Made by a program: the position numbers and the translations under genes
Shown: positions 1 to 64,000 of the stretch, one piece after another
Layout: each line of letters opens with the position of its first letter
Position numbering within the stretch: position 1 is the stretch's first letter
NCBI GenBank assembly: GCA_949372645.1
Contig: CASIAP010000009.1
Coordinates: 1-64,000 of the forward strand
Length of the DNA stretch: 64,000 bases
Direction of reading: 5' to 3'
Source of the DNA: Candidatus Poseidoniaceae archaeon
Lineage (GTDB): Archaea > Thermoplasmatota > Poseidoniia > Poseidoniales > Poseidoniaceae
The notes under the pieces: model-generated
The model's input: the letters and a program-made list of their open reading frames with translations, nothing else
Told to the model about the DNA's origin: nothing
Database searches by the model: none

Positions 1-1
1 C

Positions 2-556
2 CGCGCGACGTTAGCGGAAGCCTTGGAAAGCGATTTACTGCTTATTTTAGCTGATGTTAGTGACAAGCCCGAAGAATTAGAACGAAAACTCTTCACTTCA
101 CGCAGCGAAGTATTCACTCGCTTTTACGGTGAAGAAATCGATGAAGAATTCCCATGGAATTCAGTCGATACGTCCGTAGTCAACCACGTCGTAACCGTTT
201 TGACCAAATGCGACCAGGCAACGGAAGCCCAAAAAGAGGAAGGGATTGCAACGGTTGCTGCACTCGGTTTGCCCGAACCAATCCTCATTTCAGCCCATTC
301 GGGTGAAGGTATGCAGGAGCTCAAGGATACAATTCTCTTGCATCTTTTCGGCCCCCCGATGGATTTGTTTCTCCTTCCAGTTCCTGCAGAAGGTGGCCGA
401 GCAGTGGAAGGCTTGGTTTCAGATGTCTATGAAGCAGGATTGGTGGCGGGCCGAACCAATCACATTGACGGCATAGTGGAATTGAGGGTTTGGATACACG
501 ACCACGCGTTGGCAAGATTGCTTGCACACTCAAAACACCGCATTGAAGTGAAGTAG
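2..556 (+). CDS. hflX: GTPase HflX, C-terminal part (5' end outside window)
   Basis: The reading frame is open from the left edge, so this is the C-terminal ~184 residues of a longer protein. The first visible residues, ATLAEALESDLLLILADVSD, match the stretch that follows the G3 region in the HflX/Obg-related GTPase family. A G4-type motif (TKCD) and a G5-type motif (SAHSGEG) follow at the expected spacing, and the remainder is the C-terminal end of the HflX architecture. HflX is a ribosome-associated GTPase that splits or rescues stalled ribosomes; that role is family knowledge. The Walker A, G2 and G3 motifs lie upstream of the window and cannot be checked. The downstream gene starts 21 bp after the stop, so the two are probably co-transcribed. 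Confidence 0.85.
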   Translation, partial: RATLAEALESDLLLILADVSDKPEELERKLFTSRSEVFTRFYGEEIDEEFPWNSVDTSVVNHVVTVLTKCDQATEAQKEEGIATVAALGLPEPILISAHSGEGMQELKDTILLHLFGPPMDLFLLPVPAEGGRAVEGLVSDVYEAGLVAGRTNHIDGIVELRVWIHDHALARLLAHSKHRIEVK

Positions 557-576
557 GACGGCATCTTACGCAAAGC

Positions 577-1518
577 ATGGCCGAGTTGGAGGGAGGCGCT
601 TCGAGCAGCGAGGACCCCTCAGAAGTAACCGACTATATTGACGAATTAACGGGGCTGTCCGAGCCAAAAGGAGACCTTACCTTCGCCTCTTCATCGACCG
701 TACTTTCAATGCCGGACCCAATAATGCACCCCATGGGTCAAGCCATCGGGGTGTTTCTCTTGTTCATCTGTCTACTTGGCTTTCTCAACGGTGCAGATTT
801 CGCCTCACCAGATTCAGGACTTGTCCGGCCAGATGAATTCGTCTATCGGCTCTCTTTGACTGCCCCAGACGAAACAGCGACTTTCCGCGGAGTCGTTTAC
901 GATGATGAAAATGAGCCCTTGGAAAACGCCACGGTTCATATTTCATGGGACGATGGCGGCATATGGAACTCAACAGAAACTCAAACACAGGCTGATGGCT
1001 CCTTTGAATTCGAACGCCTTGATCCAGGATTAACACGCGTCGATATCATCATAGAACGCGACAATCATCGCGACGTTTATTCGAATCGCGTGTTGCTTTC
1101 CCCCCCTGCAATGATTGAACCAATTGGTTTCACCACCATTGATTTCACAATCCCTTCACCAGAATCCTTTGCCGCTCAGCCTTGCTCGAATGAGGCAGAT
1201 GATTGCGAGATACGGGCCATTGATTTGACTCCAGAGCAGATGGACCATCCATTGATGGACTCTGGTGCTTCAAGTATTTACATCACCATTGGATTTGCTT
1301 TCATGGGTCTAGCATTGATTGCCACAGGGTTCACTCTCTGGGCTATGAAAAGTGGTTCAGTTGTCATTCTGAGAACTGCAGCCTCACTCTCCTTTTTCGG
1401 AATGGGCCATTATTACACCGCATGTTGCTTCGGAATCGTAGCCTTCCTCCTCACCTTTGCCGTACCAAAACGTCGTATTCCGATGGGGGAAGAAACCCCT
1501 CCAAGCGGACAATCATGA
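577..1518 (+). CDS. membrane protein with carboxypeptidase-regulatory-like (Ig-like) domain
   Basis: 313 residues. An acidic N-terminal ~50 residues is followed by a membrane segment (GQAIGVFLLFICLLGFL, about residues 54-70). Next comes an extracytoplasmic beta domain at about 100-165 (FRGVVYDDENEPLENATVHI ... DGSFEFERLDPG), which has the look of the CarboxypepD_reg/DUF4198-type fold used for surface display. Two or three hydrophobic segments lie at about 230-300 (YITIGFAFMGLALIATGF; GIVAFLLTFAVP). It probably sits in the cytoplasmic membrane with the beta domain outside. Function is unknown. It lies between hflX and a propeller gene on the same strand with small gaps, so an operon is likely, but nothing links it functionally to HflX. 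Confidence 0.75.
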   Translation: MAELEGGASSSEDPSEVTDYIDELTGLSEPKGDLTFASSSTVLSMPDPIMHPMGQAIGVFLLFICLLGFLNGADFASPDSGLVRPDEFVYRLSLTAPDETATFRGVVYDDENEPLENATVHISWDDGGIWNSTETQTQADGSFEFERLDPGLTRVDIIIERDNHRDVYSNRVLLSPPAMIEPIGFTTIDFTIPSPESFAAQPCSNEADDCEIRAIDLTPEQMDHPLMDSGASSIYITIGFAFMGLALIATGFTLWAMKSGSVVILRTAASLSFFGMGHYYTACCFGIVAFLLTFAVPKRRIPMGEETPPSGQS

Positions 1519-1565
1519 TGCAAGCGCCCCATCCAACTTAAGGGGGCTCAGCCCAACAGGGCTCC

Positions 1566-2636
1566 ATGGACCTCTTCGCCTCGGCATGGATGACGCGGTC
1601 TCTTGGCGAATCCGTTTCTGCAGTTCACCTCGAGCAAGGTGGAGGGATTTTCGCTGGCGGATGGAATGGCAACCTCAAACACTGGGATGCTGAAGGGGAA
1701 CTGGTGTGGACGGCAACATTACCTGATCGAATTACCGTTCTTGCCATTCATGAAGATTTAGTATTTGCAACAGCAGGATTGCATGTCGTTTGTCTCGAAG
1801 CGGCAACAGGTGACCAAAGATGGAGCCATGCCTTAGAAGGTAGTGCAGATTCTCTTTATCCCTTCAAAGAAAACTTGTATGCAGTCTCTTCGGTCTACGA
1901 TATTGAGCATAATGATTTTCTTGAATCAGCGGTTTGGAATTTTTCATTCGACGGAACGATGAACTGGATTCAACGAATGGATGAACGCCCATGGACCATC
2001 CAAGAATTCAAAGGAAAATTATATTTTGGCTTGGGGCGACCTAAATGCGGCTTCTCAGCAATCGACTCCCAAGGCACAATCACGCATAATTCTGTCAAAA
2101 CCGATTCACCGATTACCTGTGGTTCAACAAAGAACTCAGCTATGCTGTTCGGTCATGCTAACGGCGCAGTTTCAAATCAAAAAGGCAAAGTTATTTTCTT
2201 GGAACAAAGCGCAATTGAACTTCTTCACGCAACGCCTGAAGGCTACGTTGCCGCATTGGAAGATGGAACACTTCTTTCGAGAAAAGCCAAGATAGAGCAA
2301 TGGTCAGCGGCTGGAAGCACCGTCAACGTCCAATCAAGTGGCTTTTCATTCCAAGGGAACCAAACTCACTGGGCAGGCCGCTGGTCGGGTTCCCAAGGAT
2401 CCATCGAAATTCGAAACATTGATTCAGGAACCCTCTTGGTATTGACTCAAAGCCCTCGTTGTGAATCGATTGCGTCTGATTCAACTCGCGTAGCTCTTGG
2501 TTTTGAAAACGGAGAAATCCGACTTTGGGAACGCAGTATGTTCGAACGCCGTCTACTCAGCGGTCATGAAATTGAAGAAAAGAATGAACGAAAATCAGCC
2601 CTTCAAGACAAACTCCGAGCTCTCCGAGACAGATGA
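1566..2636 (+). CDS. WD40/PQQ-like beta-propeller protein
   Basis: 356 residues with repeated blade-like segments such as FAGGWNGNLKHWDAEGELVW, GLHVVCLEAATGDQRWSHAL and VALGFENGEIRLWERSMFE. These resemble WD40 or quinoprotein-type propeller blades (a G-x-h-x-h-W/D pattern every ~40 residues). There is no signal peptide, so it is probably cytoplasmic. The C-terminal ~25 residues (EIEEKNERKSALQDKLRALRDR) form a charged helix, possibly for oligomerisation. The ATG at 1566 is used because an in-frame TAA lies at 1539-1541. The likely role is a scaffold for protein contacts; no substrate can be assigned. It converges on the minus-strand gene ending at 2648. Confidence 0.7.
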   Translation: MDLFASAWMTRSLGESVSAVHLEQGGGIFAGGWNGNLKHWDAEGELVWTATLPDRITVLAIHEDLVFATAGLHVVCLEAATGDQRWSHALEGSADSLYPFKENLYAVSSVYDIEHNDFLESAVWNFSFDGTMNWIQRMDERPWTIQEFKGKLYFGLGRPKCGFSAIDSQGTITHNSVKTDSPITCGSTKNSAMLFGHANGAVSNQKGKVIFLEQSAIELLHATPEGYVAALEDGTLLSRKAKIEQWSAAGSTVNVQSSGFSFQGNQTHWAGRWSGSQGSIEIRNIDSGTLLVLTQSPRCESIASDSTRVALGFENGEIRLWERSMFERRLLSGHEIEEKNERKSALQDKLRALRDR

Positions 2637-2647
2637 ATGTTCCTTCA

Positions 2648-3469
2648 TCAGTTATCCCAAACGCTTACCGGAGTATCTGCTACGCTACTGGAATCGATAT
2701 CTGCACCAACAGTGTACTGCTGTTGCTGTTGCGGCATTTCCCCTCTTGGTTGCACAGGGGTTTGAGTTTGCATCTGCATTCCCGGAGCCATATTTTGCTG
2801 AGGTATATATCCAATCACTGGCGTAGAGTTCCCACCCGTTACGATTCCGACCAAAAGAAAGATTCCACCCAGGCCACAACAACACGCTCCAATTGTTGCA
2901 AGTAGTCCACTGCCAAGTATCTTCAAACTTCCGCCTAAAAAGGCCAACCCGTACTCGTCATTGTCCATGATATACAAGCTTGTATTGCTGGAAATAGTGT
3001 AATTTTCACCGATGGAACAGTCATACTCGGTTGTGGTGTCAAGAGTGGCACAAACATAGGCAAAAAGTATTCTTCCATCATCAGGGAGTGGGTCGAATTG
3101 CCGATCTGAGAACTCTTCCTCATCGTCTGATGGCGCCCGGCATGAGAATTCACTGGCCGATTCTGTGACATCATTACCCTGGGAATCAATCACTGTGAAT
3201 GAGACGTTTTGACAAGCATCAGTCTTCCCATCGCCATCATCATCGTCATAGTTTCCATCCATCATGAGGTACCATCCACCGGAACCGGCCCCATCATCGT
3301 CCGCGAATGTATACGAAAATGTAGTGCTGGGGCCTTGAATGTAGTCATCAGGATCAACTTCCGCGACATCATCCAACCCATCGCTTCCACTCGACCAAGC
3401 TATTCCGAGAGAAGCCAACGCAAGTACGATGCTGATTCCTCCAACGATTAACATGGGTTTATTGGCCAT
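2648..3469 (-). CDS. membrane-anchored acidic surface protein, unknown function
   Basis: 273 residues. The N-terminus MANKPMLIVGGISIVLALAS is a signal anchor or uncleaved signal peptide. The ~150-residue ectodomain is rich in Asp, Ser and Gly, with paired Cys and DDDGDGK-type stretches that could bind calcium. A second membrane segment (LLATIGACCCGLGGIFLLVG) at about 182-205 is followed by a ~65-residue Gln/Pro/Met-rich tail. That gives two membrane passes with the ectodomain outside. No family is recognised. A TATA-like box at 3490-3497 lies about 25 bp upstream of the ATG, which suggests a leaderless transcript. The gene is isolated on its strand. Confidence 0.7.
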   Translation of the reverse strand: MANKPMLIVGGISIVLALASLGIAWSSGSDGLDDVAEVDPDDYIQGPSTTFSYTFADDDGAGSGGWYLMMDGNYDDDDGDGKTDACQNVSFTVIDSQGNDVTESASEFSCRAPSDDEEEFSDRQFDPLPDDGRILFAYVCATLDTTTEYDCSIGENYTISSNTSLYIMDNDEYGLAFLGGSLKILGSGLLATIGACCCGLGGIFLLVGIVTGGNSTPVIGYIPQQNMAPGMQMQTQTPVQPRGEMPQQQQQYTVGADIDSSSVADTPVSVWDN

Positions 3470-3489
3470 AAAACTGCTAATGGGTGCAG

Positions 3490-3497
3490 ATACTTAA
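3490..3497 (-). promoter_or_regulatory. TATA-like box for the gene starting at 3469
   Basis: Read on the minus strand this is TTAAGTAT, an AT-rich box A-like element centred about 25 bp upstream of the ATG at 3469. The spacing matches an archaeal TATA box serving a leaderless transcript. No Shine-Dalgarno-like sequence precedes the ATG. Confidence 0.35.
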
Positions 3498-3560
3498 CAG
3501 AACTGCCCAACTAAAACGATATCTTTATGATATCACTATGATAGCGCAACCTGAGCCAGT

Positions 3561-4502
3561 ATGCAAGCAGCACCCACACAACAAACTCTCGAGCCAAGAG
3601 TGGACGAAATCATGTTCAAGGATGTAGATCAAGCCACCATCAACGGGTTTGTCGGCCTCGGCGTTCACATCTTAGGGGTGCCACTCATTTTCCTTGCAAC
3701 TTTCATCTTCTATGAACTAGGGGGGTTTGGAGTCGCAATCGGAATTCTTCTTCAAGTCTTTATCGGCATTGCTTGGTTCATTATGTTCAACAGCTACCTC
3801 ATCGTTAATCCGAACGAAGGAGTTGCACTGCAATTTTTCGGCAAATATGCCGGAACCGTCGACGACGAAGGCTTCCATTACCTCCTCAACCCTTTATTCG
3901 AAAAGCGAAAAATATCTCTCAGGATTCGGAATTTCGAATCTACGAAACTCAAGGTGAACGACGTCAACGCAAATCCAATTGAAATTGGAGCAGTCGTTGT
4001 TTGGAAAGTCGTCGATACCGCTGAAGCACTGTTTGAAGTCGAAAACTACCATGATTATGTCCAAATCCAAAGTGAAGCAGCATTGCGCGCTATGGCGACA
4101 AAATATCCTTACGATATTATCGAAGACAAAGACGTGGGCGGCATCGCACTATCGAGTCACCAAGAAGTAATTGCACAAGAACTGCAACTTTCAATCGAAG
4201 CTCGTCTAAAGAGAGCAGGAATCCAAGTTCTCGAAGCACGAATCAGCCACCTTGCCTACTCTCAAGAGATCGCCCAGGCCATGCTTCGCCGCCAACAAGC
4301 AAGTGCAGTTGTTGCAGCACGCAGTGAGATCGTCAAAGGAGCCGTTGGCATGGTTGAACTTGCTCTTGAGCAACTCAGCGCGAAGAACATCATCGAACTG
4401 GATGAAGACAAGAAAGCATCGATGGTCAGCAACCTACTGGTCGTTCTCTGTTCAGAGACAGACACAACGCCAATTGTTAACACGGGAACACTCTATCAGT
4501 GA
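3561..4502 (+). CDS. SPFH/band-7 (stomatin/prohibitin-like) membrane protein
   Basis: 313 residues. Two closely spaced hydrophobic segments at about 24-75 form a membrane hairpin. The SPFH (band 7) domain follows, beginning at [20 protein letters not shown] and continuing through [28 protein letters not shown] and [19 protein letters not shown], which are typical positions. The rest is the helical region seen in stomatins ([40 protein letters not shown]). Such proteins oligomerise into membrane rings or microdomains and scaffold other membrane proteins. It is the first gene of a four-gene operon with two small membrane proteins and a ribbon-helix-helix protein. Its client is unknown. Confidence 0.85.
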
Positions 4503-4511
4503 GGCGGGACA

Positions 4512-4733
4512 ATGAGGGTAGAATTACTTACTACTCTTGCAATTCCAATCCTTGTTTCGTTGCTGATGTTTAGTTACGCTGGCTTTTGTTGGATGAAGCA
4601 AAAAGTTCACGTTCGCGGTAAGGGTTGGCAGACCAGAGAGGAAAGCCCAAAAACGTTCTACTTTACTGTAGGCATAATGATTCTCTTGGGGATTGGCCAA
4701 CTTGCCAGTTCGCTCTACTTTGTGAGATTTTAA
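4512..4733 (+). CDS. small two-pass membrane protein
   Basis: 73 residues with two hydrophobic helices: LLTTLAIPILVSLLMFSYAGF near the N-terminus and YFTVGIMILLGIGQLASSLYFV near the C-terminus. A basic loop (KQKVHVRGKGWQTREESPK) joins them. It starts 9 bp after the SPFH stop and is followed by the ribbon-helix-helix gene. The position suggests a partner or cargo of the SPFH assembly, which is inference only. No family is recognised. Confidence 0.6.
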   Translation: MRVELLTTLAIPILVSLLMFSYAGFCWMKQKVHVRGKGWQTREESPKTFYFTVGIMILLGIGQLASSLYFVRF

Positions 4734-4753
4734 TAATTCAAGGAGCGGTGAAG

Positions 4754-4897
4754 ATGACGAAGAAGAAAATCCTCCTTCGAATTGACCCAGACCTCCATGA
4801 AGTACTAAGGCGAATGTCAGAGGCGGAGATGCGTTCAGTTAATGGCCAAATCGAATTTTTATTGAAGAAAGCAATCATTGAACAGAGAGGGGAATGA
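4754..4897 (+). CDS. Arc-like ribbon-helix-helix protein
   Basis: 47 residues, starting at the ATG preceded by an AAGGAGCGGTG ribosome-binding site. The pattern KKKILLRIDPDLHEVLRRMS (strand, then helix) followed by EMRSVNGQIEFLLKKAIIEQ (second helix) is the Arc/MetJ ribbon-helix-helix signature, including the conserved SVNGQIE turn. Such proteins bind DNA as dimers. Small Arc-like genes are often found beside SPFH genes, and this arrangement agrees with that. It probably regulates its own operon. A longer in-frame extension starting at 4625 is rejected because it overlaps the preceding gene and lacks a good initiation region. Confidence 0.75.
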   Translation: MTKKKILLRIDPDLHEVLRRMSEAEMRSVNGQIEFLLKKAIIEQRGE

Positions 4898-5169
4898 AAA
4901 TGGAACAAGAAAACCAACAACAAGAACCTCATTTTATATCGAAATGGTTTGGATTCAGCGGTTGGCGCGTAATGTCGACAACGGCAAGAATCTTGACTCA
5001 AATTATTTACCGGGTTTTCTTCTTACTTGGACTGGCAGTCCTCATTATTGCCTACGGCACACTTACAGGTTCAGACCCTGGGGCGTTGGCAATATTCTCA
5101 ATCATTGTCGGATGGTTCCTCATCTTCCAAGCCATCATCAACTTCATCTTCGTTGAAGGTTCACGCTGA
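4894..5169 (+). CDS. small membrane protein, DUF4282-like
   Basis: 91 residues. Its ATG overlaps the stop of the ribbon-helix-helix gene (ATGA), so translation is probably coupled. A soluble ~30-residue N-terminus (EQENQQQEPHFISKWFGFSG) precedes two membrane helices (ILTQIIYRVFFLLGLAVLII and LAIFSIIVGWFLIFQAIINF). The layout, with a short polar head, a Y-R/F-F-L-L motif and two helices, resembles DUF4282 proteins; I cannot confirm that without a profile search. It is the last gene of the SPFH operon and converges on fumarase. Confidence 0.6.
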   Translation: MKMEQENQQQEPHFISKWFGFSGWRVMSTTARILTQIIYRVFFLLGLAVLIIAYGTLTGSDPGALAIFSIIVGWFLIFQAIINFIFVEGSR

Positions 5170-5176
5170 GCGAACT

Positions 5177-6577
5177 TCAATTTGGTGAGCGTGGGCCAGT
5201 CATTTCTTCTGGCCGCACCCATGCATCGAATTCTTCATTGGTCAAGTATTCTAATTCAAGAGCAGATGCCCTCAAGGTTAATCCCTTTTCATGAGCATTT
5301 TTGGCAATCTTAGCCGCTTTATCGTATCCAATATGGTTGTTGAGTGCAGTAACGAGCATCAACGAATTTTCAAGGTGTGCTGCGATATTTTCTTCAACAG
5401 GTTCCAAACCTTCAACACATTTGGTTCTAAACGTGGTGCATGAATCTGTTAGGAGGCGGATGGAATGGAGCAGATTATGAATCATCATTGGTTTGAACAC
5501 ATTCAATTCAAAATTTCCTTGGCTGCCTCCAACTGTAATGGCCACGTTATTTCCCATCACTTGACAACACACCATAGTCAATGCTTCTGCCTGAGTTGGG
5601 TTGACTTTCCCAGGCATAATCGAAGAGCCAGGCTCGTTGGCTGGTAACGCCAACTCTCCGAACCCACACCTCGGGCCTGAGCCGAGCCATCGTACATCAT
5701 TTGCAATTTTCATTAAAGAGACTGCAAGAGTATTGAGGGCGCCTGAAGCGGCTACGACCGCATCATGTGCAGCAAGTTGAGCGAATTTATTTTCGGCCGA
5801 ACAGAAGGAGAGGCCAGTAATATTGGCAATTTCATCTGCCACCATTTGAGCAAATAATGGATGCGTATTGAGGCCAGTGCCGACCGCAGTTCCACCAAGG
5901 GCCAATTCGAATAAATCATCGAGCGCAAAATCAATTCGTCGCAGATCAGCATCGAGTTGAGCAACCCATCCCGATGCTTCTTGCCCGAGTGTGAGGGGTA
6001 CAGCATCCATTAAGTGGGTACGGCCGATTTTGACGATGTCTTTCCAAGCATCGGCTTTTACAGACAGAGCATCGCGGAGTGAGCGAACACTTGGGAGTAA
6101 GTTGTGGGTAATTGCCTCTGCAGCAGCGATGTGCATTGCAGTGGGAAAGGTGTCGTTTGATGATTGTGCGCGATTGACGTGGTCGTTCGGATGGACGGGG
6201 GTTTTGGACCCCATGACGCCGCCTGCAAGCTCAATAGCACGGTTCGCAATGACTTCATTCGAATTCATATTCGATTGTGTTCCACTTCCAGTTTGCCAAA
6301 CGCGAAGCGGAAAGTGTTCATCGAGGCAATTCTCCAAGACCTCTTGTGATGCAGCAATAATCAGGTCACCAACTTCCGGGTCAAGTTGCTTGAGTGCCAC
6401 ATTTGTTTTTGCAGCAGCTTGTTTGAGGATCCCAAAAGCACGGATGACGCCAACAGGCATTGTGTCATCTCCAATATCGAAATTAATTAGAGAGCGGGCG
6501 GTTTGGCACCCGTAGTATTTGTCTGCAGGAACTTCAAGTTCGCCCATAGTATCGGCTTCGATACGAACATCGGCCAT
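5177..6577 (-). CDS. fumC: class II fumarate hydratase
   Basis: 466 residues from the ATG at 6577; a TTG two codons upstream is less likely. It catalyses the reversible hydration of fumarate to L-malate in the TCA cycle, in the cytoplasm. Signature elements of the fumarase/aspartase superfamily are all present: [18 protein letters not shown] near residue 100, [20 protein letters not shown], the [18 protein letters not shown] segment with the catalytic His pair partner, and the mobile loop [16 protein letters not shown] with the catalytic Ser. Length matches the FumC type, not the iron-sulfur class I enzyme. It lies upstream of nothing on its own strand and ends 7 bp from the convergent small membrane protein gene. 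Confidence 0.95.
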
Positions 6578-6707
6578 GTCCAACCCTCGGGGATGAACTT
6601 CTTCACAGTTCGCACACAGAACCCATCGTTCTCACCGACTTTACAAATTTGGCTAAAATTGGCCGCAGCAATCCGAAGAGACACTCCCATCCCTATTTTA
6701 TGCGGAG

Positions 6708-6725
6708 CGGGTGGAACTTCACCCG
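6708..6725. repeat. short inverted repeat between cyclophilin and fumarase genes
   Basis: CGGGTG (6708-6713) and CACCCG (6720-6725) form a perfect 6-bp stem around a 6-nt loop. It lies in the 221-bp non-coding stretch between the 3' end of the cyclophilin gene and the start of fumC. It could be a weak terminator or operator. No gene is seen in this stretch. Confidence 0.25.
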
Positions 6726-6790
6726 AACTTGGTAAAAAGTCAAAAACACTAATTTAAACGAGTGCTGAGTCAACGTCTCGCTTTTCTTAA

Positions 6791-6810
6791 ACGCTTCATC
6801 ACTGAAGCGT
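6791..6810 (-). terminator. hairpin spanning the stop of the cyclophilin gene
   Basis: ACGCTTCA (6791-6798) and TGAAGCGT (6803-6810) form a perfect 8-bp stem with a 4-nt loop. The element contains the TGA stop of the minus-strand cyclophilin gene and is followed, in the direction of transcription, by TTTAAGAAAAGC. It may be a 3'-end or stability hairpin; archaeal termination relies mainly on T-runs, so its terminator role is tentative. Confidence 0.35.
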
Positions 6811-7278
6811 AACGCGAATAATTTGTTGCGGAGTACTTGGGCGGTCTCCAGGGAGTTTATCGCACATTTCGATAGCCTTGACAACATCCATACCTGCACT
6901 AACCTCGCCAAAGACAGCGTGGTTTCCGTCGAGCCAAGGAGTGGCGATGGTGGTGAGGAAAAATTGTGAGCCACCTGTGTTTTTTCCAGCGTTAGCCATC
7001 GAGAAGACTCCAGGCTTGCTGTGCTTGAGGTTCAATGCTGAAGCTTCGCAAGGAATCTTCCAGCCTGGGCCGCCTTGTCCTGCACGTCGGTCTGAAGGGT
7101 CGCGGGAATGAGGGCAACCGCCTTGGATCATGAAGTTCTCAATCACGCGGTGGAAGTGGAGGCCGTTGTAATGTCCAGCTTCGACTAATTTGACGAAATT
7201 CGCTACAGTATCGGGCGCTTCTTCGTTGTAGAGATCAATGGTAATGTTACCTGCACTGGTTTCCATAAGGGCTTGCAT
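6799..7278 (-). CDS. ppiB: cyclophilin-type peptidyl-prolyl cis-trans isomerase
   Basis: 159 residues, from the ATG at 7278 preceded by GGAGAG. The short bacterial-type cyclophilin layout is clear: ITIDLYNEEAPDTVANFVKL, then HYNGLHFHRVIENFMIQGG containing the catalytic FHRVI..F.IQGG motif, then GVFSMANAGKNTGGSQFFLT and PWLDGNHAVFGEV. The catalytic Arg of FHRV and the Q of IQGG are intact. It isomerises X-Pro peptide bonds during protein folding. There is no signal peptide, so it is cytoplasmic. The neighbour downstream on the strand is fumC. Confidence 0.93.
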   Translation of the reverse strand: MQALMETSAGNITIDLYNEEAPDTVANFVKLVEAGHYNGLHFHRVIENFMIQGGCPHSRDPSDRRAGQGGPGWKIPCEASALNLKHSKPGVFSMANAGKNTGGSQFFLTTIATPWLDGNHAVFGEVSAGMDVVKAIEMCDKLPGDRPSTPQQIIRVTLQ

Positions 7279-7335
7279 AGAACTCTCCAGCCATCGGAGG
7301 GTCAAGAGCATTCGCCTTCTTCTTTAATTGAAAAG

Positions 7336-10300
7336 TTAAGCTTTCAACCATGGGCGGAAGTGCTGGTCGGCATATGTTCGAGCATAATCTGCAGGATATC
7401 CGGCAGTGGTTAATTGCTGTTCATAGGCAAGTTGTTCAGCCGTAATGCTTGGATCTGCAGCAGGGGGCAATCCGGTAATAGAAGCATAAGCCATCTGTTG
7501 TTGGTCAAATAACTTGTCTTCACTCGCACTACTGCCGCGTCCACGAACGACCAATACGAGTGAAAGAATGAGTATCAGGATTGCGCCAGCTACGATTCCG
7601 AGCGTTACGGTATCCATTCCAAAGATTTCCGAACTCGATTGAGCACCGTCCTCAGTCGTGTCACCTTCATCGTTATTTGATGCAGTATCGTCATTTCCTT
7701 CATCAGTAACATTACTGTCTACGGTGTCATTATTGCCTAAAGTGGCGTTGCTATCATCGGTAGTGTTGAGTTCATCGTCTTCAATCTCGCAACCATCGGA
7801 TCCAACAACAGTTCCTTCAACAGTTCCAGGACATTGGTCATTGACGTCATCAACACCATCATCATCTTGGTCGGTATCGGCAGGAGGGCATCCATCGCCC
7901 CCTACTCCATTTGCAACTCCAGGCTCTTCAGGACAGGCATCTCCGTCGATTCCTTCTGGATTGTCGCCATAGGAGTCGCCATCGGAATCAACCGCTTGGC
8001 TTGGTTCGAAAGGCCATAGGTCGTTCAAATTTGAGACTCCATCCTCATCAACATCAGCACATCCTAACCGATCGATGTAGGAGTCGCCATAAGTCGTGGG
8101 GCAATCATCGAGAATTCCATCTCCGGAATCTGTCGTATTGAAACCATCGCGGTCAACATCATTTGCCCATAATTCATCTTCGTTTTGAATAAAGAACGGC
8201 ATGCCAGTTTCTTGATTGTTGGATTCATTTGATTCTATTAGAACATCATCAGCATCGATGGTAAGTCGGCAGTTGTACATTCCAGATACTCTTTCTTCCA
8301 GAGTCGTATAAGCTTCACCGCCTGAGCCGAAAGTCATGTTATATTCTCCACTTACGACAACAGTCTTAGTCGTGATTCGTGCAACTTCTTCTCCTTCCGA
8401 ATCAATGAGGTCAAGATGAAGCGTAATGGTGGCGGCATTGGCATCGCCGCGCAAACTCACTAACTCCCATGTGATTTGAACTTCAGAGCCTGAAGTATGA
8501 TCTGTTGGACAGACCAGAGAAGATATGGCTACATCAGCCGGAGCCGAATCGAGACCTTCAATCGAAAGGTTGTAGAAACCAGCTCCGCCGTTTGATTCAA
8601 TGATTAGCACGTAATCTCCGCTTTGGCCTTCGTATTCACTATCATATGAGGTGAAGAGAGTGCCAAAACTCGAGTTGTCTACATAAGCGATCTGATTCCC
8701 ACTCACATCTTCTAGGGTTGCGGAGAAAGGTAGGGCTGAATCTGCACTAAATTCGATATCGAAATTCTTACCATCATTGATTGTGAAAGCAAAAACATCA
8801 GCTTCATCGAGTCCACTGAAGCAGCCTTCTCCCATCAGTGTTGGGTTTTGGCCAATGTTGATTCCGTTTGCAGCAGGGGCATCTTCTCCGATACCGAGAT
8901 CACTTTGCTGTCCACAGTTGAACGAATTGGAGTCAACGCCTTCGGTTTCGATAATGAGCGTATAGACGCCGAGGCTGGTCCAACTTTGGACGCTGATAAA
9001 GAAAGTGCCACCGGTTCCAGAAAAGCTCGTACTGTCGCCTGTACTGATCGTTTCATCCGTGGCTCCAGCAAGCCAACCTCGCTCAAACCATTCGCCTTGG
9101 TCATCATGGAGATAGACGTCAGCATCTTGGTCGGGAGAATTGACGAGCGTCACTGTTAGATTGAGTCCAGGTGAAACTTCAATTTCAAACCAATCGTCAT
9201 CATCGACATCTTTGTGAACACATCCGTTGATTGTGGTGGAGATATCCATCCCCAGGTAGACCGAAGTTGCTTCATCTTCGCCAGCATCTCCGCCAGACAT
9301 GGCATCGTTTTGGGGTGGGCATGATATTGCTTTCGAATCAATCAGAATCATTTCAAATGATTCACCCGTGTTGTCATCCTCGTTCTTTTCATCAATTTGT
9401 TCATCGGAATCAACCATCGCAAATATTGAATAATTGCCACCCTGGATACTTGAGGGAATGGTAACTGGGAGTTGGAAGAGGCCAGTTTTATTGATGTCCA
9501 AGGCAGAGATACTCATGTTGCCAATTTCAATATCGTGATCTGCTAGAGTACCGTCAACCGAGAGCCATGCGGTAAGCAAGGATGGAGAAGCAAGTTGCGT
9601 TCCAGTATTGTTCACTTCAACATCTAACGTAATACTGCCCCCGGCACCCGCAGCAAGCGGCGCTGTGATGTTGTCGATGACCAAATTTGGTGCTGGAGTC
9701 GAATAGTTCGTCCATATATCCAAGGTCCAATTAACACCTGTTCCAGAACGTGAGAGATTGACGTAATAAATTCCGCCTACGCCATCAAACGAAGTACCAA
9801 ATGTGGAGACAGAGCCTTCGGTTGTGCCAAAGGAATACGTGTAATCAACGAAACCGAGGCTTCCATCGACTAATTCCATATAGACTACAACAGAGTCATT
9901 AAGAATGAGTGTAGCATCAATGGTGTGGTTTACAGGCACATCAAAAGCGAAGACATCGTTTTCATCAATGCCGTCTATGCACCCAGTATAGGATGCTGTA
10001 ACATTGGTGCCCATTGGAGTTGAGGCATTTGATTCGTTCTTTGGAGCGTCAGTGCCAAGGCCTGCATCATCTTGCCCATTTGGATGCAGGTCATCGCAAG
10101 ATTCGCCAACCAGCATGACCCCGGTTGACCAAAGGAAATTATTCGATTCATTTTGTTCAGTGACATTGTCATATCCATCGGAATACACCATCCAATAGTA
10201 AGTGCCATTTGCTAAATTTGAAGGGAGAAGGATTTGAGCCGTTGTGTTACGACTGGTGTTTTCAGCCAAAGACGCTTCAGATTGTGAGGTTCCAATCAGT

Positions 10301-11064
10301 TCATCTGCAAAGTCATAGACCTGGTCAGAAGACAGAACGAATTGAACTTCAAAGGCATCTGACGTGGTGTTGTAAATATTTTCCACGACGTATTCAACAG
10401 TTACAGTTGAGCCAGGCTGTCCAGAGGATGGTTCCACGATGGAAGTGATGGTGAGATCAGGGCGGGGGGGCGTGCTGTTGGTCCATGTTCGGAGTGAATA
10501 TTGACCATCGCCGCTGTAGACGAAAACCTCCACATAAAAAGTCCCAGCATTACTTGAAAGTGAGGTTCCAGCAGTACTCACTTTCTCTAAGGCCGATACC
10601 GATTCTGAACTGTCGAGCATTGAACCTGAAGAATCATACAAGTAGAGGTCGAAGTCCATGCCGCTTGGAACGACTAATTCGACATCAACATCTTTTCCCG
10701 CAGTCATGGTAATTCCATACCAATCTTCAGTATCTGTAGAATCGATACAGCCTTGAACGCCGGATTGCCCACTGTTCGGATCAGTCCCAAGACTGCGTGA
10801 AGTATTAGCGTCGCTTCCAGCATCACCGGGTGTTCCAGCATCAGATTGTGCAACGCATGCAGCTCGGCCGCCTGTTGTTGATTCCTTCATCGGCTCTTTG
10901 AACAAGAGTTGAGTTGGTTGGTTCACCACAGGTGTATCGATCAGCTCTTTGGTAGATGGAGAGTCAAAACTATTTGGATCGTTAAAGGCCGACACCATCG
11001 GTATCATTGCAGCAAAAAGAAAAAGCGAGGAGAGGATAAAAGCGGTCCGTCGTGCATTCTGCAT
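7336..11064 (-). CDS. giant cell-surface protein with alternating PPC and CARDB domains and TSP3 repeats
   Basis: 1242 residues. The signal peptide is RRTAFILSSLFLFAAMIPMVSAF. PPC-like pre-peptidase domains (for example CIDSTDTEDWYGITMTAGKD, about 100-195; further copies near 325-455, 585-705 and 715-845) alternate with CARDB-type adhesive domains (RPDLTITSIVEPSSGQPGST near 200; APNLVIDNITAPLAAGAGGS near 460; a third near 850-960). Calcium-binding thrombospondin type-3 repeats follow at about 985-1110 (DVDEDGVSNLNDLWP; DTDQDDDGVDDVNDQCPG). A Ser/Thr/Asn/Asp-rich stalk, one membrane helix (LGIVAGAILILILSLVLVV, about 1155) and a ~65-residue cytoplasmic tail end the protein. It is probably a surface-anchored adhesin, stalk or binding protein. 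There are many N-x-S/T sequons. Ligand unknown. Confidence 0.85.
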   Translation of the reverse strand: MQNARRTAFILSSLFLFAAMIPMVSAFNDPNSFDSPSTKELIDTPVVNQPTQLLFKEPMKESTTGGRAACVAQSDAGTPGDAGSDANTSRSLGTDPNSGQSGVQGCIDSTDTEDWYGITMTAGKDVDVELVVPSGMDFDLYLYDSSGSMLDSSESVSALEKVSTAGTSLSSNAGTFYVEVFVYSGDGQYSLRTWTNSTPPRPDLTITSIVEPSSGQPGSTVTVEYVVENIYNTTSDAFEVQFVLSSDQVYDFADELIGTSQSEASLAENTSRNTTAQILLPSNLANGTYYWMVYSDGYDNVTEQNESNNFLWSTGVMLVGESCDDLHPNGQDDAGLGTDAPKNESNASTPMGTNVTASYTGCIDGIDENDVFAFDVPVNHTIDATLILNDSVVVYMELVDGSLGFVDYTYSFGTTEGSVSTFGTSFDGVGGIYYVNLSRSGTGVNWTLDIWTNYSTPAPNLVIDNITAPLAAGAGGSITLDVEVNNTGTQLASPSLLTAWLSVDGTLADHDIEIGNMSISALDINKTGLFQLPVTIPSSIQGGNYSIFAMVDSDEQIDEKNEDDNTGESFEMILIDSKAISCPPQNDAMSGGDAGEDEATSVYLGMDISTTINGCVHKDVDDDDWFEIEVSPGLNLTVTLVNSPDQDADVYLHDDQGEWFERGWLAGATDETISTGDSTSFSGTGGTFFISVQSWTSLGVYTLIIETEGVDSNSFNCGQQSDLGIGEDAPAANGINIGQNPTLMGEGCFSGLDEADVFAFTINDGKNFDIEFSADSALPFSATLEDVSGNQIAYVDNSSFGTLFTSYDSEYEGQSGDYVLIIESNGGAGFYNLSIEGLDSAPADVAISSLVCPTDHTSGSEVQITWELVSLRGDANAATITLHLDLIDSEGEEVARITTKTVVVSGEYNMTFGSGGEAYTTLEERVSGMYNCRLTIDADDVLIESNESNNQETGMPFFIQNEDELWANDVDRDGFNTTDSGDGILDDCPTTYGDSYIDRLGCADVDEDGVSNLNDLWPFEPSQAVDSDGDSYGDNPEGIDGDACPEEPGVANGVGGDGCPPADTDQDDDGVDDVNDQCPGTVEGTVVGSDGCEIEDDELNTTDDSNATLGNNDTVDSNVTDEGNDDTASNNDEGDTTEDGAQSSSEIFGMDTVTLGIVAGAILILILSLVLVVRGRGSSASEDKLFDQQQMAYASITGLPPAADPSITAEQLAYEQQLTTAGYPADYARTYADQHFRPWLKA

Positions 11065-11109
11065 AGCCTAACGACCACATGGTCCATTATCAAACCTCGG
11101 ATGTCTCAA

Positions 11110-12042
11110 TCAAGCGAATGCTCGGTCGATTTCGCCTGAGAGGTTCTCAAAGCGTCCTTGAAGTTCTTTCATTGCCCCGTTGAAAGCCTGCTGTGGAGTC
11201 AGGCTTCCGTCAGTTTCGTAGTTGAATACATATGCGCCTTCAACAGGCTCCATGGTGATTGCGTCATCAAAGTCACCATCACGGTTTGTGCCTTCACCAA
11301 CTTGGTGGAGGGCGTTTTCAAGATCAAGAAGATAATTGACATCTGTTAATTTTTTATCTTTGCCGAAAAGCTTCGCATCGATAGGCTTGCCATCAGTGGT
11401 TGTCAGTCCGAGGTCAAACAAGATCTTGGCCTTCTTCGGTTTGTTGAGTGTGGCAATCATATGTTGTCGGAATCCAACAGCAGCAACAGGTGACCACTTG
11501 GCGTGGTCTCGGCCACGGCCGAGGGTTGCAAATGCATAGAACTCGAGATACTGACCCTTCGAAAGAATTGTCAGAGGTATGCGCTTGTGCTCTTCTCGAA
11601 TGTCAAACATCTGGTCAGAAATAGTAGTGAGGTCTCCAGCATAGACAGTGCGGTATTCTTCATCAGAGTCTTCTGAAGGCCCTTCTTTGCGGATATGGTA
11701 GAGCACCTGACAGGTCATGCAACCCTTGGATTCTTCAGCCATGTCTTTGCAAGTTGGGCAGTCTTCAGGGAACGATATACCTTCACCGGGGTATGTTGGA
11801 ACTGGAATCATTGCCAATCGGTGAGCGATTGTTTCGTCTGGTAAAACGTTGACAGACTCGAAAACCTGTCCTTTGTTATCTTGGTGAGTGCCTTGGTCGA
11901 AATTGACACTGTCGATAGCCAGCTTAGGAACGTCTGCGATAAGAGCGCGGCGAATTGCATTCACTTGTGCAGCATCTGTATCTGTCAAAAGAATTCGAAT
12001 TGCATTGCCTCTTGGCCATCCATCAACGATTTGTACATCCAT
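11110..12042 (-). CDS. rpo3: DNA-directed RNA polymerase subunit Rpo3 (RpoD)
   Basis: 310 residues from the ATG at 12042, which has a GAGGTGG ribosome-binding site; the TTG at 12063 overlaps rps11 and is less likely. Rpo3 is the alpha-like platform subunit that pairs with Rpo11 in RNA polymerase assembly. Visible features are the N-terminal dimerisation motif VNAIRRALIADVPKLAID and the middle insertion domain with a four-Cys motif C-P-T-C-x9-C-M-T-C (CPTCKDMAEESKGCMTC), which in several archaeal Rpo3 proteins binds an iron-sulfur cluster. It is the last gene of the rps13-rps4-rps11-rpo3 operon. The next minus-strand gene, 46 bp downstream, is a surface protein, so the rpl18e-rpl13-rps9 continuation common in other archaea is absent here. 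Confidence 0.95.
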   Translation of the reverse strand: MDVQIVDGWPRGNAIRILLTDTDAAQVNAIRRALIADVPKLAIDSVNFDQGTHQDNKGQVFESVNVLPDETIAHRLAMIPVPTYPGEGISFPEDCPTCKDMAEESKGCMTCQVLYHIRKEGPSEDSDEEYRTVYAGDLTTISDQMFDIREEHKRIPLTILSKGQYLEFYAFATLGRGRDHAKWSPVAAVGFRQHMIATLNKPKKAKILFDLGLTTTDGKPIDAKLFGKDKKLTDVNYLLDLENALHQVGEGTNRDGDFDDAITMEPVEGAYVFNYETDGSLTPQQAFNGAMKELQGRFENLSGEIDRAFA

Positions 12043-12059
12043 TTTTTCCACCTCAAAAA

Positions 12060-12446
12060 TCAAACACGGCGGCCACGACGGCCACCCTTCTTCTTTGTAC
12101 CATCGTGAGCAATAGGCGTCACGTCTTCGATACGAGTGATTGTCATTCCAGCACGGGTGAGTGCACGGATTGCAGCTTGAGCGCCCGGTCCAGTGTTATT
12201 GGCTCGGTTGCCTCCAGGTGCGCGATACTTGATGACCAGTTGCGTGAATTCCTTGTCTTTAAGCTCATCAGCCATCTTTTCAGCGGCCCGAGTAGCAGCG
12301 AATTGACCGCCACTGTCCTTGGAAGATTTGACAACTTGTCCGCCGGAGCATGTCGTGATTGTTTCTGCACCGGTTAAGTCGGTTGCAGTCATTAGAATGT
12401 TATTGTAAGAGCTGAAAATGTTGATAATTGCACGTCGTGTCATCAC
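12060..12446 (-). CDS. rps11: 30S ribosomal protein S11
   Basis: 128 residues. It carries the uS11 signatures [41 protein letters not shown] and [25 protein letters not shown], and a basic C-terminus ([11 protein letters not shown]) that contacts rRNA in the platform of the small subunit. The annotated start is M-M-T-R-R; the ATG overlaps the rps4 stop by 4 bp, which indicates translational coupling. Third gene of the ribosomal operon. Confidence 0.97.
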
Positions 12447-13105
12447 TCATCGCCTCCGTCTTTCTTTACTGAAGGTGCTACTTCTGCAGCAACTTCAACT
12501 TCCTTTGCGAACTCTTTGGTCGCTTCCGGGTCAACTTCTTCTTCTTCAACGCCGTATTCAGCTGTTGATGCGCGTCCGTCGATCGCCTTTCGAATTGGGT
12601 GTTCGGTGTTGTCTACCCAAGGGCAACTTGGGTGCCAGGTGAGGTTTTCTTCTTCATCTCGAGAAAGAGGGTAAGAAGGAATGGTTACCTTTTGATTTCC
12701 AATCACAATTTTGCCATGGGTGACAAATTGACGAGCCTGCTTCATTGAGATTGCAAGGCCCTTGTAGTAGACTTGAGCTTGGAGACGACGGTTAAGAATG
12801 TCTTCAGTGCCCAAGGAAAGAATGTCGTCAAGTGTTGCTTCAGAAGAAATCAAACCCTTGTTGTGAAGGGAGCGGAGCATGTCTTCCATTTCTCGCTTAC
12901 CGTGAGGTTCAGTGGTATCGACCATTCCAATCAAGCGCATTGCTTGTCGTCGATGGCGTCGAAGTTGGGACTTAGCCTTCCAAATCTCACGCATGTTCTT
13001 CAAACCATGATTGGCTTGAATGGCGTGTTCTTCTTCGATACGTGCAGCCTTCCAAGGATGGGAAGGTGTGTCAAATTTAGGTCGTGCAAACTTTGGTTCT
13101 CCCAT
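12443..13105 (-). CDS. rps4: 30S ribosomal protein S4
   Basis: 220 residues. The archaeal/eukaryotic uS4 N-terminus is present ([20 protein letters not shown], then YG-like [19 protein letters not shown]), followed by the S4 RNA-binding domain ([20 protein letters not shown] ... [20 protein letters not shown]). A C-terminal acidic extension of about 40 residues ([20 protein letters not shown]...) is longer than in many archaeal S4 proteins and looks disordered. It binds 16S rRNA early in 30S assembly. Second gene of the operon, 15 bp after rps13 and overlapping rps11. Confidence 0.97.
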
Positions 13106-13120
13106 ACATCATCCCTCCAA

Positions 13121-13588
13121 TCACTTCTTTCGGCTCACACCAAGTGTGAGTCCACCACGGCCATTTGAACGGCCACGTTGTCCACGAACTTTGTTTCCGC
13201 TTGCGTGGCGAACACCACGGTAGCACTTCATAGTTCGAAGTCGGTCAATATCGTCTTTAAGAGTAAGATAAACTTGTTGTCCAGTAAGATGCAATTCATC
13301 ACCAGTTTCGATGTCACGTTGTCGGTTGAGCATCCAGAGTGGGACGGTTTCTGCATAGCCTTCAATTGCTACTCGGAGTGATTCCTGTTCTTCTGGCGAG
13401 AGGTGGCCAGCGAGTGAAGCAGGATCAAATCCAGTGTTCTTACAAATTTGGATTGCGGTTCGTGGACCAACACCTCGAACAGCAGTCAATGCTGTTGCAA
13501 GGGTTTTCAGTCCATCCATATCGGTATCAGCCATTCGCAAGATGTACGAGAAATCTTCTCCTAAATCTTCTTCCTTCTGTCGTGCCAT
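13121..13588 (-). CDS. rps13: 30S ribosomal protein S13
   Basis: 155 residues. The uS13 pattern is clear: FSYILRMADTDMDGLKTLAT, the helix-two-turns-helix GVGPRTAIQICKNTGFD, and the basic C-terminal tail MKCYRGVRHASGNKVRGQRG RSNGR that reaches the decoding head. The length is typical of archaeal S13. It is the first gene of the rps13-rps4-rps11-rpo3 operon. Its ATG is preceded by GGAGAGGTGAA, one of the strongest ribosome-binding sites in the window, and by a TATA-like box at 13645-13652. Confidence 0.97.
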   Translation of the reverse strand: MARQKEEDLGEDFSYILRMADTDMDGLKTLATALTAVRGVGPRTAIQICKNTGFDPASLAGHLSPEEQESLRVAIEGYAETVPLWMLNRQRDIETGDELHLTGQQVYLTLKDDIDRLRTMKCYRGVRHASGNKVRGQRGRSNGRGGLTLGVSRKK

Positions 13589-13644
13589 AGTGTTTCACCT
13601 CTCCTTAACACAGAGTGTCAAGCAGTTTCCCGACTAACCTCCCC

Positions 13645-13652
13645 TATATCAA
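13645..13652 (-). promoter_or_regulatory. TATA-like box for the rps13 operon
   Basis: On the minus strand this is TGATATAG, about 57-64 bp upstream of the rps13 ATG. A start about 25 bp downstream of it would leave a leader of roughly 30 nt, enough to carry the strong GGAGAGGTGAA site. Assignment rests on position and composition only. Confidence 0.35.
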
Positions 13653-13685
13653 GACCGCGATGCATCTTCGCGGTACTGAGAACCG

Positions 13686-13710
13686 AAAACCCTTGATTTT
13701 GAAGGGTTTT
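13686..13710 (-). terminator. 9-bp perfect hairpin after the methyltransferase gene
   Basis: AAAACCCTT (13686-13694) and AAGGGTTTT (13702-13710) form a perfect 9-bp inverted repeat with a 7-nt loop. It sits 34 bp downstream of the methyltransferase stop (13744) on the minus strand and upstream of the rps13 promoter, as expected for a hairpin that separates two transcription units. The stem ends in a T-run on either strand, as in intrinsic terminators. Confidence 0.5.
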
Positions 13711-13743
13711 TCCAACATATTCGTGGTGCGAAAAGGGTGCGGA

Positions 13744-15039
13744 TTATTCCGCGATACAAATGAGGAGCATTTCGTCCCCGGGTTGCTGTACGAGAAAAGC
13801 ATCTCTCCGGCCATGCCTTCGGGCGAGTTGACGGTCAATGGCACCCTGTATTTTCGGCTGAACCTCAGGTGCGAGTGAGACGCGAACCGTCATCTTCGCA
13901 ATGTCGTGCTCCAGAAGTAATTCGACTAATTTATCCACGGTGTTAAGGCTGAGGTCAATGCGAGCTAAAGCGACAACCCGGCCGGTTGCTTGAACCAACA
14001 TTCTATCCATCGGACGCTCAAGGCGTAGTGCATGCTGGTGATGGATTTGAGGTCGACGCCCTTCAACAACACTCCATGAGATATGTTCAGATTTTGTAAC
14101 AGTCTTCAACCAGTCATCTGCTAAGCCACTTTCCACAAGCGCAGCATCGAGAATACTCACTCTTTCGCCACGCCTTGGAGGCTGTCGGACGGGTGTTGGT
14201 AATCCATTGCCAGAATGAATGCGCATACCTCCGGAAATAACATGCGCTTCATCCGTAATCGAAGGAGGAATACGGACAAAACGCCGAGCAATACCGGCAG
14301 TTGCAGCACCGCCGAGCCATAATGCAAGACGGTCTACGCGCCCACGACCCCTCGATGTCCAAACCCATGTGCGATTGATTCCCTTCCAAACGTCATCAAC
14401 CATTGATTCGACTTCAAGGCGTTGGGCGTGCGTAAGCCGTGGTGATAAATCGAGAAGTAAAGCAGGGCCATTCTCCCCTTCCGTCAAATACGGGGCCCAT
14501 CCCTTGAACACCTCATCGAGACGTGGTGCCATTTCTTCAAGGCCGTGCGTCCGACTGTTTCGAGGGCGAGCAGGATCGAGGTGGAGTAAAGCAATGTTTG
14601 GAAATTGCTCGAGTTTAAAGTGGTCTGCAATTGCTGCGCAAACCCCGGCCCCATCTCGCCCATCACCGGCAATAATACGTGTTTTTTGCATCCGCTCAGC
14701 ACCCGTTTCATTACGGTGTCTGGCGATAGATTGCAGATTAACAGCGCTCGCTTGAGCGCGCATTCGGTCTAACTCTACGCCCACTCCAGGCCGTTGAAGA
14801 AGAGCCATATGCGCGCCAAGTTGAATGCCACTCCCACAAGCACAATCCAAGATATACCCTTCAGGAAGAGACAGTTGAGTGAGGAGATTGGAACGGGCTA
14901 AAGCCACTTGCCATGGAGTTGCTAACGGCTTACCTTGACTTGCATGGAAGAAGACCAAGTCTCCAGCAGCCGTAGGGTCCGGTGCAAACTCTGACAAACC
15001 AGCAGAGTCAGCTGTTTTTGGATTGAATATTTCAACCAT
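13744..15039 (-). CDS. class I SAM-dependent methyltransferase, THUMP-like C-terminus possible
   Basis: 431 residues. The Rossmann methyltransferase core is visible: motif I in YILDCACGSGIQLGAHMALL (near residue 75), an acidic motif II (GVGVELDRMRAQA), then IALLHLDPARPRNSRTHGLE, where the DPAR segment occupies the position of motif IV. The D-P-A-R motif with a C-terminal domain of this length resembles the family of methyltransferases with a THUMP-like C-terminal domain; substrate is unknown. The C-terminal ~150 residues contain a ferredoxin-like alternation of strands and helices. It starts 9 bp after pyrE on the same strand, so the two are likely co-transcribed. RNA or a small molecule could be the substrate. 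Confidence 0.75.
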   Translation of the reverse strand: MVEIFNPKTADSAGLSEFAPDPTAAGDLVFFHASQGKPLATPWQVALARSNLLTQLSLPEGYILDCACGSGIQLGAHMALLQRPGVGVELDRMRAQASAVNLQSIARHRNETGAERMQKTRIIAGDGRDGAGVCAAIADHFKLEQFPNIALLHLDPARPRNSRTHGLEEMAPRLDEVFKGWAPYLTEGENGPALLLDLSPRLTHAQRLEVESMVDDVWKGINRTWVWTSRGRGRVDRLALWLGGAATAGIARRFVRIPPSITDEAHVISGGMRIHSGNGLPTPVRQPPRRGERVSILDAALVESGLADDWLKTVTKSEHISWSVVEGRRPQIHHQHALRLERPMDRMLVQATGRVVALARIDLSLNTVDKLVELLLEHDIAKMTVRVSLAPEVQPKIQGAIDRQLARRHGRRDAFLVQQPGDEMLLICIAE

Positions 15040-15048
15040 ACATCTGCC

Positions 15049-15648
15049 TCATTGGCCGGCCACATCACTTCGAGTCATGATACTTTCAAAATGAATTCCT
15101 GCAGCCGCAAACGCTTCCTTAGCACCCTCTTCTCGGTCAACAATGCTGATGACTGCTATGACTTTGCATTCCGTGTCTCGATGGATACGCTCAACTGCTT
15201 TAATGGCGGAACCGCCAGTAGTTGTAACATCTTCAACAACAACAATTGTTCCTCCACCTTCGAGTGAAGAGCCTTCAATACCCGGGGGATTGTTTGTTTT
15301 TCTCCCACCTCGTCCCTTTGGCTCTTTACGAACCATGAAGCCAAGTCGTGGGGTTTCAGCAGAGGAGGTCGCAACGGCGATGGCTGTTAAAGGCACAGCA
15401 CCAAGCTCCAACCCTCCTACAAAATCAACTTCTAAGTCATCCATTCGGAGATTAAAAAGGGCCCCGAGATGATGCGTCGATTCAGGATGCATCATGACGG
15501 GCTTCGTGTCGAAAAACCAACGTGAATTTCGACCGCTGGCTAAAGTGAAAGCACCATCATCCCCGCCATCGATAAAAGCCAAATTCCGCACAAGTTCGAC
15601 TAAACGAGGCCAACTTGGATGAGCGCGGACGCTCGGGTGGACGGACAT
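15049..15648 (-). CDS. pyrE: orotate phosphoribosyltransferase
   Basis: 199 residues. It converts orotate and PRPP to orotidine 5'-monophosphate in pyrimidine synthesis. The PRPP-binding loop is seen in TIVVVEDVTTTGGSAIKAVE (type I phosphoribosyltransferase motif with adjacent acidic residues), and the region FTLASGRNSRWFFDTKPVMM near residue 40 matches the PyrE hood/substrate side. FMVRKEPKGRGGRK contains the flexible Lys-rich catalytic loop. Length fits the family. The methyltransferase gene follows directly on the strand. Confidence 0.93.
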   Translation of the reverse strand: MSVHPSVRAHPSWPRLVELVRNLAFIDGGDDGAFTLASGRNSRWFFDTKPVMMHPESTHHLGALFNLRMDDLEVDFVGGLELGAVPLTAIAVATSSAETPRLGFMVRKEPKGRGGRKTNNPPGIEGSSLEGGGTIVVVEDVTTTGGSAIKAVERIHRDTECKVIAVISIVDREEGAKEAFAAAGIHFESIMTRSDVAGQ

Positions 15649-15765
15649 TAATCGGTGGTTTTGCCTCGCCTCAATGAACTTTGCTTCTCATCACTGCTAA
15701 ACTGGCGCCATGTGTTTTGAACGCGGCACTCATAAACGGCCGCCCCCAAGAGGCAAGAGAATAAC

Positions 15766-18700
15766 ATGCCTCCATCAGATGAAAAGAGTCAGAAACGAGG
15801 GTTTAACCCTCTTCTCGGTCTTGACATCGAACGACTCGAGGCTGAAATGGAATCATACCAGCAGTGGCTTGACGAGCATGCTGATGAAGCATATATTGTT
15901 GCAGAGCAAGCAAGAAAGCTTGGCTATGATCACAAAGAGTATGTGGAAATTCCGAGGGCAGCAGACCTTGCAGGAAGAACTGAAAAACTCCTCGTTGAAT
16001 ACTTAGATGGCTATGAAGTTGCAGACGATATTCGAAAACTCCTCGCTGAACACGACAGAGAATCGACCTCCATTATGATGGCTCAAAGTGTGGCACGCGG
16101 GTTCCGAGAACAAGGTCACGATTTAATTACGGCCATCGATGTCGGACTTCGAGTCGGTTTGGCGGTGTTAACAGAAGCTGTTCTAGTAGCGCCGCTTGAA
16201 GGGATCAGCGAAGTACGTCTCCTCAACAATATTGATGGCTCCCAATTCGTATCCGTACATTTCGCAGGGCCAATTCGGGCAGCAGGTGGAACGGCTCAAG
16301 CACTCGCAGTTCTGATTGCTGATATGATACGCCGAGAACTCAACATTGGCCACTACCAGCCTACAGACCCAGAAGTTGAACGTGTCAAAGAAGAATTTGG
16401 ACTCTACAGGGGCAATTTACAATACCGCCCATCACCCGAAGAAATCGAGGAAATTGTGCGTGCATGCCCGGTAATGATCAATGGCGAATCAACAGAAAAA
16501 ATTGAATGTTCAGGGTATGGGCGAGTTCGCAACATCGATGAAGCACGAATTCGCGGCGGTGTTTTACTTGTCATCGGGGAAGGGATGTGTCTGAAGGCAC
16601 CGAAGATTCAAAAGCATACTGAACGGCTTAACGTTCCGGGATGGGACTTCATCTCAAAGTTTGCCTCAAAAGGTAAATCCGATGACGACCAAGGCGACGG
16701 GCCCCGATTTAAATCCCGCAAAGTACCGACAATCACGAAATTTATGAAAGATATTATCGCCGGAAGACCTGTTTTTGGCGCACCACTCCAACCGGGTGGT
16801 TTTCGTTTACGATACGGCCGAGCACGCCCCTCTGGGCTAGCAGCAGCATCAACCAACACAGCCTCTATGTTGGCAATGGATGACTTCATCACCATCGGAA
16901 CCCAGATGAAAATCGAACGTCCGGGAAAGGCGTGCGCTATCACCCCGTCCGATGATACCGATGGGCCTTGGGTAGTCTTACGAGACGGCCGTTTCCTTCG
17001 CCTTGATGATGCAAAGAGTTACACAGCCATCTGCTCGAAAGTTGGCTCCGTATGGGATAATGGTGAACTTGTGATTGGTTATGGCGAATTTATGGAGAAT
17101 AACAAAAACCTGGTTCCTGCAGGTTATTCGAATGACTGGTGGGCAAGTGATTTGCTTGAAGAATTAAACTCCGATGCTGCCGTTTCTGAATTCGCCGAAC
17201 TCATCGAACAAACGCGCTCTTCGTTTCCAAACGGTGTTCCTGGAATCCATCCCGAAGATGCAGAAGACCCTGGCCAACAATTCCACGTTCGCAGGAAATG
17301 GCATGTGTTCTTAGCGGCTTGCTCGGTTAACTGGGAGCAAAGTAAAGCCGTTGCACTCCGATTCAAGACATCTATCCCAGCACCTCACAACCCCTGGTTC
17401 CTCGACCTGCCGGTAGAATGGGTGCCTTCGGTTTTAGAAATGCTCGAGCAAGCAACGATCGAACCGTTTGGAACATCAAACACCCCCCTCCTCGAAATTG
17501 AAGAACATCTTCAAGCCATGCCACTCAATGAAAAGAGGCAACTCAGAATCCGTGGCGGGGTGAAGAATTGGACTCCAGAGACAATGGATTTGCTAAGGCC
17601 TGAAACACTTGATAACTTAGAAAAATTTGAGATTCCCGGTTTGAAATTACAACCAATCAAGCCCATTTTTACCAAAGAATTGCCAGAGGCATGGGCGTAT
17701 ATTCAACACGGACTTGCCAAGGGCGCTGCAATGATTTTGGGGCTACGCCACCATCATGATGGCAATGACCTCGTGATCACCTCCGGTTGGCCAGCCTTAC
17801 TCGAAGGCTTTGGATTTGGAGATGAAGATGAAAAACCTCTCCGAATCGTCGATGCGAAAACTCGTTTCACAGAACGGATCGACCAATTACGCCAATGCCA
17901 AATCACCCTTACCGAGGAGCGTCAAAGAATCGAAGAACTTCGCCAAGCGCGTGCAACTGTCCGCATTGCAGCGGAAACAAACGCCCGACAGCGAGGACTC
18001 GGCATAGCCGATACGGATGAAGTTGGCCGACAAGCAGCAGCCCAAGTTCTCGACCCCGGGCCAGCAGACCCGCAACAGTATCTTGCTGCTCAAATACACG
18101 AAGACGACCACGATGTCGATGGAATTATGTTACAAGTTCGAAAAATCTCAAATTTACGTTGGGAACACGCTGCACCGGTCCGTATTGGTTGTCGAATGGG
18201 GCGGCCAGAAAAGGCCGCTCCGCGAGTCATGAATCCAATGACTCACGCTCTTTTTCCAATTGATTTGAATGGTGGTAATCAAAGATTATTGGCCAATGCT
18301 GCTGCAAAACAAAGTATCCGGGTACAAATGGGTCGTCGAATATGCAAGAAATGTGGCAAAGAGTCTCCTTTCATCCTCTGTCATCACCGAAACACCGATT
18401 CCGATGGAGTTGAATTGGCTGGCAACACGTGCGGTGGCCGTACTAAAATGCGCGAATCTGGAAACACAAAGCGTCGAAGAAGAGGTGAAATTCAGACGGT
18501 CCGTTTGGACACGATGATCGAAGATGCCCGCATACGATTAGGCCTCGACCGAATTCCGCGCCAAGTCAAATGCATGAAACAAATTGCAAGTAAAGATCAA
18601 ACGCCAGAAGCCATTGAAAAAGGCTTGCTGAGAGCCAAACACCAATTGCCAGTATTCCGCGATGGAACGGTCCGGTTTGATATGAGCGATGTACCTATTA

Positions 18701-19887
18701 CGCATTTTACTCCACGAGAGATTGGTGTTTCTTGGCAAACGCTTCAAACGCTTGGCTATGCCACAGATTGTGAAGGAAACGCCCTTGAAAACGATGAACA
18801 AATGCTCGAAATATTCCCACAAGATTTCATCGTCAGCAAAAACGCCTGTGATTTCTTCGTCCGTACTGCACAATTTATCGATGAACTCCTGGTTCGATAT
18901 TATGGAATGGAGCCGTTTTACAACGTCAATACGGCTGATGATTTAGTTGGGCATTTAATTTGCGCTTTAGCTCCTCACACATCCGGCGGCGTATTGAGTC
19001 GAATCATTGGTTGGGCCGATTGTTCAGGCGGATATGCGCACCCGTTATTCCATGCCGCTAAACGAAGAAATTGTGATGGTGATGAAGACGCTATCATGCT
19101 CTTAATGGATGGTTTACTCAACTTTAGCCGGGAGATCTTGCCGGCCAATCGAGGTGGTTTGATGGATGCGCCCCTCGTTTTGACGACGAGGCTGAATCCA
19201 ACTGAAGTTGATAAAGAAGCCCTCAACGTCGATTCCGGCTGGTTCTACAGCCGGGACTTTTACGAAACCACTCTTTCACAACCACATCCCAAAGAATGTG
19301 CAGAACGCATGGATTTTGTTGAACGCCGTCTTGGTTCAGTTGCTGCGGTACGTGGCTATGGATACACCCATGACTGTTACGCTCTCGACCAAGGCCCAGC
19401 TCTTTCAGCCTACAAAACACTGGATACCATGATTGACAAAATGAATGGACAATTAGATCTGGGACACCGTCTTCGTGGAGTCGATGTTCGAACTGTGGCA
19501 TCAAGTGTTGTACGCTCTCACTTTTTACCTGATTTACGGGGCAACCTCAATGCATACGGGCGTCAAAAAATCCGCTGTCTGAAATGCGCTCATTCGTATC
19601 GTCGTATGCCTGTAGCAGGGAACTGTATCCAACCAAAGAAAGAATCGGGCAGAGGACTTACAAGCGTTGGCGTAGCAAAATCCGAAGGCGGATTATGTGG
19701 TGGCAACCTCGCACTGACTGTTTCAGAAGGCGCGGTTCGCAAATACATCAAGGTCACAAAGCACGTAATGGCGAAGTATGGTGTCGATAGTTATACCAAG
19801 CAAAACGTCGAATGGTTGTCCGATAGTGCAGACTCACTGTTCAACAACGACCGAGCCAAACAACTTTCACTGGCAGACTTCCTCTAA
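15766..19887 (+). CDS. polC: archaeal DNA polymerase D large (catalytic) subunit DP2
   Basis: 1373 residues, the catalytic subunit of the euryarchaeal replicative polymerase PolD. Features in order: N-terminal DP2 region; GGTAQALAVLIADMIRREL and YRPSPEEIEEIVRACPVMIN; LRYGRARPSGLAAASTNTAS; a zinc-binding cluster near 858 (CKKCG..., then C-H-H and C-G-G); the catalytic core near 1101-1145 (NCDGDEDAIMLLMDGLLNF, then RGGLMDAPLVLTTRLNP), with the acidic residues of NCDGDED intact; and a second zinc site near 1270 (CLKCAHSYRRM...C). The last residues KQLSLADFL fit a PCNA-interacting PIP box (QxxLxxF-type). The catalytic motif is uninterrupted, so no intein is present there. DP1 is not in the window. 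The ATG follows AAGAGGCAAGAG. Confidence 0.96.
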   Translation: MPPSDEKSQKRGFNPLLGLDIERLEAEMESYQQWLDEHADEAYIVAEQARKLGYDHKEYVEIPRAADLAGRTEKLLVEYLDGYEVADDIRKLLAEHDRESTSIMMAQSVARGFREQGHDLITAIDVGLRVGLAVLTEAVLVAPLEGISEVRLLNNIDGSQFVSVHFAGPIRAAGGTAQALAVLIADMIRRELNIGHYQPTDPEVERVKEEFGLYRGNLQYRPSPEEIEEIVRACPVMINGESTEKIECSGYGRVRNIDEARIRGGVLLVIGEGMCLKAPKIQKHTERLNVPGWDFISKFASKGKSDDDQGDGPRFKSRKVPTITKFMKDIIAGRPVFGAPLQPGGFRLRYGRARPSGLAAASTNTASMLAMDDFITIGTQMKIERPGKACAITPSDDTDGPWVVLRDGRFLRLDDAKSYTAICSKVGSVWDNGELVIGYGEFMENNKNLVPAGYSNDWWASDLLEELNSDAAVSEFAELIEQTRSSFPNGVPGIHPEDAEDPGQQFHVRRKWHVFLAACSVNWEQSKAVALRFKTSIPAPHNPWFLDLPVEWVPSVLEMLEQATIEPFGTSNTPLLEIEEHLQAMPLNEKRQLRIRGGVKNWTPETMDLLRPETLDNLEKFEIPGLKLQPIKPIFTKELPEAWAYIQHGLAKGAAMILGLRHHHDGNDLVITSGWPALLEGFGFGDEDEKPLRIVDAKTRFTERIDQLRQCQITLTEERQRIEELRQARATVRIAAETNARQRGLGIADTDEVGRQAAAQVLDPGPADPQQYLAAQIHEDDHDVDGIMLQVRKISNLRWEHAAPVRIGCRMGRPEKAAPRVMNPMTHALFPIDLNGGNQRLLANAAAKQSIRVQMGRRICKKCGKESPFILCHHRNTDSDGVELAGNTCGGRTKMRESGNTKRRRRGEIQTVRLDTMIEDARIRLGLDRIPRQVKCMKQIASKDQTPEAIEKGLLRAKHQLPVFRDGTVRFDMSDVPITHFTPREIGVSWQTLQTLGYATDCEGNALENDEQMLEIFPQDFIVSKNACDFFVRTAQFIDELLVRYYGMEPFYNVNTADDLVGHLICALAPHTSGGVLSRIIGWADCSGGYAHPLFHAAKRRNCDGDEDAIMLLMDGLLNFSREILPANRGGLMDAPLVLTTRLNPTEVDKEALNVDSGWFYSRDFYETTLSQPHPKECAERMDFVERRLGSVAAVRGYGYTHDCYALDQGPALSAYKTLDTMIDKMNGQLDLGHRLRGVDVRTVASSVVRSHFLPDLRGNLNAYGRQKIRCLKCAHSYRRMPVAGNCIQPKKESGRGLTSVGVAKSEGGLCGGNLALTVSEGAVRKYIKVTKHVMAKYGVDSYTKQNVEWLSDSADSLFNNDRAKQLSLADFL

Positions 19888-19978
19888 TCTCAAAATATCA
19901 AAACCACCGTGAATACTGTTTTGTCCGGCCCGGGCTTTTTATCAAATGAGCATTAGAAGGTAATGAAAGGGGATCGCT

Positions 19979-20554
19979 ATGGACGAAGCAACGCTCGTAT
20001 TGAATATTATTCTCTATGTCCTTTTACCACTTTGGGGAATAGCTAGTATGCTTGATTGGTGGTGCCATAAAAAAACCAACATTGAATCTACATCCGGTTT
20101 GCGTGAAGCAAATATCCATTGCCTGATGGGTGCTCAAATAGGGCTTCCGTTGGTTCTTTCTCTTGTTTTTGAAGTCAATGTGTTGATTCTTCTTCTTTGT
20201 TTTGCTGCTCTCGTCGCCCATGAATTCATCGCTCACTACGATGTTCACTTTACGACTGGCAAAAGAGAGATCAGCATTTGGGAAGTTCACGCTCATAATT
20301 ACTTGGCCACCTTACCGTTCTTCCTCATGCTGCTGATCGTTGTTCGGAAATGGGAAGTTTTCCTCGATTTGATTCGCTTGAATTGGGCCGGTGGATTCTC
20401 TATGCAGTGGCGTCAAGAGCCTTTGGGTGCAACAGGCAATTATGCAGCCGTCTACATCACTACAATGTCGATCTTAGTGGTTGGGCCTTATGCTCAAGAA
20501 TGGTGGCGTTGTTGGTCATATGAGCGAAATCTTGCCAAGGAGGCGACGAAATGA
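19979..20554 (+). CDS. His-rich polytopic membrane protein, putative membrane metal enzyme
   Basis: 191 residues with about five hydrophobic helices. It carries conserved-looking polar motifs within or beside the helices: LDWWCHKKT (about 25), HEFIAHYDVHF (about 81) and EVHAHNYL (about 102). The His and Glu/Asp positions facing one side of the membrane recall the metal sites of membrane hydroxylases and desaturases, though spacing is not that of the classical three His boxes. Similar DWWCH...HE...WDV...HxH proteins occur in bacteria as uncharacterised membrane proteins. It is the first gene of the acyl cluster, and its stop overlaps the KAS III-like ATG (ATGA). RBS is AAAGGGGAT. Function is inferred from context only. 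Confidence 0.7.
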   Translation: MDEATLVLNIILYVLLPLWGIASMLDWWCHKKTNIESTSGLREANIHCLMGAQIGLPLVLSLVFEVNVLILLLCFAALVAHEFIAHYDVHFTTGKREISIWEVHAHNYLATLPFFLMLLIVVRKWEVFLDLIRLNWAGGFSMQWRQEPLGATGNYAAVYITTMSILVVGPYAQEWWRCWSYERNLAKEATK

Positions 20555-21687
20555 CAGTTTACATTACCAGCACAGGATCTTTTTTACCAGGTCCAGCAAT
20601 CACAGTTGACCAAGTCGAAAATGTACTTGGCGCTGTCAACGGCAAACCTTCTTCTCTTCGTGTCCAAATTCAAAAAGCGAATAAAATTGAAACACGCCAT
20701 TATGCAATTGATGAACAACAACAAACAACACACAGTAATACTGAGATGGCAACAAATGCCGCAGAGCAATGCCTTGACCGCGGTTTCGTCCACCGAGAGA
20801 AAATAGGTATGTTGGCCGTAGCTTCAACACAAGGCGACCTCCCCGCTCCGGGAATGGCAAGCATGGTGCAAGCAGAATTGGAATTGCCTGAAATAGAAAT
20901 TCTTACGACACATGGAATCTGCTCTTCCTCAATTATGGCGCTGAAAGCAGCTTGGAACAGTTTGCGCCTTGAAGAGCATGATGCAGCCCTTGTTGTCTCC
21001 AGTGAATTAGCCAGCCGCCTTCTCAAAAAACAACGCTATGAGGCTGCAACCACCTCAACGTTTGCTGCAAAACGTATCGATTTCAGTACAGAATTCCTCC
21101 GGTGGATGCTTTCTGACGGTGCAGGGGCGCTCTTGTTACAAAACAAACCCGCTCCCAAAGGTTTCAGTTTACGCATTGATTGGATTCGAGGCTTTTCACA
21201 CGCACACGCACTCCCTACTTGCATGAGCGTTGGTTCAGCAGGACGCCCAGAAGACACTCGAACTTGGCAAGATTATGACACCTATGCAGAAGCAGAACAA
21301 GACGGCGCCCTCCTCCTTCGCCAAGACGTCCGCCTCCTCGACAACCTCATGCGAATGGGCGTCGATGGCTATCTTCGATTAGTCGAAGAAGGTGTGAGTA
21401 AACCCAGAGAAGTCGACCACTTTTTGTGCCATTACTCAAGCCACCACTTCCGAAATAAAATTCTTGAGATGCTCGATACGGCAGGTGCCGGCATACCTGA
21501 AGAGAAATGGTGGACCAATCTCTATACACGCGGAAATACAGGTTCTGCGTCTCTCTTCATTATGCTTGATGAATTCTTGCGTACTGATGAAGTAACAGTA
21601 AAAGAAGGGGACAGAGTCCTCTGTTTTGTTCCAGAAAGTGGGCGTTTTAATACGACCTATCTGCAACTAACGGTGGTGAGTGAATGA
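20551..21687 (+). CDS. 3-oxoacyl-ACP synthase III-like (thiolase-fold) condensing enzyme
   Basis: 378 residues. The KAS III fold is recognisable from the N-terminal VYITSTGSFLPG, the nucleophile-elbow region LTTHGICSSSIMALKAAWNS with the catalytic Cys at residue 124, a His in FLCHYSSHHFRNKI (near 293) and an Asn in RGNTGSASLFIML (near 328). Thus the Cys-His-Asn triad used for decarboxylative Claisen condensation is intact. Substrates may be ACP- or CoA-linked acyl chains; ACP and FAS genes are not in the window. Related enzymes include FabH and OleA-type head-to-head condensing enzymes. It overlaps both neighbours by 4 bp within the acyl cluster. Confidence 0.85.
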   Translation: MTVYITSTGSFLPGPAITVDQVENVLGAVNGKPSSLRVQIQKANKIETRHYAIDEQQQTTHSNTEMATNAAEQCLDRGFVHREKIGMLAVASTQGDLPAPGMASMVQAELELPEIEILTTHGICSSSIMALKAAWNSLRLEEHDAALVVSSELASRLLKKQRYEAATTSTFAAKRIDFSTEFLRWMLSDGAGALLLQNKPAPKGFSLRIDWIRGFSHAHALPTCMSVGSAGRPEDTRTWQDYDTYAEAEQDGALLLRQDVRLLDNLMRMGVDGYLRLVEEGVSKPREVDHFLCHYSSHHFRNKILEMLDTAGAGIPEEKWWTNLYTRGNTGSASLFIMLDEFLRTDEVTVKEGDRVLCFVPESGRFNTTYLQLTVVSE

Positions 21688-22433
21688 ACGATGGTGAAAT
21701 TTCAATCGAAGGAGGGGGGACTGCCCCTGCAGAAGAAAGCACAACCGAAGGCGTCGTATTGAATCCGCATGCCCAAGTTTGTCTTCAACAACTACTGCGA
21801 GTTTGGCTCGGCTTTGAACGAGACTTATCCAAAGTACCTCTTCTTCGCCGCATTGACCTTGGTACCTATACAGTCGAAGACCATCAAATATTTTTGAGAA
21901 ATATCCGCCAACAGGTCATCGAAGGTTCTCGTTGGATTACACGAACTGCAAGTAGTTTTGACCGTGACCATTCCGAAATCCGTTCGACGATCATCAGTCA
22001 CGCTGTTGATGAACATCGTGATTATGAAATGCTTGAAAAGGATTATGTGGCATCCGGCGGTCAACTTGAAGACATCCTCAATATGGAACGTAATATTGGT
22101 TCAGAAGCCTTACATGGCTTCCTCATGCATCGTTCCTCCCGTCCAAACCCAATTGACTTGCTCGGCGCAATGTGGATCATTGAAGGCCTTGGAGAAAAGA
22201 TGGCGAATTCTTGGGCTGAGCGGATCCAAGAACTAACAGGTCTTTCCGGAGATTCAACACGCTTCATGACCTACCATGGAGAAAATGACAGTGACCATAT
22301 GCAGCGTTTTTATGCAACTTTGGACAGTGTTTGCATCAATGAAGAAGCAATTGAAAGTATTGTGAAAACATCCAAAGTCGTTGCCCGACTCTATCGATTA
22401 CAATTGGAGGAAATAGAATATGACATCCAGTGA
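21684..22433 (+). CDS. heme-oxygenase-fold diiron-type oxidase (iron-containing redox enzyme family)
   Basis: 249 residues, mostly helical, with a disordered ~30-residue N-terminus. The core resembles the TenA/PqqC/heme-oxygenase-like superfamily, in which many members bind two irons (HDO proteins). Candidate ligands lie in SHAVDEHRDYEMLEKD (near 112-126), GSEALHGFLMH, IIEGLGEKMANSW and YHGENDSDHMQRFY (near 193-206). The last motif, with H, D and H spaced by three residues, is typical of the helix that supplies metal ligands. HDO members include UndA, which converts fatty acids to terminal alkenes, so an oxidation of an acyl chain is plausible here. It overlaps the KAS III-like gene and the downstream gene. 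Confidence 0.75.
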   Translation: MNDGEISIEGGGTAPAEESTTEGVVLNPHAQVCLQQLLRVWLGFERDLSKVPLLRRIDLGTYTVEDHQIFLRNIRQQVIEGSRWITRTASSFDRDHSEIRSTIISHAVDEHRDYEMLEKDYVASGGQLEDILNMERNIGSEALHGFLMHRSSRPNPIDLLGAMWIIEGLGEKMANSWAERIQELTGLSGDSTRFMTYHGENDSDHMQRFYATLDSVCINEEAIESIVKTSKVVARLYRLQLEEIEYDIQ

Positions 22434-23343
22434 ATCAGCATTATCTCGGAAAGAGCAACGCGCTCAACGACGCCTTGCTAAAGCACTCGCTAAAAATCAT
22501 GGAAGAATGCCAGCATCACTGAGCGATGCATTGAGTGGTGATGACAGCCTTCCTTTGGATTTAGAAGCAAAAGAATACTGGCTCAAAGATTTGCAAAACC
22601 CGTTACGAGTGGTCATTTTACCAACCTTGAAAATCCTCCTCAGCATCACCCTTCACATCACCTATTACCTCAAACGACTGTCACCAATTCAATGGAGGGC
22701 GCACAGATTCCTTCAATGGCAGATTTGCTTTTTCATGAAACACTTCGTTCGACCAGAAGCCAATATTTTGATTCTCCGGCATTTTCAAACCGAGAGTAAT
22801 CTGCTGAATTTCGTGATTGATAATTCTGGGAAAGAAGGCGTAGAACCTGTTCTCATTTACCCGAAAGTCATTCGAGACCTCATGGTTCAGACATTCGTCC
22901 ACCACGACCAAGGCGTCTTGATGACCATGCGCGATTTAGGCGAGATGAAAGGCGAAAATTGGCCAATCGCTGAAGAGGAGCTACAATGGACAAATTGGAC
23001 CCCCGTCGACATCCAATATTCACCTTCTCGAAAGAAATGGACACAATTCCTTGATTTTGAAACAGCTCATGAATTGTTCAAAACGACGTTCTGCTTTTGG
23101 CTGACAGCCAAAGAATACGAGGCAGCCATCAACTCGTTTCAATTCGACCATTCAGTCGGTTTGCGCATTGATGAAATCGTTGGAGCTGCACATTTTGCAG
23201 ATCTTGCCCACAACCGTTTCCCAATGATTCTCGTTGGGCCAACCGGCCTTTCTTATCGATTCCTTATGCATGGCTTTTTTGTCGAACACGCCCATGCACA
23301 TCTCGAAAGAATGCGAACCCAATTGGGGTTGAAGAATCGATGA
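22420..23343 (+). CDS. uncharacterised protein of the acyl cluster
   Basis: 307 residues; not recognised with confidence (possibly the DUF6999 family). The N-terminal ~40 residues are basic and Ala-rich (RKEQRAQRRLAKALAKNHGR). A hydrophobic stretch VVILPTLKILLSITLHITYY lies near 65-85, and the rest looks soluble or peripheral: KHFVRPEANILILRHFQTES NLLNFVIDN near 105-130 is probably a conserved core, and the C-terminus is His-rich (MHGFFVEHAHAHLER). It overlaps the HDO gene by 14 bp and its stop overlaps the desaturase ATG. A membrane-associated role with its neighbours is inferred from the operon only. Confidence 0.6.
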   Translation: MTSSESALSRKEQRAQRRLAKALAKNHGRMPASLSDALSGDDSLPLDLEAKEYWLKDLQNPLRVVILPTLKILLSITLHITYYLKRLSPIQWRAHRFLQWQICFFMKHFVRPEANILILRHFQTESNLLNFVIDNSGKEGVEPVLIYPKVIRDLMVQTFVHHDQGVLMTMRDLGEMKGENWPIAEEELQWTNWTPVDIQYSPSRKKWTQFLDFETAHELFKTTFCFWLTAKEYEAAINSFQFDHSVGLRIDEIVGAAHFADLAHNRFPMILVGPTGLSYRFLMHGFFVEHAHAHLERMRTQLGLKNR

Positions 23344-24089
23344 TGTACAGTCATCTGATCGTTTGGTACATCTTCATTGGCCTTGGAGTTTCACTTGGCA
23401 CCCATCGTTTGATTTCCCATAACTCCTTTCGATCAAATCCAGTACTGAAGTATCTCTTGGTTTACGCTGGAACGCCGGCTGGGCCACCAATTCAATGGGC
23501 GCTGAACCACCGTATCCATCACAAAACGACGGATACGGCAGACGACCCCCACTCTCCGTATTTTGGTGGCTTTTGGCATGCACATTGCGGCTGGTATCTC
23601 CCCACAAGCAACACCATAGCCGCCATATTGTATGCTATAGCAGGGCCAATTCGCACTATGATTGACCCTTTCATCTGGAAAAGTTTTCCAGAAGAATTAC
23701 CAAAGGATTTGGATAAGCCATTGTTGAAATTCATGAGCCGCAGACCAGTGAATTTCATACTTGCATTGTCCCATCTTTTCCCATTCTATTTCTTCTATGT
23801 TGAACTCGGATGGTTCGGTATTGCTCTTGGCTGGTCGATTACAGTATTGTTTTACAACATTGGTGACTCAATTAATTCAATCTCTCATTTGGTTGGTTCA
23901 CGGGACGATCCAAACACCCAAGCTCGTAATTTCTTGCCAAGTGCAATGCTCACGATGGGTGAAGGAAACCATGCAGAACATCACCGAACTCCAGGCAATG
24001 CAAATTTTGGAGGTTTTGACATTGGTTATCTTTTCTTACGAATAATGAAATTCATTCGAATGGTTAAGCTGAAGCCTCATCAAGACTGA
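23340..24089 (+). CDS. acyl-CoA/fatty-acid desaturase (delta-9 type, membrane diiron)
   Basis: 249 residues with four likely membrane helices and the three histidine boxes of membrane desaturases: HRLISH (22-27), HRIHHK (about 58-63) and EGNHAEHH (about 209-216). The pattern and short length resemble the stearoyl-CoA desaturase family (GTHRLISHNSF; WALNHRIHHKTTDTADDPHS). The reaction is O2-dependent introduction of a cis double bond into an acyl chain using a diiron centre and an electron donor. It is the last gene of the five-gene cluster, overlapping the previous stop, and converges with the GST-like gene 2 bp away. Such an enzyme is unexpected in an archaeon unless acyl lipids or other long chains are present. 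Confidence 0.88.
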   Translation: MMYSHLIVWYIFIGLGVSLGTHRLISHNSFRSNPVLKYLLVYAGTPAGPPIQWALNHRIHHKTTDTADDPHSPYFGGFWHAHCGWYLPTSNTIAAILYAIAGPIRTMIDPFIWKSFPEELPKDLDKPLLKFMSRRPVNFILALSHLFPFYFFYVELGWFGIALGWSITVLFYNIGDSINSISHLVGSRDDPNTQARNFLPSAMLTMGEGNHAEHHRTPGNANFGGFDIGYLFLRIMKFIRMVKLKPHQD

Positions 24090-24091
24090 AT

Positions 24092-25057
24092 TCACTTTGT
24101 ATGTGCACCTTCAAGGGGCCCGAGTGGAATGATTCGGAAGGGGTTGATGCTCTTGTGTGACCAGAAGTAATGTGCTTTGATGTGGTGCCAATCACAGGTA
24201 TCACGTACACCCGGTTGATCGAGCATTCGTTCGACAAATGCTTGGAGATTCGGATAATCAATGATTCTCCGAAGATTGCACTTGAAGTGAACCACATACA
24301 CCAAATCAAAGCGCGCTAAGGTTGGGAAGAGGCAAACATCTGCTTCAGTGAGTTGCCCTTTCCCATTTCCGACTAACCATTCTCGGCCTTCGAGGTGAGA
24401 TTCTAATTCATCGAGACGATTGAATAAGGCAGTGACGGCTTCATCGTATGCGGATTGAGTTCGAGCGAAACCGGACTTGTATACACCGTTGTTGACCGAT
24501 TCATAATTCGCATCGATCATCCTGTCAATTTCTGGTTTGAGTTCGTCCGGACATAATGTTCTGCCGTTTCCGAGTCCTGATTGGGCAAGCGTATCGAACA
24601 TGCGAACGATTTCTCTGCTTTCGTTATTGACAATAGTGCTGTGTTTCCGGTCCCATAATACGGGGACGGTTCCGATCCTCCCACTTCCACCCCACTCGTC
24701 AAACGCCCGACTGTAGATGCCTTCCAGGCTGGTTTCACCGTTGACCGTATCGGCAGTAGCCCCTTCTTCTTCTGCATTAAAGGACCATGAACCATTCGGA
24801 TTCATGCGCCAGTCGACAACATCGTAGGTAATGTGTTCTTCAAGTCCAAGCAGGGCAGAAGTGATGAGAGTCCTGTGCGCCCACGGGCATGCATGAGATA
24901 CATAGAGATGGTATCGTTGACTTTCAATGTCAAAAGCATCATCGGCTGCAATCTGGTCACGGAATTCACTTGACTTACGGACGAACTTCCCTGATTCAAA
25001 CGCCTTTGTCCATGCTCCTGCTTGTTCATCTGTCGGCTCCACAACAGGCTCAAGCAT
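24092..25057 (-). CDS. glutathionyl-hydroquinone reductase-like (Xi/omega-class GST)
   Basis: 321 residues. The N-terminal thioredoxin-like domain has the motif YVSHACPWAHRTLI, whose CPWAH holds the catalytic Cys of Xi-class enzymes such as YqjG and ECM4. Further family features are TYDVVDWRMNPNGSWSF, GTVPVLWDRKHSTIVNNESR (cis-Pro and ES motif) and the helical C-terminal domain LNRLDELESHLEGREWLVGN then LTEADVCLFPTLARFD. Family members reduce glutathionyl-(hydro)quinones. Glutathione is not standard in archaea, so the thiol in vivo is uncertain. Such genes are mainly bacterial and fungal, so transfer is likely. Confidence 0.88.
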   Translation of the reverse strand: MLEPVVEPTDEQAGAWTKAFESGKFVRKSSEFRDQIAADDAFDIESQRYHLYVSHACPWAHRTLITSALLGLEEHITYDVVDWRMNPNGSWSFNAEEEGATADTVNGETSLEGIYSRAFDEWGGSGRIGTVPVLWDRKHSTIVNNESREIVRMFDTLAQSGLGNGRTLCPDELKPEIDRMIDANYESVNNGVYKSGFARTQSAYDEAVTALFNRLDELESHLEGREWLVGNGKGQLTEADVCLFPTLARFDLVYVVHFKCNLRRIIDYPNLQAFVERMLDQPGVRDTCDWHHIKAHYFWSHKSINPFRIIPLGPLEGAHTK

Positions 25058-25178
25058 AGGTTTCTTAAGAACAATGCAGTATCTATGCCGATACTTTAAC
25101 GCAAAGTGAACCCATCATAATGAGCCTCAAGGCCAATCAACTCCTAAGAGTTAGGCGAACAAATACCCGACTCACGGA

Positions 25179-25580
25179 TCAATAGGCTGGAATTGAAGTT
25201 TCCATGTTGTCAAAGATATCGTCCCACTTCAGTGTGACGAGTTTACTGCCATTTGTAACATCGAAATGCAATGTTACTGTGCATGTAGCACCTCCGGCAC
25301 ATGCATCAGGGCCATCGACATCGGGTGTACTAAAAACGCCACCATTTGAGCCTACTGCATCCCAATAAAACATATTCGTAGATACTTCACTTTCACCATT
25401 GTTTGTTAGTGAGACGCTTAGAGTATGACATTGTTCAGTCTCATCATACCCGCAAAACCCTTCGCCCTCTGCTACAGATGAAGCGGAGTCGACTTTAATT
25501 GTGGCATCGAACCCAGTATCGAGGTCAGTACATCCAGCTAGCATCAGTGAAGCAATTGTTAAAAACAACATTTTTTTCAT
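25179..25580 (-). CDS. small secreted lipoprotein, unknown function
   Basis: 133 residues. The N-terminus MKKMLFLTIASLMLAGCTDLD has a lipobox L-A-G-C, so Cys16 is probably lipid-modified and membrane anchored. The mature ~115 residues form a beta-rich domain with two Cys pairs (FCGYDETEQCHTLSVSLTNN; DACAGGATCTVTLHFDV), similar in layout to DUF4352-type immunoglobulin-like domains. A TATA-like box at 25601-25610 lies about 25 bp upstream. A lipobox is notable because lipoprotein anchoring in archaea uses archaeol. Confidence 0.7.
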   Translation of the reverse strand: MKKMLFLTIASLMLAGCTDLDTGFDATIKVDSASSVAEGEGFCGYDETEQCHTLSVSLTNNGESEVSTNMFYWDAVGSNGGVFSTPDVDGPDACAGGATCTVTLHFDVTNGSKLVTLKWDDIFDNMETSIPAY

Positions 25581-25600
25581 GTCTCGCCCACCCTTTAACA

Positions 25601-25610
25601 GTATATAGTA
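25601..25610 (-). promoter_or_regulatory. TATA-like box for the lipoprotein gene
   Basis: GTATATAGTA on the plus strand reads TACTATATAC on the minus strand, 21-30 bp upstream of the ATG at 25580. This is archaeal TATA spacing for a leaderless or short-leader transcript. Confidence 0.45.
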
Positions 25611-25839
25611 TTTCTCGCGGCTATAGGCCCTTCCTTCGAGCCCAGGCCAATGAAATCATCCCCTATTGCGGAAAATCGAATATTATTCACTTGTCGAGCG
25701 GGCGATGTTTCCTCGATATTTTGCGGAACGTGTTTACAGACTTCGCCTAAGATGTTATTTTTTAAATCTACACTTTGGTGCAAGAACCACTTCAACTGCG
25801 CAAACAGATGTTCATAAGGTGGCCGACTTATTTCGAGCT

Positions 25840-26628
25840 ATGAAGTACTCGCTTTCTGCAGCAACTCTTGTTTTTCTTTTAGTGCTCAGTGCAGCAACTG
25901 GAGCAGCACTCAACAACCTGTCGACCTCGAATTCTTCGAAGACAGGCACCTTTTCAATCGAAGCCCCCGTTGTTTATGGGATCAATGAATACACCCTGGT
26001 AGAAATTGATGAAGGAGATAATGATGAAGAAGATGTGATTACAGAACGCCTTCATGAATTTAAGTTTGAGGCGAACAATGCTGATGGTGTGGTGACGTGG
26101 GACTTTGGCGATGGAACAACCGCCACTGGGCAAACAGTCAATCACAGTTTCATGGAACCTGATTTTTACATTGTTACTGCAACATCTGTCTCACTCGATT
26201 CAATCAGTGTCGCAACAGTGGAAGTCACAGTTGACCTCAAAGGGTTCGTAGAATCTGATAACATGGAGTGTGTTTGCACCCCTACGGCCAAATCGACAGT
26301 CATCAATCTTCGTCCTTCAGCAGGCACAGTTTCCTTTGAAGGTGTTGTAACGGTCGAGCATGACGGCAGTAGCGAATCGTGCTCTCTCCGCAATCCGTTA
26401 CAGGAATGCCATGTCCGTGTTCTACTCGAGCGCACTGTGGACGGATCGGTTATCGATCAAGAGCTCCTTTTCGATGATACATTCCGCACCAATGAGCACA
26501 GCGTCTCTTTTGAGATGATGGACATGGAGCTCGAAATTGGAGAAGGATTGCAATTACGCCTTGAGACTGACCAGGTGCGGGATTGGCACAAACCATCAAC
26601 GCAGTGGAGCATGACGGCACCAGTTTGA
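25840..26628 (+). CDS. secreted PKD-domain protein
   Basis: 262 residues from the ATG at 25840, chosen because the signal peptide MKYSLSAATLVFLLVLSAATGA follows; an upstream in-frame extension to 25666 would bury it. A PKD domain is seen at about 70-120, including GVVTWDFGDGTTATGQTVNH SF, where WDFGDGT is the hallmark. The rest is beta-rich with a Cys pair (MECVCTP) and another (SCSLRNPLQEC). PKD domains are common spacers or carbohydrate/protein-binding modules in archaeal surface proteins. There is no C-terminal membrane helix, so it may be released or bound to another surface protein. Confidence 0.7.
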   Translation: MKYSLSAATLVFLLVLSAATGAALNNLSTSNSSKTGTFSIEAPVVYGINEYTLVEIDEGDNDEEDVITERLHEFKFEANNADGVVTWDFGDGTTATGQTVNHSFMEPDFYIVTATSVSLDSISVATVEVTVDLKGFVESDNMECVCTPTAKSTVINLRPSAGTVSFEGVVTVEHDGSSESCSLRNPLQECHVRVLLERTVDGSVIDQELLFDDTFRTNEHSVSFEMMDMELEIGEGLQLRLETDQVRDWHKPSTQWSMTAPV

Positions 26629-26754
26629 TACGAAGACCAATCTCTTTTTTGAAGCAGTGGTCCGATACAGATGCTAGCGTTTGAAACGCTTTTTTTCAAA
26701 GGCCTGCCATACACCAACTCCTTTCGTATAGAGTTCACGGATTCGGCTATGGGT

Positions 26755-28014
26755 TTAGTAATTAATTCTCGAAAATTCAAGCTCCAATTTCACAGAGACA
26801 TCATTTTCTCCGCGGTTATCATATGATTTGGTAAAACTACCTTGTCCCTCGTCTAATTCCATTGTCCAGTAATAGCTTTGGCCGGAACCTGGGGCATAAT
26901 CTAATTGGTCGTCGGATGTCGCATCATCATCCCAAAGCTGAACAGAAATACAAACTGTAGTGGCAGATTCTGAGAAATCATGAACAGAATAATGCCAATC
27001 TGAAATATCATACGAGTTTTTGTGAACGCTGTATGTGTAGTAAGTAAAATCAGTACTTGAGGAGCATGAACTATCGACGCCAATATATGCATACACATCC
27101 GGATTTGAACCGTCTCCATCATAATACCCGTTTGACCAAGCGGTGAATTGAGTAAGTCTTAGGCTGATAGCCCCGTTTCCTGAATCGTACCAATCATTGG
27201 AATCGGAATAACCATCATTGTCGTCATCCTCATCCTCTATGGAATCTTTACATCCATCCCCATCAAAATCAGAATAAGAATTACTTGTCCACCCGGTATA
27301 TCCTTTCGGGCAATCATCAATCCAATCGCTTTTACCATCATCATCATCATCATCATCTTCAGAAGAATCTTTGCACCCATCTCCGTCCATGTCGGTTGAA
27401 TAAGAAGATGTCCATGCAGTGACTCCATTTGGACAACTGTCGTAGCCATCATCAATTCCATCATAATCTGAATCGAGGTTAATATCGTCTAAAACCTCAT
27501 CTATATCGAGGCCTGCATCACCAACTGAAGATGAAGCACTTGATGAAGTATAGGCATATGTACCAACACTCGCTAATACGATTGCTAAAGCAATCATACA
27601 AACACCAACCACAGTATTCGCAGTGTTATCGGAATTAGATTTCTTAAAAGATGGATTATAGATAATCGGGTTCATATTTCGTGTTTGGGGTGCGGCATAT
27701 TGTTGATGAACTGCTACATGCGAATTGGAGCCCGGGTATTGCTGTGGATAAGGTAAATTGGGCACAGGATTCGAAACATAATTTACGGCTTGTTGCAATT
27801 CATTGGATTGCAAGGTTCGATCCGAATTAATATCAAAATATGGGGCTGCATTTGTTAATGAGGCCTGAGATATTCCTGCATTACCTGCAGCAGATTGTAT
27901 AGCTGCCATGTCTAATGAACTGCTATCAAGGACTTCACTTTGAGGGGGGGCCGGAATCCAATCATTTCCAGTCCACATCCAATACCCATCTTCGCTAAAG
28001 GTTGGGCCGCCCAT
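26755..28014 (-). CDS. single-pass membrane protein with EF-hand and calcium-binding TSP3 repeats
   Basis: 419 residues. The N-terminus has a DGYWMWTGNDWIPAPP motif, resembling the short W-x-W-x-G-x-x-W domain of DUF2510-type proteins, then an EF-hand loop FDINSDRTLQSNELQQAV near 75. One membrane helix (VVGVCMIALAIVLASVGTYA, about 135-155) separates these cytoplasmic parts from the outside. Outside are thrombospondin-3-like Asp-rich repeats (DSDYDGIDDGYDSCP, DMDGDGCKDSSEDDDDDDDG, DFDGDGCKDSIED) followed by a beta domain of ~120 residues. A possible calcium-sensing or adhesive protein. It lies divergently beside the Ser/Thr kinase gene, which has a similar Pro-rich start. A TATA-like box is at 28035-28045. 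Confidence 0.72.
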   Translation of the reverse strand: MGGPTFSEDGYWMWTGNDWIPAPPQSEVLDSSSLDMAAIQSAAGNAGISQASLTNAAPYFDINSDRTLQSNELQQAVNYVSNPVPNLPYPQQYPGSNSHVAVHQQYAAPQTRNMNPIIYNPSFKKSNSDNTANTVVGVCMIALAIVLASVGTYAYTSSSASSSVGDAGLDIDEVLDDINLDSDYDGIDDGYDSCPNGVTAWTSSYSTDMDGDGCKDSSEDDDDDDDGKSDWIDDCPKGYTGWTSNSYSDFDGDGCKDSIEDEDDDNDGYSDSNDWYDSGNGAISLRLTQFTAWSNGYYDGDGSNPDVYAYIGVDSSCSSSTDFTYYTYSVHKNSYDISDWHYSVHDFSESATTVCISVQLWDDDATSDDQLDYAPGSGQSYYWTMELDEGQGSFTKSYDNRGENDVSVKLELEFSRINY

Positions 28015-28034
28015 ACGATTAACATGGTAAGGTA

Positions 28035-28045
28035 GTATTTAATAC
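28035..28045 (-). promoter_or_regulatory. palindromic TATA-like box for the gene starting at 28014
   Basis: GTATTTAATAC is a near-perfect palindrome 21-31 bp upstream of the ATG at 28014, the spacing of an archaeal TATA box with a leaderless transcript. Because it is palindromic it could also be read toward the kinase gene on the plus strand, whose start is about 100 bp away. Confidence 0.5.
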
Positions 28046-28143
28046 CCAAATTCCACTGAATTAGGGGTTTGCCACTATGATGCGAAACATATAGAAGTTC
28101 CAATCAACACAGAGGTATTGCGACGACCGCTTTTGGTGAAACC

Positions 28144-30324
28144 TTGCAGCCAACAAACCCGTATCTACCCCCCCAGACTCCTCCGGAGCCGAGAACCGAA
28201 GGTGCTCAGTGGGCGAATGCTAGAGATTCTCACCCCGGATATGGAGGTGCTCAGAGAATTATTTCACAGCAACCCCCATTGAATATTACGCCAGCAGGTA
28301 TGCGAAATAGTCCGAGCTCGGGCGTTGCAGGAATGTATTTCCCCCCGGCAAAAAGACCTTATGACCTCTCTTATTTGTCTCAAACCCATAAAGAGAGTCT
28401 GAAAAATCATAATCTGAAGATGTCCATCATTCCATTGACAGTCATATTTGGACTATTCGCTATTGGCTGGGCTTGGCTCTTCGGTATTGCAGCTTATTTT
28501 TGGAGCGTATGGATCTTATTACGTCATCGTTCAATTTTTATAAAACTGCCTCGAATAGAATCAAGAACACATATGCCTTCATGGCTTGGTTGGCTCTCTT
28601 TAGTACCTCTTCTAAATTTCCTCATAATTCCGTTCTCTCAAGATGAATTAAGGCGTCAATTGAACCTTCAATTCAGTTTAAGAGAGAAGATGCTTCCATT
28701 TTCAAGGGGCCCGATCATTGGCGCAGCATGGACCCAATCCCTTTCCATTCTCCTCGCCTTGCCAATTATTATTACCATAATCTCCTATGAATCATTAAGG
28801 GAGTGGTGGGTATCAATAATTAGTTTGCTTTGGCATATCCCAATTGTTTTGATTTCCATCGCTACCCTCGCCTTTTTGCTTCATGTTACCAACAAGTCAC
28901 AAAAGAGTTGGTGGCCGAATAAACACAATGAATCGAAATCCGGAAGAGACCTAGTTGGGGTCACAACGGTTCCATTATTAGTCACAATCATCAGTATTTT
29001 TATTATGACAATGATCATTCTTCCAATATTTGGAGGAGATTGTACTTCCAGCTGGGAGAACGACTACAGCTGCAGCTACTTTGATGTTGGATGGCAAATG
29101 CAAGTGCGAATCTTTTTCCCTTGCGCTTTTGCAGTTCTATTTGGCCTGAATACAAGAGTAGATGATTCCAAACAAAAGAATCGTAGAGGAAGGGTTTATG
29201 CGCTATACTCCGCTTTGATTGCATTATTTGCCTTCGTCCCATATATCTCCTTGGTAACAACGTTCACTTCGATTGCCCTAATGGTTGCAGCATTTGTTTT
29301 GATAATAATTGTAGAAGTTTTGATTGGAGTGTCTGTGAATAACCTCTGCCGAGAGTCGAGTAATTTTTCAAATCAAACAGTGTTCACGCTGCCACCTCAA
29401 ACTGCAGCACCTCAAGCCCCAGCCTCTCAAATATACCCCCAACAGGTTCAACCTGTTCAAATGGATGAATTGACGAAGACAAGGAAACGATTTACAAGAA
29501 CTCAGATGTTTGCTAGCGGGGGAATGGCAGCAGTATTTCATTGCAAAGATAATGCCGATGGCTCGACGAAAGTTTGGAAACAAGCTCAAGGCGAACATAT
29601 CCCTCTCAATGATGCCAATAAGCGATTAAAATTTGAGGCTGAAGTATTGATGGCTGCAAATCACCCTCGAATTCCAACATATTTCGGATTTACCGATGTA
29701 GAGAACGATGATGGAAAAGATGAAAATGTTTTGATAATGGAATACTTAGAAGGTGGGGATTTGAAGGCCACAGTTGCTCAAGTATCGAAAGTAGGATTGT
29801 CAATGCCAACAGATACGATCATCGATTATCTCAAAGCAATGTGCGAACCTTTGGTTCATATGGCTTCTTTCTCCGAACCTATTTATCACCGTGATTTGAA
29901 ACCACATAATGTCATAATTCACCCGACTCGGGGACCAGTAATCATTGATTGGGGTCTTGCCAAAGCAGTACAAGGTGGATCGGATATCTCAGTAACTCGT
30001 GGAGGGTCAGGGACTTGGACTTCTCCAGAAAGAGATTCTGGAATTTCAGGCTCTTTTACAGATGTGTACAGTCTTGGAAAGGTTCTCTATTATCTCGCAA
30101 CATGTAAACAACCCCCTGCAATTATTTCTACTGCCGAGAAGGATGAAATGATTTCATCAGGGCGCCCTATTTGGCTTGCAGAGTTAATGATTAAATCTTC
30201 ATGGCCGCGCCACCAAGAAAGAATTCAAACAGTTAAGGCGTTTTTAGGAGTATTGGAAAATCAAGGTGAAAGCCCAGCTGTAGAGCAGCCTGCAGAATCC
30301 GATGATTTCACAACATGGGGCTGA
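28144..30324 (+). CDS. membrane-bound Ser/Thr protein kinase (Hanks type)
   Basis: 726 residues from a TTG preceded by GGTGAAA; an ATG 156 bp downstream is an alternative. The N-terminal ~60 residues are Pro-rich. A block of about eight hydrophobic helices spans ~95-410. The kinase domain is C-terminal (about 450-705): ASGGMAAVFHC (Gly loop), TKVWKQ (likely Lys), FEAEVLMAANHPRIP (Glu of helix C), YHRDLKPHNVII (catalytic loop near 582), then I-D-W-G in place of DFG (near 602), TWTSPERDSG (APE-like) and DVYSLGKVLYYL. All catalytic residues needed are present. The kinase is followed 4 bp later by a PP2C phosphatase, so they are probably a reversible phosphorylation pair. Confidence 0.88.
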   Translation: MQPTNPYLPPQTPPEPRTEGAQWANARDSHPGYGGAQRIISQQPPLNITPAGMRNSPSSGVAGMYFPPAKRPYDLSYLSQTHKESLKNHNLKMSIIPLTVIFGLFAIGWAWLFGIAAYFWSVWILLRHRSIFIKLPRIESRTHMPSWLGWLSLVPLLNFLIIPFSQDELRRQLNLQFSLREKMLPFSRGPIIGAAWTQSLSILLALPIIITIISYESLREWWVSIISLLWHIPIVLISIATLAFLLHVTNKSQKSWWPNKHNESKSGRDLVGVTTVPLLVTIISIFIMTMIILPIFGGDCTSSWENDYSCSYFDVGWQMQVRIFFPCAFAVLFGLNTRVDDSKQKNRRGRVYALYSALIALFAFVPYISLVTTFTSIALMVAAFVLIIIVEVLIGVSVNNLCRESSNFSNQTVFTLPPQTAAPQAPASQIYPQQVQPVQMDELTKTRKRFTRTQMFASGGMAAVFHCKDNADGSTKVWKQAQGEHIPLNDANKRLKFEAEVLMAANHPRIPTYFGFTDVENDDGKDENVLIMEYLEGGDLKATVAQVSKVGLSMPTDTIIDYLKAMCEPLVHMASFSEPIYHRDLKPHNVIIHPTRGPVIIDWGLAKAVQGGSDISVTRGGSGTWTSPERDSGISGSFTDVYSLGKVLYYLATCKQPPAIISTAEKDEMISSGRPIWLAELMIKSSWPRHQERIQTVKAFLGVLENQGESPAVEQPAESDDFTTWG

Positions 30325-30328
30325 TTAA

Positions 30329-31075
30329 ATGAGTGCAGACCGTGTATTCGTAGATCTCTCAGGAGTCGATGCAACTTCGTTGAAAGGAAAGCGGCCAAAA
30401 GATGAAGATTATATCATCGCTTCTTCAGTTCAAAACAGAATTGAAGTCGCTGTAATCTTAGATGGCATGGGTGGAGGCGCTGCTGGGGAGAAAGCATCAG
30501 AATACGGGGGAAAAGCCTTTGTTGAATCAGCGAGTCTCTCGAAACTAACATCTGTGAAATCACGAAGAAAATCTTTGAATCTTTGCATCAAAGCTGCAAA
30601 TCTTGCAGTCGATAACATTTCTACAGAACACAAGTCAAGGAGCGGCTCTACCATAACGGCGATTCTTGTAAAAAGGGGAAAGAAAGGGTCAATTAAATGG
30701 GCAGTAATGGCGCACGTAGGCGATACACGTGCTTATCGAATAAGGGATGGAGAAGTAACCTTGTTGAGCCAAGACCACTCAATGACGGGTGAAATGGTTC
30801 GAGCAGGATATATCGAACTTCATCAAATCGAAGAAACTCATGGGAAAAATGTACTCACAATGTCGCTTGGCGGGCCAGACGAATTGAACCCTCAAGTTGA
30901 AGAGGTTGAACTTACAAACGGCGACATAATTATGCTATGCTGTGACGGAGTTTGGGGGCCATTGCATACTGAACAAGGAATGGAAGTCAAGTCGCTTTCC
31001 TCTATCGAAATCGCCAATGAAGCATTAGCACGAGGAAGTACAGATAATTGCAGCATACTATTCTGGACTTTGTGA
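30329..31075 (+). CDS. PP2C-family protein phosphatase
   Basis: 248 residues. The PP2C/SpoIIE metal-dependent phosphatase motifs are in order: VAVILDGMGGGAAGEKASEY (metal Asp in DGMGG), AVMAHVGDTRAYRIRDGEVT (GDTR), LSQDHSMTGEMVRAGYI, and IMLCCDGVWGPL (metal Asp). TDNCSILF near the end supplies the last conserved D-N. It removes phosphate from Ser/Thr, probably on targets of the adjacent kinase, in the cytoplasm. It starts 4 bp after the kinase stop. Its 3' end overlaps the convergent helical-repeat gene by 18 bp. Confidence 0.92.
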   Translation: MSADRVFVDLSGVDATSLKGKRPKDEDYIIASSVQNRIEVAVILDGMGGGAAGEKASEYGGKAFVESASLSKLTSVKSRRKSLNLCIKAANLAVDNISTEHKSRSGSTITAILVKRGKKGSIKWAVMAHVGDTRAYRIRDGEVTLLSQDHSMTGEMVRAGYIELHQIEETHGKNVLTMSLGGPDELNPQVEEVELTNGDIIMLCCDGVWGPLHTEQGMEVKSLSSIEIANEALARGSTDNCSILFWTL

Positions 31076-31771
31076 AGGAATTTCAATCGCTTCAACCCTT
31101 GTAATACCATCAGAATTCGAAATCGATTGCAGTAACTCTTCTTTCAGTGCCCGGGCCTGTTCCACTTTACCATCCGCTAATAATTCAAGACATAAATGGT
31201 ATCCAGCATTATTTCTTGCGCCTTTAGAAGATCCATGCCCCCAAACATCTTTATGATGTATTATAGCATTTTGAAGTGCATTTACCCTCTTTAGTTCATC
31301 ATCCATTCTTAGATAGAGGTTGTGTGAATATTCACCAGCTACAAGATGTGCCTGTTCGCAATGAGGGTCTAACTCGAGAGCTTCCTCTATACGTTCATTC
31401 ATCAGATCAATACGCCCTCTACGCGCATGCGTAAGTGCTTGTAGGGAAAGCAATGATGCAGTAACAGTCACAAGTCCAGCAGAGCGCTGTTCCTTGATTA
31501 GTGTTGAAAGTTCAGCGATAATATAGTCCATTCCTCGTGCACCGTTTGATTTTTCACCTCGGTGTAACTTACGTATTTCTCTTCGATATTCTGTAATCAC
31601 TTCACTGATTGATTTTAGTTCATCTGAACCCGGGATGCTGATGTTGATCACACTGTCGCTGAGGGTCATTTTTTTTATCTGCGACACTTCAAATTCCCCA
31701 ATTACGGAATCACGAACCTCAATATTCACCACTTTTTCTTCGGAATTATCGGATGCGCCGCTGGTGCCCAT
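31058..31771 (-). CDS. helical-repeat (TPR-like) protein next to the kinase/phosphatase pair
   Basis: 237 residues, soluble. After a ~40-residue N-terminus rich in Ser, Asp and Val with repeated I-x-V/I-x-D-S-V-I units (IEVRDSVIGEF; MTLSDSVINISI), the rest is helical. Segments such as LLSLQALTHARRGRIDLMNE RIEEALELDPHCEQAHLVAG show the A-x-x-x-G-R-x-x-x-A-x-x-x-x-x-A-L-E-x-D-P pattern of TPR repeats. It may be a scaffold or a substrate of the kinase. Its 3' end overlaps the PP2C gene by 18 bp tail to tail. Not recognised more precisely. Confidence 0.55.
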   Translation of the reverse strand: MGTSGASDNSEEKVVNIEVRDSVIGEFEVSQIKKMTLSDSVINISIPGSDELKSISEVITEYRREIRKLHRGEKSNGARGMDYIIAELSTLIKEQRSAGLVTVTASLLSLQALTHARRGRIDLMNERIEEALELDPHCEQAHLVAGEYSHNLYLRMDDELKRVNALQNAIIHHKDVWGHGSSKGARNNAGYHLCLELLADGKVEQARALKEELLQSISNSDGITRVEAIEIPSQSPE

Positions 31772-31958
31772 GGCGAGAGATATTTTTCAAATTATTTCAG
31801 CATTAGTATTCAAATAAGGGAATTGTTGGCACATAGCACAATCCTGAGCAAACGTTCATCTCCAGCACAACAGGAATTCGAATGCCTATTCGCACATATG
31901 TGCAAAGCGTTTGCATGCCTTTATCGAATTATGGCTACTTTGCAACGCCAAAAACAAC

Positions 31959-33560
31959 TCAAGCGAGAGGTTGAGGTGCTGCAGCATTTACTTCAGCTGA
32001 AACGCCATCTTGGTAACGAGCAAAGTTTTCGTTAAACATTGCTGCAAGTTTATCGGCAGTCATATCGAAATTTTCTGAGTTCTCCCAAGTGTTCCGAGGT
32101 TGCAAGATTTCTTCAGGAACATTTGGACATTCAACAGGGACTTCGAATCCAAACCGCGGGTCAACGACGTAATGTACATTATCCAACTTCCCATCCATAG
32201 CTGCATTGAGCATAGCACGGGTGTATCGTATCTTCATTCGATTGCCAACACCGTATGCGCCACCGGACCAGCCGGTGTTAATCAGCCAAGCATTTGCACC
32301 ATGTTCTTCCATTTTATTCGAAAGAAGATCAGCATAAACTCCAGGGTGCATTGGCATAAACGGTTCTCCGAAGCAAGCAGAAAAGGTTGCTTGAGGTTCT
32401 TTGACGCCAATTTCAGTTCCAGCTACCTTTGCAGTATAGCCTGAGATGAAGTGGTAAGCGGCTTGTTCAGGGGTTAAGCGAGAAATCGGAGGTAAGACGC
32501 CAAAAGCATCACACGTCAAGAAGATGACATTTTGAGGATGCCCGCCTTTGGAATCCATCGTTCGGTTTTCGATGAATTCTATCGGATAAGACCCGCGGGT
32601 GTTTTGGGTCTTGCTGACATCAGCAAAGTCGGGCACACCATTTTCATCCATGACGATGTTTTCAAGAACGGTTCCAAACTTTTGAGTCGTGCCAAAGATT
32701 TCTGGTTCATCTTCTTCTGAGAGGTCGATGAGTTTTGCATAACACCCACCTTCGAAATTGAATACCCCGTTTGCGCCCCAGCCGTGTTCATCATCGCCGA
32801 TAAGAGCGCGATTTGGGTCTGCAGAAAGAGTAGTTTTGCCAGTTCCAGAGAGTCCAAAGAAGATAGCGGTATTTTCTCCAGTGGTGTTCGCTGAACAATG
32901 CATTGGGAGGATTCCTTTCTTTGGAAGAATGAGATTCATTACCGAAAAAATCGACTTTTTGATTTCTCCAGCATATCGAGTGCCTCCAATAATAACTTCT
33001 TTTGCAGCATAATTGACGATAACGAAACATTGAGAATTCAATCCATCCACTTCGGCATCGGCTTCAAAGTGAGGGGCATGAAGCACGGTAAATTCTGGGG
33101 AATGGGTACTGAGACGTTCTGCATCTGGTCGAATGAACATGTTGCGCGCAAAGGCGTTGTGCCAAGCATTTTGATTTATCACCCGAATCGGCAAAGCCTC
33201 GCTGAAATCTGCACCGCAGTAGAGGTCTTGAACGAAAAGCGTATCTTGGGCAGAAAGATAGTCGGCGACCTTCGCTCTCATTTTCGTAAAAGTGGCCAAA
33301 TCCGTTGAAATATTTACGTTACCCCAGTTGATGTCTTCTGAAGTGGTTGCTTCATCGACGATGAATTTGTCGTTCGGTGAACGCCCAGTCCGTTCCCCAG
33401 TCTCGGTGACCAATGCTCGGTGGGAGCTGAACACACCTTCTTTTCGGGCAACAGCTAACTCGATAAGGGCTGGAGCCTCTTGGTTCCAATACACTTCTCC
33501 CGAGGGAGTAATTCCGTGCGCGTTTAGGTCTCCGGTCGGAGTCCCATAGGTGGCCGCCAT
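31959..33560 (-). CDS. pckA: phosphoenolpyruvate carboxykinase (ATP)
   Basis: 533 residues from the ATG at 33560, which has GGGGGTGAT as ribosome-binding site; a frame extension of 55 codons upstream is not credible as protein. The ATP-type PEPCK signature is complete: TGRSPNDKFIVDE, YCGADFSEALPIRVI, the kinase P-loop FFGLSGTGKTTLSADPNR, DDEHGWG near it, and INTGWSGGAYGVGNRMKI. It catalyses oxaloacetate + ATP to PEP + CO2 + ADP, the entry to gluconeogenesis. ATP-type enzymes are typical of bacteria and marine archaea. It is a single gene with the giant membrane protein divergent to it. Confidence 0.95.
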   Translation of the reverse strand: MAATYGTPTGDLNAHGITPSGEVYWNQEAPALIELAVARKEGVFSSHRALVTETGERTGRSPNDKFIVDEATTSEDINWGNVNISTDLATFTKMRAKVADYLSAQDTLFVQDLYCGADFSEALPIRVINQNAWHNAFARNMFIRPDAERLSTHSPEFTVLHAPHFEADAEVDGLNSQCFVIVNYAAKEVIIGGTRYAGEIKKSIFSVMNLILPKKGILPMHCSANTTGENTAIFFGLSGTGKTTLSADPNRALIGDDEHGWGANGVFNFEGGCYAKLIDLSEEDEPEIFGTTQKFGTVLENIVMDENGVPDFADVSKTQNTRGSYPIEFIENRTMDSKGGHPQNVIFLTCDAFGVLPPISRLTPEQAAYHFISGYTAKVAGTEIGVKEPQATFSACFGEPFMPMHPGVYADLLSNKMEEHGANAWLINTGWSGGAYGVGNRMKIRYTRAMLNAAMDGKLDNVHYVVDPRFGFEVPVECPNVPEEILQPRNTWENSENFDMTADKLAAMFNENFARYQDGVSAEVNAAAPQPLA

Positions 33561-33754
33561 ATCACCCCCTTCCGCGGGCCCTCTTTGTCCCTTTTGGCGA
33601 GAACCCTTCTTGAAAAGCAGGTTTGATTCTTTGAAAACAATGCATCGCATCTTACTTTTACTTTTTTCGGACAAAAACGGACGTCTCGGAAAAGTGTAGC
33701 CGAATCCACAAATCTTAGAAAGCATTGAAGGTAACTTGTGTGGGGTAAGGATTC

Positions 33755-36700
33755 ATGACTGAGGGGTCGAATGACGGTAAACCGAAAACCCCTCCTCTTC
33801 AGCCGAGGGACGAAGTAGTTCGGAAACGTGACTTCCAACGTGCTCAAGGCGTCGATATCAACTCATTCATGGTCAAACAAGACCCAGAGGAAGGGATTGA
33901 GAAAATCCCCCATTCCACCCCCGAATCCGAGGATATAGCGGTCGGAGAAATCACATCTTTATTTTCTTCCGGAAAAGAGGAGCAGCACCTCCCTGGTGCA
34001 GTTCAATCGGATGGCAGTGTTGGGTCCCCATCTGAAATGGACAGCGTCACAGATTTAGCAGTCCACGGCGAGAAAAGATTGAGCTTCGGGCTCTTGGTTG
34101 CCATGGTGCTCACATGGTCGGCCATCGGAGCAATTGTCGGAACAGTACTTCCTGAAATTCCCAGCGGACTTGGACTCTTGGCCATGGGCCTCTTCGGTCT
34201 TTATCTTGGTGAGCGATGGATTCCTAACCCAAACATGCGTCTCTTGGGCGTCACTTGGGTCATTATTTCGATGAAACTGTTCTACGGCCTTGCCATTGAT
34301 GCCTGGCATTGGGGATGGTTCGATGTATCGCCCTATGGAGCAAGTGAAATGTTCGGTACCAGCCTTATCGCCATTGTTTCATTGAACATATTCCTCGCAC
34401 AACGTCATAATGAAGATGCCATTGCAGCCCAGGCCACTTTGATTCTTTTATTGGTCGGAAGTGCAGCAGGCGCATTGTATGGTGAAATAGGAATAGCTGC
34501 AATGATCGGTTTAGGGACATTGCTGATGCACGGCCTCGCCATCTATCGGCAATCAGGAAATCTTGCTAGTCTCGGAATTGCCTCATCCTATCTTTGGGTT
34601 GGAATTCACGCCCTCTCGAATGACTGGTCGCTGTTTGGTCTTGAAATTGTTCCATTCGAAGATGAATTGTTGTTGTTCTTGCTGATGACCTGTGTGACAG
34701 CGACCAATGCTATAATTGCTGCAAAGTTCGTTCGCGCTGAAAACTGGTTCTCCAAGGCTTTTGAAGCAATGGGCCTTGGAAAACCTGCACTTTGGTCCGT
34801 TTCTGTAAGCCTTGGAATGGTTGGTGCATTATTGGCAATCACAGCGCACCGTTTGGAAACCGGCTATGCACTGGCACAATTGACACTTCTCATTTCAGCA
34901 TTTAGCGGCTCTTATCTGGTTGTTCGCGGCATAGATGTGAAGAAATTGGCTCCGTATATCATCTTCCCAGCACCGTTTCTTTTGATTGGACTTTCCATCT
35001 ATACTTCGGGCATCATTAGCATTACCTTGCCGTTAAATCTCGATGGCTACAGCCTGTATGCAGTACTTACAGCCTTCTTCACTGTTCTTGCATTGTTACG
35101 GAATCAAACAGCAGTTTCCGACCATGTGATTTGGCTAGGAGGGCTCTCAATTGTCATTCTACTCACGCTCCTTATTCCGTCAGGCGATCCAAAAAACGGC
35201 GCGCGTCTTCTTTTAATCACCCAAGGGTTCGTCTGGATTGGACTCTCCGGATTGGCCGTGTACCGTTCTTCACCTTCCATCGCAGGAACAGCAGTTTTAG
35301 GCCCTTGGGTTTGGCTTATGCTGTTTGCAACAGATGCCGATGCCCGCCTTGTCTCTGTCGATTTCATTCCAATTATAATCGATGAATTCGATTTATTTGT
35401 ATGGATGAGTCTCCTTGTCGTTCAACAAATCTGGGTCAATATCCGGCATGGTGAAGTCGGATTAAATCTCGCTGCAAGGCTCGTTGGTATTTCTGAAGTC
35501 GGTGCAAGGTTAAGAGATTCAGGCTTAGCAAAACTTTGGAACTTGAGTTTCCTTTTTTCCGTCATTGTCACATGGGCCATTGTTCGCCCAGGCGCATTAC
35601 CAATGTACGGGGTTGTAATCATATTGGGAAGCCTCCTTATCGGCCATTCATTGATGGTGTACTTTGAACGGCACCTTGGAAAGCCCCAAACTCTGATGAG
35701 CTTCTGGGGGATATTTGCACTTCTACTTTCGTGGAGATACGGCCAATCTTCATTCTGGGCACTTTCTTTGGTGATTTCATCCGGAATTTTGTTGAAAGCC
35801 TCCGATCGTCGACGAAGGGACGGGGCAACGGAAAGCGAACTCGAACGTCTCGAAGCCCTTCCAGGACAGCTTTTGACCATGATGATGGGCTTCATGACTG
35901 CTTTCTTCGTGATGATCGCCCTCAACCCCCTCACCACAACCCCATTGACTGGGTCTGAATTTATGCTTGACAAAGAAACCAATTTGCTCTTCTTGATGGT
36001 CATCGGTTTGGTAGCTTTGGTGCTGTATCTTTTGCGTGCTGCAACCCTTGAGAAATTACTTCCACCTGCAGTAAGTGCTGTTGGGTTGATTGTAGCAATG
36101 GCTTTAGCAGGTCAATCGATCGCAGTTGAAATCGTTGTTTTGACTGCAGTACTCGCTTTTGTTGGCTCAGGCGCTTACCTTGCAATACAAGGGGAATTCC
36201 GCGCAGGCCTGCGAGCCCTTACGAAAAAGGAAAACCGTTTACAACGCCTCAGCGAAAAACAAGAGAGGATTCAGGCATTCATCGAATCTACTGGGCTGGA
36301 AGTGGCTGATACGAAGAGCGAGGCGGTTCTGCAGCAAGGCGATGAAATAGAAACTCCTCCCCGTTCAACACTTCGCCTTATCGATACTGAATTATTGGCA
36401 CTTGTTGAAAAACAAAGGAAACGGCAAAAGCGTGCAGGTTCAACTGGAAGCCACGACCTACATATCGGCGACATCCATCACCAACCGACGATCGTTTTAC
36501 TGTTCCTCGGAACAACGATCCTGGCCACCTCATTCTTTTCTTTTACAACAGGGTCAACGACACTCGCTCTTTCGTTCAGTGTCCTTGTATCAATGTTATT
36601 CGTGGGCCTTTCACGTATCCGCGCCAATCAAATTGGGCTGCGGCTACCGGATATCCTTGGGATTGAAGCACCAATTGCCATAGGCATGATGGGTTTGGTT

Positions 36701-37666
36701 TTGGTCCACGTAGCAGGGCGTGCCTCGAATTCAGTTGTCGAATTAGCCGACACCTCACATTTACTCATCTTCTTCGGTGGACTTGTCATGCTTGCAGCGC
36801 TCGGACTTCTGGGTCGAAATGATCTTGGAATGCGCATACCAAATGCCCTTGAAGGCGTCATTTACCTTTCAGTTATCGACCGCGTCCTTAGCATCCTTAT
36901 TGGTGGAGAAGTACCCCTTCCATTTGCGACCAACCCGTTTGACGGAGCACTGTTCACATGGACCCTACCGTTAGTGAGCATTGAAATCCTTGCAGTCCTT
37001 GCAGTTTTCATCTTTGATTGGGTCGAAGGGAAGCGAATCCACCATGAATTATCTGACCATCGAGGCGCAGGTGGCCGTACAGTTTGGATGGTAATGATTG
37101 CAATGCTTTCATTTGGACCAGCAGGTATTGCCGTTCTGGCTTTGTCAGCGCGCAGAGGCGTTTGGTGGACCCAAACAGCCGTTGTTCTGATGGCCTGGCT
37201 CTTGATACCCCTCGTGTATCAATCTGCAGCGATATGGGTTGCCGACTCTTTGTCAATTCCACTTCCATCATCAGGGATTATTGCTACGGCTTTGGGTCTT
37301 CTTTCGGTCGGTTTCGTAGCCTGGACTGTTCAGGCACGTCAAGGGCTTTGGCTTCCAGCAGGATTGTGGGCAACTCATATTCTACTCATCGGTTCAACCT
37401 TCAGTCACGGCAACCTCCTGTTTGCAGTCTTTTTCATCCTCCTTGCATCAACGGCTTCTTGGGTGAGTGGAGTCCTCACACTTCGCAAAGCCTGGAGAGT
37501 TATTGGCGCGCTTGATCTCGTACTCAGTTGGATTATTGCCAGTGTCGTCATCATTCAAGGAGCATCAGTCGAAATCCTCCTCGCTATCCTCGTCGCATCA
37601 GCCGCCTTACTCGGCCTTGTTACCTATCTTACACAGATGCATGAGGGTGAAATGGCTAACGAGTGA
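33755..37666 (+). CDS. giant polytopic membrane protein, unknown function
   Basis: 1303 residues. A soluble, charged ~110-residue N-terminus (KPKTPPLQPRDEVVRKRDFQ...) is followed by a very long array of hydrophobic helices, about 20 or more up to residue ~805. A second charged segment (about 805-908, with QRLSEKQERIQAFIESTGLE and LLALVEKQRKRQKRAGSTGS, coiled-coil-like) interrupts them, then a second array of about 12 helices runs to the end. No transporter or enzyme signature is recognised. The layout of two membrane blocks around a cytoplasmic loop is like a fused tandem membrane protein. The 3' neighbour is a LURP-one-like gene. Function unknown. Confidence 0.72.
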   Translation: MTEGSNDGKPKTPPLQPRDEVVRKRDFQRAQGVDINSFMVKQDPEEGIEKIPHSTPESEDIAVGEITSLFSSGKEEQHLPGAVQSDGSVGSPSEMDSVTDLAVHGEKRLSFGLLVAMVLTWSAIGAIVGTVLPEIPSGLGLLAMGLFGLYLGERWIPNPNMRLLGVTWVIISMKLFYGLAIDAWHWGWFDVSPYGASEMFGTSLIAIVSLNIFLAQRHNEDAIAAQATLILLLVGSAAGALYGEIGIAAMIGLGTLLMHGLAIYRQSGNLASLGIASSYLWVGIHALSNDWSLFGLEIVPFEDELLLFLLMTCVTATNAIIAAKFVRAENWFSKAFEAMGLGKPALWSVSVSLGMVGALLAITAHRLETGYALAQLTLLISAFSGSYLVVRGIDVKKLAPYIIFPAPFLLIGLSIYTSGIISITLPLNLDGYSLYAVLTAFFTVLALLRNQTAVSDHVIWLGGLSIVILLTLLIPSGDPKNGARLLLITQGFVWIGLSGLAVYRSSPSIAGTAVLGPWVWLMLFATDADARLVSVDFIPIIIDEFDLFVWMSLLVVQQIWVNIRHGEVGLNLAARLVGISEVGARLRDSGLAKLWNLSFLFSVIVTWAIVRPGALPMYGVVIILGSLLIGHSLMVYFERHLGKPQTLMSFWGIFALLLSWRYGQSSFWALSLVISSGILLKASDRRRRDGATESELERLEALPGQLLTMMMGFMTAFFVMIALNPLTTTPLTGSEFMLDKETNLLFLMVIGLVALVLYLLRAATLEKLLPPAVSAVGLIVAMALAGQSIAVEIVVLTAVLAFVGSGAYLAIQGEFRAGLRALTKKENRLQRLSEKQERIQAFIESTGLEVADTKSEAVLQQGDEIETPPRSTLRLIDTELLALVEKQRKRQKRAGSTGSHDLHIGDIHHQPTIVLLFLGTTILATSFFSFTTGSTTLALSFSVLVSMLFVGLSRIRANQIGLRLPDILGIEAPIAIGMMGLVLVHVAGRASNSVVELADTSHLLIFFGGLVMLAALGLLGRNDLGMRIPNALEGVIYLSVIDRVLSILIGGEVPLPFATNPFDGALFTWTLPLVSIEILAVLAVFIFDWVEGKRIHHELSDHRGAGGRTVWMVMIAMLSFGPAGIAVLALSARRGVWWTQTAVVLMAWLLIPLVYQSAAIWVADSLSIPLPSSGIIATALGLLSVGFVAWTVQARQGLWLPAGLWATHILLIGSTFSHGNLLFAVFFILLASTASWVSGVLTLRKAWRVIGALDLVLSWIIASVVIIQGASVEILLAILVASAALLGLVTYLTQMHEGEMANE

Positions 37667-37729
37667 AGTAAACCCTCACCCCAATCTGAAAGAATCTATT
37701 CCCATACGAATGATTTGGTTTGAACAAAG

Positions 37730-37740
37730 GGTATATACTC
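37730..37740 (+). promoter_or_regulatory. TATA-like box for the LURP-one-like gene
   Basis: GTATATACTC centred about 25 bp before the ATG at 37760 matches archaeal TATA spacing for a leaderless transcript. A second TATA-like run (CTATACTC) follows directly. Confidence 0.45.
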
Positions 37741-37759
37741 TATACTCCATAGTAGAGGT

Positions 37760-38323
37760 ATGGCACAGTTATTTGAAATGGACCGATATTTGATACGAAC
37801 AAAATTCTGGAGAATATTCGGTGGTGCCTTCTTCTTTGAAGATGTCCAAGGAAACGTCGTCGCTTATTCCAAGCAGAAGCGCTTCAAATTAAGAGAAGAT
37901 ATTATCCTCTACTCTGATGAAAGCTGTACAGAAGCTTTGGTTAGAATCAAAGCCCGTTCAATAATGGACCTTGCAACTACCTACGACATTGTCGATGCCC
38001 AAACCGGCATTCATCTTGGTTCCGCAAAGCGTAATTTTATGAAATCTCTTTTTAAAGACTCATGGACAATTAACGATGCAGACGGTAACCCCTATGCACA
38101 ATTGATTGAAGACAGCATTGCAATCGTACGTCGCTTCATCCCACTTATTCCTGCGAAATACCATTTCGAAATCGCAGGATATCCAGATATTTTGATGCAA
38201 CAACAGTTCAATCCTTTCATCAGGAGAACAGATATTATGATTCCACCAGGCCATCCATTGGACCGACGCGTCATTGCTGCTGTTGCTCTATTGGGTTCAG
38301 CAATCGAAGGCCGCCAAGGCTGA
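37760..38323 (+). CDS. LURP-one-related / scramblase-like beta-barrel protein
   Basis: 187 residues, soluble, with a regular beta-strand pattern. The start DRYLIRTKFWRIFGGAFFFEDVQGNVVAYSKQK, then ILYSDESCTEALVRIKARSI and YDIVDAQTGIHLGSAKRNF MKSLFKDSWTINDADG, has the repeated strand-and-turn layout of the LURP-one/Tubby-C fold (DUF567/YxjI). Such proteins are thought to bind lipids or nucleotides, and function is unclear. It converges with the phosphohexosamine mutase gene 8 bp away. Confidence 0.72.
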   Translation: MAQLFEMDRYLIRTKFWRIFGGAFFFEDVQGNVVAYSKQKRFKLREDIILYSDESCTEALVRIKARSIMDLATTYDIVDAQTGIHLGSAKRNFMKSLFKDSWTINDADGNPYAQLIEDSIAIVRRFIPLIPAKYHFEIAGYPDILMQQQFNPFIRRTDIMIPPGHPLDRRVIAAVALLGSAIEGRQG

Positions 38324-38331
38324 GGCACCGT

Positions 38332-39960
38332 TCAACGCATTGCTTCAGCCAAATGCTTGGCAAGGGTCGGCATAACTGAGGCAATTGGTTCATGTTCGAG
38401 GGTTGAAGATAAACGAAGCGAAATATTGATTTTCGCTTGAGTTCCACTGTTTCGAATCCCTAAAGAAAGTGGCTCACCATCGATTAGCGCTTCAATGAGC
38501 ATGAGGTTTTGCTCGCCTTCAAGTCCGTGCCGATTCCATTGAGTTATTTCTCCGCATTGCTCAAAATGCGAAAGAGCAAGAGTTTCAATATCATCTGAAA
38601 GTTGATTTTCGCCATTCCATAACTCACGCTGAATGTTTTGAACTGAGATTCGTTGCTTCCACCCTCGGTCCATCAGCAACTCCTTTTCAGCAACACTCCG
38701 AGCCAAAAAATACGCAACCAAGGTTGCCGAACCATCACCCACCAAACTCCACTGCTGTACATCATGAGGGTGCGGTGAAGGTAAGACTGCATGACCTGAA
38801 TCTTCGACGCCGAGCATTCGCGGCATGTGAGAAGCAGACCCAAGCGATGCGCGTAAAGCATGAGAGATCCAACGATCTCCAACAGCAGTTTCTATGCATG
38901 TAACTTTTCCAGGCAATCGGCCAATGGAAGAAAGCAAAGCCAAATCGGACTCGATGCTTGCAGCAATGAGCCACGGGCTTTGTTGCTGTATTCCAGCAAC
39001 AAGCATAGCGTCTGCCATAGCATCTCCATCGACCACCCGATAACCGAGGTCCGTCGATTCAATTACCAAACATCGATCACCATCCCCATCGAGAGCAGCT
39101 CCAACGATGGTGCCAGGGGGTGCTTTGATGAGGTTTTTCAAAAGCACATGTTTAGACTCCGCAGCTTCTTCAAAAGTCCATTTTGCAGTAGGGGAGAAAT
39201 CACCGGCCCCACATGACTTGTTCAACTCCTCAGCAATTCGACTCATTTCTTGCGTCTCGATACCTTGTTGTGTGAGCCATTCAGCAAACCAAGAACTCGC
39301 TGAGCCTTTGGAACAATCCAAAAGTAATGGTTGCTGAACAAAACCTGCCGCAAGTTGTGAGGCTCCAAACAGGTGTTTGAAGTGTGCAAATCGTTGAGAA
39401 AGCCACATTGGGTGATGGTTCTTCGCCCATTCAAGGGAGCCGAGTTCACTTGGTTGCGAGAATTCAGCATGATCGATATCATCGATTTCACGTTCTTCTT
39501 CACATAAAGCATAGGCGAGTTCAGAAATTCGGTCTTCAAGGTCTGGTGAAGTTTTGTAACCTTCAGCATCGAATACCTTGATGCCTGAGTCAGATGCTGG
39601 ATTATGACTTGCAGTAATCATACAACCAAGACGAGCCTTATGCCATAAGACGGCATAATGGAGGGCTGGTGTAGCGCAGATGCCCACATGAACTACCGAA
39701 CAACCTGCTAGACGCAGGCCGAGTGTGACGCCATCAACCAAGGCTTGATTTCCAGGGCGTTCGTCCCACCCAATAACAACGAGCTCTCCCTTGCCAGGGA
39801 GCGTATCGATTAGATGTCCGAGAGCCTCTCCAACCAAGCGCATGAGTGTTGGGCAAACGCTTCGTGCTTCGTGCAATGATTCCAATGCAGCTTTTTCATT
39901 CGAATGGGCGCCGATAATTTTCCCGCGTATACCATCGGTTCCAAACAATCGCTGAACCAT
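38332..39960 (-). CDS. phosphoglucosamine mutase / phosphomannomutase family enzyme
   Basis: 542 residues from the ATG at 39960. The alpha-D-phosphohexomutase family features are intact: VQRLFGTDGIRGK at the N-terminus, the phosphoserine loop GCMITASHNPASDSGIKVFD, and the metal loop ALDGDGDRCLVI. The C-terminal substrate loop region ISLGIRNSGTQAKINISLR is also present. FGTDGIRG is typical of GlmM-type enzymes, and the length is longer than usual. It follows the beta-helix acyltransferase gene by 4 bp, which suggests joint work on amino-sugar phosphates and UDP-GlcNAc-type precursors. Exact sugar is inferred. Confidence 0.87.
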   Translation of the reverse strand: MVQRLFGTDGIRGKIIGAHSNEKAALESLHEARSVCPTLMRLVGEALGHLIDTLPGKGELVVIGWDERPGNQALVDGVTLGLRLAGCSVVHVGICATPALHYAVLWHKARLGCMITASHNPASDSGIKVFDAEGYKTSPDLEDRISELAYALCEEEREIDDIDHAEFSQPSELGSLEWAKNHHPMWLSQRFAHFKHLFGASQLAAGFVQQPLLLDCSKGSASSWFAEWLTQQGIETQEMSRIAEELNKSCGAGDFSPTAKWTFEEAAESKHVLLKNLIKAPPGTIVGAALDGDGDRCLVIESTDLGYRVVDGDAMADAMLVAGIQQQSPWLIAASIESDLALLSSIGRLPGKVTCIETAVGDRWISHALRASLGSASHMPRMLGVEDSGHAVLPSPHPHDVQQWSLVGDGSATLVAYFLARSVAEKELLMDRGWKQRISVQNIQRELWNGENQLSDDIETLALSHFEQCGEITQWNRHGLEGEQNLMLIEALIDGEPLSLGIRNSGTQAKINISLRLSSTLEHEPIASVMPTLAKHLAEAMR

Positions 39961-39964
39961 TGCC

Positions 39965-40672
39965 TCACCTGTGTTCGGAATCCGCTGCATGCACTCCTGT
40001 TACGGTGGCATTTGGCCAAACAACGCTGTTACATCCAAGAATTACTCCGGGATTGGTGACACTGTTGCACCCGAGTTGGCAACCTTCACCAAGAAGTGCT
40101 CCGAATTTCCTTAATCTGCTCCCAATACGTTCTCCTTCAATTCGAAGTTGAACCTCTCCACCATCGTTACGAAGATTACTGATTTTAGTCCCAGCCCCGA
40201 GGTTGACGCCATTCCCGAGTATTGAATCTCCGACGTAATTGAAGTGTGGAGCCTTTGCACCAGGGAGGAGTACTGCATGTTTTGTTTCACTTGCATGGCC
40301 GACGACTGCTTCTGCGCAAATCCAAGAATATGGCCGGACATATGCCCCATGACGAATCTCAGCTTTCGGACCAACATAACACGGTCCAATCAAATGAGCA
40401 CCGACTTCAATCCTAGCAGATGCTTCGACAATGACCCTTCCTCCCGATTCATCGATGGTGGCTTTCGAATCAGTGGGGTTTTGAGGTGAAGACTGAAAGT
40501 GCTCTAACACAGAAAGAAGTTGGGCTTTGAGCCCATTGGGGTTCTTTGGTTGTAAGAATGTAAAGACTGCATCAGAGTCAGGTAAGTTGGGGCAGAACCC
40601 TTCTTGTTCCTTGGCTGAATACAATGATGGGAAAAGTTTTGATGCCGAGGGGAGGGATTCCGGCCATTCCAT
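39965..40672 (-). CDS. left-handed beta-helix (hexapeptide) acyltransferase, GlmU C-terminal-like
   Basis: 235 residues from the ATG at 40672; a GTG at 40690 is also possible. After ~80 residues without a clear domain, the hexapeptide-repeat beta-helix runs from about residue 85: VEASARIEVGAHLIGPCYVG PKAEIRHGAYVRPYSWI. The segment VGHASETKHAVLLPGAKAPH FNYVGDSILG matches the GlmU acetyltransferase active-site region (H-x-E-x-K-N and NYVGD-like). No N-terminal uridylyltransferase domain is present, so it is a stand-alone acetyltransferase half, possibly acting on glucosamine-1-phosphate together with the mutase downstream. Confidence 0.8.
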   Translation of the reverse strand: MEWPESLPSASKLFPSLYSAKEQEGFCPNLPDSDAVFTFLQPKNPNGLKAQLLSVLEHFQSSPQNPTDSKATIDESGGRVIVEASARIEVGAHLIGPCYVGPKAEIRHGAYVRPYSWICAEAVVGHASETKHAVLLPGAKAPHFNYVGDSILGNGVNLGAGTKISNLRNDGGEVQLRIEGERIGSRLRKFGALLGEGCQLGCNSVTNPGVILGCNSVVWPNATVTGVHAADSEHR

Positions 40673-40714
40673 GGCTGATGCAGTGAACACTCTTGCATGA
40701 ACTTAATGCTCAAA

Positions 40715-41050
40715 TTAAGCTGCTAAATGGTAAAGTCGCTTCCCTGTTGAATGATCGAGAGTAAAACCGACCAATTCCGAAAGGTAGCGGGGGATGAAAA
40801 AACCAACCTTACGTGTAGTAAGGCCATGGTTCCGCATTTTTCTTTCGTTTGATAAATGGTCAACAATATCTGCTGCTGAACATTGTGGTTGAGATGCTAC
40901 ATATTCTATAATCTCATTTTTCAAACGATTTAATCGAGCCTGTTTTTGAACGCCGTATCCTTTCATTGTTATCATATACTTATCTGTCTGAACAAGTATA
41001 ACAACCCGAGGAGGGACTGCCATGGGGTCCCATCCAGCGACCTCTTCCAT
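40715..41050 (-). CDS. putative winged-helix DNA-binding protein
   Basis: 111 residues. The ATG at 41050 overlaps the upstream stop as TGATG, giving translational coupling; later ATG codons (near 40978) would shorten it by about 25 residues. The segment RLNRLKNEIIEYVASQPQCS AADIVDHLS followed by TRKVGFFIPRYLSELVGFTL DHSTGKRLYHL looks like a helix-turn-helix with a wing, as in small archaeal regulators. A role in control of this operon is possible, but not shown. Confidence 0.55.
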   Translation of the reverse strand: MEEVAGWDPMAVPPRVVILVQTDKYMITMKGYGVQKQARLNRLKNEIIEYVASQPQCSAADIVDHLSNERKMRNHGLTTRKVGFFIPRYLSELVGFTLDHSTGKRLYHLAA

Positions 41051-41859
41051 CAACAAATATCAAGGATGTCGGCCCATTTTTTTGATGAGCCCCGCCGGAA
41101 CACATTCTCGTGAAAGTCACGCTGGCCAATGTGTGCGCAACGGGATAATCTTCCACGGTTATCATAGCAGCCATAGTTGGCGTGGACGGCAACCATAACC
41201 TGTTTCAAATCAATTTCAACACCCGAGAATTCCGGTGCTTGAATCTCTACGGATTCAACATGCCCATTCCAAGAGATATTTTCTGGTGTTGGCGGCATTA
41301 GAGGTTGTGTTTCGAAATGCAGCCGACCTTCAGCAGGTTTTACCGGTTTCCAAGTCCCCCTTCGACCTTGGTCAAGCCACGTAACCATCTGTTTCATTTG
41401 GTCGATTGTTGCAAGGGCAAGATGAGAGGTTTCCCACCAGCCTGCAGTTCGTGCGAGTGTAATATGGTGGACTCCGGGTTTTACTTCCCGGTTATCAAAC
41501 GCGTCGGCATAGGTTCGGCATAATCCCGAAAGTCGAATCGTATAGATTGGTAACGGGCCAATTCCGATGTCTTGTAATCGGTAAGGATTCGCTAATTCAC
41601 CTAACAACAGAAAAGGTCTACGTTCCGACATTGGAGGCGCTTCATGTGTTGCAAGTAGTTCGTCAACCGTGCCCGAATCGCTGGAAAAATCAGCACAATA
41701 CGCTTGCAGTGATTGCCCTTCGAGCATATCCTCGTTGTCTAGGGAAGGGAATTGAAGTGGGATAACTTCATTCGAGCAGAAGAACACCGACTCTTTTGGT
41801 AAAGCGACAGGCGAATTTGATGGCGTGTAGGGCCATAGCCGAGGTGTGCGACTCTCCAT
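41050..41859 (-). CDS. uncharacterised protein
   Basis: 269 residues, soluble, not recognised. The sequence contains FLLLGELANPYRLQDIGIGPL and a Trp/His-rich stretch (GVHHITLARTAGWWETSHLA), then VEIQAPEFSGVEIDLKQVMV AVHANYGCYDN near the C-terminus and the ending KKWADILDIC. It sits in the minus-strand five-gene operon that ends with the beta-helix and mutase genes; the start follows the zinc-ribbon gene by 37 bp. The TGATG overlap with the next gene supports coupling. No function assigned. Confidence 0.6.
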   Translation of the reverse strand: MESRTPRLWPYTPSNSPVALPKESVFFCSNEVIPLQFPSLDNEDMLEGQSLQAYCADFSSDSGTVDELLATHEAPPMSERRPFLLLGELANPYRLQDIGIGPLPIYTIRLSGLCRTYADAFDNREVKPGVHHITLARTAGWWETSHLALATIDQMKQMVTWLDQGRRGTWKPVKPAEGRLHFETQPLMPPTPENISWNGHVESVEIQAPEFSGVEIDLKQVMVAVHANYGCYDNRGRLSRCAHIGQRDFHENVFRRGSSKKWADILDIC

Positions 41860-41896
41860 GCCCGTGCCTGTACGCTCTTCTTCATCAATTCAACGC

Positions 41897-42358
41897 TCAA
41901 GCACCGAACACAGTTTCTTGAAAACATTGCGGACAAGTAACTTTGATTGGGCGAACATCAGGGATTCCAAGCGCAACTCCGCAACCAGGGCAAAGGATTG
42001 CTTGAGTAACGGCAGATCGGTGCTGAGCAGCTTCTTTTGAAGGGTCGTATTCAAACCGTAGATTCGATTTATCCAACATAGTAGCGACTGATGGAAGGGT
42101 CGGTGCTTCCTTGACAGGGGGGATGAAAGGAACATCCTGATAGTTGCCGTTACCCGATGGTGCGGCAACTTGTTGTTGACTATGAGTAACCGGCTGGAGC
42201 AGAGCAAGTATTGCAGCTTCAGTAGAACCATATTGTTTGATTATACGGTCCATTTCGAGCATTTGCTCATAACCAGAAAGCGCCCGCAAGACTGAAATTT
42301 CATGTTCCGGAACATCTGCCATATCCATCACAGGAACTTCTGTGTTTTGAGTGTTCAC
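41897..42358 (-). CDS. small protein with C-terminal zinc ribbon
   Basis: 153 residues. The N-terminal ~65 residues are helical and include SVLRALSGYEQMLEMDRII, and the middle is a Gln/Pro-rich linker. The C-terminus has two Cys pairs, I-L-C-P-G-C-G and T-C-P-Q-C-F, separated by about 19 residues; this is a zinc-ribbon. The family is not recognised. First gene of the minus-strand operon; divergent from the CBS gene. Confidence 0.6.
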   Translation of the reverse strand: MNTQNTEVPVMDMADVPEHEISVLRALSGYEQMLEMDRIIKQYGSTEAAILALLQPVTHSQQQVAAPSGNGNYQDVPFIPPVKEAPTLPSVATMLDKSNLRFEYDPSKEAAQHRSAVTQAILCPGCGVALGIPDVRPIKVTCPQCFQETVFGA

Positions 42359-42481
42359 TTCAGTTGAGTCGACTTATTTCGCCGGATGCCGGAAAGTAAA
42401 GACTTGGATGTGGAAGATATCATGTGATAGAAACCCTTGAAAGGAAGGCGCGTTCGCCGGCGCAATGAAGGAGTGACCAAA

Positions 42482-42964
42482 ATGGCCCAATCCCAGCAAA
42501 GAAAATTTACCCGAGCAGACTTGTCGCGTATGTCGGCGACAGAACGTTCCGCTACAGCCCGTTCGCTTACATGCGGGGAAACAATGACGCAACCGCATTG
42601 GATTTGGGACGACAGTTCAATGGTCGAAGTTATTGAGCATTTGACTGAAAACAACTGGGACCATATCTTTGTGATCAATGCTGAAGGCGCCCCCCAAGGA
42701 AGAATTCACGCCGTTGACGTCTTGAAAATCATCGCTCGAAAAACAGTCAACCGCGATATAGCGTGGATGCACGGAATTCCAGCTCAACAACTGGTCAATC
42801 AGCCCCCAATTACCGTTACAGAACCAACTCCTCTTCTCAAAGCGGGTGCTTTGATGCTCGCTCACGATTTGAATCAAATTGGTGTCGTCGACCGTAACGG
42901 TGCTTTGATTGGCGTTGTTGGGCACAATACCATGGCTCGAAAGATGCCAAAATTCATTCTTTGA
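42482..42964 (+). CDS. CBS-domain protein
   Basis: 160 residues from the ATG at 42482, preceded by GGAGTGA; the frame extends upstream to a TTG at 42437 without a supporting site. Two CBS repeats are seen, the first near MTQPHWIWDDSSMVEVIEHL ...HIFVINAEGAPQGRIHAVDV, the second near PPITVTEPTPLLKAGALMLA HDLNQIGVVDRNGALIGVVG. The sequence G-x-I-x-x-x-D-V and G-V-V-G-x-x are typical. CBS pairs bind adenine nucleotides and control attached or partner proteins. No other domain is fused, so it is a regulatory module. Convergent with the DUF373 gene 2 bp away. Confidence 0.82.
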   Translation: MAQSQQRKFTRADLSRMSATERSATARSLTCGETMTQPHWIWDDSSMVEVIEHLTENNWDHIFVINAEGAPQGRIHAVDVLKIIARKTVNRDIAWMHGIPAQQLVNQPPITVTEPTPLLKAGALMLAHDLNQIGVVDRNGALIGVVGHNTMARKMPKFIL

Positions 42965-42966
42965 AT

Positions 42967-44085
42967 CTAGATTCCCCAGTAGCGCTCAGTTTGCGCTTGA
43001 CGGGTTCTTAACGAGCGAACGATGGTCATAGCCATCCACAATACAACAACCCATGTCATTGGGTATTGAAGGTCGCCGATTATATCTGCGACACTGAATT
43101 CATATGCATCGCCTCGCAAAACATTGGTAGCGATTACCAATGCAGTATCGACGAAAGAGTAAACGACCATGGCAAAAATACCGAGAATTAACAATCGGCC
43201 AGAGAAAGAACCCCTTTTTAGCCGTAGCAACATGAACCCAGCAGTTGAAGTCAAGAAAGCAATTACAATCCATGCGAGAGCGGAATGTACCACTTCCAAC
43301 CAGAGGACTGAAGAACTCACTGTTGACACATGGATATTGTATTCACGGTATCCTTCTGCCACGGCGAAAATAGCACTGAATACAGTCGCAGTCCATAATA
43401 AAGAAGAGAACATTGCAGCATCAGCGTTATCACGCATTTCTTGAATTACTTTGTTCACCGTTGCTTCGATTCCTGCGCCTTTACTGAGTAGATAGAGCCC
43501 AGTAACCAACGGCAAACCGCCAATAACAACGCCGCCAATTTCGTTTGGTAGCATGATTCCGAGGCCAAGCAGTGACAATACGAGGCCAACAGGAATCATA
43601 ATTTTCGAACGCCATTTCGGGTCCTCAAGAGCTTTTACAATATAGTAATAGGTTCCTTCAATACCCTTAGACTGCTTTACGATAATTTTCTCAACATGGT
43701 CGATACGAACTTGTGATTGAAGAATTGGGAGGACGGACTCATCTTCAGCTCCATCTGTCACGAGAATTGCTTTATCTGGTTGAAAAGCAGCCACTACTTC
43801 TTCCAATTGCGCTGCAACAGCGCGGTCTGAACGAAGCCCGACTTTTTCATCTCCAGTTAAAATCGCAATCTCCACTTCTTCTTCTTCGGAATTATGTTCG
43901 ACTAAATTGTCGTGTTGGGAGAGTGCTCCAAGAATAGCGTTTGTATCGCTTTCTTCTGGGTCAGCAATACCGAGTTTAAGGGCTGCTGCCATAACTTGGC
44001 GACGTCCAACAACGGGGCCTCGTATTCCAGTTTTAACACCAAGGTCATTATCCCGGTCAACTGTTAAAACGAGCGTTCGAGTCAT
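42967..44085 (-). CDS. DUF373 archaeal membrane protein
   Basis: 372 residues. A cytosolic N-terminal domain with a Rossmann-like pattern (TRTLVLTVDRDNDLGVKTGI, EVEIAILTGDEKVGLRSDRA, KAILVTDGAEDESVLPIL) is followed by about six hydrophobic helices from residue ~165 (PVGLVLSLLGLGIMLPNEIG; GVVIGGLPLVTGLYLLSKGA). This is the DUF373 layout found in euryarchaea. No activity is known. The conserved VTVDRD...D-G and TDGAEDE motifs suggest metal or nucleotide binding. Confidence 0.82.
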   Translation of the reverse strand: MTRTLVLTVDRDNDLGVKTGIRGPVVGRRQVMAAALKLGIADPEESDTNAILGALSQHDNLVEHNSEEEEVEIAILTGDEKVGLRSDRAVAAQLEEVVAAFQPDKAILVTDGAEDESVLPILQSQVRIDHVEKIIVKQSKGIEGTYYYIVKALEDPKWRSKIMIPVGLVLSLLGLGIMLPNEIGGVVIGGLPLVTGLYLLSKGAGIEATVNKVIQEMRDNADAAMFSSLLWTATVFSAIFAVAEGYREYNIHVSTVSSSVLWLEVVHSALAWIVIAFLTSTAGFMLLRLKRGSFSGRLLILGIFAMVVYSFVDTALVIATNVLRGDAYEFSVADIIGDLQYPMTWVVVLWMAMTIVRSLRTRQAQTERYWGI

Positions 44086-44152
44086 TGAGAATCACCTGTG
44101 GTTGGAAGAACCTAACCACACCTCCGTTTCAAAGTCTTCGCGCGAATACCCT

Positions 44153-45403
44153 TTATTGAGGAGGTTCTGGTTGTTTTTCCCCACTTGCGTTTTGAGTTGA
44201 AATTAGGGCTAAAGCTTCAGATTCAGCTCGTTGGTTTTTTGCCTTCCAACGTTGTGTGGCGCGGATATATTTGAGAGGATGATCAAGCCAAGGTTGGTCA
44301 CACAGCCGGTCATCGCCGGGAAGCACTGGGCAGTTGTGGTTCACTTTGAGTTTGCCACATCCTGACGGTGTGTATCCGTGTTGGTATACATGGTCAACTT
44401 GGTAGGAAGTTGTGCTTTCGCTGAAATCCGGGGCCCCTCGGAAAAATCCGACGCATGCTTCTTTTGGCAGAGCGAGTGTGGCGGCCATTGAAGCAAGGAA
44501 TAGCCGGCCAAAGTGATTCAAGTTTACCCCATTTGACAATTCAGCCACCGCCTTTCTCATGCAGGGCGGCCAATCATTTTCATCAGCACCAACCAATGAA
44601 ATCGCTTCTGACGCTTTCGTGGCCATAAGATTCCGAACCATGCCGACTGGTTCCGCGAGTCGAACAGCTAAATCCATGGTTATTTCACCCATCTTCTCTA
44701 AGGCATCAGCTTCAACCCCTGCCTTGATCCGTTCTCGAAGCAACCGGGATAGTTTGGCGGATGAGCCGTATTGCGGTTCTTCGAAGAGAGTCACCCAACC
44801 CTCGTGAACATCACAATTTGGCAGCCTCCATCGAGACCCGGTAATTTTCGGACAGATTTCGATAAAATCGCTGAGCCCAATTTTCCACAGAGGGCCTGAC
44901 TGAGATCGTCGACGTTGCTGCAGAGCGCCACCATAGTTTGCAGAACTCTCAGATGACAATGGAGTATTTCCATGCTCAGCATGTTTGATGTTAGCAATGT
45001 AAGTCCTTGCAATGAGGCCGAGGTTTTTATGATCCCTGATGAGAATTTGTTCAGCACGAGCCGCTTCGGCTTGAGCCCAACGAGCGATAAGGCGCTCATC
45101 CTCGGAGGCACAAACAACAAGGCGCGCATAATAGAAAGAAAAAGCCTCGACAATCCGCCCTTCTTCTGTGTATAAATCCCCTCCAACAACTTCGACACCC
45201 TCTTTCGACTGTATAGAATCAATCAGTCGAATTCGTGCTCGAGAGCGCGCCTTCTCCATCCAGGAACCATCTAACAATTCATCTAAATCGATATTATGTT
45301 CAACCGCCATACTACGAATCCAATCACCAGCTTGAGGGAGAAATGGATAGCGAGCAAAGGTCACTTCGTCATCAAGTACCGGGAGGGAACTTGGGACGGG
45401 CAT
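44153..45403 (-). CDS. priL: DNA primase large subunit PriL
   Basis: 416 residues. PriL is the regulatory subunit of the archaeal/eukaryotic primase and carries a [4Fe-4S] cluster. The N-terminal domain starts FARYPFLPQAGDWIRSMAVE. The C-terminal Fe-S domain contributes four Cys: EACVGFFRGAPDFSESTTSY, SGCGKLKVNHNC and DRLCDQPWLDHPLKY. These are at the expected positions, with HPLKY...R characteristic. PriS is not in the window. The start lies 4 bp from a potential start of the divergent MptE-like gene, so the two genes share a very short control region. Confidence 0.93.
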   Translation of the reverse strand: MPVPSSLPVLDDEVTFARYPFLPQAGDWIRSMAVEHNIDLDELLDGSWMEKARSRARIRLIDSIQSKEGVEVVGGDLYTEEGRIVEAFSFYYARLVVCASEDERLIARWAQAEAARAEQILIRDHKNLGLIARTYIANIKHAEHGNTPLSSESSANYGGALQQRRRSQSGPLWKIGLSDFIEICPKITGSRWRLPNCDVHEGWVTLFEEPQYGSSAKLSRLLRERIKAGVEADALEKMGEITMDLAVRLAEPVGMVRNLMATKASEAISLVGADENDWPPCMRKAVAELSNGVNLNHFGRLFLASMAATLALPKEACVGFFRGAPDFSESTTSYQVDHVYQHGYTPSGCGKLKVNHNCPVLPGDDRLCDQPWLDHPLKYIRATQRWKAKNQRAESEALALISTQNASGEKQPEPPQ

Positions 45404-45451
45404 ACCATGGCCAAGCGCGCCAACCGCATAAGAACTTCAACGAAACAACGG

Positions 45452-46201
45452 ATGGTTCATGTGCACGAGTCCAACCCTCAAAGCATGCACGCGGCTCCAA
45501 CTCCGAATGCATTGTCCATTCAAGACGAGGTTCGCCAAGCCTTTGGATGGTCCGTAGAAGATGATGCCGAAAGTGCATTGCAACTGCACCTCCTCCTCCA
45601 ACATCACCAACATTGGTCACTCCTCCATCGAGAAAACGCTCTACAGCGAGTTCAAAAGCAACTTTTAGATGCTCAACGGGTCATCATCATAGGCGCCGGT
45701 GTTGAAGAAAACGAGCTCACCCGATTCAACCAACTAGGGGATGTCTTTGTTGCTGCTGATGGGGCAGTAGGGGCCCTTCCAGAATATTCTCAATTGGCTT
45801 GTATTGTATCTGATTTGGATGGAGGAGATTATTTGGACGCTGCAGCAAAGCAAGGGCAGACGATTGTCGTCCATGCCCATGGCGATAACATGCAGCAATG
45901 GGAAAAAACACTAACCTCTTGGGAACAGTTCACTCCTTTTCCACAGATTATCCTATCTCACCAGGTGAATCAGGCCATACCGGGGATGTACAATTTCGGC
46001 GGATTTACAGATGGTGACCGAGCTCTTTGCTTCACTCTTTCAATGGGAGTCGATCCTGAAAACGTCGAACTCATCGGTTTTTCACTGGACAGAGTCGGCC
46101 AATGGTCAGGAATTACAGTTGCTGAAACAAAGCTCAAAAAACTTAAGTGGATGGATCGAATCGTTTCTGAGTTAGGGTTTGGGCATTTTATCAAGAAATA
46201 A
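45452..46201 (+). CDS. 6-hydroxymethylpterin diphosphokinase MptE-like protein
   Basis: 249 residues from the ATG at 45452; in-frame ATGs at 45407 and 45485 are alternatives, the first being only 4 bp from the divergent priL start. The DUF115/MptE-like core is seen in RVIIIGAGVEENELTRFNQL GDVFVAADGA and LACIVSDLDGGDYLDAAAKQ, where SDLDG is the family motif, and in MYNFGGFTDGDRALCFTLSM and VELIGFSLD. The fold resembles thiamine pyrophosphokinase, and MptE makes the pterin diphosphate for tetrahydromethanopterin or folate in archaea. Confidence 0.8.
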   Translation: MVHVHESNPQSMHAAPTPNALSIQDEVRQAFGWSVEDDAESALQLHLLLQHHQHWSLLHRENALQRVQKQLLDAQRVIIIGAGVEENELTRFNQLGDVFVAADGAVGALPEYSQLACIVSDLDGGDYLDAAAKQGQTIVVHAHGDNMQQWEKTLTSWEQFTPFPQIILSHQVNQAIPGMYNFGGFTDGDRALCFTLSMGVDPENVELIGFSLDRVGQWSGITVAETKLKKLKWMDRIVSELGFGHFIKK

Positions 46202-46238
46202 TACACAGTAATAAAACGAAACAGGTAGGTTGGTGGTT

Positions 46239-46865
46239 ATGGAGCGCAAAAAACTCAATCTGATTTTGTGGCCTATCGCACTCCTTTTCCTCAATTCCCT
46301 TTGGTTTGGCATTTCGGATAATGCCGCCCCGCACGAGATCAACGACTTCGACCACGCAATCGAAGATCGCACCATTACTTTGGCAGGGGTATTTGGGCAA
46401 GACAAACCCATGCCTTCCGTGTTTGAAGTTGAATTCAGAAGCCTCACGTTAGAAGACGGTAAAGTCGGATGGAAGATTTTTGACGAGCAAGACGTACTCG
46501 TAGCGGAATGGTCGGGGGATTTGAATGACCAAAACGCTGGCTGGGTGGGTGAACTTGCACCGGGCACATACCTATTCCAAACTACAGTTGACCAGGGCAT
46601 TATTTCAGAACAAACATTGTTCATACAACCTTTTGCATCCTACGGTGTCGAAGGCCACATCATTCTTTCCGTTCTCCTCATTACCGTAGCGTTTGGTGAA
46701 ACATTTGCTCGAAAGAAAGGAAGTGAATATATGGCGAAGAAAAATACAGTAACGGCCCAATCACCAGACAAAGCCCCCTTCTCTCGTGTCAAATCTGGCA
46801 TGCCGGAAGATGACCTTGTTCACAGAGATGATGACCCGTGGCGTACTCCAAAAGGATTGCAATAG
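46239..46865 (+). CDS. two-pass membrane protein with external beta domain
   Basis: 208 residues. The ATG at 46239 follows TAGGTTGGTGG. The N-terminal helix (LNLILWPIALLFLNSLWFGI) is followed by an external beta domain of ~120 residues and a second helix (IILSVLLITVAFGETFA) near 150. A basic ~50-residue cytoplasmic tail ends the protein. Not recognised. It follows the MptE-like gene by 37 bp. Confidence 0.6.
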   Translation: MERKKLNLILWPIALLFLNSLWFGISDNAAPHEINDFDHAIEDRTITLAGVFGQDKPMPSVFEVEFRSLTLEDGKVGWKIFDEQDVLVAEWSGDLNDQNAGWVGELAPGTYLFQTTVDQGIISEQTLFIQPFASYGVEGHIILSVLLITVAFGETFARKKGSEYMAKKNTVTAQSPDKAPFSRVKSGMPEDDLVHRDDDPWRTPKGLQ

Positions 46866-46992
46866 CCTTCTTTGTATCTGAGCTATAGGAGAAGTCCGTC
46901 TTACTAATCCATGCCTAACCTCGCCTTTAGGCAATTAGGACATGAGTTTTTGACTTCCTTGATTCCGCACTGGTTTGAAAACAGAGGTATAA

Positions 46993-47748
46993 ATGCACAT
47001 ATCAAAAAGTCCCTCCATGGTCCAATCATACCTCATTGTTGGAGGAAGCAGCGATATTGCTCTCGTTCTCGGCTCAAAAATCCTTGACAAAGGGCACTCA
47101 CTCACTCTTCTTGCCCGAGATGGGGAACGGGTCCAAGAATTGGTATCGCGAGGGGCCCATCTCGTTCAGGGCGATGCTTTAGACAAGGAATGTGTTCAAC
47201 AAGCAGTTGATCTAGCGAAAGAAAACGGTGAAGGAAGTCTTTCAGGTGTTGCCCACCTTGTCGGCTCTCTTGTATTACGCCCTCCACACTCTCTTGCCCT
47301 TGATGCCTTCCAAGAGGTTATTCATACCAATCTCTCAAGTGCTTTTTTGACCCTTTCAATTGCTTGTAAATCGATGCTCCGTACTGGTGGCGGAAGATTG
47401 GTATTTACCTCAAGTCTTGCAGCCAGTTTCGGTTTGATGAACCACGAAGCAATCGCAGCAGCAAAGGGTGGAGTGGAATCCATGGTACGTTCTGCTGCAG
47501 CAACCTACAGTCAGCGGAAAATTCGTGTGAATGCAGTCGCCCCAGGTTTGACAGACACTCGTTTAGCAGAGACATTGTTGCGCTCTGATGCAATAAGGGA
47601 AGCTGCAGTCAAAAAGATTCCAATTAAAAGAATTAACGAAAAAGAAGAAATTGCTTCAACCATGGAATGGTTATTATGCTCTGCACCCGACAACATTACT
47701 GGGCAGGTCCTCCATCTCGATGGCGGTATGGCCAAAATAAGTGGGTGA
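46993..47748 (+). CDS. short-chain dehydrogenase/reductase-like protein with altered catalytic motif
   Basis: 251 residues from the ATG at 46993 (ribosome-binding site AGAGGT). The Rossmann start is YLIVGGSSDIALVLGSKILD, a G-x-x-x-D-I-A variant of the SDR nucleotide motif. RVNAVAPGLTDTRLAETLL and ITGQVLHLDGGMAKISG are standard SDR positions. However, the catalytic Y-x-x-x-K is replaced: in SSLAASFGLMNHEAIAAAKGG the Lys is present but Ile occupies the place of Tyr, with His three residues earlier. So it is either non-catalytic or uses another residue. It is followed 4 bp later by a Rieske protein. Confidence 0.8.
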   Translation: MHISKSPSMVQSYLIVGGSSDIALVLGSKILDKGHSLTLLARDGERVQELVSRGAHLVQGDALDKECVQQAVDLAKENGEGSLSGVAHLVGSLVLRPPHSLALDAFQEVIHTNLSSAFLTLSIACKSMLRTGGGRLVFTSSLAASFGLMNHEAIAAAKGGVESMVRSAAATYSQRKIRVNAVAPGLTDTRLAETLLRSDAIREAAVKKIPIKRINEKEEIASTMEWLLCSAPDNITGQVLHLDGGMAKISG

Positions 47749-47752
47749 ACAT

Positions 47753-48124
47753 ATGACTTGGAAAAACGCAATTAAAACAAAACGTCTCAAACCTGGAAAA
47801 ACTAAAATGGTTACTTTGGGGTTGAAAACAGTCACGGTGGGACAACTCGACGACGAATATTTCGCTACTGGAGGCTTATGCCGCCATATGGGATGGCCAT
47901 TGGCGTGGGGTGGAAAAATCCAAGATGGGTGTATTCGCTGTCCATTACATCAGTCGACGTATCACATTGAAGACGGTAGCGTAAAAGAATGGTCACCTTT
48001 CCCATTGATTCCTCTATGGGGGAAAGTGCTCGGTAAGATATCAAAACAAAAAGATTTGAAAATCTATGAAACAAGGGTAAAAGACGAGTATGTCCAAGTA
48101 TTCATTGAAAAAATCAAATCTTGA
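47753..48124 (+). CDS. Rieske [2Fe-2S] protein
   Basis: 123 residues from the ATG at 47753. The two Rieske motifs are GGLCRHMGWPLAWGG (C-x-H) and GCIRCPLHQSTYHIEDG (C-x2-H), with the spacing typical of stand-alone Rieske ferredoxins. It is probably an electron carrier for an oxygenase. It starts 4 bp after the SDR-like gene and its 3' end overlaps the convergent aldolase-like gene by 11 bp. It might serve the HDO protein or desaturase of the acyl cluster, which lie 24 kb away; this is speculation. Confidence 0.88.
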   Translation: MTWKNAIKTKRLKPGKTKMVTLGLKTVTVGQLDDEYFATGGLCRHMGWPLAWGGKIQDGCIRCPLHQSTYHIEDGSVKEWSPFPLIPLWGKVLGKISKQKDLKIYETRVKDEYVQVFIEKIKS

Positions 48125-49574
48125 GATTTGCTTGACGAGCTAACAATACGATTTTCATACTGTGCTCCAGCATTGCGGCATTGGCCCATGCTTGGTCAAG
48201 GTCAGCACCAACGGCGTAAGCTCCCATGCCACGAACCACGACGCACCGCATGCTACCTTGCTTGAGTGCCTCTACGGTTTGGCGCAAGAAATTATCAGGG
48301 TTGTCTTCATCTGGATCAACGATAATGACCTTGCCAATCTGTTCCTTCCCAGTTACATCAATTGGTTGAACAAGTACCAAATCTTTCTCGCTACTGACTG
48401 CCGTTGTACAAGCGCCATATGAATGAATTACTGCAGCAGGCCCTCCAGTGACGATACTGATGGAGGCAAGAATTACTTCCATGACTCTCCAATCTGTAGG
48501 GGCGCCACGAGGGGGGGTTGCTTGTCCAAGCAGGCCAGCACATAGACCGCGCTCATCAAGACGAGGTAGCATTGTGCGGTTACGCGTGGAAATCATAATG
48601 CTCAGGTTTTCTGGGTGAAGCATAGCAATCGTACCCATTGTGGCACGAATCAATTGTTCACGATCGAGTTGTCGAGCAAGTCGAGCAAAATCGCCAACGA
48701 TGTATGCACCAATGACGATGTCTTCGATGACTGCTGGAGGCATTGGTGGGTTTTCGAGTTCTTCAATAACGTCGGCAGCGCCTGCCATCGACTGTCTCAA
48801 ACGTTCAACTTCAGCGTTAAGACGAGCAATTTCTTGTTCTGCAATCATATGTTGCTCATCAAGTTCAGGTTGAACCTCTTCAATCTCTAATTCTTCAACC
48901 TGGTTGGTAACCGCTTCTTCAACAATGGTATCTTCTTCCACTGGAGTATCTTCCTCTACAGGTGCCTCAGGTACTTCTTCCCGATTCAACTCTTCAACTT
49001 CGATAGGGTTTGGTGTGGCTTCAGGAACCTCTTCAACTTCCGGTTCTTGAGGAATTTCTTCTTCAACATTCTCTTCGACTTCTGAAGGCCCTGATGGGGG
49101 CCCTGATGGAGGGCCTGGTGGAGGGCCTGGTGGAGGGCCTGGCGGAGGGCCTGGCGGAGGGCCGGAAGGACTTGATGGAGATTTTGACGGAGGGCCTGAT
49201 GGAGGGCCAGACGGGGGGCCTGGTGGAGGGCCGGAAGGATTTGGTGGAGATTTTGGCGGAGGGCCAGACGGTGGACCTGACGGGGGGCCAGATGGCGGAC
49301 CTGTTGGGGATTCAAGAACTTCATCTTCAACTTCTTTTTCGTCTTCGAGAGGTGCTTCAATATCTTGCGGCGTTTCAATTTCTTCAACGGCTTTAACCAC
49401 AGGTTGTTCTTCAACGACCGGTTCTTCAAGAATCTCAGTAGTTTCAATGACTTCATCTTCAGGAGCTTTTTGGAGGCCTCCAAGATCTCCAAACGCGGCA
49501 TCAAGTAGATTCCCAACCTGGGCATCTTTTTGCTCTTCTTTTGTTTGTTCAGCAGATGTTTTCTTTCCCGCCAT
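48114..49574 (-). CDS. class II aldolase/adducin-like domain with long acidic and Pro-rich N-terminus
   Basis: 486 residues. Residues 1-85 are acidic (Glu/Val-rich), ~88-164 consist of G-P-P-S/P tripeptide-like repeats, and ~165-250 is again acidic and Glu-rich. A short coiled coil follows (EQEIARLNAEVERLRQSM, near 255). The C-terminal ~210 residues look like the class II aldolase/adducin fold: LDERGLCAGLLG, RVMEVILASISIVTGGPAAV IHSYGACTTAVS and CVVVRGMGAYAVGADLDQAW ANAAMLEHSMKIVLLA. The zinc-binding H-x-H is H-S-Y here and the later His is Met in G-M-G, so metal binding is doubtful. It may be a structural or regulatory protein. Confidence 0.7.
   Translation of the reverse strand: MAGKKTSAEQTKEEQKDAQVGNLLDAAFGDLGGLQKAPEDEVIETTEILEEPVVEEQPVVKAVEEIETPQDIEAPLEDEKEVEDEVLESPTGPPSGPPSGPPSGPPPKSPPNPSGPPPGPPSGPPSGPPSKSPSSPSGPPPGPPPGPPPGPPPGPPSGPPSGPSEVEENVEEEIPQEPEVEEVPEATPNPIEVEELNREEVPEAPVEEDTPVEEDTIVEEAVTNQVEELEIEEVQPELDEQHMIAEQEIARLNAEVERLRQSMAGAADVIEELENPPMPPAVIEDIVIGAYIVGDFARLARQLDREQLIRATMGTIAMLHPENLSIMISTRNRTMLPRLDERGLCAGLLGQATPPRGAPTDWRVMEVILASISIVTGGPAAVIHSYGACTTAVSSEKDLVLVQPIDVTGKEQIGKVIIVDPDEDNPDNFLRQTVEALKQGSMRCVVVRGMGAYAVGADLDQAWANAAMLEHSMKIVLLARQANLKI
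49082..49312 (-). repeat. in-frame GPP tripeptide-type low-complexity repeat
   Basis: A tract of GGGCCTGG/GGCCAGA-type 12-nt units (GGPGGG/GGPSGP in translation) encodes Gly-Pro-Pro with Ser, Lys and Phe variations. It sits in the linker of the aldolase-like protein. Units are imperfect. This is intragenic expansion and not a mobile element. Confidence 0.7.
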
Positions 49575-49583
49575 AGATTACGC

Positions 49584-49593
49584 CCCACGTGGG
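49584..49593. repeat. 10-bp palindrome in the bidirectional intergenic region
   Basis: CCCACGTGGG is a perfect 10-bp palindrome. It lies 10-19 bp upstream of the minus-strand gene start (49574), between its ATG and the TATA-like box at 49607-49616, so a protein bound here could control that gene. Confidence 0.35.
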
Positions 49594-49606
49594 CCACATG
49601 GCGCGG

Positions 49607-49616
49607 CTTAAATAGC
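49607..49616. promoter_or_regulatory. near-palindromic TATA box shared by tRNA-Asp and the aldolase-like gene
   Basis: CTTAAATAGC reads GCTATTTAAG on the minus strand. It is centred about 31 bp upstream of the tRNA 5' end at 49643 and about 38 bp upstream of the minus-strand ATG at 49574. A single symmetrical TATA box could thus drive both directions. Confidence 0.5.
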
Positions 49617-49642
49617 GGTTCCGTAACGGATGTCTTGCTTAG

Positions 49643-49714
49643 GCCCGCTTGGTGTAGAGGTTATCATGCAGGATTGTCATTCCTGCGACCCGAGTTCAAT
49701 TCTCGGAGTGGGCG
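49643..49714 (+). tRNA. trnD: tRNA-Asp (anticodon GTC)
   Basis: A full cloverleaf is visible. The 7-bp acceptor stem pairs GCCCGCT with AGTGGGC (one G-T). The anticodon stem is CAGGA/TCCTG, with loop TTGTCAT, giving anticodon GTC. The T arm is CCGAG-TTCAATT-CTCGG. The discriminator is G, and no CCA is encoded. There is no intron. Confidence 0.95.
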
Positions 49715-49779
49715 CCTATTCTCTTCTTTTTCCGTGTTGGTAAACAGTTCTTGATATACTGATTCGACAACACGAGTTC

Positions 49780-50556
49780 ATGGAGCACAAACCAAAACTC
49801 GCGGTTTCTGCATGTTTACTCGGTAAAAAAGTTCGTTACAACGGCGATGCTGCTGAGTTCAGGGCCTTGACTCGAAAGTGGAATGGGCATTTTGAATTGA
49901 TGGGTGTTTGCCCGGAAGTTGGAATAGGAATGGGCACCCCCCGCCCAACGATTCGCCTGGTCAACAATGGGGACTCAATTCGCTTAGTCAATCCAAAAAA
50001 CGGTGACGACTTCACCTCTCCAATGTTCGAATACGCACAACTTCAAGCCGATGCACTCGTCGAATCAGGAATTTGCGGTTTTGTATTCAAGAAAGACTCT
50101 CCAAGTTGCGGCCTTGAACGCGTGAAAGTCTACAGTGAAGGGCATGAGCAAGCAACCCGCGACGGGAGAGGCATGTTTTCCAAGGTTTTTACAACCCTTT
50201 ATCCACACATTCCAGTGATCGAAGAAGGCCGATTGACCGATGCTCGGCAAGCAGAAAATTATCTCGCTCGGGTACATTTCTTTTCACTCTGGTATCAAGA
50301 AGGCCTCAAGGGATGGACTGCCAAGGCAATTATTGAATTTCACAACGTCAACAAACTGTTTCTCTTGAGTCGTTCACCTGATGCCAAGCGCAGACTTGGA
50401 CGCCTCATCGCAGGAGGTTTCGTCAACGGCGACCGGCCTGAAACCGTCGCCCTTGCTTACATGACAGAAGCGCAAAAATCACTTAATGTACTGGCCAAAA
50501 GCGGACCAATTGCCCATGCAATGGAACGCGTATTGGGCAAAATGTCCGTAACTTAA
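49780..50556 (+). CDS. DUF523 (TudS-like desulfidase) fused to DUF1722
   Basis: 258 residues. The N-terminal DUF523 part has LAVSACLLGKKVRYNGDAAE (C near residue 12), MGVCPEVGIGMGTPRPTIRL and FVFKKDSPSCGLERVKVY; the three Cys are those that bind an Fe-S cluster in 2-thiouracil desulfurases. The C-terminal DUF1722 part is basic and helical (ENYLARVHFFSLWYQEGLKG; LIEFHNVNKLFLLSRSPDA-like). The fusion matches the bacterial YbgA-type architecture. It may repair or detoxify thiolated nucleobases. It follows tRNA-Asp by 66 bp. Substrate is not shown here. Confidence 0.85.
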   Translation: MEHKPKLAVSACLLGKKVRYNGDAAEFRALTRKWNGHFELMGVCPEVGIGMGTPRPTIRLVNNGDSIRLVNPKNGDDFTSPMFEYAQLQADALVESGICGFVFKKDSPSCGLERVKVYSEGHEQATRDGRGMFSKVFTTLYPHIPVIEEGRLTDARQAENYLARVHFFSLWYQEGLKGWTAKAIIEFHNVNKLFLLSRSPDAKRRLGRLIAGGFVNGDRPETVALAYMTEAQKSLNVLAKSGPIAHAMERVLGKMSVT

Positions 50557-50659
50557 GCAAGAATGAACGACAAGAAATGCTCGAAGTGATTAACGACTTC
50601 CGGAAGGGATTACTTCCACGCTCGGCACCATTGACTCTCCTCCAACATCATTTGCGTCG

Positions 50660-50872
50660 ATGTCATATCGACTCGGCAATTCATCAAAGATTCCTCTCGC
50701 CAATCCCTCTCTCACTCGGCCTCATGGCGAGAGTATAGTCGCGTTATTCAATGAACCACCCCCTCTTGCCTCCCAGTATGGCGTTTTCAGGGTCTGGTCA
50801 AGACCACTTCCAAGGGACACCTTCAAGAAAGGGTGGTGGGTCGCGTTGAATGGAGTCGAATACTATGGTTGA
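50660..50872 (+). CDS. possible small protein overlapping rpo12 start
   Basis: 70 residues (MSYRLGNSSKIPLANPSLTR...NGVEYYG), not recognised, overlapping the rpo12 ATG by 8 bp. The region 50557-50865 between the TudS-like gene and rpo12 otherwise holds only a second short overlapping frame (50577-50740). In the third frame there is a stop soon after. The overlap with rpo12 resembles coupled operon genes, and the sequence G-W-W-V-A-L-N-G-V is not obviously random. No ribosome-binding site is obvious. It may be a real small protein or chance. Confidence 0.35.
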   Translation: MSYRLGNSSKIPLANPSLTRPHGESIVALFNEPPPLASQYGVFRVWSRPLPRDTFKKGWWVALNGVEYYG

Positions 50873-51014
50873 ACTCGTTGATTACAAATGCGCTGTCTGC
50901 GGAAACCTCGAATCGTTCCACCGTGAACGCAACGGAATCAGTTGCAAAGCGTGTGGCTCCCGTATATTCATGAAGCTACGCCGCCAAGGCAACAAAACGA
51001 TCAAAGCCGAGTGA
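50865..51014 (+). CDS. rpo12: DNA-directed RNA polymerase subunit Rpo12 (RpoP)
   Basis: 49 residues. The zinc ribbon has C-A-V-C-G near residue 9-13 and C-K-A-C-G near 27-31, followed by the basic C-terminus RIFMKLRRQGNKTIKAE. This is the Rpo12/Rpb12 pattern C-x2-C...C-x2-C then G-x-R-I-x-x-K. It sits near the Rpo3-Rpo10-Rpo11 platform in RNA polymerase. The gene is followed 59 bp later by the RFC-like gene. It is too short for standard open-frame cutoffs. Confidence 0.9.
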   Translation: MVELVDYKCAVCGNLESFHRERNGISCKACGSRIFMKLRRQGNKTIKAE

Positions 51015-51073
51015 TTTCACATCACATGATCTTCGCGCAGGGTTGAAAGACCTCTGGCAATAAGAGTGATTCC

Positions 51074-52219
51074 ATGTCATCTTGGCTCGCAGAGAAAGCA
51101 CCTCTTTTCTTCGATGATTTATTGCTTCCCGAAACGGTTCAAACCAATCTACGCCACACCTCACTCCAAGCAAACCCGCCTCATCTTCTTCTTTCAGGCC
51201 CTGCGGGCGTTGGGAAAACAGCTGCCTTACGCCTTTTGGCCAGACAAGTTCTCGGCCCCACATGGGAGGCGAGAACACACATCCTCCAAGCACGCGACCT
51301 TGCCCGAACATCGGGGGCAATGTCAAAATTCGAAGAATTCCTCAGGCCAGAAGGGAGTGGTTCAGAAGATACACTCGCAGGTCGGACAAGTCTTGATGCC
51401 TTTGATCATAAGTTCTCATCAACGGCTGAGAATACCCCCCCTCCGGCAGGAAAAGAATGCACCCATCAGACGGGAGAGAGGGCTCCAGTCTCTCGCTTAA
51501 TTGTCATTGAAGATGCAGACCACCTCGGTACAATACGGCAATCATATTTGCGAAGAATGATGGAGGTGAGTAGTGGCAGTGCGCGATTTATTTTCACCGC
51601 TCATACACCGTCTCGAATTATCGAGGCCCTGCGAAGCAGAACTCAACATATCCGATTCCCAAAAATCCAGCGCTCAGAAATAGAACGACGACTTCTTGAA
51701 ATTGTAAAAGAAGAGGACTTTTCGCCAGTGCGGGGCATCATTGGCGATATTTCTCACGTTTCATCCGGAAATGTGCGTAAAGCGATTTTTATTACTGAAC
51801 TCCTTGCTCTACGAGGATTGCTTGGAGATCGTAAGAACTTGCAAAACTTACTGGCTGCCACCTCTTTGCGTGAAGTGCAACATGTTCTCGAGGAAGCGTT
51901 GCGTAACCGAGTCCATGATTGGCGATGGGAGAAAGAAGGCAACAAAAACAAGCGCGTACTCAAAGGCGCAATGGGGGTATTAGACCAAGTCATGGCAGAG
52001 AACAGTCTAGAGCCTGAAGACCTCGTGGTCAATTTCCATCATGTGTTAACTGAAGGTAGGCTGCACCTCAGTGAAGACATCCTTGCCGAAATATTGCTTG
52101 CCCTTTCTGTTTGTGATGTTGCCCTCCACCGTTCAATGCAAGGAAGAATTGAACTAGAACAATTTTTGTTCCAAGTTGCAGAAATCGGACAAAGGATGGA
52201 CGTTGCGAAAGCGTCTTGA
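51074..52219 (+). CDS. RFC small-subunit-like AAA+ clamp-loader protein (divergent)
   Basis: 381 residues. The clamp-loader layout is seen: Walker A in HLLLSGPAGVGKTAALRLLA (near 45), Walker B in RLIVIEDADHLG, sensor-1-like FIFTAHTPSRIIEALRSRTQ, and the helical C-terminal collar. Compared with typical RFC small subunits, the Walker B reads E-D-A-D instead of D-E-A-D, the S-R-C motif is S-R-T, and about 45 extra residues (near 95-145, low-complexity and polar) lie between Walker A and B. It may be a paralog rather than the main ATP-hydrolysing small subunit. It is followed by tRNA-Arg 22 bp later. Confidence 0.8.
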   Translation: MSSWLAEKAPLFFDDLLLPETVQTNLRHTSLQANPPHLLLSGPAGVGKTAALRLLARQVLGPTWEARTHILQARDLARTSGAMSKFEEFLRPEGSGSEDTLAGRTSLDAFDHKFSSTAENTPPPAGKECTHQTGERAPVSRLIVIEDADHLGTIRQSYLRRMMEVSSGSARFIFTAHTPSRIIEALRSRTQHIRFPKIQRSEIERRLLEIVKEEDFSPVRGIIGDISHVSSGNVRKAIFITELLALRGLLGDRKNLQNLLAATSLREVQHVLEEALRNRVHDWRWEKEGNKNKRVLKGAMGVLDQVMAENSLEPEDLVVNFHHVLTEGRLHLSEDILAEILLALSVCDVALHRSMQGRIELEQFLFQVAEIGQRMDVAKAS

Positions 52220-52241
52220 TGCTCAGGCCACTGGCCCAATT

Positions 52242-52315
52242 GGGCGTGTAGCACAGCTGGATAATGCGTTGGCCTCCTAAGCCGAAGATCCCGGGTTCAA
52301 ATCCTGGCACGCCCG
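52242..52315 (+). tRNA. trnR: tRNA-Arg (anticodon CCT)
   Basis: Acceptor stem GGGCGTG pairs with CACGCCC. The anticodon stem TTGGC/GCCGA (one T-G pair) surrounds loop CTCCTAA, giving anticodon CCT (reads AGG). The T arm is CCGGG-TTCAAAT-CCTGG, with one mismatch-type G-T pairing. Discriminator G at 52315, CCA not encoded, no intron. Confidence 0.95.
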
Positions 52316-52381
52316 TGCACTTTTACTTATATCGAGGGTGTTTGAAGGCAAGAGCCAAATTGAAAGACCCCCCGTCTTGTC

Positions 52382-53938
52382 ATGAGGGCTATGGCTTCGA
52401 ACAGAGAGGGCACCACCAGTTCAGAAGCGTATATCCCGCTTCCCGACCCTTATGGGGAAGGATTCGAATATTCAGAAGATCCAATTGAAAACACCCGACA
52501 ACAATGGGCAGTACTTGAACGCCGCCGCCTCCTTGCCGGACGTATTGCTCGAAACCCCCTTCTTATGATTTGGAGGACGATGAGTGGTTTTGCCCTTGCA
52601 ATGTTCGCTTTTGTAAGTGTCCTTTATTCACCTTTAATCGAATCGGCAAATGGCCTCATATTCATATTCATTCCATTTACCCTGATTGCTACTGCCCCAA
52701 CTGTAATTGCAGGAGAATCAGCATGGCAGGCTATGCAAGCGCGTATATCTTTGCGAGAGCAAGGCGGTGTTTCAGGGGGCAGATCGCACATATTACGGGC
52801 TCAACCCGGAACAGATCGAATTATCGAAAGTCTAAGTGATCAACGCCGAAATAATGCTGTGTTAGGTTTGCTTTCTCTATCAACAGTGGCTCTAATCATA
52901 CTCGCTTCTGCAGTTACATCAAATTCATTGGCATGGAACCTTGCTCTCCTCATAGCGATGACGCTCGGCATTGCTCAATCCTTTCACGGTATTTTTTCAT
53001 ATGACTTTATCCGTCAACTTGGGGATCCATTTCCCTCCATTGTGTTCCACGCTCCTACCCACCACCCTACCCAATTGGGCAGCGTCTTAGGAGATTTACT
53101 AATTGCTCATCTTGACCCTGACCTTTTTTTGGAATGGGAGACATGGCAGAAAGAGTTCAGAAAAGCCTTGATTCCTGGCCATATCACAAAACAGGCCCTT
53201 GAACGCCTTCTCTACATTTTACATCTTCACTCGGAACAGGAATTGAGTACTGATAAGGCTCACGACGAACTGAAGTCCTTTATTATTGAAGACCGGTTTG
53301 AACCCCTCCTTCTCGATAAGGGAGCTCGCTTTAACTGGCGAACAATTCAACGCCTTCTTGCCCATTCAAGAGGATGGCAACCGGGAGCATTCCTCTTACT
53401 TGACCGATTACAAAACGATCTCCTTGCTGGGACTCCACCGATGCTTCGAGCCGAGTGGCGAATGGATGTGGCTTTGGATGAAAACTGCTATGAAGGCTCA
53501 GGAAATCTCTTCATTGTTCTCAATAACCAAACATTCGAATCCCGTCATGTAAGGGTGGAAGTGTTAACGCCCAATGGGGAACCTGAATCCCGCGATCATC
53601 GTTTTGAGTTAAGTGAATGCCCTCCTCCAAAAAGCTCTGTAATGCTGTCACACCCTAAGGACGATGATGCCCTTGATTGGATGCCACGTTACCTTGAACG
53701 GGGTGTTGTTCTTTGGATTGGAGTTGCTTGGCCAAGAAATTTCAGCGGTCCCGCAGATGTCCAAGTCATTCTTCGAGATGATGATGGGATTGTATTGGAA
53801 TCTCAGGTCATTCGGACGATGATCCAACGAAGTGCAGGCAGTCAAATCAAAAATAGAATTCGTAAATTAGAGGCGGCTCGACGCCACGGAGATTTACCAT
53901 TACCAAAACTTCATTTCGAGGATAAACCCTCCAAATGA
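52382..53938 (+). CDS. membrane protein with large cytosolic C-terminus, unknown function
   Basis: 518 residues. Two membrane helices near 60-110 (FALAMFAFVSVLYS; LIFIFIPFTLIATAPTVI) and two near 155-200 (NNAVLGLLSLSTVALIILAS; WNLALLIAMTLGIAQSF) suggest a four-helix membrane anchor. The C-terminal ~300 residues look soluble: helical (ERLLYILHLHSEQELSTDKA) then beta-rich (LFIVLNNQTFESRHVRVEVL). Not recognised. The first codons M-R-A-M allow a start at 52382 or 52391. It precedes the SdhA-like gene by 99 bp on the same strand. Confidence 0.65.
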   Translation: MRAMASNREGTTSSEAYIPLPDPYGEGFEYSEDPIENTRQQWAVLERRRLLAGRIARNPLLMIWRTMSGFALAMFAFVSVLYSPLIESANGLIFIFIPFTLIATAPTVIAGESAWQAMQARISLREQGGVSGGRSHILRAQPGTDRIIESLSDQRRNNAVLGLLSLSTVALIILASAVTSNSLAWNLALLIAMTLGIAQSFHGIFSYDFIRQLGDPFPSIVFHAPTHHPTQLGSVLGDLLIAHLDPDLFLEWETWQKEFRKALIPGHITKQALERLLYILHLHSEQELSTDKAHDELKSFIIEDRFEPLLLDKGARFNWRTIQRLLAHSRGWQPGAFLLLDRLQNDLLAGTPPMLRAEWRMDVALDENCYEGSGNLFIVLNNQTFESRHVRVEVLTPNGEPESRDHRFELSECPPPKSSVMLSHPKDDDALDWMPRYLERGVVLWIGVAWPRNFSGPADVQVILRDDDGIVLESQVIRTMIQRSAGSQIKNRIRKLEAARRHGDLPLPKLHFEDKPSK

Positions 53939-54037
53939 AACCATTTCAATCTCGACCCTGCTTGAATTTTCGCAGGTGGTCTAAGCGCGTTGCTTATGGA
54001 TGGGGGGCACTTGGGTTAAATTACCGGATGTGGGACC

Positions 54038-55660
54038 TTGGAAGCATGGGATGTCATCGTACTAGGCGACGGGCCCGCGGCCCTCCGTTCAGCTGCAGAA
54101 GCTGCAAAGCAAGGCGCTACGACTCTTGTCCTCTCCGTGAATGCACTTGGAAGTGAGTCATACCTTGCCCAAGACGGACTCGCTGCTTCACTTCAGGAAT
54201 CAAATAACCGTGGCCATCGCGAAGATACGATTCGTGCAGGTGCTTATTTGAACGACCAAGATATCGTAGCATCACGTTCTGCTGATGCCCACCGACAAGT
54301 GGATTTACTTGAGCGGTGGGGTGTTAATTTCCGACGCGATGCACATGGAATCCCCTTGGTCCGAAAAGCCCCAGGCCACGGAATGGCCCGTAATGCAGAT
54401 GCAGGGGATGCAACTGGCCGGGAGATTCAACAAATCCTCGAAGAGCAATGTATGCGCCATGGTGTAATCCGCCGAGGCGACCACCTCCCCCTTTCCCTCA
54501 TTCATACCAACCAATCTGTCAGCGGAATCACCGTTGTTGATCTGGTGAATGGTCGAATTGCAGCATTACAAGCTAAGGCAGTGATTATTGCAGATGGAGG
54601 ATTTGAGGGCGCCTTTAGCCATGGCGCTGTTGGCTTGGGCCTTGACCTTGCTCTTCGGGCAGGAGTTCCATTGCGAGATTTAGAATTCATCGCTCACACC
54701 CCTCTTGGAATCAAAGATACCAATATGATGTTGCCACTCGGACTTCTTCACGATGGAGCAACATTACACGAAGCTAACGGGGCGGATTTGGAAATCGGAG
54801 AAGGCGGCCTAGATGCTGTGTGCCAATCGGTGTCAAAAGCCTTCCAACCAGTTCTCGATGCCCGGAATTTAGGTGACTCTCAGGATTGGTGGGGGGCAGT
54901 TTTCCGCAGTGTAAAACAACGAACAGGCATCGATCTGTCCCGTCAAACCATCGCCATAGAAGTACGCCCATATGCGACACTTGGCGGCATTCCTGTTGAT
55001 GAAAACGGTCGTGCCATCCTCTCCACTTGGTCGCGCTGGTTCACTGGATTGTATGCCGCAGGTGATGCCTCATGTTCAGGATTCCATGGTGCAGACCTTT
55101 TACCAGGTAACCAAATGCTCGATTCTCTCCACGGGGGCGCAGCCGCAGGTATCCATGCTGGCGAATGGGTCAAAATACGAAAATTCTCAAACCCGCAAGC
55201 GGCACACGAAGCAGAACAATCAGCGCAAGCCGACCACTCCGCAGTCTCAGAACATTCTGAAGACGGAGTTGTTCGTGTCGGACACGTCGTATCGAAAATC
55301 CGAGATACAGTTCAAAGCAGTCTCGGCTTTAGCCGAAATGCAGCAGGCCTTCAATCCGCTATCGACTCCTTAGAATCTGCAAGTATTCTTGCAGAATCAA
55401 TCCACGCCGACCAATCTTCTTTGATTGCAAATACCAATATTGTGGAAATAGCCCGCGCTCAAGCCTCAGCCCGACTGACTCTTGCTGCCGCCCAAGCGGG
55501 ACTCGCTCGAAACGAATCTCGCGGGTGCCACCACCGCAATGATTTCCTCGATTCAAACGAAGATCACCTGACCCACTATACTGTTAATCAAATGGGAGAT
55601 GTGAAAACATTGGCTCTTCGTAAGAGTAAGACCGGAAATTGGATTTTACCACCTCAATAA
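54038..55660 (+). CDS. SdhA/FrdA-like FAD-dependent oxidoreductase
   Basis: 540 residues from a TTG, with GGATGTGG ahead of it; an in-frame TAA lies just upstream. The N-terminal dinucleotide motif is DVIVLGDGPAALRSAAEAAK (G-x-G-x-x-A variant). Other family positions are SESYLAQDGLAASLQ, PGHGMARNADAGDATGREIQ, YATLGGIPVDENGRAILS and GLYAAGDASCSGFHGADLLP GNQMLDSLHGG. The covalent-flavin His of SdhA (S-H-T-V motif) is replaced by S-E-S-Y, so FAD is likely non-covalent. The layout matches the succinate dehydrogenase/fumarate reductase/aspartate oxidase family. No iron-sulfur subunit gene is adjacent. Substrate not determined. Confidence 0.8.
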   Translation: MEAWDVIVLGDGPAALRSAAEAAKQGATTLVLSVNALGSESYLAQDGLAASLQESNNRGHREDTIRAGAYLNDQDIVASRSADAHRQVDLLERWGVNFRRDAHGIPLVRKAPGHGMARNADAGDATGREIQQILEEQCMRHGVIRRGDHLPLSLIHTNQSVSGITVVDLVNGRIAALQAKAVIIADGGFEGAFSHGAVGLGLDLALRAGVPLRDLEFIAHTPLGIKDTNMMLPLGLLHDGATLHEANGADLEIGEGGLDAVCQSVSKAFQPVLDARNLGDSQDWWGAVFRSVKQRTGIDLSRQTIAIEVRPYATLGGIPVDENGRAILSTWSRWFTGLYAAGDASCSGFHGADLLPGNQMLDSLHGGAAAGIHAGEWVKIRKFSNPQAAHEAEQSAQADHSAVSEHSEDGVVRVGHVVSKIRDTVQSSLGFSRNAAGLQSAIDSLESASILAESIHADQSSLIANTNIVEIARAQASARLTLAAAQAGLARNESRGCHHRNDFLDSNEDHLTHYTVNQMGDVKTLALRKSKTGNWILPPQ

Positions 55661-55699
55661 TTCCAAACCATGGGAATTTTGGTAAACTACTGAAAAGGG

Positions 55700-56158
55700 A
55701 TGCCATGTAGCACGGTTATGGGCGAGCCAACCTTGTTCGACCGAATCTTGAACGGAACACTACCATCTCACAAAGTGGCTGAAGGTGAATCATGGTATGC
55801 GTTCTTGGATATTTTTCCACGCAGAGAAGGACACACGCTTGTCATCCCAAAGCAAAGCGAACATCTCCTTTCTCGACTGTCGCAATCGTCGAGAAACGGT
55901 TTATTCACCGGAGTCGCCCAAGTTCAGCATATTCTTTCTAAGCATTTTGAAACAGAAGATTTCACCGTATGTATCCATGATGGTCCATTGGCAGGGCAAG
56001 AAGTTCCCCACGTCCATGTGCATGTCATCCCGCGCCAATTAGGAGACGGGGGGTCGACCTTGCAGGCCATGTGGCCCAATGCTCCACCAATGACTGAACA
56101 AGCAGATTCAGATCTCTTGCGCACGCTCTCGACGACTCTGCAAGAGGTGATACTTTGA
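55700..56158 (+). CDS. HIT-family nucleotide hydrolase/transferase
   Basis: 152 residues; the ATG at 55718 is an alternative start. The HIT motif HVHVHVIPRQ (H-x-H-x-H) is preceded by HDGPLAGQEVP, and the N-terminal FDRILNGTLPSHKVAEGESW YAFLDIFPRREGHTLVIPK is the typical HIT start. It acts on dinucleotide polyphosphates or nucleotide-phosphoramidates in the cytoplasm. Its stop overlaps the start (TTGA) of the acyltransferase gene. Confidence 0.92.
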   Translation: MPCSTVMGEPTLFDRILNGTLPSHKVAEGESWYAFLDIFPRREGHTLVIPKQSEHLLSRLSQSSRNGLFTGVAQVQHILSKHFETEDFTVCIHDGPLAGQEVPHVHVHVIPRQLGDGGSTLQAMWPNAPPMTEQADSDLLRTLSTTLQEVIL

Positions 56159-57777
56159 ACTCGATTCCAAAACAAACGAACACCGATCACCATGGTGAAG
56201 ATTTACCCACGCTCTCAAAATCGGCCAAGAAAATGCGAATGGATAAACTATTATCAACACCTATGCCATCATTTGACCGTAAAGTACCAGGCTCCTTTTT
56301 TTGGTCGAACATAGCGTATTGGATATCTCGTAGGATACTTGCAGTTCAATTCCGAACTACTGAGGTCACAGGCCTCGACACATTGCCTCTTGACCGCGGC
56401 AACCTTTGCTGTGCGTGGCACACAAACGGCCTCTTAGATGCGCTGCACATTGTTCTCCAACACCCAAACCATTTCGTAATGGGTGGCCGGCATGATTTAG
56501 TCACCCGCCCACTCCTTGGTTGGTGGACTCGAAAATTAGCAGTGCAACCAGTTGTCCGCAAAGCTGAACTTTTGAGGGGCGGTTGCAGTGAAGAAGAAGC
56601 GACGCAGATCAATGGCCGTTCTCTCATGATGTTAGCAACTGGAATCTCAGCAGGCTTTGGCTGTGTCTTGTTTCCAGAGGGCACAAGTCATAACGAATCT
56701 TCTATGCTACGTTTCCGGACTGGCCCTTTCCGTACTGTTTTTGCCGCTGCCGCCCTTGCGAAAGCAGAGAATAAACCCCTCCCGGCAGTGATCCCTACGG
56801 GATTGCATTTCAGGAGACGCGATCATTTCCGAACCGATATATGGGTCGAATATGGGCTGCCGCATACCATGCAAACCGAAGAAATTCCGGATGATCTTGT
56901 GCAAGCAGTTGCCCAAGGGAATTGGGTTGAACCAGCGGCGGAAAATGTATTTGCTCTGCGAGATGCTTTACGCCTCAAACTCGTACCACTCACCCCTAAT
57001 ACGCACGACTGGGATGAACACCACGCCCTCCATATTTTGGCACACGTCGAGGCACGGAGGACCAAGCAACCCCTTCTTTCATGGAGGGAAGAAGTTGAAG
57101 CAGCTCGGGCTTTGCGCACTGTATTGCAATCACCATTTTCTGATGAACAGATTATTGATAATTCCGAATTGCCGGCCATCACCAATCCCTTGATTACGCC
57201 TGCAAAAGCCGCCTCAGGACTTTTGCAAGCTCGTCAATTAGACGGTCGAGACCTGAATACATCAGGCACTGACCTACGTAAGGCCAACCCCCTAAAGTGT
57301 GCTCAAAAATTAGTAAGGTTGCCATTCTTGGTTGCTTTGTTGCCAATCTTCCTGTTTTGTTTCACCCCGCAAATTGCCCTTGGAAGGCTTCTCGGAGATT
57401 CAACGGATGAGGGAGTTGATGCACGAACATCATACCATTTCCTCGCTGCTATGTTCGGATCTCTGATGTTTTGGCCTTTTATGGCTCTGGGAGCCGTGGG
57501 GATTGAGCATATGTTCCATGATTCAGTGGTCTCAGCGATCGACTTTGATTGGTATTCGATATATGGGCAATCTTCGCTTCATCAAACTGCAGCAAAGGTG
57601 ACCTTTTTCTTCGCACTTCTTCCAGCATTTTGGTTCAGTGGGAGAACTTCTGCTTTGTTCTGGGACGATTGGTGTGACTTTCAGCGAGCTTTACGTCGTC
57701 TGCGATTTAATAAAACGCACCGACAAAATCTTCGCGGCGCACTAAAAAACATCCATGCCGAGATGGACCAACTGTGA
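56155..57777 (+). CDS. PlsC-type glycerol-phosphate/lysophospholipid acyltransferase
   Basis: 540 residues from a TTG overlapping the HIT stop, with ribosome-binding site GAGGTGAT. The acyltransferase motifs are present: CCAWHTNGLLDALHIVLQ with H-x4-D, GGRHDLVTRPLLGWWTRKL, and CVLFPEGTSHNESSMLRF with F-P-E-G-T-S. The next region PAVIPTGLHFRRRDHFRTDI VEYG gives the fourth motif. A C-terminal ~100-residue membrane part (RLPFLVALLPIFLFCFTPQI; VTFFFALLPAFWFSG) anchors it. It transfers an acyl chain to a glycerol-backbone or other lipid. In archaea such genes are unusual and suggest bacterial origin. Context with HIT gives no substrate. Confidence 0.87.
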   Translation: MNSIPKQTNTDHHGEDLPTLSKSAKKMRMDKLLSTPMPSFDRKVPGSFFWSNIAYWISRRILAVQFRTTEVTGLDTLPLDRGNLCCAWHTNGLLDALHIVLQHPNHFVMGGRHDLVTRPLLGWWTRKLAVQPVVRKAELLRGGCSEEEATQINGRSLMMLATGISAGFGCVLFPEGTSHNESSMLRFRTGPFRTVFAAAALAKAENKPLPAVIPTGLHFRRRDHFRTDIWVEYGLPHTMQTEEIPDDLVQAVAQGNWVEPAAENVFALRDALRLKLVPLTPNTHDWDEHHALHILAHVEARRTKQPLLSWREEVEAARALRTVLQSPFSDEQIIDNSELPAITNPLITPAKAASGLLQARQLDGRDLNTSGTDLRKANPLKCAQKLVRLPFLVALLPIFLFCFTPQIALGRLLGDSTDEGVDARTSYHFLAAMFGSLMFWPFMALGAVGIEHMFHDSVVSAIDFDWYSIYGQSSLHQTAAKVTFFFALLPAFWFSGRTSALFWDDWCDFQRALRRLRFNKTHRQNLRGALKNIHAEMDQL

Positions 57778-57825
57778 AATTTCCGAGAGGGTGCGATTCA
57801 AACGAGAGGAGTGTTTCCGATTGTC

Positions 57826-58473
57826 ATGGCGAGTGAGGAAGTGATTCTCAAAATCCGTAAATGGGTCGAACAAGAACGACTTGTTGCTAAAGAACAAAAA
57901 GACCCGCGGGCAGAAATACATCTGCTCATTCGTTATCCTCAAGGCCCTCAAGGTCATATGTTTGCAGTGGTTATACCAAAAGGGCGAGACCTTGTTGCAA
58001 TTTCAAGTATGACGCGAGTTGATGAAGGCCAGCAAAAGGAAATGGAAAACCATATGAAAGAAGACAACGATACATGGTTAGAATGGATTCATGACGTACG
58101 TCTTCAATTGATTCGTACCAGTGTCGACTGGGGGATTCATATGGGGCACCAGGGCGATCAAAAACTTGGCCCTCTGCAAGCATTTAATGTGAGTCTGCCG
58201 CTTTGGTTCGATGGATTGACCAAAAACGAGTTTATGCACACGCTTCGCAAACTATGGCTGGCTAAACTTGGAATTATTCATGAGATTAAATTCACACACG
58301 GGCCCGGAGTAGGAAAACCCGGCCCAGTCGATGATTGGGTGAAGGCGAAACAAGAGGGCAAAGACACCCCTCCCGTATCGAATGAAGGCCCGGACCAATC
58401 GACACACCATGAAATCGAATTCGATGAAAAGATGTCTTTTGGTTCAGGTTTTGACCCTTCTGAATGGGCTTAA
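57826..58473 (+). CDS. DUF2299-like archaeal protein
   Basis: 215 residues from the ATG at 57826; the GTG at 57811 is an alternative. The N-terminus EEVILKIRKWVEQERLVAKE followed by strands (AEIHLLIRYPQGPQGHMFAV VIPKG) and helix (EGQQKEMENHMKED) resembles DUF2299, a small archaeal family with a type III secretion chaperone-like fold. The C-terminal ~50 residues (GKPGPVDDWVKAKQEGKDTP...) look disordered. Function unknown. Terminator-like T-rich sequence follows at 58474-58486. Confidence 0.6.
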   Translation: MASEEVILKIRKWVEQERLVAKEQKDPRAEIHLLIRYPQGPQGHMFAVVIPKGRDLVAISSMTRVDEGQQKEMENHMKEDNDTWLEWIHDVRLQLIRTSVDWGIHMGHQGDQKLGPLQAFNVSLPLWFDGLTKNEFMHTLRKLWLAKLGIIHEIKFTHGPGVGKPGPVDDWVKAKQEGKDTPPVSNEGPDQSTHHEIEFDEKMSFGSGFDPSEWA

Positions 58474-58582
58474 TACATTTATTTTAACTCCCGAATGTCG
58501 GATTTAAAAAATGACTTGAAAGAGTTGCTGTTAAGTAGCATGAGTGTGTGCTTTTTTTCAGTATCACCTTGGATGTGTATTT

Positions 58583-61500
58583 ATGGGTCAAAAAATAAAG
58601 TCAGTAAGCCTTGTATCGATTATGTTGCTCTCCGTCCTCTCGACGTTGTTTTTAACATCCCTTACCGCCACAGCAAACACTGTTGTTATAACCGAGGCGA
58701 TTCAGATTGTTGACGGTGGAACCTCAACAGATACACAAACAGCAGTTGGTTCTGACAGCGAAGGAAACGTCCACGTTGTTTGGGCACGAAACAACCTCCA
58801 TCTTTACTATTCGATGATATCACCTCGTGGTGAAACATTGATTGACACGACACAGATTACGAATCCTGGACTCCATAAGATTTGGCATCCAGACATGGTT
58901 GTTGACGATAACGACAAAGTCCACGTTGTATGGGCCGACAAGTCCGGACAACACAAAATCGTCTACACCGTACTTAATCCATGGGCTGCGGCAATGGACG
59001 GTTCAGCTTCTGACGACGGGACTCTCTCTGCTATCAATGACCACATCGTGTCGAGCCGTGCCCAGAACCGAGATTGGCCAGCAATAGATATCGACAGCCA
59101 AGGTGGCGTCCACATCGCTTGGGAAGACTCTTATGATGAATTAGGGCGTTTCTTCAACCAACCACAAATTTACTATTCCATGCTCAACCCAGATCTCAGT
59201 TCAGGTTCAGTTATCACGAACTTCGAGGACACATTACTGACCCCTATTATCGGGCATAAAGGCCACCCAGATATCGTTGTCGATGCGAATGATTACGTTC
59301 AAATCGCTTGGGACGATACCCGTGGAGGCAAGGTCGAATTGAGTTTCATCGTCGACACCTCGGGTTCGATGTATTCTGAATGGGCCGACATCTGCACAGT
59401 TGTTTATGGCGGCAATTTCGCATCTGGTGGTTATTTCCAAGGCATTAAACCAATGCTTGAAACCGCCAACATGACAGTTTATGAGACAATTTACGGCTTA
59501 GGAAATAACCTCCCGGGCGCAGCAAGTTCAGGAAATTGCGCTGGCTATAATCAAAATGCAGGACCCCGTACCTCAGCTCTCGGTCAATTCCCAGGCGATG
59601 ATTCTGGAGGGATTCGAAAGCTGCCAAGTACTGTTTACAACGGCAACAGCTTTTCTGGGAACTCTGGCGAAGATTGGGGCCCAGGCAGTAATTGGGCTTG
59701 TTTGTCTTGGAAGGATGCATCAGGCAACGTCCCAGGCAACCCTCCTACTCAAGACGATCATCGTTGGAACCCGAACGCTACCAAAATTGTGATTCCTGTT
59801 TCCGATGAAGGTCCAAAAGACGGCGATCCATCTCAACAGGCAGATGACTTGACCTCTATCGAAGAGGCCCATGACAATTGTATCAATGCAGGCGTCATCC
59901 CAGTCGGTCTTTATGGCCAAGGCTACGGTGGAGCAGGAAACATCCAATCCCATTTCATGGACTTGGTTCAATGCCCGAACAGCGTTGTTTCGACTGCAAC
60001 TCGAAACTGCCCAGGCAATACACTTCGCAGTTCGAATGCTGGTGGTCAAGCATACGAATTCCCATCAGGATCTGGCGGCAATAACGCAATGGCCCTCTTG
60101 GTCGAAGCAATGGTCTATATCTCAACCAACAATTCTCGTGAAATCTACATGTCTGTTCTTGACCCCTACGGCAAGATGAACAACGACCCTTCATGGGTTC
60201 CAGGTTCAACCGGCCACTCCATTATTGGCGGCTCATACGCCGAGGATACAGGTGCTGGCGCAGACGGGCATCTCGTCGTTGTTAACGACACACGCGTAAC
60301 CATCGATGACGCTTACTCATTCCATCCTTCAATTGGCGTTGACATGCAAGGTAACACGCACATCGCTTGGATGGATGGACGAAATTACGGTTTTGAAAAA
60401 GGTGTAAATTACGAAGTATATTACACCAAACTTCGCTTGCAAGGAGCAGGTGCTTGGGATGGAGCAGATCAAGGTCTTTCCACTTATGCAATTAAGAAAA
60501 TCCAAGATACACCAATTTCGAATGTTGAAGGCAACTCGGGAATTCCAGGCAACCGCCCATACGGTGGCAACTCTGTGTTCCCAGCCCTCCTTACCGATGA
60601 TCAAAACAATATCCATATCGCTTGGGTAGATTCAGGAAACGCAACAGCGGATGAAGAGATTCTCTATACTCGCTTGAATTCAACCACTCTTACAGGCCCT
60701 GGAATTACTGCACTGGACCCTTGGGAAGCCGTTGCTGTCACATCATGGGCAAGTAACAAACTTGGCCCAAATTCGGGCAGTCAGCCAAGTATAGGCATGC
60801 CTCCAGCATTTTCGAATGATTTAGGCAGTGGTGCACACATTGCTTGGTCCGATACCAATAAATGCAGTGAAGAAGCCAACAACAATCGCTTCACTATTTG
60901 TTATTCTCACGTCCTCACCGGCCAGGTTGACGTTGAATTCCAAGATGGAGAAACATTCTATCACGTGATTGAACCAGGAGAGCAAACGATTTACAATATG
61001 TCGATGAACAATTCAACTCCGGGCCCTAAGGACCTCGTTTCTGACACTTTCGGCCTCAATATTTCGGGCGTCCCACAGAATTGGACGGCGACATTGTTCT
61101 TTGCTGACAACCACACGACTATTATGCCCGATACGCCAATTTTCCTTGAAGGTGGTGAAGATATTCGTTTCTATATGCGAGTCCGCGCTCCTTCGGTCTA
61201 CCAAGCAGATGCAGACCAACTTGCAGATATTACAGTAACGGCGAAATCGTACAAAGATCCGGCTATTCAATCTGATCTCATCACTCGTACACTCATGGAT
61301 GTGGTGCACGGAATAAACCTCGACACGTCTCACAGTATGGCTGACGTCGAACAAGGTCAGACTGCTATATTCTCGATTACCATTACCAACACTGGTAACG
61401 TCAATGACCGATTTATCTTCTGGGACCCTTACACCTTGGAAGGCCAACAAGAATGGCTCTTACCGTTTAACTGGGCCGTTAATTTCCCTACCAGTGTTCA

Positions 61501-63670
61501 ATTAGATCCAGGGCAATCGGTAACAAAGAACCTCGAAATTCTCGTACCCACATCTGAAGACCCTGGTATGTTTGTGATTTATCTCAAAGGTTGGTCAGAA
61601 GGTGAACCGATCAAGTCCATCGAAAAAGGAACCTATGATGTTCTCGAACTCGGCGTATCCGTTAATATCCGTTCAACAGGGAATATCGTCATGGAAATCT
61701 TTGATACCAGTGAATACGTTGACCCTGGTGAATGTGCAGTCTATCCAATTGATGTGACCAAGAACTTCGATTCCGGAAGTTTGGTCTTTGTCACCCCAGG
61801 AGCTCCTGATGTGAAACCAGACACCATTTCGATGGATGCATGGAGAGAAGACAACTGGGTGTTGAACCTTGACTTCTCGAATGCCCCAGGCGGTAACTCA
61901 GTTGATGTGAGTGAGCCAAGAGCTTGGACACTTCCTCCAGGTGCCGAATACGTCACCTATGAAGTGAGTGTAGAGATGTGTGCCCCGACGAGTGCGTCTG
62001 CAGGACTTGGTCCAGCTGTTATTCTCAAAGCCTATCTCGAAGGTTACCCGCGAATTTCAGCTTCGAAGATTCTCTCTACAAATGTTAACCACGTGTACTC
62101 TTTAACTGCAGATGCAGCTATCGATGAAGAAGATATGATGACGCTTAACGGCCAAGAAGTATTCCCAGTGAACCCTGGCCAGCAAATTAGCCTATCAACA
62201 ACGGTTGCAAATCTCGGCAACGGACCAGATCGATTCGATTACCGACTTGCACGAGTGACAGACCCAGCAGGCGTTGATGTCATTTGGGACATCGATGTTC
62301 CTCGTGAGACTCTCATTGAATTATCTCGAGATACCAATCAGATCTTCGATGTTACCATGAATGTTCCAAACCAAGTCGAAGCAGGTGTTTACATGGTTGT
62401 CTTCCAGACCTTCTCTGAAGAATCATATCCTGATGCAAGTGGCCGACTTACTCGATTAAGATATACACAATCTATACCGGTTTATGTGCAGGAATTTTAT
62501 GACATGCAAATCAGCATGGATGCCACAATCGATAATGCAATCAAGACCTCAGCTCCAGGGCGTATTGTTCGCTTTGAGTTGAATATCACTAATAATGGAA
62601 ACGTGCCTGACTGGCCAACCCTCAACAACCACACAGCCTCTCGTGATGGTGAAACATTGGTTTGGAATGAACTCCCAGGAATGGGCGCTCTTGATGGCTG
62701 GGCTGTAGAATGGCGCTTAGTTAAGCAAATTGGACCTGATTTGACAACTGAAGAAGAATGTGAGACCGTCGCATCAATTGCTACGATTACTGGAGAGGAA
62801 GATGCAACAATCGACCCTGCTACAGTCTTTGCTGATTTGAGTGAACGTTGTGTTTATCTTGAATCTGATGATCGGTACTTCATGCCAATGATGGACCCTT
62901 ATACGACTTACCCAGTTGTTGCAATTGTGAAAATTGCACCATCGGCAAAACTTGACACTCGAAGCATTGGTCTGAAAGTGGTTTCAAAGATGGGCAATAT
63001 GCTTGAAGATGGCGACCATGATGATTCTCCATCTTGGGCTGCAGAGAATCTCGATACAAACGAGTTCGTGGTCACACTTCGACTACGGGCCCCAAATTTG
63101 ATCATTTCAGAAGTCAGTGTTTCTGACGATACAGGCGATGTTGATACAACCATCCCAATCCGAGTGGTTCTGCAAAACAATGGAAATACACACGCAACTG
63201 ATATTGAAATTGTCTTGTGTGAATATCCAGATTCTGATACCGATACTCTCAATGAGATTCTGAAGAATGGATGCGATGATGAAAACATTGTCATGCGTCA
63301 AGTCATTGGCGCTCTTCTTGCACCAGATGATTCTGAAGATTACAAAGAAATCGAATTGACTCTTCTCTATCCTGTTTCTGCCGGTAGCCATGGCGTCTAT
63401 GTTGTGGTCGACCCTTCCAATAATATCGTTGAAACACAAGAAAGCGACAACGTCAAGCGTGTCGAGAAGGAGTTGAAATCCTCTGGTGGTATTTTGGACG
63501 TTGCAGGAGAAGTAGTCAGTAAGACTGCCCTTCCATTTGCAGTGATACTCCTAACATTCGCACTGTTCGGCGTGGTTTACCTCGTTGGACGTGGACGACG
63601 ACAAGATGTTCTCGATCGTAAGGCTGAGCAATCATCACTCGTCTCGGTCTTAGCCGGAAGCGACCTTTGA
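58583..63670 (+). CDS. giant surface protein: vWA domain inserted into a beta-propeller, plus CARDB/NEW3-like stalk
   Basis: 1695 residues from the ATG at 58583, where a signal peptide (VSLVSIMLLSVLSTLFLTSL) begins; a GTG at 58544 is less likely. Seven propeller-like blades are marked by V/I-H/Q-V/I-x-W-x-D (VHVVWARNN 60, VHVVWADKS 112, VHIAWEDS 175, VQIAWDDTRGG 237, THIAWMDGRN 591, IHIAWVDSG 676, AHIAWSDT 750). Between blades four and five a von Willebrand A-like domain is inserted (about 250-520), with the MIDAS motif FIVDTSGSMYSEW and a following IVIPVSDEG strand. Residues 800-1630 are beta domains of the CARDB/NEW3 type (for example LIISEVSVSDDTGDVDTTIP). A membrane helix (LPFAVILLTFALFGVVYLV) near 1650 and a short basic tail end the protein. 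Confidence 0.85.
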   Translation: MGQKIKSVSLVSIMLLSVLSTLFLTSLTATANTVVITEAIQIVDGGTSTDTQTAVGSDSEGNVHVVWARNNLHLYYSMISPRGETLIDTTQITNPGLHKIWHPDMVVDDNDKVHVVWADKSGQHKIVYTVLNPWAAAMDGSASDDGTLSAINDHIVSSRAQNRDWPAIDIDSQGGVHIAWEDSYDELGRFFNQPQIYYSMLNPDLSSGSVITNFEDTLLTPIIGHKGHPDIVVDANDYVQIAWDDTRGGKVELSFIVDTSGSMYSEWADICTVVYGGNFASGGYFQGIKPMLETANMTVYETIYGLGNNLPGAASSGNCAGYNQNAGPRTSALGQFPGDDSGGIRKLPSTVYNGNSFSGNSGEDWGPGSNWACLSWKDASGNVPGNPPTQDDHRWNPNATKIVIPVSDEGPKDGDPSQQADDLTSIEEAHDNCINAGVIPVGLYGQGYGGAGNIQSHFMDLVQCPNSVVSTATRNCPGNTLRSSNAGGQAYEFPSGSGGNNAMALLVEAMVYISTNNSREIYMSVLDPYGKMNNDPSWVPGSTGHSIIGGSYAEDTGAGADGHLVVVNDTRVTIDDAYSFHPSIGVDMQGNTHIAWMDGRNYGFEKGVNYEVYYTKLRLQGAGAWDGADQGLSTYAIKKIQDTPISNVEGNSGIPGNRPYGGNSVFPALLTDDQNNIHIAWVDSGNATADEEILYTRLNSTTLTGPGITALDPWEAVAVTSWASNKLGPNSGSQPSIGMPPAFSNDLGSGAHIAWSDTNKCSEEANNNRFTICYSHVLTGQVDVEFQDGETFYHVIEPGEQTIYNMSMNNSTPGPKDLVSDTFGLNISGVPQNWTATLFFADNHTTIMPDTPIFLEGGEDIRFYMRVRAPSVYQADADQLADITVTAKSYKDPAIQSDLITRTLMDVVHGINLDTSHSMADVEQGQTAIFSITITNTGNVNDRFIFWDPYTLEGQQEWLLPFNWAVNFPTSVQLDPGQSVTKNLEILVPTSEDPGMFVIYLKGWSEGEPIKSIEKGTYDVLELGVSVNIRSTGNIVMEIFDTSEYVDPGECAVYPIDVTKNFDSGSLVFVTPGAPDVKPDTISMDAWREDNWVLNLDFSNAPGGNSVDVSEPRAWTLPPGAEYVTYEVSVEMCAPTSASAGLGPAVILKAYLEGYPRISASKILSTNVNHVYSLTADAAIDEEDMMTLNGQEVFPVNPGQQISLSTTVANLGNGPDRFDYRLARVTDPAGVDVIWDIDVPRETLIELSRDTNQIFDVTMNVPNQVEAGVYMVVFQTFSEESYPDASGRLTRLRYTQSIPVYVQEFYDMQISMDATIDNAIKTSAPGRIVRFELNITNNGNVPDWPTLNNHTASRDGETLVWNELPGMGALDGWAVEWRLVKQIGPDLTTEEECETVASIATITGEEDATIDPATVFADLSERCVYLESDDRYFMPMMDPYTTYPVVAIVKIAPSAKLDTRSIGLKVVSKMGNMLEDGDHDDSPSWAAENLDTNEFVVTLRLRAPNLIISEVSVSDDTGDVDTTIPIRVVLQNNGNTHATDIEIVLCEYPDSDTDTLNEILKNGCDDENIVMRQVIGALLAPDDSEDYKEIELTLLYPVSAGSHGVYVVVDPSNNIVETQESDNVKRVEKELKSSGGILDVAGEVVSKTALPFAVILLTFALFGVVYLVGRGRRQDVLDRKAEQSSLVSVLAGSDL

Positions 63671-63682
63671 TTTGGTAGAACC

Positions 63683-64000
63683 TTACTCCTTTTTCCGAGG
63701 GAGTGAGCCGAGCCAGAAACGAAGTTCTGAGTTGTGCGGAGCCGCGACAATGTGCCCTGCACGGTCTGATAGTTGGCGTTCAAGCCGGCTGCGGACTTCA
63801 TCGAGTAGTGACGCCATTTCTGCTTGTCCGATTTGCAATTCTTTCCGTAAATCAGAGAGGTCTAACTTTCGCTCAGGTGCCTCAATAATACTGTGGACCA
63901 TGGTGCGTTGCTGATAATGTTCAAAGTCAGCATCAACACCGGCAGATATTCGATTTCGAATATGTTGATGCAAGGCGATCACAGCATCTCTCTGCGCATC
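63683..64000 (-). CDS. unrecognised protein, 3' part only (5' end outside window)
   Basis: The minus-strand frame is open to the window edge, giving at least 105 residues (DAQRDAVIALHQHIRNRISA...). The sequence is helical and charged (KLDLSDLRKELQIGQAEMAS LLDEVRSRLERQLSD), suggesting a coiled-coil or helical bundle, with a C-terminal ending LRFWLGSLPRKKE. The GTG at 63982 could be a start, but the frame continues upstream without a stop. Converges with the giant surface gene 12 bp away. Confidence 0.5.
   Translation of the reverse strand, partial: DAQRDAVIALHQHIRNRISAGVDADFEHYQQRTMVHSIIEAPERKLDLSDLRKELQIGQAEMASLLDEVRSRLERQLSDRAGHIVAAPHNSELRFWLGSLPRKKE

What the first reader, a model, noticed from the sequence alone, without database searches (positions are those of the whole stretch)
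19979..24089. Five-gene acyl-modification cluster in an archaeon
Seen in sequence: five same-strand genes, each overlapping the next by 4-14 bp, encode a His-rich membrane protein, a KAS III-like enzyme with Cys-His-Asn triad, a heme-oxygenase-fold protein with candidate diiron ligands, an unknown protein and a three-His-box desaturase. Established: KAS III enzymes condense acyl thioesters, HDO enzymes such as UndA oxidise fatty acids, and desaturases need O2 and a diiron site. Inference: the cluster builds or modifies an unsaturated or oxidised acyl product, unusual for an archaeon with isoprenoid ether lipids, and probably came from bacteria. It is the best candidate in this window for an undescribed pathway.
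Basis: partly seen in the sequence, partly recalled or inferred. Interest (0 to 1): 0.85.

Follow-up and report, generated by a model that had tools for sequence, protein, structure and literature searches.

The report
Mobile ketosynthase-diiron lipid gene cassette
A compact set of four adjacent genes, usually joined by a fifth (a desaturase), is shared in the same order by marine archaea and several bacterial groups and looks like an undescribed oxygen-dependent pathway that joins and then oxidises two fatty chains.

Summary
The five overlapping genes are real. Genome comparison splits them into a four-gene core (membrane protein M1, StlD/DarB-type ketosynthase, haem-oxygenase-fold diiron-type protein HDO, DUF6999) and a swappable fifth slot. 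The core order is invariant in all 24 Poseidoniales genomes found with DUF6999, in about 30 Gammaproteobacteria and in some Myxococcota. In other bacteria the ketosynthase and HDO are fused into one protein beside DUF6999, so they very probably act on the same intermediate. Slot 5 holds one of two unrelated membrane desaturases. Each type forms its own cluster-specific clade spanning archaea and bacteria. The archaeal sequences are monophyletic, consistent with one bacterial origin. The ketosynthase triad is intact. The HDO keeps five of six usual ligand positions, with a constant His-to-Asp change. M1 and DUF6999 have no solved relatives. My best reading is that the ketosynthase joins two acyl thioesters, probably into a dialkyl-cyclohexanedione or resorcinol-like ring, and that the HDO, DUF6999 and desaturase oxidise it. 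The product is inferred, not shown. I found no paper describing the cassette. An extra finding is that most Poseidoniaceae encode a PfaA-like multi-ACP synthase, so acyl chains are not foreign to these archaea.

The parts
19979..20554 (+). M1: 191-aa multi-helix membrane protein, core gene 1. Invariant polar residues include H30, H47, H81, H86, H104, H106, D26, E36, E43, E82, D88, E102, E174.
   Evidence: 43-sequence alignment; AlphaFold2 pLDDT 91.6, pTM 0.83; no PDB fold match; no Pfam family. Standalone homologues in Pantoea, Erwinia and Burkholderia plasmids.
20551..21687 (+). KS: StlD/DarB-type ketosynthase, core gene 2; catalytic C124, H294, N329.
   Evidence: PRK06816 StlD/DarB family, 380 bits, cut-off 450; StlD 5gk0 E 7e-71 against 3e-9 for FabH; triad conserved incl. 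distant members; tree.
21684..22433 (+). HDO: haem-oxygenase-fold, diiron-oxygenase-type protein, core gene 3. Invariant E110, D113, E167, H198, D202, H205 and H106.
   Evidence: PF14518 34.7 bits, cut-off 28.9; 21-sequence alignment; alignment to 3dde: D113 stands at the usual ExxH His. Fused to the KS in L156, L157, L189-L192.
22420..23343 (+). DUF6999 protein, core gene 4, helical. Conserved R120, H121, H162, D163, D212, N238, D243, H284, E289.
   Evidence: PF22523 299 bits; AlphaFold2 pLDDT 83.3, pTM 0.80; no solved relative.
23340..24089 (+). DES: acyl-CoA-desaturase-like membrane desaturase (HRLISH, HRIHH, HAEHH boxes) in the accessory slot 5.
   Evidence: Adjacent in 11 of 44 archaeal loci, replaced by a different PF00487 desaturase in 21. 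Cluster DES form one clade with Myxococcota cluster DES.

Best explanation
This is a horizontally spread biosynthetic cassette for an oxidised lipid-like metabolite. SHOWN: a four-gene core with fixed order, KS-HDO fusions beside DUF6999, cluster-specific desaturases, and cross-domain spread. INFERRED: (1) acyl thioesters come from the PfaA-like ACP synthase of Poseidoniaceae or from beta-oxidation; (2) the StlD/DarB-type KS joins two of them, most likely a 3-ketoacyl with a second acyl or 2-enoyl unit, giving a 2,5-dialkylcyclohexane-1,3-dione or related branched diketide; (3) the HDO, taking the KS product directly, carries out an O2-dependent oxidation (dehydrogenation/aromatisation, hydroxylation or oxidative decarboxylation), doing work that the separate aromatase DarA does in known pathways; (4) DUF6999 is a further helical, possibly metal-dependent tailoring enzyme; (5) the desaturase (in some bacteria also a fatty acid hydroxylase) unsaturates an alkyl chain; (6) M1 acts at the membrane, perhaps as another metal enzyme.
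For: Invariant order M1-KS-HDO-DUF6999 in 23 further Poseidoniales loci and 31 bacterial loci plus Pseudoalteromonas plasmid pTHAF3_a. KS and HDO are one ORF in L156, L157 and Myxococcota L189-L192, next to DUF6999. Desaturase inside or beside the operon in archaea, Myxococcota (L100, L189, L191, L192, L195) and L156; both desaturase types are cluster-specific clades, 100/99 support. KS scores 380 bits with the StlD/DarB model against 83 for FabH-type and keeps its triad. HDO passes PF14518 and keeps most ligand positions. Cluster-bearing archaea have an ACP-containing synthase, enoyl reductase and PPTase.
Against: The KS is below the StlD/DarB cut-off (380 of 450) and no DarA-like gene was recognised beside it, so ring formation is extrapolated. 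The HDO lacks the usual His of ExxH, so its metal centre may differ. The window's own genome gave no ACP hit, though it is only 84% complete. DUF6999 and M1 functions are unknown. Some DUF6999 genes lie without a KS (L158, L198).
Confidence: 0.45

Rival explanations
1. Linear head-to-head route: the KS acts like OleA, condensing two acyl chains to a beta-keto acid, and the HDO decarboxylates or cleaves it (UndA-like) to a long-chain ketone or alkene, which the desaturase unsaturates: a hydrocarbon or ketone membrane lipid.
For: HDO enzymes such as UndA decarboxylate fatty acids (established knowledge). Recurrent membrane desaturases and fatty acid hydroxylases point to long alkyl chains. Many hosts are marine and polar (titles).
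Against: The KS is clearly StlD/DarB-like by profile, structure match and tree, a family known for cyclising. No OleB/C/D-type genes were recognised in the flanks examined.
Confidence: 0.25
2. A plain dialkylresorcinol/DarB pathway of the known kind, in which the HDO or DUF6999 simply replaces DarA.
For: KS family; DarA needed for aromatisation in known pathways (general knowledge).
Against: Profile scores are below both curated cut-offs (380/450 and 325/550); StlD and the Bacteroidota sequences branch apart from the cluster KS (moderate support); the further conserved proteins are not explained.
Confidence: 0.15
3. The cassette modifies existing membrane or storage lipids, or detoxifies oxidised fatty acids, with the KS in an acyl-transfer or chain-length role; no new natural product is made.
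For: Membrane proteins M1 and DES; DUF6999 carries a hydrophobic helical hairpin (sequence, helices); GST gene next door in the window.
Against: KS-HDO fusion and intact triad fit biosynthesis better; the GST gene is next to the cassette only in the window's closest relatives.
Confidence: 0.15

Closest known systems
StlD / DarB ketosynthases (dialkylresorcinol, stilbene, flexirubin pathways; NCBIfam PRK06816, PDB 5gk0)
   Same: Full-length homology, Cys-His-Asn triad, GNTGSAS motif, Glu of the SE motif.
   Different: Below the family cut-off, own branches in the tree, no DarA partner seen, and instead linked or fused to an HDO and paired with DUF6999.
Haem-oxygenase-like diiron oxygenases (UndA, SznF, BesC, MboA, PolF; Pfam PF14518)
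   Same: PF14518 match; E110, E167, H198, D202, H205 align with the usual ligand positions.
   Different: The His of ExxH is Asp in every sequence, with an extra invariant His four residues upstream of the Glu; found fused to a ketosynthase.
Acyl-CoA desaturases (PF00487; nearest solved: mammalian desaturase 4ymk)
   Same: Three His boxes, same fold family.
   Different: Forms a cluster-specific clade apart from the housekeeping desaturases tested.
OleA / PfaA-OleABCD polyunsaturated hydrocarbon pathway
   Same: Thiolase-fold enzyme joining two acyl chains in organisms with Pfa-type synthases.
   Different: KS is not OleA-like by profile; no OleBCD recognised; HDO and DUF6999 instead.

Membership tests
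StlD/DarB ketosynthase family | Score above NCBIfam PRK06816 cut-off (450 bits) | tested here: not met
   380 bits, E 1e-113; DarB exception model 325 of 550.
StlD/DarB ketosynthase family | Catalytic Cys-His-Asn triad and closer to StlD than to FabH | tested here: met
   C124, H294, N329 conserved in the 78-sequence alignment; StlD E 7e-71 against FabH 3e-9; a long branch separates the FabH-type rows.
Dialkylresorcinol (DarABC) cluster | DarA aromatase encoded with DarB | tested here: inconclusive
   None recognised among window neighbours scanned with NCBIfam or annotated near pTHAF3_a; no DarA model was searched genome-wide.
Haem-oxygenase-like diiron oxygenase (HDO) | PF14518 above gathering score | tested here: met
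   34.7 bits, cut-off 28.9.
Haem-oxygenase-like diiron oxygenase (HDO) | Six canonical ligands, including His of ExxH | tested here: not met
   E110, E167, H198, D202, H205 kept; Asp113 at the His position in all 21 aligned sequences. Metal binding itself not testable here.
Membrane fatty acid desaturase PF00487 | Family score and three histidine boxes | tested here: met
   56 bits, cut-off 29.7; HRLISH, HRIHH, HAEHH.
DUF6999 (PF22523) | Score above cut-off | tested here: met
   298.6 bits, cut-off 27.
OleABCD hydrocarbon pathway | OleB, OleC, OleD genes with OleA | tested here: inconclusive
   Not recognised in the flanks examined; no dedicated genome-wide search made.
StlD/DarB ketosynthase family | Cyclising condensation of 3-ketoacyl and 2-enoyl thioesters | not testable with these tools
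   Needs enzymology.

The most novel reading that the evidence does not exclude
A previously undescribed, cross-domain biosynthetic pathway in which a ketosynthase hands its two-chain product directly to a variant diiron oxygenase (ExxD site), and DUF6999 and M1 are two new enzyme families (possibly metalloenzymes), giving abundant uncultured surface-ocean archaea an oxidised, unsaturated, non-isoprenoid lipid or signal.
Probability: 0.4. Interest if true: 0.88.

Novelty: new variant of a known kind. Interest (0 to 1): 0.72.

Why it matters
Marine Group II archaea are among the most abundant uncultured plankton, and no acyl-derived specialised metabolite is known to me from them. The cassette also occurs in culturable bacteria (Rheinheimera, Pseudoalteromonas, Shewanella, Alkalimonas), so the product can be found now by deleting or expressing four genes. 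It offers a ketosynthase-HDO fusion, a variant HDO site and two protein families with no known fold. With the PfaA-like synthase it bears on whether these archaea make fatty acyl chains.

Tried and rejected
No-ACP argument: the window genome gave no ACP hit and I first inferred CoA-only substrates; rejected when ten cluster-bearing relatives all had tandem ACPs. The ACP synthase as a partner specific to the cassette: rejected, since it is present in 83 of 146 Poseidoniales, far more than the 24 with DUF6999. DUF6999 as a divergent HDO: weak fold hits to PolF and AetD, but profile comparison found no relation. M1 as a known membrane enzyme: no Pfam family, solved sequence relative or fold match (one irrelevant hit). 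Contamination of the archaeal bin: unlikely, as the cassette lies 91 bases after the DNA polymerase D gene (15766-19887) near archaeal RNA polymerase subunit D, S4, S11 and S13 genes, with the polD flank kept in other genomes. Viral carriage: no viral contig encoded a relative. First desaturase tree misread minus-strand ORFs and was redone; one FabH row (L141) is a wrong ORF. Literature: nothing for DUF6999, nor for Poseidoniales with such a cluster.

Full report
OBSERVATION. The five ORFs are present as described, on the + strand with overlaps of 4, 4, 14 and 4 bases. They begin 91 bases after the end of the DNA polymerase D large-subunit gene and end 2 bases before a convergent glutathione-S-transferase-like gene. 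The flank holds archaeal RNA polymerase subunit D, ribosomal proteins S4, S11 and S13 and pyrE, so the cassette sits in an archaeal core region.

WHAT THE PROTEINS ARE. Gene 2 scores 380 bits with the StlD/DarB ketosynthase model (cut-off 450) against 83 for the FabH-type model, and E 7e-71 to solved StlD against 3e-9 for FabH. The triad C124, H294, N329 is conserved in the 78-sequence alignment that includes distant members. Gene 3 passes PF14518. In its 21-sequence alignment H106, E110, D113, E167, H198, D202 and H205 are invariant; aligned to 3dde, D113 stands where the His of the usual ExxH motif is expected. Gene 4 is DUF6999; its AlphaFold2 model is essentially all-helical (pLDDT 83.3) and matches no solved structure. 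Conserved His/Asp/Glu residues lie on or at the ends of five different helices, which suggests a buried active site; that is inference, as I had no coordinates. Gene 1 is a membrane protein with six invariant His and seven invariant acidic residues, a confident model (pLDDT 91.6), and no known fold or family. Gene 5 is a three-His-box desaturase.

THE UNIT. A Pfam search of 146 Poseidoniales genomes found DUF6999 in 24, all in one family. In every one of the 23 other loci the order M1-KS-HDO-DUF6999 is kept. A scan of 84,980 species genomes returned 75 loci, 44 archaeal and 31 bacterial, with the four genes in the same order wherever the contig reaches. That scan was seeded with DUF6999 motifs of this subgroup, so it shows order conservation but does not measure frequency. 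The bacteria are Rheinheimera, Arsukibacterium, Alkalimonas, Vibrio rumoiensis, Shewanella, Endozoicomonas, Reinekea, Gynuella, Cellvibrionaceae, Granulosicoccaceae, unnamed Gammaproteobacteria and one Myxococcales. The same four genes lie on plasmid pTHAF3_a of Pseudoalteromonas. Bacterial flanks are otherwise unrelated between lineages, so these four genes are the unit.

FUSION AND PARTNERS. Wider Pfam-based surveys found DUF6999 in 7 of 369 genomes of the class of Rheinheimera and 22 of 195 of the phylum of the Myxococcales locus. In 14 of 18 neighbourhoods read there, a KS lies next to DUF6999; the exceptions are L158, L197, L198 and L199, two of them (L197, L199) on partial matches. In L156, L157, L189, L190, L191 and L192 the KS and the HDO are one continuous reading frame, confirmed by both Pfam domains on one protein for L156 and L191. 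In L189, L191 and L192 a desaturase 38-42% identical to the window's DES lies between KS-HDO and DUF6999. L156, L191 and L192 add a fatty-acid-hydroxylase homologue, PF04116 in L156. In archaea the slot after DUF6999 holds DES in 11 loci, a different PF00487 enzyme in 21, nothing in 8, and cannot be read in 4 (my count). A careful tree of 52 desaturases puts 13 cluster DES in one clade spanning archaea and Myxococcota, with one further member (L229) from a genome that carries the core on another contig, and all 10 of the second type in another clade spanning archaea and bacteria, apart from the housekeeping desaturases of the same genomes. Two unrelated desaturases recruited to one slot is strong evidence that chain desaturation belongs to the pathway.

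ORIGIN. In a concatenated KS+HDO+DUF6999 tree the archaea form one clade (100), the Gammaproteobacteria another (100), with Myxococcota lineages beside them and the fusion group outside (root at midpoint, some long branches). One transfer from bacteria into Poseidoniaceae is the simplest reading, but direction is not proven. Archaeal copies sit at different places (after polD, after ribonucleotide reductase, elsewhere), so the cassette also moved or was lost and regained within the family.

SUBSTRATES. The window's genome (84% complete) gave no ACP hit, but all ten cluster-bearing relatives tested have ACP domains, nine of them two to four, in one long ORF. In L238 this ORF of 3045 aa has KS-AT-4xACP-KR-DH and scores 926 bits with the PfaA model (cut-off 1010), between a FabI-type reductase and a phosphopantetheinyl transferase; the set is conserved in five more genomes. 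It is near-universal in the family, so it is a likely acyl supplier but not a specific partner. Beta-oxidation genes are also reported to be widespread in these archaea (PMC9723583).

MECHANISM. Shown: gene linkage, fusion, active-site conservation, cluster-specific desaturases. Inferred: the KS joins two acyl thioesters as StlD/DarB do; the HDO, fused or co-translated with it, oxidises the product with O2; DUF6999 and M1 tailor or anchor; the desaturase acts on an alkyl chain. The ring is extrapolated from family membership that is just below the curated threshold. Rivals are given separately.

NOVELTY. No paper in the library mentions DUF6999, and I found none describing such a cluster in Poseidoniales. 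The parts are variants of known kinds; the combination, the KS-HDO fusion and the two unassigned families look undescribed. Absence from this open-access library is not proof.

Noticed in passing
L238:8169-18875 (-), same set in L239-L243: A PfaA-like megasynthase (KS-AT-4xACP-KR-DH, 3045 aa) between a FabI-type enoyl reductase and a phosphopantetheinyl transferase: an apparently self-contained fatty-acyl or PUFA-type synthase in Poseidoniaceae. ACP hits in 83 of 146 Poseidoniales genomes.
   Followed up: partly
G000 (window's own genome): No ACP domain found although nearly all relatives have the tandem-ACP synthase; missing sequence or true loss is undecided.
   Followed up: partly
L229 (G692:C37): A desaturase of the cluster-specific DES clade on a different contig from the M1-KS-HDO-DUF6999 cluster (L193) of the same genome.
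   Followed up: no
L161:1437-2358: Decayed copy: a KS fragment and a DUF6999 gene broken over several frames, suggesting loss of the cassette.
   Followed up: no
L158:7889-9912: DUF6999 without KS or HDO, next to transposase-like ORFs.
   Followed up: no
L053:6974-7531, L054:7001-7552: M1 homologues (about 36% identity) stand alone on large plasmids of Pantoea, Erwinia and Burkholderia, often annotated as diguanylate cyclase or hypothetical, near efflux or oxidative-stress genes.
   Followed up: no
L055:4862-8396: A different HDO operon (thermostable-hemolysin-like, AMP-binding, HDO, SDR) on a conjugative Vibrio plasmid; HDO hits annotated as AMP-binding protein recur on Pseudoalteromonas plasmids.
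   Followed up: no
L164:5989-7131; L163:7989-9125: StlD/DarB-type ketosynthases on Bacteroidota plasmids next to a TetR regulator, without HDO.
   Followed up: no
window 49086-49303: Gly-rich tandem repeat array (12, 24 and 69-base periods) inside an ORF.
   Followed up: no
window 28144-31075: Ser/Thr kinase-like ORF followed by a PP2C-type phosphatase ORF.
   Followed up: no
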